41,333 nucleotides of DNA from Candidatus Kaiserbacteria bacterium. GTDB taxonomy: Bacteria > Patescibacteriota > Minisyncoccia > Phycocordibacterales > UBA918. Both the position numbers and the translations under genes were made by a program. Of the stretch, positions 1-41,333 are shown one piece after another. Location of the stretch: contig JAGQMJ010000006.1 of NCBI GenBank assembly GCA_020428685.1, forward strand, positions 1 through 41,333, in the 5' to 3' direction. The notes beneath the pieces were generated by a model. The model worked only from the letters and a program-made list of their open reading frames with translations, did not search any database and was not told the DNA's origin. Every line of letters begins with the position of its first letter. Within the stretch, counting starts at the first letter, position 1.

Positions 1-2
1 TT

Positions 3-1118
3 AGAGAATTCAAATCTCTCATCAAGCAAGACCATGAACACGCCCGAGTCGCCAAAGAGATTTTTGACCTAATCAGCAAAAACGAAAAAGAAATCAAAAA
101 CAACAAACCTCACACTGCCAAAAACAGTGCAGGCTATCCTTTATGGAGTGTTATTCCTGAAGGAGTAGCAAAGTTCAAAAAAGGCGTTGGTGTATTTGAT
201 ATGACCAGACTCATTGCTGGTAGCCAAGGCACAATTGGTATCATTACGCATATCACAATGCGAGCAATTAAAATTCCGAAGAATACCACTCTGATTGCTT
301 TACCGATTTTTGACTTAGAAGATGCAGCCGAAACTATCGTCAAGGCTCTCAAGTACAACCCAATCAACGTAGAAGTATTTGACGCCCTTACTTTTGACCT
401 AGCTTTACGCAACCCAAGTTTCTTTAAGGATCGCCTAAGTACAAGCCAATACTACAGAGTGATGCTCTCGATGTACGCTACCTATCATGTGCGCTTTGGT
501 CGCAAGGTCCCTGAATTCACTGTTTTGGTTACTCTAGACGAAGAAACTACAGACAAAACCGAGCCAGCCGAAATCGCCAAAAAAATCAGTAGCAAAAAAG
601 TAAAAGCTAGAGTGGTTGCCAATGAGATTGAAGCAGAAATGTACTGGCAAATCCGACGCGCTAGCTACACTCTATCCAAATTCCAAGACAAGACCAAGCG
701 CCCAGCTGCATTCCTAGAAGACATGACAGTTCCTCCAGAAAATTTGTCAAAATTCTTTATCCAAATCAAAAGTCTTCTCAAAGAATTCAACGTCACTGCG
801 GCAGTACACGGACACGGCGGCAACGGTCATTTCCACTTCTACCCTCTTCTAGACTTTACCAACAAAACCACACCGGCTTTGGTAGAAAAAATGGCTGACC
901 GATTCTTCTCGTTAGCTGTAAAGTTTGGCGGCAATATCTGCGGCGAACACAACGACGGGATTATCCGTACTCCTCACCTCAACAAAATGTTCACGAAAAA
1001 AATGCTTGATTTGTTCAAAGCAACCGAAAGCATTTTTGACCCCAACGATATTTTCAATCCAGGAAAGAAAGTTAATCCACGTTTCGACATAAAAGAAACA
1101 ATGCGTCACACCAATTAA
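3..1118 (+). CDS. FAD-linked oxidase, GlcD/D-lactate dehydrogenase type (5' end missing)
   Basis: The reading frame is open from the window edge, so the N-terminus is outside; 371 residues are visible. Seen: the end of the FAD-binding PCMH domain (NSAGYPLW, then DMTRLIAGSQGTIGIIT), followed by the FAD-oxidase C-terminal domain with HGHGGNGHFHFYPL, GGNICGEHNDGIIRTP and the terminal FDPNDIFNPGKKVNP. Known: these motifs mark GlcD/Dld flavoproteins that oxidise 2-hydroxyacids such as D-lactate or glycolate; the usual GEHGDG motif reads GEHNDG here. Inferred: a soluble or membrane-associated 2-hydroxyacid dehydrogenase; the substrate cannot be told. A strong terminator follows the stop directly. 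The first internal ATG (201) lies inside the FAD domain and is not the real start. Confidence 0.85.
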   Translation, partial: REFKSLIKQDHEHARVAKEIFDLISKNEKEIKNNKPHTAKNSAGYPLWSVIPEGVAKFKKGVGVFDMTRLIAGSQGTIGIITHITMRAIKIPKNTTLIALPIFDLEDAAETIVKALKYNPINVEVFDALTFDLALRNPSFFKDRLSTSQYYRVMLSMYATYHVRFGRKVPEFTVLVTLDEETTDKTEPAEIAKKISSKKVKARVVANEIEAEMYWQIRRASYTLSKFQDKTKRPAAFLEDMTVPPENLSKFFIQIKSLLKEFNVTAAVHGHGGNGHFHFYPLLDFTNKTTPALVEKMADRFFSLAVKFGGNICGEHNDGIIRTPHLNKMFTKKMLDLFKATESIFDPNDIFNPGKKVNPRFDIKETMRHTN

Positions 1119-1160
1119 AAATAAAGGCCGGCCGATATTCATCGGCCGGCCTTTATTTTT
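1117..1160 (+). terminator. Rho-independent terminator of the FAD oxidase gene
   Basis: A perfect GC-rich stem (AAAGGCCGGCCGAT and its complement, loop ATTC) ends in TTTATTTTT and overlaps the stop codon. It works well on the plus strand. Confidence 0.9.
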
Positions 1161-1176
1161 CCCCACGATTTGTTAT

Positions 1177-1217
1177 AAATAGCGGCACAAGTAGCTTCGC
1201 TACTTGTGCCGCTATTT
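1177..1217 (+). terminator. Second perfect hairpin, terminator-like
   Basis: A 19-bp perfect stem (core AGCGGCACAAGTAGC, loop TTC) ends in TATTTTGA. It lies between the oxidase terminator and tRNA-Glu and may be a backup terminator or a repeated extragenic hairpin. Confidence 0.5.
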
Positions 1218-1253
1218 TGACCCTCTCAAAATAACCACTTACCAAAAGTAATT

Positions 1254-1325
1254 GGTCCTATCGTCTAACGGCTAGGACGCCAGGTTCTCATCCTGGAAAT
1301 CGGGGTTCGATTCCCCGTAGGATCA
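1254..1325 (+). tRNA. tRNA-Glu (anticodon CTC)
   Basis: Full cloverleaf. The 7-bp acceptor is GGTCCTA with TAGGATC (one G-T pair). The anticodon stem CCAGG/CCTGG encloses the loop TTCTCAT, giving anticodon CTC. The T-arm CGGGG/CCCCG has loop TTCGATT. The D-arm GTCTAACGGCTAGGAC is typical of tRNA-Glu. CCA is not encoded (A then CAAAA follows). The 3' half is the source of the degenerate repeats found downstream to position 3888. A small CGAGAC-TTC-GTCTCG hairpin follows at 1331-1345. Confidence 0.93.
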
Positions 1326-1345
1326 CAAAACGAGACTTCGTCTCG
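1299..1345 (+). repeat. Repeat unit R1: tRNA-Glu 3' end plus flank (reference copy)
   Basis: The T-arm and acceptor 3' strand (TTCCCCGTAGGATCAC at 1311-1326) recur exactly at 3657-3672 and in altered form at 2207, 3116, 3547 and 3859. The 23 nt from 1323 to 1345, including the CGAGAC hairpin, recur exactly at 3571-3593. This is the expected shape of an attachment site in a tRNA gene. Confidence 0.75.
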
Positions 1346-1428
1346 ACTAAGCGAGCGCGTTGCTAGTTCTGTTCAAAGTAGGTTCGAGCGAGGGTTAGTA
1401 TTTCTTCACAAAAGTAGTTAGATTTGGA

Positions 1429-1469
1429 AACAACCTATACCACTCATTGCAGTATGGGTTGTTTTCTTT
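1429..1469 (+). terminator. Terminator downstream of tRNA-Glu
   Basis: A 12-bp stem AACAACCTATAC with GTATGGGTTGTT (one G-T pair) is followed by TTCTTTTT. It probably ends the tRNA-Glu transcript. Between the tRNA and the next start at 1536 no other gene is visible. Confidence 0.7.
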
Positions 1470-1535
1470 TTAGTTTGATAGTATTGTCGTAACCAGACCT
1501 TTTGAGAACAATTCACAAATAGCTGGGGATACTTC

Positions 1536-2120
1536 ATGAAAATAGGAATTGATATCGATGATGTTATCGCAGACTTCATACCAACACTCGCACTGTACTA
1601 CAACAGAATCTATGATGCTGAGTTAACAAAAGAGGATTTTACCTCATACGACTTTTGGAACGTTTGGGGAGGTGACATTCACCGCGCAGTTGAGATTGTA
1701 GATGCGATGTTTGCAGACCCCACATTCTGCGAGGCAATACCACCAATCAGTGATTCATTCGATTCTCTTGATAGTCTGAAAGAATCTGGCGCAGAACTTT
1801 TCGCCATTACAGGCAGAAGAGATAATGCGATTAGACCAACCGAGTTGTGGATTGAAGACCACTTCCCTAACGTTTTCACCTCGCTACATTTCACAAACTC
1901 ATACTGTCAAAAAGGTAAGAGTGTGAATAAATCAGTAATCTGCAGTAAGCTTGGAGTTGAAATAATAGTCGAAGACAACCTCAAGCATGCGCTCGACTGC
2001 GCAGGAAACGGTGTAGATGTATTGCTTTATGACACTCCATGGAACAGATCTTACACACATACTGACAACACAGTGCAAAGGGTTCATTCATGGAACGAAG
2101 TTATGCAACACTTAGGATAA
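1536..2120 (+). CDS. HAD-superfamily 5'(3')-nucleotidase-like phosphatase (NT5C type)
   Basis: 194 residues. HAD motif I is at 5-9 (IDIDD; Asp6 nucleophile, Asp8 acid/base), motif II is ITGR at 91-94 with Thr92, and motif IV is VEDN at 145-148. A late DTPWN (166-170) is typical of the NT5C nucleotidase branch. Known: these enzymes remove the phosphate from (deoxy)nucleoside monophosphates, often for nucleotide salvage. Inferred: a cytoplasmic nucleotide phosphatase; the substrate is not certain. A GGGGA box sits about 8 nt before the ATG. The gene stands alone between tRNA-end repeats R1 and R2, with hairpin terminators on both sides, as a self-contained cassette. Confidence 0.8.
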   Translation: MKIGIDIDDVIADFIPTLALYYNRIYDAELTKEDFTSYDFWNVWGGDIHRAVEIVDAMFADPTFCEAIPPISDSFDSLDSLKESGAELFAITGRRDNAIRPTELWIEDHFPNVFTSLHFTNSYCQKGKSVNKSVICSKLGVEIIVEDNLKHALDCAGNGVDVLLYDTPWNRSYTHTDNTVQRVHSWNEVMQHLG

Positions 2121-2134
2121 GTACTTCTTTCATT

Positions 2135-2169
2135 ACATCCGTATCTTTTATGGTACGGGTGTTTCTTTA
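2135..2169 (+). terminator. Terminator of the HAD nucleotidase gene
   Basis: Stem ACATCCGTA with TACGGGTGT (one G-T pair), then TTTCTTTATTT. Confidence 0.7.
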
Positions 2170-2206
2170 TTTAAATGATTGAAATTGAGCACTGTTTTAT
2201 ATAGAT

Positions 2207-2236
2207 GGTTCCAAATCACTCCCCTTAGGCTCACAA
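2207..2236 (+). repeat. tRNA-Glu 3'-end repeat R2
   Basis: Degenerate direct copy: its right half ACTCCCCTTAGGCTCACAA matches the tRNA ATTCCCCGTAGGATCACAA at 15 of 19 positions. Its left half GGTTCCAAAT is shared with R3 and R5 but not with the tRNA. It lies 908 bp after the tRNA copy. A perfect 9-bp hairpin (CTAAGCTAA-AGTC-TTAGCTTAG, 2242-2263) follows it. Confidence 0.7.
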
Positions 2237-2280
2237 GTTATCTAAGCTAAAGTCTTAGCTTAGCTTCTTCTTTAAAAAGG

Positions 2281-3048
2281 TTACAAAAAGCACCAACGAG
2301 TCTTTTTTATAGTATCACACGAGACAGCGCCCTTAATTTCACACTGATAAGACCAATATTCTGTAATACCTTTTTTTTGATTTACTTGTTCCGGATCATG
2401 TTTACATATTTCGTCTCTTGTAATTATCTCAACCGAGATCGAATCTCGATTGAATTTATTGAACACTGAAACGTACTTTTCTTTAAGCGGAATTAATGCT
2501 TCTAAGTCAGTCTTGAATAGATCCAATTCTGAATCAGTGAGAGGATTAGCATCCCTTTTTATAAACTGAGGTTTTGTGCATCCATAAGAATGAATATCTT
2601 CACCAGAAGATATAGTGCAATTTCCAGAAAAGAGAGCTGGTATTTTTTGTTCAATGGAATTGATCACCTTGAAAGCATCTTGATTAAAAGAAAGAATCTC
2701 TTTATTGAATTCGATGTCTTGACTAATACGCTCAGAACCTCTTGTGAAAATTATACTAACCATTATTAAAGAGATTATAATCGGGATAAAGAATACTACA
2801 ACAAGTATAGGCTTCATCCATGAACGGTAGATAGTATACGCCAACACAAAGCACGACACAGCAACAGCACTACTATCTATAAAGTACCAAAAAAGACGAG
2901 ATACGAGATCTTGTGTATCACTACTCGCATAAGCTAAAATAAGCATCCCAAATAATGAAGCAGCTAGTGAAACAAAGATTACAAGCACATAGGTGATTGC
3001 AATAATTATTAGCAAAGGATTTCGTTTAGGTTTTGGTACATTCAACAT
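2281..3048 (-). CDS. Unknown membrane protein with a cysteine-bearing outer domain
   Basis: 255 residues; no family recognised. Three hydrophobic segments lie at about 12-36, 48-71 and 76-98. A 155-residue soluble part follows, with cysteines at CTISSGEDIHSYGC and near the end in ICKH, SYQC, SCDT and WCFL. Even numbers of cysteines in a domain after an odd number of helices suggest a disulfide-bonded outer domain; this is inference. The start is fixed by an extended -10 box ending 6 nt before the ATG, so the mRNA is probably leaderless. The gene points against its neighbours and fills the space between R2 and R3. Confidence 0.7.
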   Translation of the reverse strand: MLNVPKPKRNPLLIIIAITYVLVIFVSLAASLFGMLILAYASSDTQDLVSRLFWYFIDSSAVAVSCFVLAYTIYRSWMKPILVVVFFIPIIISLIMVSIIFTRGSERISQDIEFNKEILSFNQDAFKVINSIEQKIPALFSGNCTISSGEDIHSYGCTKPQFIKRDANPLTDSELDLFKTDLEALIPLKEKYVSVFNKFNRDSISVEIITRDEICKHDPEQVNQKKGITEYWSYQCEIKGAVSCDTIKKTRWCFL

Positions 3049-3054
3049 TGTGTA

Positions 3055-3063
3055 ATTATATCA
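3055..3063 (-). promoter_or_regulatory. Extended -10 promoter, leaderless start
   Basis: Reads TGATATAAT on the minus strand, a perfect TGnTATAAT, with TACACA before the ATG at 3048. The predicted +1 coincides with the A of the ATG. Confidence 0.7.
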
Positions 3064-3115
3064 ATGATATTACTTAACATTTAGGAATACGCACAACGAT
3101 ACTTTATTCATAACC

Positions 3116-3145
3116 CAGCTCCAAATCGCTCCCGATGGGTCACAA
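3116..3145 (+). repeat. tRNA-Glu 3'-end repeat R3
   Basis: CTCCAAATCGCTCCC then GATGGGTCACAA. It is closest to R2 (shares CCAAATC, CTCCC and TCACAA) with one base deleted. It ends 909 bp after R2 and directly precedes the promoter of the next gene. Confidence 0.65.
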
Positions 3146-3168
3146 ACGTGATTTATTTAAAATTTTTT

Positions 3169-3177
3169 TGCTATACT
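3169..3177 (+). promoter_or_regulatory. Extended -10 promoter, leaderless start
   Basis: TGCTATACT followed by TATGAA and the ATG at 3184; the predicted +1 is the A of the ATG. It lies 24 nt after repeat R3. Confidence 0.65.
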
Positions 3178-3183
3178 TATGAA

Positions 3184-3513
3184 ATGTTAAATAAGTATTC
3201 ATTTAGAGATATTGGTTTAAAAATTATCAATACAATCCCTCTGATTGTACTCGGTTTTTTCTATCTCTTATACTGGGCATTTACCGCAGCAGGAATTTCA
3301 GAGTTTAAAACATGTAGAGAGATAGGATGCCCTCTTCTAGTAGCAAATGGATATTTCACACTCATTGTACTAACAACAAGCTTTTACCTGGTTGCGAGAA
3401 AAATATTTACGAACAAGAACTACCCTAAATTATTTTTTCCACCATTTTTGATCCTACTACTGTTCTTGATATTTTTTATATTGGAGCATATTGAAAAAAC
3501 TTTTCTTTTATAA
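3184..3513 (+). CDS. Small unknown membrane protein
   Basis: 109 residues with three hydrophobic segments, about 13-36 (IINTIPLIVLGFFYLLYW), 53-71 and 82-101. No family recognised. An in-frame GTG at 3148 would extend it upstream but would place the promoter inside the gene; the ATG at 3184 fits the -10 box spacing. It is AT-rich and sits alone between repeats R3 and R4. Confidence 0.6.
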   Translation: MLNKYSFRDIGLKIINTIPLIVLGFFYLLYWAFTAAGISEFKTCREIGCPLLVANGYFTLIVLTTSFYLVARKIFTNKNYPKLFFPPFLILLLFLIFFILEHIEKTFLL

Positions 3514-3546
3514 CAACTTTCCCTATAGTAATAGTTATTAAAATAC

Positions 3547-3593
3547 GGTTTCTATTCGCACTACTTAGGCTCACAAAACGAGACTTCGTCTCG
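3547..3593 (+). repeat. tRNA-Glu 3'-end repeat R4 with copied tRNA flank
   Basis: The left part GGTTTCTATTCGCACTAC is diverged. TTAGGCTCACAA matches R2. From 3571 to 3593 it is identical over 23 nt to the sequence straight after the tRNA acceptor (1323-1345), including the CGAGAC-TTC-GTCTCG hairpin. Exact retention of non-tRNA flank shows common descent from the tRNA locus rather than chance similarity. Confidence 0.8.
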
Positions 3594-3644
3594 GCACAAA
3601 AGAGCTGTTTGAGTACACCTTCAAAAACACCTGTTTTACAATCC

Positions 3645-3674
3645 GGTTCCAATTCGTTCCCCGTAGGATCACGA
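3645..3674 (+). repeat. tRNA-Glu 3'-end repeat R5 (closest copy)
   Basis: GGTTCCAATTCG followed by TTCCCCGTAGGATCAC, the latter identical over 16 nt to tRNA positions 1311-1326. It ends 98 bp after R4, with no gene between. Confidence 0.8.
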
Positions 3675-3717
3675 ACAAAAACAGCACCTTGACAGGTGCT
3701 GTTTTTGTTCGTGATCC
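3666..3717 (+). repeat. Perfect 24-bp inverted repeat (hairpin) embedding the repeat end
   Basis: The left arm 3666-3689 begins with GGATCACGAAC, the loop is TGAC, and the right arm 3694-3717 ends with GTTCGTGATCC. The GGATCAC end of R5 is thus mirrored exactly. It could fold as a strong RNA hairpin or mark two repeat ends facing each other. A smaller hairpin (AAAGACGC-TAGT-GCGTCTTT, 3723-3742) follows. Confidence 0.85.
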
Positions 3718-3761
3718 AAGAAAAAGACGCTAGTGCGTCTTTCGTGGGAATCGAACCGCCG
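3711..3761 (-). repeat. Inverted tRNA-Glu repeat R6, split by a hairpin
   Basis: On the minus strand CGGCGGTTCGATTCCCACG (3761-3743) matches the tRNA T-arm core GGTTCGATTCCC exactly. After a 25-nt hairpin insert comes GGATCACGAAC (3717-3707). It appears to be an inverted, interrupted copy facing R5. Confidence 0.5.
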
Positions 3762-3858
3762 TAGACATCCTGCACGGAGCGAAGCGAGAACAGGAGTCGA
3801 GGCGTGTCCCTCGGCACTTGCTAGTTTATGAGTGAAACGAAATGAACTAGCTTAGTGA

Positions 3859-3888
3859 CCGTCAGGATCATTCTCCGTGGGATCACGG
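3859..3888 (+). repeat. tRNA-Glu 3'-end repeat R7
   Basis: ATTCTCCGTGGGATCACGG differs from R5 (GTTCCCCGTAGGATCACGA) at four positions in this span. A TTGACA -35 box begins two bases after it, so the copy abuts the promoter of the next gene. Between R6 and R7 only hairpin-rich sequence is seen (for example GCTAGTT...AACTAGC, 3820-3851). Confidence 0.7.
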
Positions 3889-3889
3889 A

Positions 3890-3917
3890 TTGACAAAATA
3901 ACTTTTTCTTGTATTAT
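3890..3917 (+). promoter_or_regulatory. Promoter with -35 and -10 boxes
   Basis: TTGACA (3890-3895), a 16-nt spacer, TATTAT (3912-3917). It drives the two membrane-protein genes at 3961 and 4613. Confidence 0.75.
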
Positions 3918-3960
3918 TAATATGAATTTGTTCCACAACAACCCAAAAGGAGTCAGCAAT

Positions 3961-4521
3961 ATGTTTACTATCGCCTTTTCTTTTATCCCACTGATTATGG
4001 CTGGTATTTGGTACCTTGCCCACTTGAACGCACAGAAGTATGACCGTCCCAGTATGGATTGTGCTAGGTATGAAGGTGGCCTTCTAGCTTTCTGCTATGT
4101 CCTGCTCTTTGTGTCTTTTGTACCGGCAACGCTCAGCGTCGTCGCGACGATGGGTAGCTACGGCAGCCAAGTGTACGATTCGGAAAAAATCATACAGCTT
4201 CGTGGCACGGAGACCGTGTACGAGAAACGGGCACTGGAACTAACCAAACAGTTCCAGACCTACTTAGCAGATGCCTACCCTTCACATGAGCGTGAAATCT
4301 TTGAGAGAATTTCACCGGAAAACATTGATGTGTACCTGGCGAAGTTTCCTGAAATCAGGGCGTCAGAAACCATCATCGAGCTGGTGAAGCAAGTCCGTTC
4401 TATGAAGGACGACATGTATGCTCAGCAGATCGAGCGTGAGAAGGTTCTCAAGGAGATGCGCTTCCGTACCAGAAACCCATGGATTTTCTATTCATTCATT
4501 CCTGCGGTTCCTGCAGTCTAA
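3961..4521 (+). CDS. Unknown membrane protein with a helical soluble middle
   Basis: 186 residues; no family recognised. Hydrophobic segments are at about 1-20 and 38-60, then a charged helical stretch (about 70-165) and a final NPWIFYSFIPAVPAV. The start ATG at 3961 has an AAAGGAG Shine-Dalgarno box 8 nt upstream; an earlier in-frame start at 3877 would lie inside repeat R7 and before the promoter. GC content is higher than in the two preceding membrane genes. It is followed 91 bp later by another small membrane protein gene with the same direction. Confidence 0.7.
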   Translation: MFTIAFSFIPLIMAGIWYLAHLNAQKYDRPSMDCARYEGGLLAFCYVLLFVSFVPATLSVVATMGSYGSQVYDSEKIIQLRGTETVYEKRALELTKQFQTYLADAYPSHEREIFERISPENIDVYLAKFPEIRASETIIELVKQVRSMKDDMYAQQIEREKVLKEMRFRTRNPWIFYSFIPAVPAV

Positions 4522-4612
4522 ATATCACCGCCACTAACCAGTTGCAACAACCTCAATAAAAATAATTGCAGCCACCACAACGAAATAATTCATTTACGGG
4601 AGTAACCACATA

Positions 4613-4852
4613 ATGAACAAAGGAAAAATCGCTTTTTTTGCATCCGCCGCTGTATTCAGCAACTTCTGGCTACTGCTCTGGTTCCTGCATTCTTCAGGAT
4701 CACTAATGTCTGTATCCAGTGCAATACCGGGACTACACGGAATGGCAAATTTCGGATTTATCGACACTCATGCAATCATTCCTGCCCTACTGACCTTTGT
4801 TGTTGTCTACATGATTGTCCACTTTCAGGAACAGCAGGAAGAAGCAGTCTGA
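4613..4852 (+). CDS. Small unknown two-helix membrane protein
   Basis: 79 residues with hydrophobic segments at about 6-27 and 52-70 and an acidic tail (EQQEEAV). A GGGAG Shine-Dalgarno box stands 9 nt before the ATG. It is likely cotranscribed with the upstream gene and ended by the hairpin at 4873. No family recognised. Its stop is TGA. Confidence 0.6.
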   Translation: MNKGKIAFFASAAVFSNFWLLLWFLHSSGSLMSVSSAIPGLHGMANFGFIDTHAIIPALLTFVVVYMIVHFQEQQEEAV

Positions 4853-4872
4853 CGAAACAGCAATCCAATTAC

Positions 4873-4907
4873 GAGGCCGTTAAGCAAACCTGCTTTTCGG
4901 TCTTTTC
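4873..4907 (+). terminator. Terminator after the two membrane-protein genes
   Basis: Imperfect stem: AGGCCG with CGGTCT and an inner AAGCA-AACC-TGCTT, followed by TTTCT. No gene is seen between here and 5003. Confidence 0.6.
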
Positions 4908-5002
4908 TAATGTAAATTCTTAACAATAGTTCTGCAACGATTCAATACAGGAACATGAAAAAACCCAAAGCTCTCAGAAACTCCCACGGACCAGCCTCAC
5001 CA

Positions 5003-5812
5003 TCATGGTTTCTTTGCAGAAAGTTTGTCTAACGCATCGTCAACAATTTTGGTACACTCTTCGGCCTTGAATAAAAAGTCTGGGTGAGAGCCTTCAAATA
5101 AATGAAGGTCATCAATTGCTTCTTGATTTAGAAGTTTTTGCATATCATCAGTCGAGATCAATTTATCATTTACTCCATGCACAATTGAGACACCAACCCC
5201 CTGCTCACGCAAAGCCTTTAGCTCCTCAACTAAATTAACATTCGTCATGCCCAACACTTGCTTCCACGACTTAATAGGACTTCCGACCAGCCTGCCAATC
5301 ACACTTTTACTTACACCCATCATCATCTCCCTTCCTTTTTCTGTTTTAAGCCAATCAAAGAAACCTGAAACAACCTCTCTAGAAAAGTTAACTGCCAAAT
5401 CTGTCTTGCTTACATTATCGGACAATCCAACCGGACTAATTAGCACGATATTGTTAAATTTTTCTGGATTCAGTATTGCAGCAACTATCAAATTCAAAGC
5501 TCCTTCCGAGTAACCAACAGCATCGATCTTCTCAAGATTTGAACCATTTATCACATTATTATACTCAAAAGCACACTTTAGATTATGTTGAATATCACTA
5601 TCTAACTGGTCTTCTAGTAACTCAACCATAACTGAGGAGCGACCTTCAGTAGCAAAGGCATCCATGTTCACTGCATAGGTTTCAGATCCTCCTGTCCAAC
5701 CAGGGAAAATCATTACTGGAACATCAGTTTTCTCATTCTCTGCAAAAACCCTTGTCAATCTACACCCTTCTTCAAGCGGCTGACGGACGCCCTCAAAACC
5801 TTTCATTCTCAT
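5003..5812 (-). CDS. Alpha/beta hydrolase
   Basis: 269 residues. The nucleophile elbow is GYSEG at 100-104 (Ser102), the acid is Asp216 in HGVNDKLIS, and the catalytic His243 is in GSHPDF. An oxyanion-type FPGWTGG lies at 36-42. There is no signal peptide, so it is cytoplasmic. Known: this fold covers esterases, lipases and acyl transferases; the substrate cannot be told from sequence. It is monocistronic with its own extended -10 box 7 nt before the ATG and no Shine-Dalgarno box. Confidence 0.85.
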   Translation of the reverse strand: MRMKGFEGVRQPLEEGCRLTRVFAENEKTDVPVMIFPGWTGGSETYAVNMDAFATEGRSSVMVELLEDQLDSDIQHNLKCAFEYNNVINGSNLEKIDAVGYSEGALNLIVAAILNPEKFNNIVLISPVGLSDNVSKTDLAVNFSREVVSGFFDWLKTEKGREMMMGVSKSVIGRLVGSPIKSWKQVLGMTNVNLVEELKALREQGVGVSIVHGVNDKLISTDDMQKLLNQEAIDDLHLFEGSHPDFLFKAEECTKIVDDALDKLSAKKP

Positions 5813-5819
5813 ACTTATG

Positions 5820-5828
5820 ACTATATCA
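5820..5828 (-). promoter_or_regulatory. Extended -10 promoter, near-leaderless start
   Basis: TGATATAGT on the minus strand, 7 nt before the hydrolase ATG at 5812. Confidence 0.65.
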
Positions 5829-5870
5829 TGTGAAATTCGTTCCTTACTACAAATTATTCATAATTTTAAC

Positions 5871-5898
5871 AAAAAAAGACGGCCGTATGTGACCGTCT
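5871..5898 (-). terminator. Orphan minus-strand terminator
   Basis: On the minus strand AGACGG-TCACATACGG-CCGTCT is followed by seven T. The deacetylase upstream already has its own terminator at 6201-6240, so this one must end some other transcript. Confidence 0.7.
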
Positions 5899-6113
5899 AA
5901 TGATTTAACAAAGTGTTGAAAGTCTCTTTCTTAGCCAAAACAATGCATCATCTTGGTGGGAGAGACCCTTACTTTTTTTACCTTACTTCATGGGCTGGGT
6001 CGCAGGTTAATGCTATAGCACGTCCTACATTATCCATATGCGTCTGTACACCGTAGGACGGAAATACATGATTTCAGGCAAATTTCAGTTTTCTTCACTT
6101 AAATCCTATATAT
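5871..6113 (-). ncRNA. Candidate structured RNA in a gene-free stretch
   Basis: The 478 bp between the hydrolase and the deacetylase genes hold no convincing long ORF. On the minus strand a TATATA box (6113-6108) is followed by an 8-bp stem CGTCCTAC/GTAGGACG with a 24-nt loop, and then GTCTCT/AGAGAC closing a further arm. The stretch ends in a strong terminator at 5871-5898 that serves no protein gene. Within it a short ORF of 18 codons (MDNVGRAIALTCDPAHEVR) could be a leader peptide. No known RNA family was recognised; I looked for tmRNA, RNase P and SRP features and saw none. Confidence 0.35.
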
Positions 6114-6200
6114 AGAATAAAATTACTTCTTCTCATCAGAAGATATCACACATAAACACATGTGTCATGTAGTATCGCTTAAATCCCCACCCTCAACCGC

Positions 6201-6240
6201 ACAAAAAGAAAAAGTGCCCAGAATAGCCTTCCGGGCACTT
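6201..6240 (-). terminator. Terminator of the deacetylase gene
   Basis: On the minus strand AAGTGCCC...GGGCACTT (one mismatch) is followed by TTTTCTTTTT. Confidence 0.85.
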
Positions 6241-6290
6241 CTTAAATACTTTCTCAAATGAGACAATTGAACTAAACGTACACTTTTCTT

Positions 6291-7253
6291 TTATGGCTCA
6301 CCGAGAGCAGTGACATGTTCGTACACACAGTCCTGAAGGGCAGTCAAATTGTAACCACCCTCAAGAACTGAAACGATTCTGCCCCCACAAGTTTTGTTTG
6401 CGGAGTCCACCAACATTCTGGTCAATTCGTAATAATCCTTCGCAGTAACACAGAGATTGGTCAGAGGATCAGACGGGTGCATGTCGAAGCCGGCGGATAC
6501 GAGAATAAGGTCTGGCTTGAATTCAAGCATCCGCGGCAAAACATTTTCTTCATACAGCTTACGAATCGCTGAAAAATCAGACCCTGCGGGAATGGGTACT
6601 CGGACTGAGTTGTGAGGCGCTTCTCCCCTTACATACTTACACCCCTCCTGATATGAAGAAAAGAAAAGAAGATTGCCAGGTTCACATTTGGACAAAATCT
6701 CTTCAGTACCATTACCGTGATGACGATCGAAATCAACCACCACAACCTTCATGTCCTCCCTCAATGAGAGTGCGTGTAAAGCACCGATAGCAACATTGTT
6801 TAATAAGCAAAACCCCTCGCCACGTTCATAACCAGCATGATGTCCCGGTGGACGAACAGAACAAAAAGCCCTTGTTGTGTCGCCAGCAATAACGTCATTG
6901 ACGGCACGGCAGACAGTTCCCGCAGCATTAACAGCTGCGAAATACGAGCCTGGTGAAACTCGTGTATACCACTGAATGTGAGGGTTGAAAATATTAGCCA
7001 GTGTTGCCCTGACCAACCCCATGTTGCTTATGGAATGCAGACACTCCACATACTTTTTACTGTGAGCCCTAAGTATCGAGCCGTAAGTAGCAAAATATTC
7101 ATCACCACGGATTATATTGACCGAGACTCTACGAATAGTAAACACCTCAAACATCCAGTCCAAACAGTCAATACGCTCCACTCGCTCAGCGAACAAAGGA
7201 AAACCCTTATGATTAGGAGAATACTGAGAATCATACAAAGTGATATTAACCAT
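6291..7253 (-). CDS. Class II histone deacetylase / AcuC-like deacetylase
   Basis: 320 residues from the ATG at 7253, which has AAGGAGG 7 nt upstream; an earlier ATG at 7271 overlaps that ribosome site and is rejected. Motifs: RPPGHHA with the His138-His139 pair, DFDRHHGNGT with zinc ligands Asp176 and His178, SAGFDMHPSDP with Asp257, and EGGY near 299. Known: zinc-dependent removal of acetyl groups from lysine side chains or polyamines. Inferred: a cytoplasmic protein or polyamine deacetylase. All catalytic residues are present. It is monocistronic with an extended -10 box 42 nt upstream of the ATG. Confidence 0.9.
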   Translation of the reverse strand: MVNITLYDSQYSPNHKGFPLFAERVERIDCLDWMFEVFTIRRVSVNIIRGDEYFATYGSILRAHSKKYVECLHSISNMGLVRATLANIFNPHIQWYTRVSPGSYFAAVNAAGTVCRAVNDVIAGDTTRAFCSVRPPGHHAGYERGEGFCLLNNVAIGALHALSLREDMKVVVVDFDRHHGNGTEEILSKCEPGNLLFFSSYQEGCKYVRGEAPHNSVRVPIPAGSDFSAIRKLYEENVLPRMLEFKPDLILVSAGFDMHPSDPLTNLCVTAKDYYELTRMLVDSANKTCGGRIVSVLEGGYNLTALQDCVYEHVTALGEP

Positions 7254-7294
7254 GTCGCAACCTCCTTGCATTTATGAAGATCAAACCCACCTCC

Positions 7295-7303
7295 TTATAC
7301 CAC
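7295..7303 (-). promoter_or_regulatory. Extended -10 promoter of the deacetylase gene
   Basis: TGGTATAAG on the minus strand; it would give a leader of about 35 nt containing the AAGGAGG box. Confidence 0.5.
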
Positions 7304-7473
7304 ACGAATTAATGAGATAAAAGTACCATGATGAGTTTTATACAACATCCAGCAAACACCTACAATTTGTTGGGTACATAAACAAAATGGTTTCAGCCTC
7401 CTGCTTTACAACAAACAGCCCGCTACCGCAAAACCTTCGAGCCGTACAGTATTTACTTGTTTCTTAAAAGTTG

Positions 7474-7505
7474 AAGGCGCGTGCTGTCGCACGCGCCTTT
7501 TATTT
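7474..7505. terminator. Bidirectional terminator-like hairpin
   Basis: Perfect 11-bp stem AAGGCGCGTGC-TGTC-GCACGCGCCTT with TTTATTTT on the plus side. It lies just past the stop of the minus-strand gene at 7520. Confidence 0.7.
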
Positions 7506-7519
7506 TCTAAGCCTCCCCA

Positions 7520-7837
7520 TCATGTTTTAAAACCCGCCTCCCTTAGCGCTGACCGAAGCTCCAACAGCTTTTCACCAAGCTTGCTAAGAGACGCAGACAT
7601 TTCATACTGCAGCATCTGAGCGCAAAATTTTGGATCAGATGAATAACGAAGCTTTAGAACATCCACTTGTGACTGCAGAAGTTTTAACCTCTCGGAAAAC
7701 TCAGGCGGGGCCTTTGCTAGCACAGCCTGAATTGAAACCTCCCTCATTCTTTCAAATTCCTCAGGATTCTACTTTGCTAACTTTACCCACTCATCGAAAG
7801 TCATGTTTCCGATATAAGGATTTAAATTTTTAGACAT
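7520..7837 (-). pseudogene. DUF3135-like gene interrupted by an in-frame TAG
   Basis: The ATG at 7837 has a GGAG box 7 nt upstream and opens MSKNLNPYIGNMTFDEWVKL, then LAK, then TAG at 7771-7769, then NPEEFERMREVSIQ and 69 further residues to a stop at 7520. The pattern (FDEW..LAK.NPEEFE, then APPEFSERLKLLQSQ and a helical tail) resembles the DUF3135 family of small helical proteins of unknown role. The amber codon falls inside the family pattern, so the frame was once continuous. Either the gene is inactivated, or translation restarts at the ATG at 7747 to give 75 residues, or the base is a sequence error. Other genes here use TAG as a normal stop. Confidence 0.6.
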
Positions 7838-7904
7838 GGATTTTCTCCAAAGAATGTACCTATCAAAACAATACCCTCGGACAAGTCAGGAATCAAATCA
7901 TCAC

Positions 7905-7933
7905 TTTACAAAAATTCAAGACTATCATATAAC
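7905..7933 (+). promoter_or_regulatory. Promoter with -35 and -10 boxes
   Basis: TTTACA, a 17-nt spacer, TATAAC, 36 nt before the ATG at 7970. Confidence 0.6.
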
Positions 7934-7969
7934 ACACTAGTACCTGCACATTAAAAATGGAGACGGGAA

Positions 7970-8341
7970 ATGAAAACAATTCCTTCTGAAGTAAGCAAAA
8001 TGATGCTAGCCAAAGCAGAGGTAATTGCTGCTAGAGAGGAGTTTCTTAATACCGAGACCTGTTCTCAGGCAGGCGTAGAAGCTTTGCAAGAATGGGACCA
8101 AGCAGCCTTCGTCTTGGCCACAGTCGCAAATGATGAGACAGAGCTCAGGAACGCTTTGGACTTGTCGCCAATTGACAGCGCAGCCGCCAAGCTAGCAGTC
8201 GAGAAATGGAGAGATCTTTCGCTCAAAAAACTGTCGGCTGCAGCCACAGAAAAAGAAATCGATGACATTTTGTTCGACGCTCCTTATCTTGAGCCCGTTT
8301 TTTTAATGGCAATTGCCAAGTACACTGAGGTGAAGGAGTAG
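7970..8341 (+). CDS. Unknown small helical protein
   Basis: 123 residues, alanine- and glutamate-rich, with no membrane segment or signal. Two halves resemble each other loosely (AAREEF...CSQAGVEALQEWDQAAFVLATVANDETELRNAL and AAAKLAVEKWRDLSLKKLSAAATEKEIDDIL), which suggests an internal helical repeat. A GGAG box lies 8 nt before the ATG. It has its own promoter and terminator, so it is a single-gene unit. No family recognised. Confidence 0.65.
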   Translation: MKTIPSEVSKMMLAKAEVIAAREEFLNTETCSQAGVEALQEWDQAAFVLATVANDETELRNALDLSPIDSAAAKLAVEKWRDLSLKKLSAAATEKEIDDILFDAPYLEPVFLMAIAKYTEVKE

Positions 8342-8351
8342 GAATGTTAGA

Positions 8352-8385
8352 GGGCCGGTCTCGCTTGAGAGACCGGCCCAATTTT
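8352..8385 (+). terminator. Terminator of the 123-residue protein gene
   Basis: Perfect 11-bp stem GGGCCGGTCTC with GAGACCGGCCC, then AATTTT. It lies between two convergent genes. Confidence 0.75.
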
Positions 8386-8392
8386 GTACATG

Positions 8393-9166
8393 CTAAAGCT
8401 TCATCTTCAAGACTAGAGCGCGGAAGATCTTCATTGCTTCCAGGAATTCTGCAGGATTATCCTTACATTCTTCCAGATGAGAAGAAAGGCATTTACCATC
8501 CCAAATCACGTGCCAGCGCGTGTAATCAATCGGACTAGCCAGCACGAGTTTACCATCTGGCTTCAGACCAAACTGCAACCTCAAACTACACAGCCGACCA
8601 TTATTTTTGGACCAGACATGACTCAGATATTTGAACACAATGGTTGCAGCAGACTTGATACTGTCGCGAAAAAATGATTCAAACCAGTCACCGCAATCTT
8701 CTGCCTGCAATTCACCACACAGATACAACTCATCATTGCCACGTGCATACAAGTAGCAATTGTTTCCCTCCTTAATAACCAAGCATTTTTCTGAAGATGT
8801 CCCTGCAACATTTTCTTTCAAGAAGAAAAAATCTACCGCAGGAATATGCATATCATCACCCTCTTTTGCCTCAGGATGCCAGATCTGGTACGAGGGCTTT
8901 ACAACGCCCGTCACAACCACTTCAAGCGGAATTGGTTTGCATTTATAAGCAAAAAAAGAATCTGATCCAGATGGACCAATGTAGTTAGTGTTCACTCCAA
9001 CCAACTCGTAGACATGTCTCGCGATATCACAGGAAATTTGCGCCAACCCAGGAACGTACTTGGGTTGATTTTCACCGATAGCGCAGGCAAAGTTGGAAGC
9101 TTTTACGACACAAGCATTAGAAAAACCGAGCGCACCCTGATAAGTCCAAATACCTTTAGCATTCAT
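8393..9166 (-). CDS. Divergent PurC-like (SAICAR synthetase-like) protein
   Basis: 257 residues. The order of elements follows SAICAR synthetase: PGLAQISCDIARHVYELVGV at 40-59 (family: GKGELNN..S...F), IPLEVVVTGVVKPSY at about 78-92, and LRLQFGLKPDGKLVLASPID near 200-219 (family: K.EFG...G...L.DE...D). Known: PurC joins aspartate to CAIR in purine synthesis. Inferred: a paralogue with altered function, because the glycine-rich N-terminal ATP loop is not recognisable, the conserved acidic DE is changed (ASPIDY), and no other purine gene is nearby. The start ATG has AGGGGAG upstream. It may be an acquired gene of the accessory region. Confidence 0.6.
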   Translation of the reverse strand: MNAKGIWTYQGALGFSNACVVKASNFACAIGENQPKYVPGLAQISCDIARHVYELVGVNTNYIGPSGSDSFFAYKCKPIPLEVVVTGVVKPSYQIWHPEAKEGDDMHIPAVDFFFLKENVAGTSSEKCLVIKEGNNCYLYARGNDELYLCGELQAEDCGDWFESFFRDSIKSAATIVFKYLSHVWSKNNGRLCSLRLQFGLKPDGKLVLASPIDYTRWHVIWDGKCLSSHLEECKDNPAEFLEAMKIFRALVLKMKL

Positions 9167-9233
9167 GACACTCCCCTTCTTTTATAAAAACTAACCCATT
9201 ACATTTGTATCACAAATGAACTCAATGACAATA

Positions 9234-10148
9234 TTAGTTTAAAGAGTAGGTTTTACAATCAAATTTTTCAGCAACTGACGGGTCAGAAAAAGCTGACTGG
9301 TTGTTTATGTATAAAGAAGCAAAAGTTTTCCCAGGCTCTGATTTAAAAACTTTCTGCCAAGCGCTCAAACTAAGCTGTTCTTCACTATTTGCATTCATCA
9401 TTTTTTCTACGCTACATAAAATAGCTGATTCTGGGTCAGAATAGGTCCCAACCCCACACTGTCCATCAAGCAAATCTCCCACCAAAATATTCCCAACCAA
9501 ACTAGACTCAGACAAAATCTCCACCTTAGACAATCTACACTTCTTCGCTACAGATTCACCCAGACAAATCACCGCTGGATTGTACTCAGCCGAAAAAGCA
9601 AAGAGAGCCAAACCAATACCAGAAGGCAGCTCTATCTCACCACAATTATAGGCATTTGAAACTTTTTGCCCTAGCTTTTCAAAAGAAGGATTGGAAACGG
9701 ACTCAAGCTGAACCTCATCTGCACTATAATCGGGCATGTATGGGGCAATAGGTTGTGGCTCATTATGATTTATCGAGACACCACGTTCTGATGAACCATA
9801 AAAATCAATCTCTGATTCTGGAGCGTGTTCACCTGAGTCTGTATCAGCTGATAAGTCATCAACACTCACATCACCCTCATCAGGAACAACAACCTCATGT
9901 ATTTCCTGTTGCCACGCAGAATTATCAGAAATAGAATTTTGTACAGATTCTGCACCCACCCCTACACTATCTAAGGAGTCATCTGACTTAGCTAAAAAAG
10001 TAGTATCTACCTGACGGACATCGACACTATTTGCTGTATCATTTTTAAAAAACAAAGCATAAACAGCGAGCGCAACCACTCCAAAACACAACAAGATAGC
10101 TAGAGTAAATATGACAGCAAACTTTTTTGTTTCAGAGGAATTATTCAT
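9234..10148 (-). CDS. Unknown N-terminally anchored outer protein
   Basis: 304 residues. One hydrophobic helix lies at about 9-33 (FAVIFTLAILLCFGVVAL and on). It is followed by a long acidic, Ser/Asp-rich linker (about 36-150) and a compact C-terminal part with six cysteines (about 165-304), probably outside the membrane. No family recognised. The gene begins two bases after the peroxiredoxin stop, so the two are cotranscribed. It could be a surface protein whose disulfides are linked to the redox role of its neighbour; this is inference. Confidence 0.7.
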   Translation of the reverse strand: MNNSSETKKFAVIFTLAILLCFGVVALAVYALFFKNDTANSVDVRQVDTTFLAKSDDSLDSVGVGAESVQNSISDNSAWQQEIHEVVVPDEGDVSVDDLSADTDSGEHAPESEIDFYGSSERGVSINHNEPQPIAPYMPDYSADEVQLESVSNPSFEKLGQKVSNAYNCGEIELPSGIGLALFAFSAEYNPAVICLGESVAKKCRLSKVEILSESSLVGNILVGDLLDGQCGVGTYSDPESAILCSVEKMMNANSEEQLSLSAWQKVFKSEPGKTFASLYINNQSAFSDPSVAEKFDCKTYSLN

Positions 10149-10150
10149 TC

Positions 10151-10618
10151 TTAGTTAATTAGGCTCTTCAAATCCTTAAGGATATCTAGAGCGTGCGTGG
10201 CTGGACTGACTTTTGGATACACTTTTTCAACCTTTCCCTTGGGATTAATAAGATATGAGATGCGATTGATACCCATGTATTTTTTTCCAAACATAGACTT
10301 CTCTTTCCAAGCTCCATAAGCCTCAATCACTTTTCCTTCTTCGTCTGACAAAAGACTAAAAGGCAAACTATATTTATCAGCAAACTTTTTATGAGACGCC
10401 ACCGAATCTTTACTGACACCAAAGACAGTCACACCCATTTTTGAAAAATCATTGTAGACCTCAGCTATAGTACAAGCCTCTTTTGTACAGCCTGGAGTAT
10501 CGTCTTTGGGATAAAAATAAATCAAAACCCATTTCCCTTTTTGAGCAGACAAAGATTGCTTTTGTCCACCTTGATCTAGTAAAGTAAATTTTGGTGCAAT
10601 ATCTTTTTCAACTAACAT
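10151..10618 (-). CDS. bcp: Peroxiredoxin, Bcp/PrxQ family
   Basis: 155 residues from the ATG at 10618; an ATG three codons upstream falls inside a palindrome and is less likely, because family members start ML-x-x-GD-x-AP. The peroxidatic Cys44 in TPGCTKEAC has its resolving Cys49 five residues later, the PrxQ alpha2 arrangement. FPKD/YPKDD precedes it. Known: reduces hydrogen peroxide and organic peroxides with thioredoxin. The length is normal. It is the first gene of a two-gene unit with the anchored cysteine protein. A palindrome overlapping its -10 box suggests control by a repressor. Confidence 0.95.
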   Translation of the reverse strand: MLVEKDIAPKFTLLDQGGQKQSLSAQKGKWVLIYFYPKDDTPGCTKEACTIAEVYNDFSKMGVTVFGVSKDSVASHKKFADKYSLPFSLLSDEEGKVIEAYGAWKEKSMFGKKYMGINRISYLINPKGKVEKVYPKVSPATHALDILKDLKSLIN

Positions 10619-10646
10619 AATAAGCACATGATACCATGTGCTTATT
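10619..10646 (-). promoter_or_regulatory. Operator-like palindrome over the bcp promoter
   Basis: Perfect 12-bp arms AATAAGCACATG and CATGTGCTTATT around a 4-nt centre. On the minus strand TGGTATCAT (10636-10628), an extended -10 box, spans the centre and lies 9 nt before the ATG at 10618. It may be a repressor site, an RNA hairpin at the start codon, or an attenuator for the upstream gene. Confidence 0.55.
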
Positions 10647-10668
10647 ATCTTCCTCTATATAAAATTGT

Positions 10669-11211
10669 TTAATTGTCAGACTCGTCTGTTCGGAAAGTAT
10701 AGATATCACCATACTGCACCAAACCGTCTTTTCCTTGAGAAACAATTCTGAAGTAGTACTTTTCATCTTCCTCAAGATTTTTGACATTTATTCTAACGGC
10801 ACGTTCGTAAGCTGTACGGATCCCGACTTTTGAGGTTCTTAAGTCAAGAAAATCATTATCCTGACCATACTCAAACCATACGGTAGCGGTTGTATTACCA
10901 TAGATCAGTGCTTCGCCACGCAAGGTAGCAGTAGTAGCTTCAATATCTGAGGCTTTGTGAGTTTTGATAGATACAAAACTCAAAACAGAACTAGCAGGAT
11001 TTGAGCTCAATCCACTTCTCTCAGCCATTTGTTGCATCACTATCAATTGAGCAATCCGGCCTTGCAGATACGCGATTAGTTCCTGCTTTGTTTGTGGCTG
11101 GTAAGCATTATTAGTCGCTGCCTGTGAAATAGACGGAGCAATCAAAACGGCAACTAAAAAAAGTGCTACTAATGAATTCGTAATTTGTTTTTTATTTGCG
11201 ATATTTAACAT
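10669..11211 (-). CDS. Secreted protein with a fibronectin type III-like domain
   Basis: 180 residues from the ATG at 11211. The signal peptide has a hydrophobic core at 13-25 and probable cleavage after SQA (about 31). A short helical region follows (TKQELIAYLQGRIAQLIVMQ), then a beta-rich C-terminal domain with TATVWFEYG and NLEEDEKYYFRIV, the pattern of Fn3-like folds common in Parcubacteria surface proteins. It is probably exported and involved in surface binding. An earlier in-frame ATG at 11229 overlaps the promoter and is rejected. Confidence 0.75.
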   Translation of the reverse strand: MLNIANKKQITNSLVALFLVAVLIAPSISQAATNNAYQPQTKQELIAYLQGRIAQLIVMQQMAERSGLSSNPASSVLSFVSIKTHKASDIEATTATLRGEALIYGNTTATVWFEYGQDNDFLDLRTSKVGIRTAYERAVRINVKNLEEDEKYYFRIVSQGKDGLVQYGDIYTFRTDESDN

Positions 11212-11217
11212 GTGGAT

Positions 11218-11226
11218 ATTATACCA
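11218..11226 (-). promoter_or_regulatory. Extended -10 promoter, leaderless start
   Basis: TGGTATAAT on the minus strand with ATCCAC before the ATG at 11211, a perfect match to TGnTATAAT; the predicted +1 is the start codon itself. Confidence 0.75.
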
Positions 11227-11238
11227 CACATTATAGAT

Positions 11239-12531
11239 TTACGCAATAGATTGCCACATTTTATCTTGCCGGACCAAAAGTTCCGAAGCCATATCTGGCT
11301 CTGCCATCACTTCCTCTATAATTCGCTCTGCCCTAATGCCTTGAGAAGCTTTTACCAGCACAAAGTCTCCGGGCTGCAAAATTGCCTGCAGTTCCCTACC
11401 TGCCCTATCGACATCATCGTACTGAAATATATTTTTCTCAGACATCCCAGCCGACATTGCTCCCTCAGCTATTTGTCTAGACCTAATCCCGACTGTAAAA
11501 AGCACATCGGCTTTGCTTGGTACCAGAGTACCGATTCTTTCGTGTTCTGGAGAAGAAAATTTGCCCAACTCCAACATATCACCAAGGACAGCGATCTTGC
11601 GCTTGGCATGAGTCAGTTCACCCAAGGACTGCAGAGCTTGCTCACAAGCTGTTGGTGAAGAATTGTATGTGTCATCTATCAGCACACTGGCTTTAATTCC
11701 CTTAATGATTCGCATTCGGCCGTTTGGTGTTCTTAGTGACTGCACACCCTTTATTGCATCCTCAGATGACACACCAAGCTCGTTGGCCACTGCGATAGCA
11801 GCACTGCATGAGTAAACATGTTGGGTACCAACCGTACCAGAGATGAAGATCTTTTCACTACCATTTGCGTGCTTTAGAGTAAATTCAACGCCGACTGGCA
11901 TATCGTCATTGTAGACAGTCTTATCTGCATGCGCAGTAAAATCAGACTTCAAGTAACGACTAAATCCAACCTGACGCTGCAGAACTTCGGGCAGTTGCTC
12001 TTGGATTATCGTGTCATCATTGTTAAATACCAGCACACCATCAGGCTTCATAGCTGAGACCAGCTTCATCTTTTCTTCTACCACTGCTTCAGGCGACTTA
12101 AAGAATTCGACATGGACTGGCACCGACGGAAGACGAGTCAAGACAACGATGTCTGGCTTAATCCATTTGGTCAGTCTTTCCATATCACCCGGCCTATCAA
12201 TCCCTGTCTCTAAAACCAACACATCAGGATACTGCTTACTGAAAAAAGCCACAAAAAATCCGTCGATGATATTTTTAAGCCAGGAAAAAGGATTGTTCCA
12301 AGCATTCGGTAGGCCGAGCACTGTCAGTACCACACCTATATCTGAGTTGAAGCTTTTCTCGCTTTTACGAGCCGAGACCGATCCTTTAATGGCGGCAAAA
12401 ACAGCGTCTTTGGTTGAAGTTTTACCAACACTTCCGGTAATCGCAATGATTTTAGGATTATGACGTCTCAGCAAAAAGGATGCTTCTATGGTCAGGATTT
12501 TAATAACGATTGATTTAAAAGTTTCTTTCAT
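11239..12531 (-). CDS. murF: UDP-N-acetylmuramoyl-tripeptide:D-Ala-D-Ala ligase (MurF-like), short form
   Basis: 430 residues. The ATP loop ITGSVGKTST is already at 31-40. The Mur-ligase middle domain follows (LETGIDRPGDMERL, FNNDD), then the C-terminal domain (RTPNGRMRII, DDTYNSSPTACEQAL, LGDMLELG). Known: adds D-Ala-D-Ala to the muramyl tripeptide in the cytoplasm. Odd: the usual N-terminal UDP-binding domain of about 80 residues is missing and replaced by a short helix. The DTYNSSP motif favours MurF over MurE or MurC. It lies 3 bp after ftsI in the mraZ cluster. Confidence 0.85.
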   Translation of the reverse strand: MKETFKSIVIKILTIEASFLLRRHNPKIIAITGSVGKTSTKDAVFAAIKGSVSARKSEKSFNSDIGVVLTVLGLPNAWNNPFSWLKNIIDGFFVAFFSKQYPDVLVLETGIDRPGDMERLTKWIKPDIVVLTRLPSVPVHVEFFKSPEAVVEEKMKLVSAMKPDGVLVFNNDDTIIQEQLPEVLQRQVGFSRYLKSDFTAHADKTVYNDDMPVGVEFTLKHANGSEKIFISGTVGTQHVYSCSAAIAVANELGVSSEDAIKGVQSLRTPNGRMRIIKGIKASVLIDDTYNSSPTACEQALQSLGELTHAKRKIAVLGDMLELGKFSSPEHERIGTLVPSKADVLFTVGIRSRQIAEGAMSAGMSEKNIFQYDDVDRAGRELQAILQPGDFVLVKASQGIRAERIIEEVMAEPDMASELLVRQDKMWQSIA

Positions 12532-12534
12532 AAG

Positions 12535-14256
12535 CTATCGATCAGGTGGGATAGAGTAATAATTAATCAAAAATCTGGTTATATCCATGAAAGGGTCGGT
12601 CAAAGTCTCAGACGCATATCCCACACCCTGTGGCTCTACAGTATACATGAAAACTATAAACTCTGGCTCAAAGGCTGGAAAATATCCAAAGAATGAATGG
12701 AGATACTTATCCTCGTAATAGCCGCCGTTTTCCGGATCTGAGATTTGAGCGGTACCGGTTTTGGCGCCAATCGTATGGTTTGGTAGTGCCACAGACCCAC
12801 CTCGGAGAGCATCATCTACTACCCTGGCCAACATACGTGATATTTCTTCACTGGTAGACTCCTTCAAAACTTGAGCTCCTTCGGGATACAATATCTCCTT
12901 CACAGTTCCATCGTCATACTGAATCTCTTTTACCAAATGCGGTGTGACGAGTTTGCCGCCATTACCTAAAGTCGCCAAAGCTCTAATAGTCTCAACCGGC
13001 GTCATAGCAATACCTTGACCAAAAGACGCCGTAGCGTATTGCACGTCCCCTGCAGCATGTAGATTGTTTACTAGACCGTATGCTTCATTTGGTAAATCTA
13101 TGCCTGTCTCACTTCCTAGTTTAAAATTCAAAAAATAATCTCTAAACTTGTCCTTTCCCATCTTCTGCACTACAAAGGAAACCCCGGTATTGAGAGATTG
13201 ATTGAGAATTTCTTGCATCGGCACCGTACCACGACCACGACCATCGTAGTTTTTGATAGTAAAACCATTTAACTCAATCGAACCAGCATCGTAGTATGTG
13301 GTCTGAGGAGTAATCGCTCCTGAGTCGAGACCGGCCGCCATCGTAAGAGCTTTAATTGTAGAGCCAAACTCATAAACATTCTCTACCAAAGGATTCTGGA
13401 ACTGGTCAATAGTTGCACCACTTCTATCATTTAAATCAAAACCGGGCACAGCGTTCATAGCAATTATTTCTCCATTGTTTGGATTCATTACAATTGCGCC
13501 TGTCAGCTTGCTATTAAACTTATCGTTTGCTTCCTGGAGAATCGAGTCAAGCATTCTAGAAACTGAAGGCTCCAGTGTGGTGACAATATTTCCGGTTCTA
13601 GATTCCTCCTTTTTGTATACCAACTCTCCTAAATTACTAAAAAGCTCAGCAAAGAAATTAACAGACATTACTTGTCTTTTTTGGAACAAAACGTCGTCAT
13701 AGTACCGCTCAAGTCCGTATTTTCCTCTTAATTCTGTACCATCATCAGCATAACCAACAAAACCCACAGAACGAGCTGCAAGTGAACCTCCCGGATAATA
13801 TCGCCACTGATTTTTGTACAACAAAGCTCCATCAATATCCAATTCTTGAATTTCTTTTGACTGATCAGCGTTGATTCTAGAGGCTAACTCGATGTAAGTA
13901 CGACCTTCTGCAGAAACCCTGTCGACGCATTTATCAACTGAAACATCAATATAGTCTTTCAGTGAATCACAAAATTCTTCGGGACTAACCGTAAAATGGG
14001 TTGGATTGGCAGCCAGAACGTAGCCAGACTGAATAGCGGCCGCTGAAAGTCTAGTACCATCTCTCGTAGTAAACAGAATCGAGCCACGAGAATACAAATC
14101 CGTCTTGGTGTGAACATACTGGCTCTCAGCCTTGGCAGCATAATAGTCAGATTTGTGTACCTGAATCTGGTACAGTCGACCAATTAGCAAAACAGCCATT
14201 AGCGCAATAATGACTGAGAGCAACCTGACTCTAATTGTAAGGTTTTGTCGATTCAT
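12535..14256 (-). CDS. ftsI: Division transpeptidase (class B PBP, FtsI/PBP3-like)
   Basis: 573 residues. One N-terminal anchor helix at about 9-27, a pedimer domain (YSRGSILFTTRDGTRL), then the transpeptidase domain with catalytic SxxK Ser299-Lys302 (GSTIK), SxN Ser354-Asn356 (SLN) and KTG at 499-501 (KTGTA). Known: crosslinks septal peptidoglycan on the outer face of the membrane. The position between ftsL and murF in an mraZ cluster supports ftsI over other class B PBPs. All catalytic motifs are intact and the length is usual. Confidence 0.95.
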   Translation of the reverse strand: MNRQNLTIRVRLLSVIIALMAVLLIGRLYQIQVHKSDYYAAKAESQYVHTKTDLYSRGSILFTTRDGTRLSAAAIQSGYVLAANPTHFTVSPEEFCDSLKDYIDVSVDKCVDRVSAEGRTYIELASRINADQSKEIQELDIDGALLYKNQWRYYPGGSLAARSVGFVGYADDGTELRGKYGLERYYDDVLFQKRQVMSVNFFAELFSNLGELVYKKEESRTGNIVTTLEPSVSRMLDSILQEANDKFNSKLTGAIVMNPNNGEIIAMNAVPGFDLNDRSGATIDQFQNPLVENVYEFGSTIKALTMAAGLDSGAITPQTTYYDAGSIELNGFTIKNYDGRGRGTVPMQEILNQSLNTGVSFVVQKMGKDKFRDYFLNFKLGSETGIDLPNEAYGLVNNLHAAGDVQYATASFGQGIAMTPVETIRALATLGNGGKLVTPHLVKEIQYDDGTVKEILYPEGAQVLKESTSEEISRMLARVVDDALRGGSVALPNHTIGAKTGTAQISDPENGGYYEDKYLHSFFGYFPAFEPEFIVFMYTVEPQGVGYASETLTDPFMDITRFLINYYSIPPDR

Positions 14257-14261
14257 AAGTT

Positions 14262-14567
14262 CTACTGACCTCCCAGTACGAAGCTTGCAGCTTCACGTGA
14301 GACAAAAATCTTTGGAGTATTTGTATCATATCCTTCCAAAGTGGCAATTCTAGTAGCTATTTTGTGTTGAGATTCAATATACTTTGCTTCTAACTGAGCG
14401 ATTTCAGTGTTTAGCTGATGCTTTTGTTGGACAAAATCTGAACGCATCACCACCTGAACCACTGACATATTCAAAAAGTATAAATACATCACAATCATTG
14501 AGAACAACAAACCAACACAAGCCAGTGTAACTTTTGAATTTTTAATTGTGTCGCGACTTGATTTCAT
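14262..14567 (-). CDS. ftsL: FtsL-like division protein
   Basis: 101 residues with one membrane helix at about 14-34 and a following coiled coil (FVQQKHQLNTEIAQLEAKYI) of about 55 residues. Sequence in this family is poorly conserved; the call rests on topology, size and location between rsmH and ftsI. Known: FtsL forms a membrane complex with FtsB/FtsQ and activates FtsWI. The gene begins 1 bp after rsmH. Confidence 0.75.
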   Translation of the reverse strand: MKSSRDTIKNSKVTLACVGLLFSMIVMYLYFLNMSVVQVVMRSDFVQQKHQLNTEIAQLEAKYIESQHKIATRIATLEGYDTNTPKIFVSREAASFVLGGQ

Positions 14568-14568
14568 G

Positions 14569-15456
14569 TTACAAATTTTTCGTAATAATTCTTAACTTCG
14601 CACTCCTAGCCCTTGGATTATCATTCAATTCTTCATCGGTTGGGATGATTGGCTTTTTAGGAAATACTGTTCCCAAGTCTGCCTCCGCCAATTCTCTAAA
14701 TGAATGTTTTACCACCCTGTCTTCGATACTGTGGAAGGAAATGATAGCCATTCTTCCTCCTGGAGCCAGTAAGGCAAAGCCTTCTTTGATAAATTTTTCC
14801 AACACTGTTAGCTCGTCGTTTACTGCAATACGCAGTGCCTGAAATGCTTTAGTAGCTGGATTGGTTTTCTTTCGTAGAGCCATTTTTGGCAAAGCTGATT
14901 CAATGACGCTTACCAGCTGAAAAGTTGTAGAAATACGTTCCTTTTTCCGCTCTTCTACAATTTTCCTAGCAATTCTTCTAGCGAAGCGTTCTTCTGCATA
15001 GCCGAAGAATATGTCAGCCAAGACAAGTTCTTCCCAGTCGTTGATTATGTCTTCTGCAGTAAATGAGTAGTCGTCTGGATTACCGAAGGTCATATGTAGT
15101 GGACCATCGTGCATAAACGAGAATCCTTTTGAACCATCAGCAAATTGTTCCATTCGCCAACCCAAGTCAGCCAAAATTGCATCTACTTTTTCTACTTTTA
15201 AAGAACCAAGAATGTTTGTAAGGTTTGCGAAGTTGTCATTAACGAGATGTATATGTGGAGATACATCACCGATTTTTGATTCATCAAGAGCTGATGCATC
15301 TGCATCAATTCCGATGTAACAACCTCCCTTACTGAGTTTGCGTGCTATTTCCCTTGCATGCCCACCGCTTCCGAACGTTGCATCAACGACAGTATCGTTC
15401 GGGGACAGCTGTAGGCCATCTACTGCTTCATGCAGTAATACTGTTTTGTGTTGCAT
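14569..15456 (-). CDS. rsmH: 16S rRNA m4C1402 methyltransferase
   Basis: 295 residues. The N-terminal MQHKTVLLHEAVDGL, the SAM loop DATFGSGGHAREI (25-37), DLGWRMEQF with GFSFMHDGPLHM, and the C-terminal SFHSIEDRVVKHSFRE are all diagnostic of RsmH/MraW. Known: methylates N4 of C1402 in the 16S rRNA decoding site using SAM. One variation: the family DLGVSS reads DLGWRM. It is second in the mraZ operon. Confidence 0.95.
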   Translation of the reverse strand: MQHKTVLLHEAVDGLQLSPNDTVVDATFGSGGHAREIARKLSKGGCYIGIDADASALDESKIGDVSPHIHLVNDNFANLTNILGSLKVEKVDAILADLGWRMEQFADGSKGFSFMHDGPLHMTFGNPDDYSFTAEDIINDWEELVLADIFFGYAEERFARRIARKIVEERKKERISTTFQLVSVIESALPKMALRKKTNPATKAFQALRIAVNDELTVLEKFIKEGFALLAPGGRMAIISFHSIEDRVVKHSFRELAEADLGTVFPKKPIIPTDEELNDNPRARSAKLRIITKNL

Positions 15457-15469
15457 AACGTGAAGTTGA

Positions 15470-15904
15470 TTAGAGGACGCCTATTTCTCCAAGCTTTTCG
15501 GCCAACTGATCGGCCTGCTTTTCGATAGAGCGTTTATAAGTCTCCCATCGATTCTCATCCCAAATCTCAATACGATCATGGATTCCAGCTAAGACAACTT
15601 TGCTGTCTAACTGTCCAAAATCTTTCAAGAAGTCTGGCACGAGAATACGTCCAACTGAATCTACCTCCACCTCTACTGCTCCTGATAAGAAGAATCTATT
15701 GAAACTTCTTGTATCCGCCTGACCGAGTGGCAACTGACCAATTTTTTCAGTGATCTTTTGCCACTCCTTCAGAGGATATACAAAGAGACAATTATCGAGT
15801 CCGCGTGTGACGACAAGCTTTTTCCCAAGTTCCTTCCGCCATTTAGACGGTAAGGACAGCCTTTTCTTAGGATCCAACGTGTGCTTGTATTCGCCAATTA
15901 ACAT
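15470..15904 (-). CDS. mraZ: Transcription factor MraZ
   Basis: 144 residues from the ATG at 15904, giving the family start MLIGEYKHTLDPKKRLSLP; an open frame continues 12 codons upstream, but family alignment favours this ATG. Two SpoVT/AbrB-like halves: the first around 1-60, the second with VEVEVDSVGRILVPDFL. Known: MraZ is a ring-shaped DNA-binding protein that represses its own dcw operon by binding short direct repeats 10 bp apart. Such repeats are present upstream (15991-16062). A GGAGG lies about 20 nt before this ATG, which is unusually far. Confidence 0.92.
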   Translation of the reverse strand: MLIGEYKHTLDPKKRLSLPSKWRKELGKKLVVTRGLDNCLFVYPLKEWQKITEKIGQLPLGQADTRSFNRFFLSGAVEVEVDSVGRILVPDFLKDFGQLDSKVVLAGIHDRIEIWDENRWETYKRSIEKQADQLAEKLGEIGVL

Positions 15905-15990
15905 ATCGATAATGTTCGAGCTGACCTCCGAACCAATCACAACTTTTGTGGAGATCGGTTGTGATGGATTCGGAAATCAGCTCTTGTATA

Positions 15991-16062
15991 CTACTTTCAT
16001 AGTATACCACTATCTCCCACCACTCGTACATTGTATACCACTCTCTACCACCAGCAACCACT
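15991..16062 (-). promoter_or_regulatory. Candidate MraZ operator and promoter of the division cluster
   Basis: On the minus strand GTGGT occurs at 16062-16058, 16052-16048 and 16042-16038, exactly 10 bp apart with 5-nt spacers, and again at 16024-16020 and 16011-16007; a GTAGT is at 15995-15991. Two of the boxes run into TATAC (GTGGTATACT at 16011-16002, GTGGTATACA at 16042-16033), forming extended -10 elements. MraZ bound to the boxes would cover the promoter. Confidence 0.7.
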
Positions 16063-16097
16063 TTATACACAGGTGGTGCCACTAAGAAGTACGCAAT

Positions 16098-16126
16098 TGA
16101 CTAATTAATACGAATGTCCTAATCTA
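16098..16126 (+). promoter_or_regulatory. Promoter with -35 and -10 boxes, divergent from mraZ
   Basis: TTGACT, a 17-nt spacer, TAATCT, 29 nt before the ATG at 16155. Confidence 0.6.
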
Positions 16127-16154
16127 CTCCCAGACACGCACGAAGGAGGTTTAT

Positions 16155-16394
16155 ATGACACTATGTAAAGATAGTCCAGAAGGATGTCGAGATGTGTTCA
16201 GTAATAGACTCATTGTTGACCCAATCAGTGGGATTCCAAAGGACCAAAAAGATAACAGGGTTATTACAGGCATCGAACACGAAATCCCCAAACACTTTTT
16301 GATCACATTCGCCGGACTCGAACCAACCCCAAAGGAAAAAGAGGCACAAGACGCTCCATACGTACCTGATGTCAATATTTTATTTGTAGATTAG
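16155..16394 (+). CDS. Small unknown protein
   Basis: 79 residues with no recognised family, no signal and no membrane helix; rich in Pro, Asp and Lys. It is supported as a gene by a very strong AAGGAGG box 5 nt before the ATG, a good promoter and a terminator. The paired readings on the opposite strand (161xx-163xx) are shadows. It is a single-gene unit between the mraZ promoter and the lysS remnant. Confidence 0.6.
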   Translation: MTLCKDSPEGCRDVFSNRLIVDPISGIPKDQKDNRVITGIEHEIPKHFLITFAGLEPTPKEKEAQDAPYVPDVNILFVD

Positions 16395-16422
16395 GTTAGG
16401 AAACAGCCTTAGTATCAAAAAC

Positions 16423-16447
16423 AAAGCTCGCATAAGCGAGCTTTTTT
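16423..16447 (+). terminator. Terminator of the small 79-residue gene
   Basis: AAAGCTCGC-ATAA-GCGAGCTTT followed by a run of T. Confidence 0.85.
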
Positions 16448-16690
16448 ACTTAAAGTCCTAGAGAATTATTTATTGATTAAAACGAAAAAGAGCGTCGACG
16501 AAGTCGGTGTAAATTGTTTATTCCTGTTCCGGACTAAACTCATGCTTCGGTCGCACCACAAGAGTACATTCAGAATAATAGTCGACTATTTGTCTTATTA
16601 CAGAAGCTGTACACCTTTAGAACATTTTTATACTTCAAAATATTCCTAAAGGTCTTGCGGAATAACATTTAGTTATTCCTCACCTTGATT
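16448..16690. other. Gene-free stretch with hairpins and decayed coding sequence
   Basis: No intact gene. A perfect hairpin GGAATAAC-ATTTA-GTTATTCC lies at 16659-16679. On the minus strand a start-less frame ends in VVRPKHEFSPEQE, possibly decayed coding sequence. Together with the lysS remnant this marks an old junction. Confidence 0.4.
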
Positions 16691-16748
16691 TTTAGGTCGC
16701 ATCAAGGGAAACAATTGCGTCTCGCGGATTGTTTAGCCAGCCAAGAGG
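16691..16748 (-). repeat. Degenerate second copy of the lysS 3' end
   Basis: 58 nt align without gaps to 17451-17508 (the lysS terminus) at 42 of 58 positions. On the minus strand it encodes LLAG, a TAA stop, then TIRETQLFPLMRPK, against LAGMTLRETQMFPLMRPK in lysS, followed by NQGEE and a stop. The protein-level match shows it was a functional synthetase terminus once. The copies are direct repeats 760 bp apart flanking one gene. Confidence 0.8.
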
Positions 16749-16770
16749 AAAAGGCGCCGAAGCGCCTTTT
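16749..16770. terminator. Bidirectional terminator hairpin
   Basis: AAAAGGCGC-CGAA-GCGCCTTTT, a perfect 9-bp stem with A/T tails both ways, 17 bp after the end of the restored unknown gene. Confidence 0.75.
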
Positions 16771-16787
16771 AACAATGAGTGGTGAGA

Positions 16788-17281
16788 TTATTCAACAGGA
16801 ATCCCTGATGTATACTCGTATATTCTCGCAATATCCTGTTCGGTCATTTTTCTGACGGTGCCGTTGTACGTATTACTAAATTCAACGGTTTAACACCCCA
16901 TACCCACAGACTCGCAATCTCATCAGGGCTGAGAAATTTCTGACACCCAGGGAAACGAAGACTCCCTTCAGAAACGTGTACAAAATAGCGATATGTACGC
17001 TCAAATGCATCTAGAAACTCTTGAGTAGTCCTATAGACTTCATAATGGTCGTACTCCTGCCAGTTCTGGCCGCTTGCTTCACATACACATTTAAAACCTG
17101 GCAATTTTGTAACTGAATCAGGTATAACAAATTTATTGCGGTCCTTGTAAGCACCACGTGCATAAAAATGTGTTACACCATCAGAATCCTTACTTAAGAC
17201 TATTACAATATCGAAGTCTCCTTCAAGAATCTCAGAAACTGCTTTTTCATGTCCTACAGAAACAGTAAATTTAATGGACAT
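16788..17281 (-). CDS. Unknown protein, probable 3' frameshift
   Basis: The intact frame runs from the ATG at 17281 (GAGGTG box 5 nt upstream) to a TGA at 16844 and gives 145 residues of no recognised family, no signal and no membrane segment. After VWGVKP the other frame continues without a stop as VEFSNTYNGTVRKMTEQDI and ends with GIPVE and TAA at 16788, 17 bp before a terminator. Adding one A to the AAA at the VKP codons would join the frames into a protein of about 164 residues. So either the gene lost a base recently, the sequence has an error, or the tail is a separate small frame. The gene is bracketed by the two lysS ends. Confidence 0.6.
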
Positions 17282-17411
17282 ATTTCACCTCGTGTAATGA
17301 GTTTATGGAAAGAACTAATTTAATGAAACCAATCCAATTATTAACACCAAGTGTTTCCAAGCTATTGATTAGATAACGTAATTTAAAAATTGTAATGAAG
17401 CACTCCAAAAG

Positions 17412-17427
17412 CACTTTCAAGAAAGTG
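17412..17427 (-). terminator. Short terminator of lysS
   Basis: On the minus strand CACTTT-CTTG-AAAGTG then CTTTT, 18 bp after the lysS stop. Confidence 0.6.
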
Positions 17428-17444
17428 TCAAAATCAAGCCCGCC

Positions 17445-18899
17445 CTATTCTTTGGGGCGCATCAGCGGAAACATCTGCGTCTCTCGTAAAGTCATACCAG
17501 CCAAGAAAGCAAACAGTCTTTCACCAAAACCAAAACCACAAGTCGGGGGCATGCCGTACTCTAGCATTTCAACAAACTCTAGATCAGGCATCATCGCCTC
17601 ATCGTCACCTGAATCCAACAGTTCTTGTTGAATCGCAAAACGTTGTCTTTGGTCGATCGGATCATTTAGCTCACTATATCCTTTTCCTACTTCACTACCA
17701 GCAATAATTGGTTGGAACATTTCAACTGTCTGACCATCTGGTCTAGACTTGGCCAGTGGAGCCACCAATTTTGGATGATTTATCAAAAAGGCTGGGCCAG
17801 AAATATTCTTTCGACAGTACTTCCATAGAGTGTCTGTGAGACGCTCTCGATTTTCTCCGTCATACTGCACACCCAACTCTGCCAACTTTGCTTTCATCTC
17901 TTCTTCGCTAGCCGACAAAATATCTACACCAGTTTGAGTGATTATTTCTTGTACATAATCAACTTCACGCCATTCATCTGCCAAATCAAAGCTATGACCT
18001 CTTGCCTCAAACTTTGTGGTACCAAAAACTTCTTGTGCCAGCTCAATATACAAATCTCGCACAAACTTCATACCGTCACGGTAATCAGCGTATGCCCAAT
18101 AGAATTCCATATTGGTAAACTCCTGAGCATGCTCTGGACTTGTTCCTTCGTTCCGGAACACCCGACCAATTTCAAAAGTCTTTGCAAAACCTCCAGCCAT
18201 CAAACGCTTCTGCCAGAGTTCACCAACTGAAATACGAAGATAGACCTCCATATCAAAGTCATTGTGATGAGTGATGAAAGGACGTGCTTCAGCTCCGCCT
18301 GTAGTCACTTCAAGCATCGGAGTTTCAACCTCAAGAAAGCCATGACGCTTCATGTAGGCACGTGTGACATCCCAAAACTTTGCCTTCTTGATAAATAGGT
18401 CACGCTGTTCATTATTCAAAAGCAAATCCAGATAACGCTTTCGGTAGCGCTCATCCTCATCCTTCAAACCAAAGTGTTCTGTCGGAATGTTTTGTAAAGC
18501 CTTTCCAGCCACCTGCCAATCCTTGACTAAAACCGCCTGAGTGCCTCGCTTTGTGATATAAGCCGGACCAGAAAGTGCCACAAAATCACCTGTACTCATA
18601 GTTTCAAGTAAAGCGTCAAATTTCTCATCTCCCATTTCTTGCTTTGAGCAAAAACCTTGAATTTTTCCAGTTCCGTCTAGCACGTCGATAAAAGCCAGGG
18701 CGCCGTGTTCACGGAATGCCATGATGCGACCAGCGATAGTGACTGACTCCTGACTTTCATTGAGAGCATCAAAAGCTGCCAACACGGCGCCCACAGTGTG
18801 AGTCAGTGCGACTTTAGACGGATAAGGGTTAATTCCCAACTCTTGCAGACGGGAAATTTTCTTCTCACGATCTGCTCGTAAATCATCGATATTTGACAT
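17445..18899 (-). CDS. lysS: Lysyl-tRNA synthetase, class II
   Basis: 484 residues. An OB-fold anticodon domain (about 52-140, VTIAGRIMAFREHGALAFID) is followed by the class II core: motif 1 near 183-195, motif 2 at 242-267 (FEIGRVFRNEGTSPEHAQEF), motif 3 GFGFGERLFAF near the end. Known: charges tRNA-Lys with lysine in the cytoplasm. The length is usual (about 490-500). The terminus MTLRETQMFPLMRPKE is duplicated 760 bp downstream. It is monocistronic between two hairpin terminators. Confidence 0.95.
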   Translation of the reverse strand: MSNIDDLRADREKKISRLQELGINPYPSKVALTHTVGAVLAAFDALNESQESVTIAGRIMAFREHGALAFIDVLDGTGKIQGFCSKQEMGDEKFDALLETMSTGDFVALSGPAYITKRGTQAVLVKDWQVAGKALQNIPTEHFGLKDEDERYRKRYLDLLLNNEQRDLFIKKAKFWDVTRAYMKRHGFLEVETPMLEVTTGGAEARPFITHHNDFDMEVYLRISVGELWQKRLMAGGFAKTFEIGRVFRNEGTSPEHAQEFTNMEFYWAYADYRDGMKFVRDLYIELAQEVFGTTKFEARGHSFDLADEWREVDYVQEIITQTGVDILSASEEEMKAKLAELGVQYDGENRERLTDTLWKYCRKNISGPAFLINHPKLVAPLAKSRPDGQTVEMFQPIIAGSEVGKGYSELNDPIDQRQRFAIQQELLDSGDDEAMMPDLEFVEMLEYGMPPTCGFGFGERLFAFLAGMTLRETQMFPLMRPKE

Positions 18900-18930
18900 A
18901 GATAGTTAACATCCTAACTTAGGGAGAAGG

Positions 18931-18971
18931 AAAAGAAAAGGCCGGCCCCTTCGGGGCCGGCCTTTTCTTTT
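18931..18971. terminator. Strong bidirectional terminator between greA and lysS
   Basis: Perfect 19-bp stem (AAAAGAAAAGGCCGGCCCC, loop TTC); it ends greA on the minus strand. A second weak inverted repeat GAAATTTG...CAAATTTC lies at about 19000-19030. Confidence 0.9.
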
Positions 18972-19064
18972 CTACACCACATCTCTTATCCTAAGCGCTT
19001 GAAATTTGCCCAAGGTCAGAACAAATTTCAATGTACTTAAAATATAGTCACTACGTTTCTTATT

Positions 19065-19535
19065 TTAAGCAACTTTTAGCACTTTGTACTTTTGCTTTCC
19101 AACTGGAGTTTCAAATTCAAATTCATCCCCTTTAGTCTTCCCCATCAATGCTTCTCCAAGTGGCGATAGGTAGGATAGTTTTCTATCGTGGATATTAGCC
19201 TCGTCAGAACCAACAATTGTGTACTCTCGCTTATCCTTGTCTTTGTCTTTCTGGATAGTAACAACTGAACCTAGTCCAATCACGTCACCATGCTTGTCGT
19301 GCGCAACAATTTTAGCTTCTTTGATAGTCTTCTCAAGATAACCAATTCGTTCCTCGATAGCAGCCTGCATATCACGAGCTTCTTGATATTCAGCATTTTC
19401 TGATAAGTCTCCTAGACTACGTGCGTACTCGAGAGATTCGGCAACTTCTTTACGTCGGACAGTTTTCAAGTGGTCTAACTCCTTCTTCAGTTCGTCGAAT
19501 TTTTCTTGGGTTAAAAAGGCTTGTGTGTCATTCAT
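19065..19535 (-). CDS. greA: Transcript cleavage factor GreA
   Basis: 156 residues: an N-terminal coiled coil (LTQEKFDELKKELDHLKTVR) with the basic/acidic tip DLSENAEYQEARD (about 43-55), then the FKBP-like C-terminal domain (SYLSPLGEALMGKTKGDEF). Known: enters the RNA polymerase secondary channel and rescues backtracked complexes. Normal length. It has its own strong promoter and a strong terminator. Confidence 0.97.
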   Translation of the reverse strand: MNDTQAFLTQEKFDELKKELDHLKTVRRKEVAESLEYARSLGDLSENAEYQEARDMQAAIEERIGYLEKTIKEAKIVAHDKHGDVIGLGSVVTIQKDKDKDKREYTIVGSDEANIHDRKLSYLSPLGEALMGKTKGDEFEFETPVGKQKYKVLKVA

Positions 19536-19552
19536 ATGCTAAATTTTTCTCA

Positions 19553-19580
19553 ATTATACGCAGTTACCACTCTGGGTCAA
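19553..19580 (-). promoter_or_regulatory. greA promoter
   Basis: On the minus strand TTGACC, a 16-nt spacer, TATAAT, 17 nt before the ATG at 19535. It is the best -35/-10 pair in the window and lies in the gap after mrdA. Confidence 0.8.
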
Positions 19581-19587
19581 ATGTGGA

Positions 19588-21294
19588 TTAAATATCTGCT
19601 GATTCTTCTACCTCAATTCCTAAATATTCTGGTCGATTAATAGACATCCACTGTACCACATCTCCCATGATTCTGGCGGCACCAAGAGCATTACTTCTAG
19701 GTGCTTTGTCCATCATCAGAATGAAAGCGTACTTTGGCTCCTCGTACGGCCAGAAACCAGCTGCCCAAGAGTTCACATACGCATTACCGACCCCTACTTC
19801 AGCTGTACCGGATTTTGCCGCAATCGCTACATCCTTCCTCTCTAGCGACCTAGCTGTACCTCCAGGAAAGTTCACGGTCTTTCTCATTCCTTCATGAATA
19901 ATACTCATTTTTGCCGCATCAATTCCAATGTCAATTTTTTCACCTTGATGATCTTTTAACACATGTGGCTCTACCAAATACCCACCGTTAGCTAAAGCGG
20001 CATAGGCACGCAACATTTGAATGGGTGTAGTGAGAAACCCAAACTGTCCAATGGCAGTAAAGTACGTATCTCCTAAGCGCCAATCATCATTAAATACTTC
20101 TTGTTTCCACGCTGGATCTGGAACCACTCCAGCTTGTTCTTGGGCTATGTTAATACCAGTAAGTGCACCCATTCCAAACCGCCGATAATTCGCAGCCATT
20201 TTGGTAATGCCCAATCCCTCTTGGTCACCAAAACCGCCGCCGATAATGTAGAAATAAACGTTTGATGAAAAAGCAATCGCTTCTCGCATAGTCATCTTGC
20301 CGTGCGCTCGCCAATCATTGAAGCGAGTCGGGTTACTTGGATTGTAGCGATTTGGCACCAATATATACCCATTACTGACAATGGTTTTTTCTGGAGAAAT
20401 AATATTATTCTCAAGTGCGGCATAAGCCACAAACGGCTTCACGATTGAACCTGGGGTGTAAGCACCACCTACTACCTTATTTAGAAATGGCAATCTATCG
20501 TCATTGTTATACTCATTTATCAAATCAGTGTCATCACCGTCAGCCATCACTTCAGGATCAAAAGATGGGTAGCTAGTCAGGGCCAAAATCTCTCCCGTGT
20601 TGATGTCCATAATAGCTGCCGCTCCACTACGAAAACCAGCTTGCTCACTAGAAGTAGCAATAATGTCATACATAGTTTCAGACAGCTCAGCGTCTATTGA
20701 GAGCGTGATAGCGCCGCCTTCTACTGGGTTATCGATAGCAAATTCACTTACCACATCAGACAGTGCATCCACCTCCACTATTTTTGTCCCGTTATGCCCC
20801 TTTAAAACGTCGTCAAAGGCCAACTCAACCCCACTTCGACCCAGATAGTCAGTTCGGAAGAAAAAGCCTCTGTTGTCCTTTTTCGGGTAACTAACATAAC
20901 CCAGCACCTGTCCCAAACCAGAGCGATCTGTATAGGCTCTAATTGGGAAATCATATTCACCGGATTCATCAACCTCATTCCAAACAATCATCTCACCGCG
21001 CACATCGTAGACTACTCCACGCTCAGCAATAATCATCCCTTTATCAACTCGGTTGTTTTCTGCGATTGTCCTATACTCCTCCCCTTTTACTATCTGTAAA
21101 GAGAAAATCTTGAAAACAAAAACTGACGCAATCACCAAGAAAAGCAGCCAGATTGAACGGACATTTTTCTTGGTGATTGGACGCTCTCGCTTTCCTTCCA
21201 TTCGCCCGTGATTAAACTTTGGAATGTTTGAAGCGTCGAGCAAAACCTCTTCCACCTCCACGCTTGATGTGTATCTATCTTGAAGTTTTGACAT
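19588..21294 (-). CDS. mrdA: Elongation transpeptidase PBP2 (class B PBP)
   Basis: 568 residues from the ATG at 21294, two bases after the mreD stop; an in-frame start at 21351 lies inside mreD and is rejected. There is an unusually long cytoplasmic N-terminus (about 45 residues), a membrane helix at about 46-66, a pedimer domain, then SxxK Ser283-Lys286 (GSIVK), SxN 343-345 (SSN) and KSG 494-496 (KSGTAE). Known: crosslinks side-wall peptidoglycan with RodA. Last gene of mreB-mreC-mreD-mrdA. Confidence 0.93.
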   Translation of the reverse strand: MSKLQDRYTSSVEVEEVLLDASNIPKFNHGRMEGKRERPITKKNVRSIWLLFLVIASVFVFKIFSLQIVKGEEYRTIAENNRVDKGMIIAERGVVYDVRGEMIVWNEVDESGEYDFPIRAYTDRSGLGQVLGYVSYPKKDNRGFFFRTDYLGRSGVELAFDDVLKGHNGTKIVEVDALSDVVSEFAIDNPVEGGAITLSIDAELSETMYDIIATSSEQAGFRSGAAAIMDINTGEILALTSYPSFDPEVMADGDDTDLINEYNNDDRLPFLNKVVGGAYTPGSIVKPFVAYAALENNIISPEKTIVSNGYILVPNRYNPSNPTRFNDWRAHGKMTMREAIAFSSNVYFYIIGGGFGDQEGLGITKMAANYRRFGMGALTGINIAQEQAGVVPDPAWKQEVFNDDWRLGDTYFTAIGQFGFLTTPIQMLRAYAALANGGYLVEPHVLKDHQGEKIDIGIDAAKMSIIHEGMRKTVNFPGGTARSLERKDVAIAAKSGTAEVGVGNAYVNSWAAGFWPYEEPKYAFILMMDKAPRSNALGAARIMGDVVQWMSINRPEYLGIEVEESADI

Positions 21295-21296
21295 GA

Positions 21297-21551
21297 TTAT
21301 GTATGAAGAGCCATTAGGCGTGGGCTGATGTATTCGACCAAAACAAACCAAAAAATTGACACACCAGTCAAAACAGGAAAAGTATGAAATGCTCCATAAT
21401 AAGCGTCGAGCAACACAGCCAAAAAGATTAAAGGCGTGGCAGTGTACTTAAAACTAGAATAAATCGCCAAACCTAACGCCAAAAAAAGCCAGCTCTGCAT
21501 TATAGACAGAGTGATTGTGATGAAAATCAGTATAGCCAGTATATATCTCAT
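21297..21551 (-). CDS. mreD: MreD-like rod-shape membrane protein, short form
   Basis: 84 residues, almost all hydrophobic, with about three membrane segments (3-21, 25-55, 58-76). Family members usually have about 160 residues and five or six segments, so this is roughly half size. The call rests on position between mreC and mrdA with gaps of 1 and 2 bp. Known: MreD links MreC and PBP2/RodA in the elongasome. Confidence 0.65.
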   Translation of the reverse strand: MRYILAILIFITITLSIMQSWLFLALGLAIYSSFKYTATPLIFLAVLLDAYYGAFHTFPVLTGVSIFWFVLVEYISPRLMALHT

Positions 21552-21552
21552 A

Positions 21553-22476
21553 CTATTCAGACTCAGAAACCTCCTCGTCAGTAGACGAAGCAGTTGTGGA
21601 CGACAAACTTCTGAGAGCTATGTCTTCCAATAAGAGCTCGGTCTTGATTCTTTCCCTTATCTTTTCCTCAATTTCGTCAGCAGAACGAGAAATCTGAGAC
21701 AACTCCCCGACTGAGACTTGGAACAGGCTAGAGATAGAAAGTTCAGGCGTAATGTACCCGTATTGCTCTGGTTGGGTTGGGCGGTTTTCTACATAAGAAA
21801 TACGACCAAAAACTCCCGGCTCTACACTTGGAACATGTACCAGATTGCCGACAGTAATCGGCACACCTTGTGGTACTCGTACTCGAGCCACTCCGCCTCC
21901 TCGCCCCTCCATAGTAGCAACGACATTAGGGCCACTTATGAAAACTGAAGCTTCAAATTCAGGGGTGGTAAATAATTCGACAAAAGAATAATCGTCCGCC
22001 ACATGAACCACCAATCCGATCACAACATCTCTACCCACAAAAACTGGCGCACCCACCTCGACCCCATGCTTTATTCCTCTATCTATCTGCAACAAATCAT
22101 ACGGCAACTCATCCGGTCGCGCGATAACAGCAGCCATAATCCTGCTCTCGCCAGATGAGCCCAGGAGATTTCGTAATTTTGAATTCTCTTCCAGCAATCT
22201 CTGCTGAGTCACACTAGAACGACTAGCAACCACTAGCTTAGTATTCAAATCCTCAATTTCTTTAACTAGTGACTGCCTATCACGAATAAAACTCGGCACC
22301 AGACTGGAAGATTCTTCAAGCCAGACATTGGTAGCATGAATGGGATACATCACCACTGAAGCCACCCAAGAAAAAACTGACGGTAGCCACAAACCCAGCA
22401 ACAGCACGGAAACTGAAGCCAGTACTATTCTAGCGGGTTTTCTGTACTTAGATTTGTGTCGCAATGGAGCCCTCAT
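21553..22476 (-). CDS. mreC: Rod-shape protein MreC
   Basis: 307 residues from the ATG at 22476; a TTG two codons upstream is also possible. N-terminal membrane helix at about 15-40, a coiled coil (RQSLVKEIEDLNTKLVVASR), then the beta-barrel domain with ARPDELPYDLLQIDRGIKHG and GFLAPVF-type VGAPVFVGRDVVIGLV. Known: a scaffold outside the membrane that binds PBP2. The start overlaps the end of mreB by 29 bp, indicating translational coupling. Confidence 0.92.
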   Translation of the reverse strand: MRAPLRHKSKYRKPARIVLASVSVLLLGLWLPSVFSWVASVVMYPIHATNVWLEESSSLVPSFIRDRQSLVKEIEDLNTKLVVASRSSVTQQRLLEENSKLRNLLGSSGESRIMAAVIARPDELPYDLLQIDRGIKHGVEVGAPVFVGRDVVIGLVVHVADDYSFVELFTTPEFEASVFISGPNVVATMEGRGGGVARVRVPQGVPITVGNLVHVPSVEPGVFGRISYVENRPTQPEQYGYITPELSISSLFQVSVGELSQISRSADEIEEKIRERIKTELLLEDIALRSLSSTTASSTDEEVSESE

Positions 22477-23518
22477 GATCAATTAGAATTTCTTTATATT
22501 CTTCAAGATTCTCAATTACAATTCCAGCACCTCTGATAACGGCCCTCAGTGGATCAGGCACTACTATCACTGGCACCTGAAGAGCATGCTCAAGCAAAGG
22601 AGCTAGACCAGGTATCAGAGCTCCGCCGCCCGAAAGGTGAATCCCTCTTTGCATAATATCCGCCAGTACCTCAGGTGGTGTTATTTCTAGTACAGCACGA
22701 ACATTCTCTACAATGGTATCTACCTGCCCTGCCACGGCGTCGCGCACGTCATTGTCCGTAATAACCACCTCTCTAGGTAACCCGGTCACCACGTCACGTC
22801 CACGAGCCACTAGTTCTTTGCCAGATTCTGATTGTGATATTGAAGCTAGGGCGATTTTGGCATCTTCGGCGGTTTTTTCTCCAACGTAGACTTTAAATTG
22901 GTCTCGAATGTAAGACATGATTGAGGCATTGAGATGATCACCAGCGATGCGGAGGTTTTTGCTCACCACAAGACCATTTAGCGATATCACAGCGATGTCT
23001 GTAGTACCGCCGCCAATATCAATAATCATACTTCCTATAGCCTTTCCAATCGGTAGCTTTGCCCCAATCGCAGCCGCCATTGGTTCCTCGATTAAGAAAA
23101 CGTCGCGAGCGCCAGCGTTTTTGGCAGCATCTTGAGCTGCTCGCATTTCTACGTTTGTGATACCAGACGGAACACCAATCAGCATTCGTGGAGCAATCAA
23201 CGAACGATTTTCGTTACGCACCTTACCAATCAAGTACGCCAACATTTCCTCGGTCACTTCAAAGTCAGAAATAACCCCATCTACCAGCGGACGCACAACA
23301 TCAATATGTCCAGGTGTTCTACCCTGCATTGCCTTAGCCTCATTTCCTACCGCCACCAGCTGGCCAGTTTTTTTATTGATAGCCACAATCGTAGGTTCGT
23401 TTAAAACGATCCCTTTTCCTTTCACGTACACCAAGGTATTCGCGGTACCCAAATCAATCGCCATATCGGTCGATATAGCTGAAAGTAGCGCGTTTAATTG
23501 TCGCGTAAAAACGTTCAT
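22448..23518 (-). CDS. mreB: Rod-shape actin homologue MreB
   Basis: 356 residues. Actin-fold motifs: phosphate 1 AIDLGTANTLVYV near 20-32, phosphate 2 IIDIGGGTTDIAVIS, adenosine motif LSGGGALIPGL. Known: ATP-dependent filaments under the membrane that direct side-wall synthesis. First gene of the mre operon. A probable promoter (TTGTTT, 17 nt, TACAAT) ends 8 nt before the ATG. A second mreB-like gene is at 34266. Confidence 0.96.
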   Translation of the reverse strand: MNVFTRQLNALLSAISTDMAIDLGTANTLVYVKGKGIVLNEPTIVAINKKTGQLVAVGNEAKAMQGRTPGHIDVVRPLVDGVISDFEVTEEMLAYLIGKVRNENRSLIAPRMLIGVPSGITNVEMRAAQDAAKNAGARDVFLIEEPMAAAIGAKLPIGKAIGSMIIDIGGGTTDIAVISLNGLVVSKNLRIAGDHLNASIMSYIRDQFKVYVGEKTAEDAKIALASISQSESGKELVARGRDVVTGLPREVVITDNDVRDAVAGQVDTIVENVRAVLEITPPEVLADIMQRGIHLSGGGALIPGLAPLLEHALQVPVIVVPDPLRAVIRGAGIVIENLEEYKEILIDHEGSIATQI

Positions 23519-23556
23519 TTCGGTTTATTGTACTATGAGTTTAGTCTGAAAACAAA

Positions 23557-23643
23557 AAAGGGCGGATATTGGCGGCTCTATGATGTTTTCTAATTGCTTA
23601 CGCGAATTTATAATCCCACAAAACTAGCCAATATCCGCCCTTT
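23557..23643 (-). terminator. Long-loop inverted repeat, probable proS terminator
   Basis: Perfect 17-bp arms AAAGGGCGGATATTGGC (23557-23573) and its complement (23627-23643) enclose 53 nt. On the minus strand the stem ends in six T, which merge with the mreB -35 box. Confidence 0.7.
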
Positions 23644-23648
23644 CTCAA

Positions 23649-24908
23649 CTACTCTTCGTCGTCAAAATCCGCCAGCAATTCTTCCTCAGATAGATTTCTA
23701 ACCTCTCCTGTTTTTCTGGTCACAACTTCAAATGTTCCTTGTTCTTTTCCTTTTCGACTCGCTACCACTCGATACGGGATTCCTAGCAAATCACTATCGG
23801 CAAACTTTTCTCCTGGTCGAGCGTCACGGTCATCATAAAGCACTTCCACTCCCTCTTTCTGCAAAACAGTATAAATACCATCAGCCCAATCTTTCACTTC
23901 CTGATCATCGGTATTTAAAGCTACCAAATGTACCCTAAATGGCGCAATGGATTCAGGCCAAACAATGCCCTTTTCGTCCGAGAGCAAATCAACAACCGTT
24001 CCCATAGACCGAGCTGGCCCAATTCCATACGAACCCATAATTACTGGCCGATTCTCTCCCTTTTCATCTTTAAAAGTGAGACCAATTGCTTCTGAGAACT
24101 TTGTACCAAGTGAGAAGATGTTACCAACCTCAATACTCTTTGCCTCAACTAACTCTTCTCTAGTCACACCAAGCTCAGATAAATCTGCCTCTCCAAGCAC
24201 TTCTTCATTGATAGCAATCCCCTTCTTTTCATTAACATAAACAATATCCTCGCCAGCTTCTGCTAGCGTCTGATACTCATGACTAAACTTACTAAACGCT
24301 CCACCTGAAGCGAATGTTTTGTAGGTCTTTTCACCGATTCCAATCCGGTCAAATATTCTTTCGTAAGCTTTTGCCGCCGCTTCATAGAACTCATCATGCT
24401 GTTCTTGGGTAGCACAAAATGAATACAAGTCTTTCATCCAAAATTCACGAGTACGCATGATTCCACTTTTGGCTCGCACTTCGTTACGGAATTTTGTTTG
24501 TATTTGGTACGCTGAAAAAGGTAAATCTTTATACGAAGAAACATATTGACGCATGATATCTGTCACCACTTCCTCATGGGTCCAACCAAAGCCAACTTGG
24601 CCTCCAGCTTGCAGTTCTGATTTAAACCAAACATCTACATTTTCATCACTCCAACGGTCTGTCAGCTTCCACAATCTATCCTCCTGAAGACTCGGCATGT
24701 ACATTTCCTGACCTCCAATTGAATTCATTTCTTCACGGATGATGTTGTTGATTTTTTCAATCACCCGAAGGCCAAGTGGCAAAAACGAGTAGGCACCAGC
24801 CATGTTCTTATAAATGTAACCCGCCTGTATCAAAAGTTGCGCATTCTTTGCCACCTCATCAGACGGCGCTTCCTTTTTTGTTTTTGTAAGCAATCTAGAC
24901 TGTCTCAT
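23649..24908 (-). CDS. proS: Prolyl-tRNA synthetase without the INS editing domain
   Basis: 419 residues. Class II core: motif 1 near 45-75, FGWTHEEVVTDIMRQYVSSY, motif 2 FRNEVRAKSGIMRTREFWMKD (about 142-162), motif 3 GSYGIGPARSMGTVVD, then an anticodon-binding domain (HLVALNTDD, LYDDRDARPGEKFADSDLLG). Known bacterial ProRS has about 570 residues with a roughly 180-residue editing insert between motifs 2 and 3; here that gap is only about 130 residues, so the insert is absent. It follows rseP by 10 bp. Confidence 0.94.
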   Translation of the reverse strand: MRQSRLLTKTKKEAPSDEVAKNAQLLIQAGYIYKNMAGAYSFLPLGLRVIEKINNIIREEMNSIGGQEMYMPSLQEDRLWKLTDRWSDENVDVWFKSELQAGGQVGFGWTHEEVVTDIMRQYVSSYKDLPFSAYQIQTKFRNEVRAKSGIMRTREFWMKDLYSFCATQEQHDEFYEAAAKAYERIFDRIGIGEKTYKTFASGGAFSKFSHEYQTLAEAGEDIVYVNEKKGIAINEEVLGEADLSELGVTREELVEAKSIEVGNIFSLGTKFSEAIGLTFKDEKGENRPVIMGSYGIGPARSMGTVVDLLSDEKGIVWPESIAPFRVHLVALNTDDQEVKDWADGIYTVLQKEGVEVLYDDRDARPGEKFADSDLLGIPYRVVASRKGKEQGTFEVVTRKTGEVRNLSEEELLADFDDEE

Positions 24909-24918
24909 AAATCAGAAA

Positions 24919-26028
24919 TTAAAATAAGCGAATAATATCGTTGTAAGTTACAGCAATCATCAGAATCATCAATAGCGCGAAACCAGCCAAGTTGACGCGG
25001 CCAGCCCATACTGGAGGTATCTGGCGGCCGGTTACAGCTTCAATCGCCACAAAAACTAACCGGCCGCCATCCAACGCTGGAAAAGGCAAAAGGTTAATCA
25101 CTGCCAAGTTTAAAGAAATAATAGCTGTAAAAGTCAGTAATGCCGTAATACCAAATGACGCAGCATCACCCACCATTCCCACTATACCGATCGGACCGGC
25201 TACCTGAGAAAAATCAGCGTCACCAGAAAATGATTGACCAATCAAAGTAGATAAACCAACTGTAATACCAGCCAGGCCATTCCAAGTAGATTTTGCGCCA
25301 TCAGAAATCGCCACTAAAAATGACTTACTTTCAATCTCAACTAAAGACAGTGAGGCTCCGACAATGTATTTATCTTCCTCCCCTTCCACCAAACCTTGAA
25401 CCGGAGTAATTTCTACCACTGCCTCTTCGCCGCCACTGACATATGTAACACTGAGCGGAGCTGGGGCTGTCTCACTCACCAAATCACTAAACTCAGACGG
25501 AGTCGGACTATCAATAGTGATATCCAAGCTTGTGATACTTTGTATTATTGAACCAATCGGGATTTCTGATGCAGGACTATCCGGCAAAACTCCAGCAATA
25601 TACAGCTCGGCAGAATCAGTTGCTACCGCTTCATCTACTGCAGTCGGCACTCCTATCATATAGGTCAGACTGAATAAGAACCACGCAAATAGAATATTCA
25701 TCGTCACTCCAGCGATCAAAACCAGAGCCTGCGCCCACTTAGGCCGATGACTAAAAGAGCGGCTGTAGTCTACAGCCTCTACCTGGCCACCCTCAGTAGT
25801 CGAAGACTGTTCATCGCCATTTTCTCCCCAGATTCTTACAAATCCACCAATCGGCAAAGCGTTAAATGTGTATTCTGTTTCTCCCTTTTTTACACTGAAC
25901 AACTTGGGTGGAAAACCAATCCCAAATTCATCCACTCTCATACCAGTCTTTTTTGCCACTATAAAGTGACCCCATTCATGAACCAAGACCAATACGAATA
26001 AAACTAAGAGAAACAGTATTATCGACAT
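24919..26028 (-). CDS. rseP: Site-2 (RseP-type) intramembrane zinc protease
   Basis: 369 residues. HEWGH at 17-21 in the first membrane helix gives the zinc ligands and catalytic Glu18; PALDGG near 317-322 gives the third ligand. A PDZ-like domain lies between about 125 and 215 (AGVLPDSPASEIPIGSIIQS). Known: cleaves membrane-spanning anti-sigma factors and similar substrates, or leftover signal peptides. The substrate is unknown here. Between frr (2 bp) and proS (10 bp) in one operon. Confidence 0.93.
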   Translation of the reverse strand: MSIILFLLVLFVLVLVHEWGHFIVAKKTGMRVDEFGIGFPPKLFSVKKGETEYTFNALPIGGFVRIWGENGDEQSSTTEGGQVEAVDYSRSFSHRPKWAQALVLIAGVTMNILFAWFLFSLTYMIGVPTAVDEAVATDSAELYIAGVLPDSPASEIPIGSIIQSITSLDITIDSPTPSEFSDLVSETAPAPLSVTYVSGGEEAVVEITPVQGLVEGEEDKYIVGASLSLVEIESKSFLVAISDGAKSTWNGLAGITVGLSTLIGQSFSGDADFSQVAGPIGIVGMVGDAASFGITALLTFTAIISLNLAVINLLPFPALDGGRLVFVAIEAVTGRQIPPVWAGRVNLAGFALLMILMIAVTYNDIIRLF

Positions 26029-26030
26029 AA

Positions 26031-26573
26031 TTATTTATTAAGCTCTGATTCTTTTTTGTAAAATAAATCTTCTAGTGCTTTGTTGGTAGCATCAATTTCT
26101 GACTGCACCTTTTCTTTCTTGGTGAACTTTTCGTCTTCGCTGATGTCTCCATCTTTTTCAGATTTATCGATAGACTTCATCGCTTCATCCCGAACCGCTC
26201 GTACAGAAATCCTACCGTCTTCCAGCTTTGTCTTAGCCAACTTCAAAAGCTGAGTTCTTCGCTCTGACGTAAGCTCTGGAAAAATCGCTCTTAGTCCTGA
26301 AGAATCAGTGACCAAAGAGATACCCAGATCTGCCTCTCTGATAGACTGTTCAATTGCTGATATTTGTGAGGCATCCCAAGGAGAAATACGTAAAGTACGC
26401 GCGTCTTCCACACTAACGTTTCCTATCTGATTTAGAGGCATACGAGATCCGTAACTCTCCACCTTTACACTATCGAGTAAACCCGGACTAGCCTGACCAG
26501 TACGAATACCTGAATATTCTTTTTGTAGCCACTCCTTTACTTCATGTAATTTTTTATTGATATCAATTTCCAT
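26031..26573 (-). CDS. frr: Ribosome recycling factor
   Basis: 180 residues from the ATG at 26573, matching the family start; the frame opens upstream at 26606 but a TATAAT box lies in that extension. Diagnostic: YSGIRTGQASPGLLDSVKVE, PLNQIGNVSVEDARTLRISP and LTSERRTQLLKLAKTKLEDG. Known: with EF-G splits post-termination ribosomes. First gene of frr-rseP-proS. Confidence 0.96.
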   Translation of the reverse strand: MEIDINKKLHEVKEWLQKEYSGIRTGQASPGLLDSVKVESYGSRMPLNQIGNVSVEDARTLRISPWDASQISAIEQSIREADLGISLVTDSSGLRAIFPELTSERRTQLLKLAKTKLEDGRISVRAVRDEAMKSIDKSEKDGDISEDEKFTKKEKVQSEIDATNKALEDLFYKKESELNK

Positions 26574-26615
26574 AACTATATTCAAATTATAATTGCAGTT
26601 TAACACTTTTTCACA

Positions 26616-27221
26616 TCAGCCACTAACCGGTAAGGTTAACGCTAGATGTTCGAGCAAAAACTTATTGGACGCACCTCGAGTTAAAAGATGACTAGCGATG
26701 TACTCTAGCTCTCGCAGATTGTCACTCTTCTTTGTCGATACATAATTGAGCAATCCTTGTTTTATCGACTGTTGCCATCCCACATCTTTCTTCTTAGCCG
26801 CTACTTCTACCGCCTGAATCCTTTCCGCATAAGAACTTGTCAAAAATACTTTGAAAGCTTCCGTTGATTCTTCCAACGAAGATTTACCACTAAAAACTGA
26901 AAAGCGTGACATCAGTGTCGGCAAAACCTGAAATGCCGTAGGTACAACAAAGATAATCCTTGTAGTCGCAGGAGGCTCTTCTAAAATTTTTAGCAGAGCA
27001 TTTTGGGCTTCAAGAGTAATGAAATCAGCTCTCACTGCTAAGTTTTGTACGTCTCCGGTTGCTGGAAGATTGTTTGCTGCTGCAACCAACTCTCGAGCGT
27101 CATTAATACCAAATTTTTCAAAATACGAGTCTTGTTGCACATCAACAAAACCAGCGGACTTAATGTCAAACTCAGTAACCGGACTATGTCTTACAAGTAA
27201 TGCGTGGTGATAATTGTCCAT
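26616..27221 (-). CDS. DNA polymerase III delta'-like clamp-loader subunit
   Basis: 201 residues. ITLEAQNALLKILEEPP (68-84) and the sensor-1-like LMSRF (103-107) are the signature of clamp-loader delta'/gamma subunits. No Walker A motif is present, as in delta' (HolB), but the protein is much shorter than usual (about 330) and begins without the complete N-terminal part of the AAA+ module. Inferred: a reduced HolB that helps load the sliding clamp. Promoter CATAAT ends 8 nt before the ATG. Confidence 0.75.
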   Translation of the reverse strand: MDNYHHALLVRHSPVTEFDIKSAGFVDVQQDSYFEKFGINDARELVAAANNLPATGDVQNLAVRADFITLEAQNALLKILEEPPATTRIIFVVPTAFQVLPTLMSRFSVFSGKSSLEESTEAFKVFLTSSYAERIQAVEVAAKKKDVGWQQSIKQGLLNYVSTKKSDNLRELEYIASHLLTRGASNKFLLEHLALTLPVSG

Positions 27222-27245
27222 AGTTAGACATTATGATACGCATGG

Positions 27246-29030
27246 CTATTTTTGCAAATCAAGTATGTGTCGAATTACTCTTCTTAGGTAGTGTTCAAAA
27301 GTTTCTCCTTGGTTGTAGATAATTCCCTGCTCGTAACGCCAACCGTTCATGTAATCAGTAATACTTTGCTTTATTTCTTGAGTTGCTCCTTCAAAGCGAC
27401 CTGCTAGGAGTAACGGAATCTGCAAACCAGACAATTTCTTAAATAATGGATGTTCACGCCCCCTTGGCCCAGTTCCAAACAAACCACTCTTTTTAAACAA
27501 AACCCATTCTACCAATAGCTGCTCAAGACCTTCATCCACCTCTTTAGTAAATAAATTATCTCCAGCTACAGACGAAGTTTCAATTGACGACGGCTTTGGA
27601 ACGTCATTGATGCTTTTTGGTTTTTCTAGTGCCTCAGCAAGCGAAGAAACGTGATTAGTGTTCACCGGAGTTTTTGGAGTTTCGGCAGGCGGCTTTGGTG
27701 CCTCATTGCCCCAGGCAGATTCAACTTCAGAATCCTCCACTGCTTTTATCGCATCAGTGGCCGCTTTTACAGAAGCAGCATCTCTCCAAGCGAAATCAGA
27801 CTTCGGTGATTCTTTTTGAATCGGTGTTTGAGCAGATCCACCAAATCTATCCTGAGGATTAGTTTGAGCTGGCACTACTGGGCTTTCGGAAAGCGGAGCG
27901 ACCGGTTCTGGCTTCACTGGTGCTTTTGTCAATTCAACATTAAGGGGTTGTTGCGGCTGTACAACTTCAGGCGCAATAGGCTTTGGCACTACGGGAGCTT
28001 GGGGAGCGACAGGAATTCGTGATGGTACAACTTCTGCCTTAACCGAAACAGCTGGCTCAGTATTCACCGGTGCTTCTACTACAACATCTGCCACTTTTAC
28101 TTCTTTAGGAGGAACTACCGGAGCTTCTGCCACTACTTCCTTTGGTCGACCATTATGAGCAGCGATTGTTTTTTCGACAGCCAAGTAAGAAGTCTCCAGA
28201 CGCTTCATAGCTGAAATAGCAGAAGAACCACTATTTAGCTTTTTCATAGCGTCCAGTAGTGCACCCATGTACTCCCGGCCAACCTCGTTATCAATATCAA
28301 CCAAGTTTACTGGATTACCTACCTTATCATTAACCAGTGACTTAATTTCACGGATACGCTGTAGAGCTGCGCTCGCGTCGTATTGTTCCGCTGCTGGCTC
28401 TGCAGCTTGTACTGGCTGTGGAGCTGGTTGAGATGCTTGCGCTGGCTGAGGAACCACTTCTGCTGGAGTCGGGATTTGTGGTTCGGCTGGCTGTGGCGCC
28501 GGAGCAGCTACTGGTGCCGCGATAGGAGCGGCAGCTTGTGGTGCAGTCGGTGTCTGAGACGGCTGGACCGGAGGGACATTATTTAAAACCTCTGCTGGTG
28601 CTGACTGCGGCGCTGGAACCGAAACAACCGGAGGTTGAACGACTGGAGCCGCCGGTGTTGGTGGTACTGGTGGTTTTGCTATCGGAGCAACTTCTTTTAC
28701 TGGTACCTGAGTCTTTGAAAAAGAGCTGGGGAAAGTAGGTGATGGGCGTGAAGTTCCAAAATCAAGCACCTGCTTGGGAGCAGCTTTTTTTGTAACGAGT
28801 GATGCAACCGGCACGACATTGTAGCTAGCAATTTTTTGTTCAAGAGTAATTCGAACAGACTGGTCTTTACCACCATTTGCATATGAAAATATCAAATCTC
28901 TTAATTCGTTTTTTTGTTCAGCTGATATTGAGCTAGCACGAACAGAAGCCAGAAGGTGTGCAACCCCAGCTTGTGAATCAAGATCAAAGTTACCATTGCT
29001 GGCACCCCCCAAAGAACTGTCGTTCGCCAT
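27246..29030 (-). CDS. Large unknown Pro/Ala-rich protein
   Basis: 594 residues. An N-terminal region of about 85 residues (helical, VAHLLASVRASSISAEQKNE) is followed by a long Pro/Ala/Val-rich disordered stretch (about 100-215 and 300-480) interrupted by a helical part (215-300) and then a conserved-looking C-terminal domain of about 100 residues (LEQLLVEWVLFKKSGLFGTG, EHPLFKKL, LRRVIRHILDLQK). No signal or membrane helix. No family recognised. It follows two large genes in the same direction; the Pro-rich linkers suggest an assembly or scaffold role. Confidence 0.7.
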   Translation of the reverse strand: MANDSSLGGASNGNFDLDSQAGVAHLLASVRASSISAEQKNELRDLIFSYANGGKDQSVRITLEQKIASYNVVPVASLVTKKAAPKQVLDFGTSRPSPTFPSSFSKTQVPVKEVAPIAKPPVPPTPAAPVVQPPVVSVPAPQSAPAEVLNNVPPVQPSQTPTAPQAAAPIAAPVAAPAPQPAEPQIPTPAEVVPQPAQASQPAPQPVQAAEPAAEQYDASAALQRIREIKSLVNDKVGNPVNLVDIDNEVGREYMGALLDAMKKLNSGSSAISAMKRLETSYLAVEKTIAAHNGRPKEVVAEAPVVPPKEVKVADVVVEAPVNTEPAVSVKAEVVPSRIPVAPQAPVVPKPIAPEVVQPQQPLNVELTKAPVKPEPVAPLSESPVVPAQTNPQDRFGGSAQTPIQKESPKSDFAWRDAASVKAATDAIKAVEDSEVESAWGNEAPKPPAETPKTPVNTNHVSSLAEALEKPKSINDVPKPSSIETSSVAGDNLFTKEVDEGLEQLLVEWVLFKKSGLFGTGPRGREHPLFKKLSGLQIPLLLAGRFEGATQEIKQSITDYMNGWRYEQGIIYNQGETFEHYLRRVIRHILDLQK

Positions 29031-29038
29031 ATGTTTTT

Positions 29039-29047
29039 ATAATAACA
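29039..29047 (-). promoter_or_regulatory. Extended -10 promoter, near-leaderless start
   Basis: TGTTATTAT on the minus strand, 8 nt before the ATG at 29030. Confidence 0.55.
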
Positions 29048-29091
29048 CTCTTTAAAAAATACTCTGATAATTTTGGAAACAAAACTGTGAA

Positions 29092-31422
29092 TTACGCACC
29101 ACTCGCTTCAGCCGCAAAGTACATTTCAGCTTCGATAACACCTCGAGCAAAAAATTCTTCAAACACCATATTTTCATCTACATCAAAATCTTGTCTTAAC
29201 TCACCGAGAAAATCCATCCAATCTAAAAAGGATTCGTATTTGATGTTTTCAACTCCAAGCACAGCTTTGATTTCTTTGTGTGGCAACGAAGCTAATTCTT
29301 CAATTTCCCCCACAGTCTTGAGTCGCAAGAAATCAAAAGTACTAGCCTTCACATCGCCCAGCACTCTTTCAAAATAATCTACTGCCTTGGCATCTTTCTC
29401 AGCCACCAAGGTCTGCAGAGCACGCTCAAATGCACTAACAGATTCAAAATGCTCTACAATGAAACTTTGATACCTCTCTTCAGCAAGATACTTTACTACC
29501 AGTGAATTCTTATCTGAGGAAACCTTACTTTCTCTCCTACTTTGCACTCGAGGCACAACGTTATTGATACTATCCTTAGCTTCTACCACACCGAGAGCAG
29601 ATTTCTCAGCCTCAGGAATATCCTCTGGCACAACCATAGAAGGAGTTGTAGACTCAATTTCTGGAATGAAATCATCTATCGGGGTTACAAAGGGTGAATG
29701 ATGGATGTAATCCTCAGCCTTTCCAGCGACAGTTATAGCCACATCACCCTCACCATCATCAAATGAAATAGACATTTCGGCATGTCGGTGTGAGCCAGAA
29801 ATTCCCCATACATCTTCCCCTTCATTTTCTACTTCTGTTACAAAAACATCCTTAGCCTGCTCACCATCAACACTCTCCATCACATCAATCGCTCTTGCTA
29901 GGTGGAAGATCTCAGGCAAATCTTGCCCTCTACTAAGGCCAGACTTAGGAACATTTGCGAGTCTGCGTACCAACTTATCGAGCAAAACTTTCTTCTCTGG
30001 AAACTGGCGAAAAAGTGGATGCTTGTCTCTTTCGACCATCAGGCGCTCTCTGAGCTTGTGAGCAGCTGCGACTCCGCCTGGTCCAGCTTCAGGTATTGGT
30101 AAACCACATATCATCTGCCACTGACTTTCGTTACTAAAAGCCAGACGCTCCAACTTTTGATAGGTTTCAAATAGTTTTCTTTCATTAAGACTGGTCGCCG
30201 TTGCAAGCGAGTCAATCTTACTAAGTAAATCTTCAGCCAGCTCGGGCAGATTTGTTTTTCTATCAGAACCAAAGGAAATTTTTTCGACAATCAAAGCTGC
30301 TCTGCGTTGAATATCTTTTACTTTTGGAGCGTTTTTTAAAACCTCGATCGCTGTTTTGAGAGACTCATAGCGAGAAATAATCTCTTCTTCGGTCATACCG
30401 TTCTTTAAGGCCGAGTCATATGAATTTTTCAAATCCAATACCTGCCTTCTTTCATCTTCTGAATAGAACTGGTTGCCGTAAAGAACTTTCATTAGTGTCG
30501 AAACTTCTAATTCTGTCGGCAAACGCTTTTCTTCAGGCTGTGCCACCTCCTCAGTCAGCACAGCTGGAGCTTCGGCCGATTTAGACTCTAATGTAATCTT
30601 GCTATTCAGATAATTCTCGATTGACTCTATATTCTTTTCTGCCTCGGCGATTGATTGAGACAGCTTACTGAGAGTATCTTCAGAAGCTAGCAAGTCATCA
30701 GTATTTATCACAAACTCAGACAAATCTTTATTGATTTGTCCTATCCTAGACATACTTTCAGCCAGCTCTGCCAAACCAACCTTTATATCAGACGATAACT
30801 CTCTATCTTTAAATAAAACTTTAATGTCAGAATCAATCGCTTGAGATGATTTAGTCACAACATCTGCAGCGTGTCTTACCACTTCCAATTGAGCCTCTAC
30901 TTTTTCAATACTCTGAACCTCTTCCAGCACAGCCTTGTAATCGGGGGCAACGTCAGCAGAATCAGCTGGTGAAAAATCTGATGTTGCACACTCCTTCTCT
31001 GCCTTAGAAACCCTTTCATAGTCAGCTCCATAAGCCGCTATCAGCAGATTTCTTACCGATAGCATTTGATTGTAGAGTGCCTGCAGCTCTTCAAAACTTT
31101 CATCTGGAATCATTTCTCCAGCTGGTATCAATACTTCGCAACAGTTTTTAACTATTTCCTTAGCCCTGGACAGATCTTCAGATAATTGATCAAAGACCTG
31201 ACTACCAGCCTGACTGGGTGTGTCTAGTTTTTGATAGCGGTCGGCTAAGGCAAACTGTTCATAGTCCATCGCTTCCGCATAAACATCCTGAAGAGCTTCT
31301 AAAAATTGCTTTTGACCCTCGATAGAATCGATATCAATTTCAGTCAACTTAGACTCAAAATTTTCTACTCCCGCCTGAGGGCCAAAAATATCAACATCTT
31401 TTTCGAAGTCTGAAGGAACCAT
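29092..31422 (-). CDS. Large unknown helical/coiled-coil protein
   Basis: 776 residues, mainly charged helices with coiled-coil character at about 150-285 (QSIEKVEAQLEVVRHAADVV; EAEKNIESIENYLNSK). A more compact part lies near 400-500 (RLMVERDKHPLFRQFPEKKV) and a C-terminal acidic domain at about 640-776. No signal, membrane helix or known motif. It begins 12 bp after the ATPase gene and is probably cotranslated with it. The HPLF motif also occurs in the following Pro/Ala-rich protein (EHPLFKKL), a weak hint of a shared partner or domain. Confidence 0.7.
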   Translation of the reverse strand: MVPSDFEKDVDIFGPQAGVENFESKLTEIDIDSIEGQKQFLEALQDVYAEAMDYEQFALADRYQKLDTPSQAGSQVFDQLSEDLSRAKEIVKNCCEVLIPAGEMIPDESFEELQALYNQMLSVRNLLIAAYGADYERVSKAEKECATSDFSPADSADVAPDYKAVLEEVQSIEKVEAQLEVVRHAADVVTKSSQAIDSDIKVLFKDRELSSDIKVGLAELAESMSRIGQINKDLSEFVINTDDLLASEDTLSKLSQSIAEAEKNIESIENYLNSKITLESKSAEAPAVLTEEVAQPEEKRLPTELEVSTLMKVLYGNQFYSEDERRQVLDLKNSYDSALKNGMTEEEIISRYESLKTAIEVLKNAPKVKDIQRRAALIVEKISFGSDRKTNLPELAEDLLSKIDSLATATSLNERKLFETYQKLERLAFSNESQWQMICGLPIPEAGPGGVAAAHKLRERLMVERDKHPLFRQFPEKKVLLDKLVRRLANVPKSGLSRGQDLPEIFHLARAIDVMESVDGEQAKDVFVTEVENEGEDVWGISGSHRHAEMSISFDDGEGDVAITVAGKAEDYIHHSPFVTPIDDFIPEIESTTPSMVVPEDIPEAEKSALGVVEAKDSINNVVPRVQSRRESKVSSDKNSLVVKYLAEERYQSFIVEHFESVSAFERALQTLVAEKDAKAVDYFERVLGDVKASTFDFLRLKTVGEIEELASLPHKEIKAVLGVENIKYESFLDWMDFLGELRQDFDVDENMVFEEFFARGVIEAEMYFAAEASGA

Positions 31423-31434
31423 ATTAAAACTATT

Positions 31435-34200
31435 CTATCCTAATTGTGGCGCTCTTGGAACAGGTGGAGCTGGCTTTGCATAACGACGACTAATCTCTGC
31501 CTCAACTTCTGTCCTGTCACGTCCGTGTCGAGAATAACTTTGCTCAATCAACATCTGTACTCGAGCCAAATCAACTTGGGCTGGAGCCATCGTTGCAATA
31601 GAAAATGGTGGAGTCGGTGTACCGTTGGCCAGCACTCGCAAGAAGGCATTTCGATTTGGCACATTCATCAAGTCGCTAGCGTGAAAAGTTGGCAGGAATT
31701 GTTGCTCCAAGAACTGTCCATCTTCAGGACCAACTCGGAAAGCAGCCATCGAGCCGACGTTACCAAAGACAGCATCTTTAATATCGGGCTGGAGCTGGGC
31801 AATGAACTGGTGAGCAATAGTTAGACCGAGCTTGTACTTACGAGCCTCAGAAAGAATGGCCGAGATAGAATTCGTAGATACGTTTTGGAACTCATCCATA
31901 TGCAAATAGAAAGGGGCAAATCCCTTAGTCGGATCATCTACTCGCGACAGTGCCGCCATCAAAATTTTACCGACAAAAATCATTCCGATGAGATTGGAGT
32001 TTATTTCTCCCAGTCGCCCCTTCGCGAGATTTACCAACAGAATCTTCTTCTCATCCATCACTTTTCGGAAATCAAAAGCGGAATGCTGCTGACCAATAAT
32101 CGGTCGCATGTAATCGTTGGCGGTAAAGACGTCGAACTTTGAAACGATATAAGGCACTATATTTTCGAGCGACGCTTCGCCTCCGGCTTTGGTGGCGATC
32201 TCCTGCCAAAACTGCACCACGACTGGATTTTTGGCTCGATCAAGCTTGTACTTGCGATACCTAGCGTCAACCATCACTCGCCCAATATCCATCAAGGTAT
32301 TACCACTATCTGGATCCTCCATCACCAACATGGTGGCATTACGGAAATACTGCTCAAACATTGGCCCCATTGATTCTGGGTTGGCGCCATAAAGTTTTTG
32401 GAAGATAGAGAATAGCTCATTGACCACAAAAGTCTTTTGCTCAGGCTTGGAATAATCATACTCGAGCATATTGAGACCGACCACCCTATCCATTCGTGAC
32501 GGATCAAAATAGATAATATCCTGCTCTCGCTCTGGCGGCACAGCCCCAAGCACATCCTCGATGTCAGTACCATGAGGATCAATCATACACACACCATCAC
32601 CGCGCAAGATATCCTGCACTATCATATTTTTCATTAGAGTAGTCTTTCCTGTACCAGTCTGTCCGATGATGTAGAAGTGGCGTAGCCGGTCTTCGTCAGT
32701 CACAAATATCTCCTTTTCTACATTGCGGTGTTTGTTGATACCCAAGAGAGTGCCCGAAGTCGGCATTTCGGTTGGAGCTGGCGCGGTATTGGCATAAGAC
32801 TGCTTGAACTGCGGCGCAGAAGAAAGCCCGTCGCCAGGCAAATGAATCAGCGTCGCCAGCTCCTTGGTAGAAAGAGGCAAGACAGTTTTAGGAGAAAATT
32901 GTCTAAATGAAAATGCTCTCTGTGCATGACGAAGATGAATACCAGACTGGTTTTTGAAAGTGATTTGATTACCCTCTATCGAATCAAACTGATTGAAAGT
33001 TGATTCAAGTTCTTTCAAAATCTGTTCTGCTCGAAGCTGCAAACTAGCCGAAACCACTACCCGCAAATTGACCTCTAATATCTGTGAAGCTGTTTTCTTT
33101 TTAAATTGTTCAACTGCTTCTGTATTTATTTCTTTAGGCTTTTCTGGCTCATCGGTCTTCTTTTTAGTAAAAAATAAATCACTTACAGTCGCCATCATTT
33201 CTCCTGTAATAGTACTGCGTGATATGGCTTCACTCGGCTTTAAACCCTTTTCTACATCTTTGATGATGCCACCGTAAATTTTGCCGTAATTCTTACTCGG
33301 GTGTCTGATAACATACTGAACTGCTGCACCACCCCCTTCTCGCTCAATTTTTGAAAAAGCATTCAAAATAATCGCTAGTGGATCTGAAGAAAAATCTTCA
33401 TGGGTTTTGATTGGATAAATAGGATGCTTTTTCAAAACCACATCAGCCACCAAGGTATGTCCGCCGTCTACGTAAATATTGTAGTCGTGAATCTGCTCAG
33501 TTAAAACTGCGTTTGGAAAAAGAGACAAGGTCTGTTTTTCAAATAAAGCCTTGAATTCATTTGGCACTGCTACGTAAAAAATAATGTCGTCACTTTTGTC
33601 AGCTACAGCAATCTCTATCACAAAATGATTCCCCTCCTTGGCTGAGCCGATAGTTCTCAAGCCTGCCAGCAGCTGCTCCATCATACCGACCAACTCAGAC
33701 AACTGGAATTCTTTTCCGCCGTTTGCATTTTGGGCTGGTAGAGTTATCTCGTAGAGAGTCATATGCAAAACATGCCAAGGCGGCACCCCTTCTTTCAGAT
33801 CAGCTACCTGAACACCAGTCTGGATATGCTCTATTAAGCGCCGATGAACCTCGTCAATCACGTAAGCATTATTGGTCTTATCCAAAACGCTAAGCGCATT
33901 TCTGATTCCTTGCTCCAAAGCAATCTGCATCACTTCTTCAACCGGGTCGTGAGCAACAGAAACCATCTCGACAGAATCTGCCAGATCTTTACCACTAAGC
34001 TCGTACTCAGGACTAAGAATAACCTTGGGAGTAAAACTGACATACTCCTTAATCTGTTCTCGACCAAGAGTTTCAACATCAGCCTTGTCTAACTCGGGAG
34101 TGCGACTCAACATCTCACGCTCACGTTCAGCTATCTGTTGACGTAGAAAAATAATTTCCTCCTCTGGTGTAGAGAATTGCTTGGGAATCCCTTCATTCAT
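31435..34200 (-). CDS. VirB4/TraG-like conjugation-type ATPase
   Basis: 921 residues. A 500-residue N-terminal region of unknown fold is followed by a RecA-like motor: Walker A GQTGTGKTT (513-521), CMIDPHGTD (538-546), Walker B FYLHMDE (764-770) and TIAHQFIAQL (794-803). Known: this pattern belongs to the TraG/VirD4/VirB4 and HerA-type ATPases that move DNA or protein in type IV secretion; relatives are widespread in CPR genomes. The N-terminal part has no obvious membrane helix. First gene of a three-gene unit with two unknown proteins. No relaxase or other mating genes are visible. Confidence 0.8.
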   Translation of the reverse strand: MNEGIPKQFSTPEEEIIFLRQQIAEREREMLSRTPELDKADVETLGREQIKEYVSFTPKVILSPEYELSGKDLADSVEMVSVAHDPVEEVMQIALEQGIRNALSVLDKTNNAYVIDEVHRRLIEHIQTGVQVADLKEGVPPWHVLHMTLYEITLPAQNANGGKEFQLSELVGMMEQLLAGLRTIGSAKEGNHFVIEIAVADKSDDIIFYVAVPNEFKALFEKQTLSLFPNAVLTEQIHDYNIYVDGGHTLVADVVLKKHPIYPIKTHEDFSSDPLAIILNAFSKIEREGGGAAVQYVIRHPSKNYGKIYGGIIKDVEKGLKPSEAISRSTITGEMMATVSDLFFTKKKTDEPEKPKEINTEAVEQFKKKTASQILEVNLRVVVSASLQLRAEQILKELESTFNQFDSIEGNQITFKNQSGIHLRHAQRAFSFRQFSPKTVLPLSTKELATLIHLPGDGLSSAPQFKQSYANTAPAPTEMPTSGTLLGINKHRNVEKEIFVTDEDRLRHFYIIGQTGTGKTTLMKNMIVQDILRGDGVCMIDPHGTDIEDVLGAVPPEREQDIIYFDPSRMDRVVGLNMLEYDYSKPEQKTFVVNELFSIFQKLYGANPESMGPMFEQYFRNATMLVMEDPDSGNTLMDIGRVMVDARYRKYKLDRAKNPVVVQFWQEIATKAGGEASLENIVPYIVSKFDVFTANDYMRPIIGQQHSAFDFRKVMDEKKILLVNLAKGRLGEINSNLIGMIFVGKILMAALSRVDDPTKGFAPFYLHMDEFQNVSTNSISAILSEARKYKLGLTIAHQFIAQLQPDIKDAVFGNVGSMAAFRVGPEDGQFLEQQFLPTFHASDLMNVPNRNAFLRVLANGTPTPPFSIATMAPAQVDLARVQMLIEQSYSRHGRDRTEVEAEISRRYAKPAPPVPRAPQLG

Positions 34201-34265
34201 TACTTATATAGTAACTCACCTGTAGTATAAAAAAGTAGGCAATCCCCTATAAATTAGTGCGATGC

Positions 34266-35279
34266 CTAGCGCTTAGACATTACGGCTCGCTTGTAGACAT
34301 CAATATGCTCAAGCGCAATACCAGTTCCTTTTGCAACGCAAAATAGCGCTTGATCAGCCACCATTGCCTTTACACCTGTACGGCGGCGGATAAGTTCTGG
34401 GAAATTGCGGAGCTGTGATGTACCACCAGTCATGATGACACCACCGTCGATGATATCCGCCGCCAATTCTGGTGGAGTATTCTGAAACACATCCTTAATG
34501 GCTTTTATCATTTCCCTCAATTCTTTTCCGATTGCCTTAACGACTTCATTACTTTTGATTTCTGTCGTACGTGGCAAACCAGACAAAACATCACGACCTT
34601 TTATTTCCATAGTCAATTCTTCTTCAAGCGGTAAAGCCGAGCCGACTGTAATCTTTATCTCTTCAGCTGTTTTTTCGCCGATGGCTAGATTGCGGGTCTT
34701 TTTGACGTAATCAATAATAGCGGCGTCGATACGGTTACCAGCGCATTTCACTGAGTTGGCGGCCACAATGCCCCCAAGTGAAATAACAGCCGCATCAATC
34801 GTTCCACCACCGATATCTACAATCATGTGACCTTGCGGCTCATAGATAGGTACACCAGCTCCAATAGCAGCCAAAATGGGCTCCTTAACCACAAAGGCGT
34901 TTCTGGCTCCAGCTTTCATTGCTGCTTCTACCACCGCTCGTCTTTCGGTCGAAGTCACGCCAGCTGGCACCGACACCATTACGTCTGGCCGAAACAAATG
35001 GTACTTACTCATCGACTTGCGCAAGAAGTAGCGTAGCATTGCTTCTGTCACGCGGTAGTCGGCAATCACTCCATCCTTCATCGGACGGTAAGCGCGAATA
35101 CTCTCAGGAGTACGGCCAATCATCATCTTGGCCTCAGAACCAACTGCTAGCACTTTATTGTCATCAGAAACAGCGACCACTGACGGCTCATTGAGAACAA
35201 TTCCTTGCCCAGGCACAAAAACCAAGATGTTGGTTGTACCAAGATCAATACCTACTTTTGGAGTCCAGTTACCAAACAT
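34266..35279 (-). CDS. Second MreB/actin-like protein
   Basis: 337 residues with the full actin-fold set: VGIDLGTTNILVFVPG (9-24), MIVDIGGGTIDAAVISLGG, and VIMTGGTSQLRNFPELI. It is clearly MreB family but differs from the copy at 22448 in many positions and stands apart from mreCD. Known: extra MreB homologues (Mbl, MreBH) adjust wall synthesis in other bacteria. Inferred: an isolated filament protein with a role separate from the mre operon. An extended -10-like TGATACTAT lies 15 nt before the ATG. Confidence 0.93.
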   Translation of the reverse strand: MFGNWTPKVGIDLGTTNILVFVPGQGIVLNEPSVVAVSDDNKVLAVGSEAKMMIGRTPESIRAYRPMKDGVIADYRVTEAMLRYFLRKSMSKYHLFRPDVMVSVPAGVTSTERRAVVEAAMKAGARNAFVVKEPILAAIGAGVPIYEPQGHMIVDIGGGTIDAAVISLGGIVAANSVKCAGNRIDAAIIDYVKKTRNLAIGEKTAEEIKITVGSALPLEEELTMEIKGRDVLSGLPRTTEIKSNEVVKAIGKELREMIKAIKDVFQNTPPELAADIIDGGVIMTGGTSQLRNFPELIRRRTGVKAMVADQALFCVAKGTGIALEHIDVYKRAVMSKR

Positions 35280-35519
35280 AATTTAAGTCTGCTCATAGTA
35301 TCAGGGTAGAGCAAAAAGAAAAGGTGCCAGAAAACAGACTGCTCTGTGAGCTCCCGTTTTTATGGTCGCAAAGCTCCCTAAAAACCAAGTCGCGCACCAC
35401 CCGGAATTTGACAAAAGACACAATCTGTATTACCCTTCCCGCTGGTTTTCGTCATAAGGAATAATGCCCCCAACGACTAGCAGTACCTTACATTTCTTGC
35501 AACAACTGGAGATTCAAAT

Positions 35520-36149
35520 ATGAAGAATACCTTCATCGCCATTTGTGCGTTCCTGTTCGCCAGCCTGGCTCACGCCGGCCTGATCCCGAACGGCAGCTTC
35601 GAAAGTGGCTTCACTTCCTGGGACACCAACAACAACCTGGCCAGCGTCGTCTCGAGCTATACGGCCAGCAATGGTAGTACGCCCGTCAGTATGTACGCAA
35701 CTGACGGCAACCAGTTTGCTATTTTGCAGGCCAATAAGCCGGCTACCAGCATCTGGTCGAGCGCGTTCACGGTCGGTATCGGCGACGTCCTGCTGCTTGA
35801 CTCTTTCTACGACTCGAAGGACTACCCGCCGTTCAATGACAAAGGTCTGTTCTGGCTCAAAATGGTCAGTGGCAATACTACCATCTTGAGCGGCCTGCTC
35901 GGCAGTGTCGGCACTGTGGGCAGCTACGGTCTGTCCGGCTGGACCACGCACAGCTTCACCATGACCACAAGTGGCAACGTGAAGCTGATGTTGTCGTCAA
36001 CCAATGGTGGCGACAACAACCTCGACAGCGTCCTCGGCATCGACAACGTCCGCGTGAACCGCGTCCCCGAACCGGGTACGCTCGCGCTGGCGAGTCTGGC
36101 CGGCGTCGGTTTGGCGGGTTTCACCCGCCGCAAGAAAAAGACTGCCTAA
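35520..36149 (+). CDS. PEP-CTERM sorting-domain protein, probably acquired from a proteobacterium
   Basis: 209 residues. Signal peptide MKNTFIAICAFLFASLAHA (1-19), a beta-rich outer domain beginning GLIPNGSFESGFTSWDT, and a classic PEP-CTERM tail: VPEPGTLALASLAGVGLAGF followed by TRRKKKTA. Known: PEP-CTERM proteins are processed by exosortase and occur mainly in Gram-negative biofilm formers; CPR cells are not expected to have the system and none is visible here. By hand count, GC is 33/60 at 35581-35640 and 37/60 at 36001-36060, against 25/60 in murA at 36601-36660. GGAG stands 9 nt before the ATG. The 240 bp upstream hold a TTGACA at 35407 and no gene. Either transfer from a host-like betaproteobacterium or an assembly chimera. 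Confidence 0.9.
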   Translation: MKNTFIAICAFLFASLAHAGLIPNGSFESGFTSWDTNNNLASVVSSYTASNGSTPVSMYATDGNQFAILQANKPATSIWSSAFTVGIGDVLLLDSFYDSKDYPPFNDKGLFWLKMVSGNTTILSGLLGSVGTVGSYGLSGWTTHSFTMTTSGNVKLMLSSTNGGDNNLDSVLGIDNVRVNRVPEPGTLALASLAGVGLAGFTRRKKKTA

Positions 36150-36200
36150 TTTCGGGCAGTCTACAACCTGCGGCCGTTCGCGATGCGAACGGCCGTTTTT
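36139..36200 (+). terminator. Tandem hairpins ending the PEP-CTERM gene
   Basis: First AGACTGCC...GGCAGTCT overlapping the stop, then a perfect 11-bp CGGCCGTTCGC-GAT-GCGAACGGCCG followed by TTTTT. The composition switches to AT-rich right after. Confidence 0.9.
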
Positions 36201-36228
36201 ATATATTCACATTCTTTTCACTCGGTAC

Positions 36229-36247
36229 ATAGCATATATGCTATACT
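36229..36247 (+). promoter_or_regulatory. murA promoter with overlapping perfect palindrome
   Basis: ATAGCATATATGCTAT (36229-36244) is a perfect 16-bp palindrome. The extended -10 box TGCTATACT (36239-36247) shares its right half and ends 9 nt before the murA ATG. The gene product carries an HTH domain, so this is a natural candidate for its own operator. Confidence 0.7.
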
Positions 36248-36256
36248 ACATTTTAT

Positions 36257-37759
36257 ATGGATAATCACATTGGAACCCGCATTGCCGACGTGCGAGAAAC
36301 TCTCGGCATGACACAAGCAGCCTTAGCCAAAAAAATCGGTACTACTCAGAGCGCCATCGCCCGCATTGAAGCTGGTGGTCAAAACGTCAGTGCAGACATG
36401 CTAAAGAAAATCAGCAAAGCCCTCGGCAAAAACCTCATTACTCTTTCACCAGGGACCGTCAACGTCACCATTGAGGGTGGCAAAAAGCTATCCGGCTCAA
36501 TCGAAACCAACACATCCAAGAACGGAGCAGTTGGACTACTCTGTGCCTCACTTCTAAACAAAGGCACTACTACTCTCCACAGTATGCCTCGTATTGAGGA
36601 AGTACATCGTATTATCGAAGTCCTTGAAAGTATTGGCGTAAAAGTGGACTGGCACGACAACACTGTAGTCATTACCCCACCTAAAAAATTCGATTTAAAA
36701 AAGATTGACGAAGTTGCTGCTAGAAAGACGAGAAGTATCGTCATGTTTATAGGCCCATTGATTCACCATCTAGAATCATTTTCACTTCCACAATCTGGTG
36801 GCTGCAAGCTAGGTAGCCGTACCGTGAAGCCTCACTTTTTTGCGCTTGAGCATTTTGGTGTTGACATCAAAACCACCGACGAGGCCTTTGTGGTCAAGTG
36901 TCAAACTAAGCGACCCCAAGAAATTATTCTATACGAATCAGGTGACACAGTGACCGAGAACGCTCTTTTTGCTGCCGCTGGTCGCACCGACACCACAGTC
37001 ATAAAGTACGCTTCAGCCAACTACATGGTGCAAGAGGTTTGTACGTTCTTACAAAAACTCGGAGTCACTATTACTGGTGTTGGTACCACTACCCTTACCG
37101 TCACCGGAATCGGCGACATCAATCAAAACATAGCCTACACCCTTTCCGAAGACCCTACAGACAGTATGTTTTTCTTGGCTGCTTCCATAGTGACAGGATC
37201 AAGCATTACTATCACTCGCTGTCCGATTGAGTTCCTTGAACTAGAACTCCTCAAGCTTGAGAAAATGGGCTTTAAGTATAAAAAAAGTAAGCCGTACCTG
37301 AGTCACAACGGTGTCACCAAACTAGTAGACATCACCACCAAACCATCAAAACTAAAAGCGCTGCATGAGAAAATCCATCCGTCTGTTTATCCTGGACTCA
37401 ACATCGACAATCTTCCCTTCTTCGCTGTTATTGCCACTCAGGCTGAGGGGCAAACACTGATTCATGATTGGGTTTATGAAAAGCGAGCTATTTATTTTAC
37501 TGAGTTAGACAAGTTGGGAGCTGAGACTGTCTTGGCAGACCCACACCGAATCTATATAAACGGCCCGACCAAACTACGTGGCAATGAACTAATCTGCCCA
37601 CCAGCCCTTCGCCCAGCTACAATTCTGCTTATTGGGATGTTGGCTGCTTCGGGCGAATCTGTACTGCGCAACATCTACAGTATCAACCGAGGTTACGAAA
37701 AATTAGTTGAGCGCCTCGCTTCGCTCGGCGCCAGAATCTCATACCTAGACGAGTTCTAA
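36257..37759 (+). CDS. murA: HTH-MurA fusion: UDP-GlcNAc enolpyruvyl transferase with N-terminal XRE domain
   Basis: 500 residues. Residues 1-65 form an XRE/Cro-type helix-turn-helix (IADVRETLGMTQAALAKKIG, TTQSAIARIEAG). Residues 66-500 are a complete MurA: Lys88-Asn89 in TSKNGA, catalytic Cys183 in GGCKLGSR, Asp384 in PGLNIDNL, Arg452 in ALRPA and the terminal NRGYEKL. Known: MurA transfers enolpyruvate from PEP to UDP-GlcNAc, the first committed step of peptidoglycan synthesis, and is normally about 420 residues with no DNA-binding part. Inferred: the enzyme may regulate its own gene through the palindrome on its promoter. The cysteine active site predicts fosfomycin sensitivity. Confidence 0.95.
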   Translation: MDNHIGTRIADVRETLGMTQAALAKKIGTTQSAIARIEAGGQNVSADMLKKISKALGKNLITLSPGTVNVTIEGGKKLSGSIETNTSKNGAVGLLCASLLNKGTTTLHSMPRIEEVHRIIEVLESIGVKVDWHDNTVVITPPKKFDLKKIDEVAARKTRSIVMFIGPLIHHLESFSLPQSGGCKLGSRTVKPHFFALEHFGVDIKTTDEAFVVKCQTKRPQEIILYESGDTVTENALFAAAGRTDTTVIKYASANYMVQEVCTFLQKLGVTITGVGTTTLTVTGIGDINQNIAYTLSEDPTDSMFFLAASIVTGSSITITRCPIEFLELELLKLEKMGFKYKKSKPYLSHNGVTKLVDITTKPSKLKALHEKIHPSVYPGLNIDNLPFFAVIATQAEGQTLIHDWVYEKRAIYFTELDKLGAETVLADPHRIYINGPTKLRGNELICPPALRPATILLIGMLAASGESVLRNIYSINRGYEKLVERLASLGARISYLDEF

Positions 37760-37768
37760 CGAACAGCT

Positions 37769-37799
37769 AAAAACCCCGCGCCTTGGCGCGGGGTTTTTT
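37769..37799 (+). terminator. Terminator of murA
   Basis: AAAAACCCCGCGCC facing GGCGCGGGGTTTTTT, a GC-rich stem with T tail. Confidence 0.9.
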
Positions 37800-37868
37800 G
37801 CTTTTACCGTGACCATGGTAAAGGCGAATTAAGGAGATGATGAACCAGATATCCGAGGTGGGCAATAC

Positions 37869-37914
37869 GCCGGCTGAGTTGGCAAGAAGCCAACTCAGCC
37901 GGCTTTGCTATAAT
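37869..37914 (+). promoter_or_regulatory. Hairpin plus extended -10 promoter of the priA-like gene
   Basis: A perfect 15-bp inverted repeat GCCGGCTGAGTTGGC (37869-37883) and complement (37889-37903) is followed at once by TGCTATAAT (37906-37914), 8 nt before the ATG at 37923. The repeat may insulate the promoter or bind a regulator. Confidence 0.65.
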
Positions 37915-37922
37915 CAACTACC

Positions 37923-39815
37923 ATGTTTGTTATTCAAGTCACACCCCTCATTCGCGGCACCCAGCTTGAATCACTTTCATATTATTCTACACAGGAATAC
38001 AAAATCGGCAGCTTTATCGAGGTGCCTATCAGAGGTAAAAAGCAGTCTGCCATTGTAACCGACACAAAATCCGTCAGCAGCACCAAGACTGCCCTTAAAG
38101 CAGCCACTTTTTCACTACGCAAACTCCCCTTGCAACCTGACCCAGTCGTATTGCCGGAAAGCATTAGAAACACCGCCACTGAACTAGCCAAGGTTTATCC
38201 GGCGTCTATCGGGTCGATTTTGTATAGCCTTTTGCCAGCGGACGTGAGGAACGGAACTCGGAAATATCCTGCCCTTCAAACTGGTATCCATAATGAAGAA
38301 ACCACACCCCAGCTCCTGACAGCACGTTCCGATGAAAGATTTTTAATTTACCAGAGTCAGATACGCAGCACTTTTGCCCATCGCGGCTCGGTCTTGTTTG
38401 TCGTGCCGACAGCGGTCGATATTGAATACGCAGTCAAAAAGCTCAGCCAAGGTATCGAAGAAAGACTGATTATCTTCTCTCCTACCCAAACCAAGAAACA
38501 AAGAGATTCTGCACTGCAAAAATTAGCAGACACCACCACCGCCAAACTCATCATCACCACTCCAGCTTTTGCTTACTTTGAACGAGTAGACTTAATCAAT
38601 ATCATTATCGAACAGTCAGCCAGTGGGCATTACGTAACTCGTCAAAGACCATACATAGACCATCGTGACGCACTTCTCACCTACGCTCGTGTATCTGGCC
38701 GGTCTATATTACTTGGTGACACTGTCCCGCGCACCGAAGACGAAGCGCGTCGCCGCGAAGAGTATTACCTGACCTATGGTGAAGAAGCAAAGCGAATGGC
38801 TTTTTCAGCTCCACTCACCATCATCACTCAGAAAGATAAGCCCAAATCCGAATCTCCTTTTCAGCTGTTTTCAAATGAATTAGTGGTGACGGTTGAACGT
38901 GCGCTAGAGGCGCGAGGCCACGTCTTTTTTTATGCTGCCCGTCGTGGCCTCGCGCCCGTTGTCGCCTGTATCGACTGTGGCTTCATCTTCCGCTGTCCAG
39001 ACTCAAACACCCCATACTCATTGATGCGCACTCAAAAGAACGGTGAGGAACAAAGATGGTTTGTTTCCAGCACTTCTGGACACAGAATCAAAGCCGCCGA
39101 TGTTTGTGGACATTGTGGCTCTTGGAGACTGCGAGAAAAAGGAATTGGTATCCAGCATGTCTATGATGAATGGCAAAACCGAATGCCAAACTGCGATGTA
39201 ACCATCATGGACAACCTCACCGCCGCCACACCAAAGCAAGCTCAAAAAATCGCCGAGAATTTCTTTGCGAAACGCTCTGGGGTCTTAATCGGAACACAAG
39301 TTGCGCTACCTTTCCTAAATCACGGCGTAGATGTCAGCGCTATTATTTCTCTCGATGCCACCAGAGCCATTCCGACCTGGCGAGCCGACGAATCCCTCTT
39401 TAGACTCCTTCTTCGCTTGCGTGAATGCACCACCAAGGAGGTGATAGTACAGACTCGTACCGAGACAGACAACCTGATGATACATGCAACCAGAGGTGCA
39501 GTGGAACGATTTTATGATGATGAAATTGCCCTGCGTAAAATGCTTCAATATCCTCCCTACAGCACTTTCATACTGCTGACTTGGATTGGCACCCACATCT
39601 CTGTTCACGAGCTTGAAAAGCCAATTTTGAAGATTCTAGAGAGTCAGAACGTGCAGTACTACAACAACCCGAACTCTACTAAAGAAAAAACTTTGCGTCA
39701 TGGTCTCATCAGAATCCCGACCTCAGACACAACCAATCATGAGCAGGTTATCAAACTAGCCCGCTGTCTACCTCCATACGTAAAAGTAGAGATCAACCCC
39801 GAACGCATAGTCTAA
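37923..39815 (+). CDS. priA: PriA-like replication restart protein lacking ATPase motifs
   Basis: 630 residues. N-terminal DNA-binding domain (VTPLIRGTQLESLSYYS, IGSFIEVPIRGKKQSAIV), then a helicase-like region in which the Walker A site is not recognisable (around 142-163) and the family DEEH is IEQSA (229-233). The zinc-binding region survives: Cys349, Cys352, Cys358, Cys395, Cys398. Known: PriA reloads the replicative helicase at stalled forks; actinobacterial PriA proteins also lack helicase motifs. Inferred: a structural loader without unwinding activity. The start has no Shine-Dalgarno box and is near-leaderless. Confidence 0.85.
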   Translation: MFVIQVTPLIRGTQLESLSYYSTQEYKIGSFIEVPIRGKKQSAIVTDTKSVSSTKTALKAATFSLRKLPLQPDPVVLPESIRNTATELAKVYPASIGSILYSLLPADVRNGTRKYPALQTGIHNEETTPQLLTARSDERFLIYQSQIRSTFAHRGSVLFVVPTAVDIEYAVKKLSQGIEERLIIFSPTQTKKQRDSALQKLADTTTAKLIITTPAFAYFERVDLINIIIEQSASGHYVTRQRPYIDHRDALLTYARVSGRSILLGDTVPRTEDEARRREEYYLTYGEEAKRMAFSAPLTIITQKDKPKSESPFQLFSNELVVTVERALEARGHVFFYAARRGLAPVVACIDCGFIFRCPDSNTPYSLMRTQKNGEEQRWFVSSTSGHRIKAADVCGHCGSWRLREKGIGIQHVYDEWQNRMPNCDVTIMDNLTAATPKQAQKIAENFFAKRSGVLIGTQVALPFLNHGVDVSAIISLDATRAIPTWRADESLFRLLLRLRECTTKEVIVQTRTETDNLMIHATRGAVERFYDDEIALRKMLQYPPYSTFILLTWIGTHISVHELEKPILKILESQNVQYYNNPNSTKEKTLRHGLIRIPTSDTTNHEQVIKLARCLPPYVKVEINPERIV

Positions 39816-39851
39816 CTCACTAAAAACCCTTTATTTTTTGTAATCATTCGG

Positions 39852-39857
39852 TATAGT
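39852..39857 (+). promoter_or_regulatory. -10 box of def-fmt, near-leaderless
   Basis: TATAGT, 7 nt before the def ATG at 39865; no Shine-Dalgarno box. Confidence 0.5.
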
Positions 39858-39864
39858 ACAGATT

Positions 39865-40386
39865 ATGAATAAGTTAGTCCCACAAAACCACCCTGCCCTA
39901 CACACTATCGCAGAGGAAATTACTCCTGAAGAATTTGCCGATGGTACTGTAGCCAAAATACTGAAAGGTATGCGAGCAGCCATAAAAACCTACGAAGTAG
40001 ATGGCTATGCTGCTGTAGCTATAGCAGCACCTCAAGTCGGAGTGGCCAAAAGAATGTTTTTGATTGATGACCAAAACAAAGACCGAGAAGGAGCGATTCC
40101 GACTCTAGTTGCTATCAATCCAAAAATTATTAAAGTTTCTAAGAAAACTCATGAGGTGGGTGAAGGATGTCTATCTGTCCCTGATACCTATGGAGTAGTG
40201 TCCCGCCACAGAAATGTGACCATTCAGGCTCTAGACGAAAACGGCAATTCATACACTCGAGGCGGAGGCGGACTACTAGCCCAAATCATGCAGCACGAAT
40301 GTGACCACTTGGATGGCACGCTTTTCATTGATAGAGCAGAAAAAACCTGGCAGAAAGAAGACAAGCCTTTAGCTGAGGAGTTATGA
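39865..40386 (+). CDS. def: Peptide deformylase
   Basis: 173 residues. Three motifs: AIAAPQVG (52-59; family GxGLAAPQ), EGCLSVP (100-106, metal ligand Cys102), HECDH (144-148, two His ligands and catalytic Glu145). Known: removes the formyl group from new proteins; needs Fe2+ or Zn2+. Normal length. Its TGA stop overlaps the ATG of fmt (ATGA), so the two formylation-cycle genes are translationally coupled. Confidence 0.97.
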   Translation: MNKLVPQNHPALHTIAEEITPEEFADGTVAKILKGMRAAIKTYEVDGYAAVAIAAPQVGVAKRMFLIDDQNKDREGAIPTLVAINPKIIKVSKKTHEVGEGCLSVPDTYGVVSRHRNVTIQALDENGNSYTRGGGGLLAQIMQHECDHLDGTLFIDRAEKTWQKEDKPLAEEL

Positions 40387-41264
40387 GCAAGCCATTAAAA
40401 TTTGCCTTCTTTGGCGGAGAGCCATTGGCCGTTCCGGTTTTGGAAGAGTTGAAACTCAGTGGATTGATTCCGGAGTTGATTGTCTGTAATCCTGATAGAC
40501 CCACCGGAAGGAAGCAAATTCTCACCCCTCCACCAGCCAAAGTCTGGGCCAAAGATTCAGAAATTTCTGTTTTTCAACCACACTCATACAAGAATAAAGA
40601 TGAATTCTCAGAACTTCTTTCACAAGATTGGGATTTATTTGTGGTGGTGGCCTACAATTTTATTTTGCCAAAATGGATTCTAGACACACCGAAGCACGGG
40701 GTGATAAATGTCCATCCGTCTATGCTGCCAAAGCTACGAGGTGCTAGCCCTATCCGTACAGCCATCAGAGATAATCTTCGAGATGATATCGGAGTGACTA
40801 TTATGCTGATGGACGAAGAGATGGATCACGGGCCAATTCTCGACCAGATGCACATGCCAATCAGCGACGAGAATTGGCCCGTGTCCGGCCCCGAATTAGA
40901 CATAGCTTTAGCCAAAATGGGCGGAGCGCTTTTGGCTGAAGTAATCCCAACTTGGGTTGATGGAGAAATCCTACCCCAAGACCAAGAACACGAACTCGCC
41001 ACCTACTGCCACCGACTATCAAAAAGTGATAGTGAACTAAACATCGATCCAAAAAAACTACCGTCGGGAAAAGATGCCAAGAATATCTGGCGAACGATTA
41101 ATGCCTTTGCTGGCATTGGAGACACTTTCTTTACTTACCAAGACTCTAGAGTAAAAATCACTCAAGCAGAACTCACACCAAACAAGACCTTGAGGATATT
41201 AAGTGTAATTCCTGAAGGAAAAAAGGAGACAGATTTTGAAAACTATTTGAATAATTTAGTCTAA
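40383..41264 (+). CDS. fmt: Methionyl-tRNA formyltransferase
   Basis: 293 residues. FGGEPLAVPVLEEL (10-23), the catalytic Asn109-His111 in NVHPSMLPKLRGASPI and Asp148 in DHGPIL. The C-terminal tRNA-binding domain (after about 205) is short but present. Known: transfers formyl from 10-formyl-THF to initiator Met-tRNA. Paired with def. It is slightly shorter than the usual 310-315. Confidence 0.96.
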   Translation: MSKPLKFAFFGGEPLAVPVLEELKLSGLIPELIVCNPDRPTGRKQILTPPPAKVWAKDSEISVFQPHSYKNKDEFSELLSQDWDLFVVVAYNFILPKWILDTPKHGVINVHPSMLPKLRGASPIRTAIRDNLRDDIGVTIMLMDEEMDHGPILDQMHMPISDENWPVSGPELDIALAKMGGALLAEVIPTWVDGEILPQDQEHELATYCHRLSKSDSELNIDPKKLPSGKDAKNIWRTINAFAGIGDTFFTYQDSRVKITQAELTPNKTLRILSVIPEGKKETDFENYLNNLV

Positions 41265-41265
41265 A

Positions 41266-41308
41266 ATGTAAAAAGCCGGCAGGGCTTCGCCCTGCCGGCT
41301 TTTTACAT
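41266..41308 (+). terminator. Terminator of def-fmt
   Basis: Perfect 20-bp stem (core AAAAAGCCGGCAGGGC, loop TTC) with TTTTTA in its right arm. Confidence 0.9.
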
Positions 41309-41333
41309 AGACTACTCCCCTCCTTCCAACATT

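Follow-up and report, generated by a model that had tools for sequence, protein, structure and literature searches.

The bio operon is under the control of BirA, a repressor with established ligand gating. In this group II biotin protein ligase, an N-terminal helix-turn-helix (HTH) is joined to a metabolic enzyme; the protein binds an operator, and genes of the pathway in which it works are repressed (PMC6978683, PMC6391492, PMC4016012). Other trigger enzymes and PutA, which is both a proline dehydrogenase and a repressor, are likewise metabolic enzymes that act directly as transcriptional repressors (PMC6978683); however, PutA is a catabolic enzyme without a link to cell-wall synthesis. The first committed step of peptidoglycan synthesis is also restricted by the state of the cell, via feedback of UDP-MurNAc on MurA and via the control of MurAA by ReoM/IreB and ClpCP (PMC12077105). 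These controls act on activity or stability. GlmR (YvcK) of Bacillus subtilis is a separate protein and not a MurA, and it is not known to repress murA by binding DNA. Like the system considered here, it steers carbon into UDP-GlcNAc and peptidoglycan (PMC6171935).

The protein described below, HTH-MurA, would restrict the same step at the level of transcription. By analogy, it would be a BirA-like "trigger enzyme" for peptidoglycan, but its enzyme is unrelated to that of BirA, and its main predicted target is its own gene, joined by glmS and pta. Its HTH belongs to the same family as that of the phage 434 repressor and other HTH_3/XRE regulators and contains a similar recognition segment, whereas the 434 repressor stands alone and has no enzyme fused to it. 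From sequence comparison, it is very probable that this MurA regulates its own gene as well as its own supply. No report of an HTH-MurA fusion or of MurA-driven transcriptional control was found in the open-access literature searched, and the novelty of such a control is provisional.

The gene was found in the window, that is, the whole stretch of 41,333 nt that was analysed. The following features were assigned to the locus:

36229..36244, no strand: candidate operator, the perfect 16-bp palindrome ATAGCATATATGCTAT, 12 nt before the ATG
36239..36247, + strand: extended -10 element TGcTATACT, shared in part with the right arm of the candidate operator
36257..37759, + strand: HTH-MurA fusion gene, ATG start, 500 aa
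36281..36436, + strand: XRE-type helix-turn-helix (HTH_3), residues 9-60, from Pfam and the helices of the AlphaFold2 model
36344..36367, + strand: recognition segment, residues 30-37 (T-Q-S-A-I-A-R-I); Thr30 co-varies with half-site base 4
36440..36451, + strand: linker residues 62-65, pLDDT < 50, between the HTH and the MurA domain
36473..37717, + strand: MurA catalytic domain, residues 73-487, from Pfam EPSP_synthase and a structure match

The sequence-only reading had described an XRE-type HTH joined to a catalytically complete MurA, with a perfect 16-bp palindrome lying on the extended -10 box 12 nt before the start codon. The palindrome was confirmed at 36229-36244, and the two domains were confirmed by Pfam. 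In the 500-aa ORF, HTH_3 covered residues 9-60 with 57.6 bits, against a cut-off of 23, and EPSP_synthase covered residues 73-487 with 148.9 bits. MurA PRK09369 was the best NCBIfam match, its 308.8 bits exceeding the cut-off of 297; for TIGR01072, the score of 300.6 bits fell short of the cut-off of 392.7, and the aroA profile gave only 82.3 bits. The AlphaFold2 model was built from a 48-sequence alignment (mean pLDDT 89, pTM 0.83) and placed four HTH helices at residues 5-15, 20-27, 31-38 and 46-56. When this model was used for a structure search, the matches covered the MurA part only, with Z scores of 43-47 to solved MurA structures and of 36 to AroA; C. jejuni MurA (5ujs) gave 47.4 with 415 residues aligned. 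The HTH was matched to the 434 repressor by phmmer (1per_L, E 4.3e-5).

The claim of catalytic completeness stood in part. K88, N89, R159, C183, R188, D384, R410, R452 and R478, which align to E. coli K22, N23, R91, C115, R120, D305, R331, R371 and R397, respectively, were invariant across 48 relatives. The equivalent of E. coli MurA D369, however, is Ala450 (37604-37606), which was also invariant in the 48 relatives, HTH-less ones included. The alanine is a property of the whole MurA clade, with or without the HTH, and the assignment as MurA rests on other features; catalysis by the domain is not certain, given this residue. HTH-MurA is the sole EPSP_synthase-family gene in the 808-kb assembly, and the same was true for nearly all murA-bearing relatives. 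Because MurB was found in 49/59 relatives and the window also contains genes for a PBP-type transpeptidase and two MreB proteins, the peptidoglycan pathway is likely in use.

A search for further genomic copies of ATAGCATATATGCTAT had been proposed; the 808-kb assembly contained one exact copy only. No other match with up to 3 mismatches was present in the window, and 9/100 dinucleotide shuffles of the window had one. An 8/8 dyad within 150 nt upstream, taken alone, has a p of ~0.005; the strong evidence for the palindrome is its conservation, not this lone-dyad statistic. An alignment of the relatives on the site showed hardly any variation at bases 1-5 and 11-16, apart from the specificity bases 3-4 and 13-14. 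At site positions 14-19, 67/88 relatives had a hexamer that shares at least 5 of its 6 bases with TATAAT; in most CT-class sites, the hexamer was shifted by 2. Bases 1-5 of the left arm were conserved as well as the right arm, though the left arm has no promoter role. A pure promoter signature was rejected, because of this equal conservation of the left arm and because the promoters of HTH-less murA genes did not contain the palindrome. Only 9 nt separate the end of the -10 hexamer from the ATG (window 36242-36257), and the murA transcript is therefore predicted to be nearly leaderless. In most genus members, the site ended only 6-12 nt ahead of the HTH coding region.

The fusion was present in 29 of the 34 further genomes of the genus, and most of the remaining members of the MurA clade at the level of the order carried it too. 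A phylum-wide sample of 145 genomes contained 23 with this MurA clade (identity at least 46%), 14 of which carried the HTH; the remaining genomes had an ordinary MurA of at most 37% identity without an HTH, or no clear MurA match. The enzyme and the DNA-binding domain were thus kept in one polypeptide across lineages. For the quantification of site conservation, 102 distinct murA loci of the clade were used, 90 with and 12 without the HTH. They stemmed mostly from Kaiserbacteria, Nomurabacteria, Taylorbacteria and other Paceibacteria, with some from Uhrbacteria, Doudnabacteria and Saccharibacteria. The motif AT[AC]NC-N6-GN[TG]AT was searched with zero mismatches in the 150 nt upstream. It was found at 84/90 HTH-murA genes and at 0/12 HTH-less genes, and in 1.4-1.8% of shuffled upstream regions, and the survey of related MurA proteins that had been proposed thus came out in favour of the palindrome. 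The association of site and HTH had a Fisher p of 1.4e-11, phylogeny ignored. On a tree of the MurA domain alone, about 10 losses of the HTH were counted, and the site was lost together with it. For 7 independent pairs on supported branches, 6.5 were concordant on average and none opposed (median p 0.03). No clear upstream site was found at two HTH-murA loci (L125 and L129). Chance or an assembly artefact was ruled out, because gene and site recurred in many independent MAGs. At four Nomurabacteria-like loci (L100, L108, L109 and L232), the HTH-less murA lies directly behind an apparent tRNA-Leu gene, as if it shared the tRNA promoter.

Four forms of the half-site were observed, ATAGC, ATATC, ATCTC and ATACC, and both arms had the same base 4 in 79/88 sites, with 42 expected if the arms were independent. 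The identity of this base followed the recognition helix. For all 54 Thr30 proteins (helix start TTQS), one or both arms carried G as base 4. For 30/32 Ser30 proteins (TSQS), base 4 was T or C in either arm; the two genes that deviate are sisters, and the site of one of them is half-converted. Helices of the SSxPR type paired with ATCTC, and NR or QP helices with ATACC/ATATC. The switches of helix and half-site were few on the tree (4 and 3 changes), and therefore the co-variation rests on few events; a phylogeny-aware comparison yielded only 2-4 pairs, none discordant. Because that test had too few changes to reach significance, all 495 protein columns were compared, and residue 30 turned out to be the best predictor of base 4 (normalised mutual information 0.85, next best 0.44). 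Shared ancestry alone would not be expected to pick out this residue from 495 columns. In the 434 repressor, the counterpart of residue 30 is Thr27, a DNA-contacting position. Together with the conserved dyad, these results are strong indirect evidence for an operator code that pairs Thr30 with G and Ser30 with T or C, and for binding of the palindrome by a dimer. An arm-changed form of the operator was designated as contrast sequence (ATATCATATATGATAT).

Predictions were fixed in advance for 22 further clade members from the phylum-wide sample. Thirteen had the HTH and one of these was already in the training set, leaving 12 new HTH genes and 9 HTH-less genes. The exact site was present at 8/12 new HTH genes and a site with one mismatch at 2/12. 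At the other two (L229 and L231) no site was found; one has a degenerate helix and one has SSQSAIHR. The exact site was found at 0/9 new HTH-less genes. All ten sites of the predicted set belong to Ser30 proteins and, as forecast, none had a G at base 4.

The genus form of the site, ATAGC-N6-GCTAT, was scanned in 34 genus genomes and was found at every HTH-murA; a reversed control pattern gave 0-6 matches per genome. Zero copies were detected in the murA-less genomes G021 and G026, one unrelated copy in the murA-less G030 and one intragenic copy in G015, which has an HTH-less murA. G021, G026 and G030 are at least 90% complete and contain MurB, and no EPSP_synthase-family gene was found in them; murA may have been lost, replaced or missed in the assembly. 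At glmS, the site was located 12-81 nt upstream in 10/15 genus genomes that have both glmS and HTH-murA. That of the source genome is ATAGCATATACGCTAT (G000:C1:26158-26173), 12 nt before the ATG. No glmS site was found in the other 5/15, nor at the glmS genes of four other families. As glmS genes without the site reached at most 8/10 consensus bases, the two groups were cleanly split. The pta gene was present in just 4/59 relatives, and the site was found ~50-80 nt upstream in 4/4. Both genes were named by NCBIfam. At our own estimate of ~1e-3 such sites per gene, the binomial probabilities are ~1e-27 for glmS and ~1e-12 for pta, relatedness ignored. At some glmS and pta promoters, the distance to the start codon is 43-81 nt, and the site is not clearly at the -10 position.

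Several sites were confined to single genomes, i.e. at murC in G008 (10 nt), at a NUDIX gene in G010 and at a class F-like sortase gene in G036. In G050, the site lies between the divergent murB and murA genes, ~10 nt from the ORF starts on either side. As a target, murI in L116 was dropped, the site being located between the murI end and a NUDIX gene 11 nt downstream. Sites at a TrpR-like regulator, at tgt and at a LemA-like gene as well as intragenic matches were set aside as belonging to other regulators or to chance. A different perfect palindrome, TATCATATATGATA, has many copies in G013 and also occurs at L215:2001-2014, 10 nt before a YerC/YecD TrpR-like gene, which suggests another autoregulated repressor with several sites. 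At L217:2001-2038, two close palindromes (TATCATATAAGATA / TATCTTATATGATA) are found just upstream of a tgt-like gene (queuine tRNA-ribosyltransferase, named by eye), and paired palindromes are also present in G001 and G020.

The fusion, the conserved site, their joint loss, the co-variation of helix and half-site, the overlap with the -10 element, and the glmS and pta sites are all supported by comparison, and from these we infer DNA binding, dimer formation, and repression rather than activation. The proposal that MurA controls its own transcription through the palindrome is thereby strongly supported at the level of sequence. The idea of a self-contained loop in one polypeptide was too narrow, and a purely local autoregulation in the genus was rejected in view of the glmS and pta sites. 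We consider it highly probable that HTH-MurA is a bifunctional protein that binds the sites at its own promoter, glmS and pta and combines autorepression with the control of supply. Its C-terminal domain would make enolpyruvyl-UDP-GlcNAc, the first committed peptidoglycan precursor, and its N-terminal XRE dimer would sit on the palindrome over its own extended -10 element and exclude RNA polymerase. In the genus, the same protein would bind the glmS site and, where present, the pta site, so that the level of the entry enzyme and the UDP-GlcNAc supply would be set by one protein. Glucosamine-6-P is the product of GlmS, and Pta can make acetyl-CoA, which is needed by GlmU. Because glmS and pta share the regulon, the repressor would be tied to the UDP-GlcNAc supply, and given the shared site, HTH-MurA looks like a trans-acting repressor of this supply as well as an autorepressor.

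The most straightforward reading is repression, since RNA polymerase could not start where a dimer covers the -10 element; this position argues for repression without proving it. Activation of murA, glmS and pta through this one site would fit those glmS and pta sites that are not clearly at the -10 position, but it is very improbable, as a dimer bound at the murA site would keep RNA polymerase away. Alternatively, the palindrome could be the site of an unlinked regulator or a promoter style of the clade, and the HTH could serve localisation or oligomerisation. The coincidence of the right arm with the extended -10 element means that part of the conservation is due to the promoter, and related palindromes (TATCATATATGATA) do occur near other genes, e.g. 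the TrpR-like gene in L215. However, the equally conserved left arm, the disappearance of the site together with the HTH, the tracking of the site sequence by the recognition helix of the fused protein above any other protein column, and the lack of copies in the murA-less G021 and G026 make this explanation very unlikely. It is also very unlikely that the MurA domain is non-catalytic and only the sensor domain of a transcription factor. Ala450 would be in line with this, but the alanine is shared by HTH-less relatives, the HTH-less G015 has no second EPSP_synthase-family gene, the nine other active-site residues are invariant, most genomes have no other member of the family, and most contain MurB, the user of the MurA product.

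The autorepression could be constitutive, as with XRE repressors of the antitoxin type: HTH-MurA would bind DNA whatever its ligand state and hold its own level constant, with no metabolic sensing. This is a serious, if somewhat doubtful, alternative. Linker residues 62-65 may be flexible, to judge from their low pLDDT in the model, the HTH is readily lost, leaving a MurA without it, and no ligand-coupling residues could be identified; the sites at glmS and pta, in contrast, are easier to understand if the repressor reports the status of precursors. About as plausible to us, and held tentatively with slightly greater confidence, is that HTH-MurA is a true metabolic sensor, in which DNA binding depends on whether the active site is occupied by substrate or dormant with UDP-MurNAc and PEP, and which in this way controls its own transcription and that of glmS and pta. 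In other bacteria, UDP-MurNAc inhibits MurA and traps it in a closed dormant complex (cited in PMC12077105). As a signal, UDP-MurNAc is no less likely than UDP-GlcNAc or PEP, which the sequence-only reading had suggested MurA senses through its open and closed states. Our favoured corepressor, speculatively, is UDP-MurNAc together with PEP in the closed dormant complex, which would be a sensible corepressor form because repression of glmS under UDP-GlcNAc scarcity would be counter-productive. If HTH-MurA is such a sensor, fosfomycin or a build-up of precursors would become a transcriptional signal.

A repressor that is also the entry enzyme would explain how tiny-genome, regulator-poor bacteria match cell-wall entry to supply. 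The protein occurs in many lineages of the candidate phyla, and the comparison offers a concrete candidate operator code for it; a single purified protein and short DNA duplexes would suffice to test regulation in these largely uncultured bacteria.

Two further genes of the window deserve mention. Between mreB and HTH-murA, a PEP-CTERM protein gene is located at 35520-36149 (+ strand; PF07589, 24.5 bits; local G+C ~51%). The stretch immediately before murA in relatives resembles a divergent mreB start, and the PEP-CTERM gene looks like a recent insertion, an acquired gene or an assembly join. A histone-deacetylase-family gene (PF00850) is encoded at 6291-7271 on the - strand of this tiny-genome bacterium.
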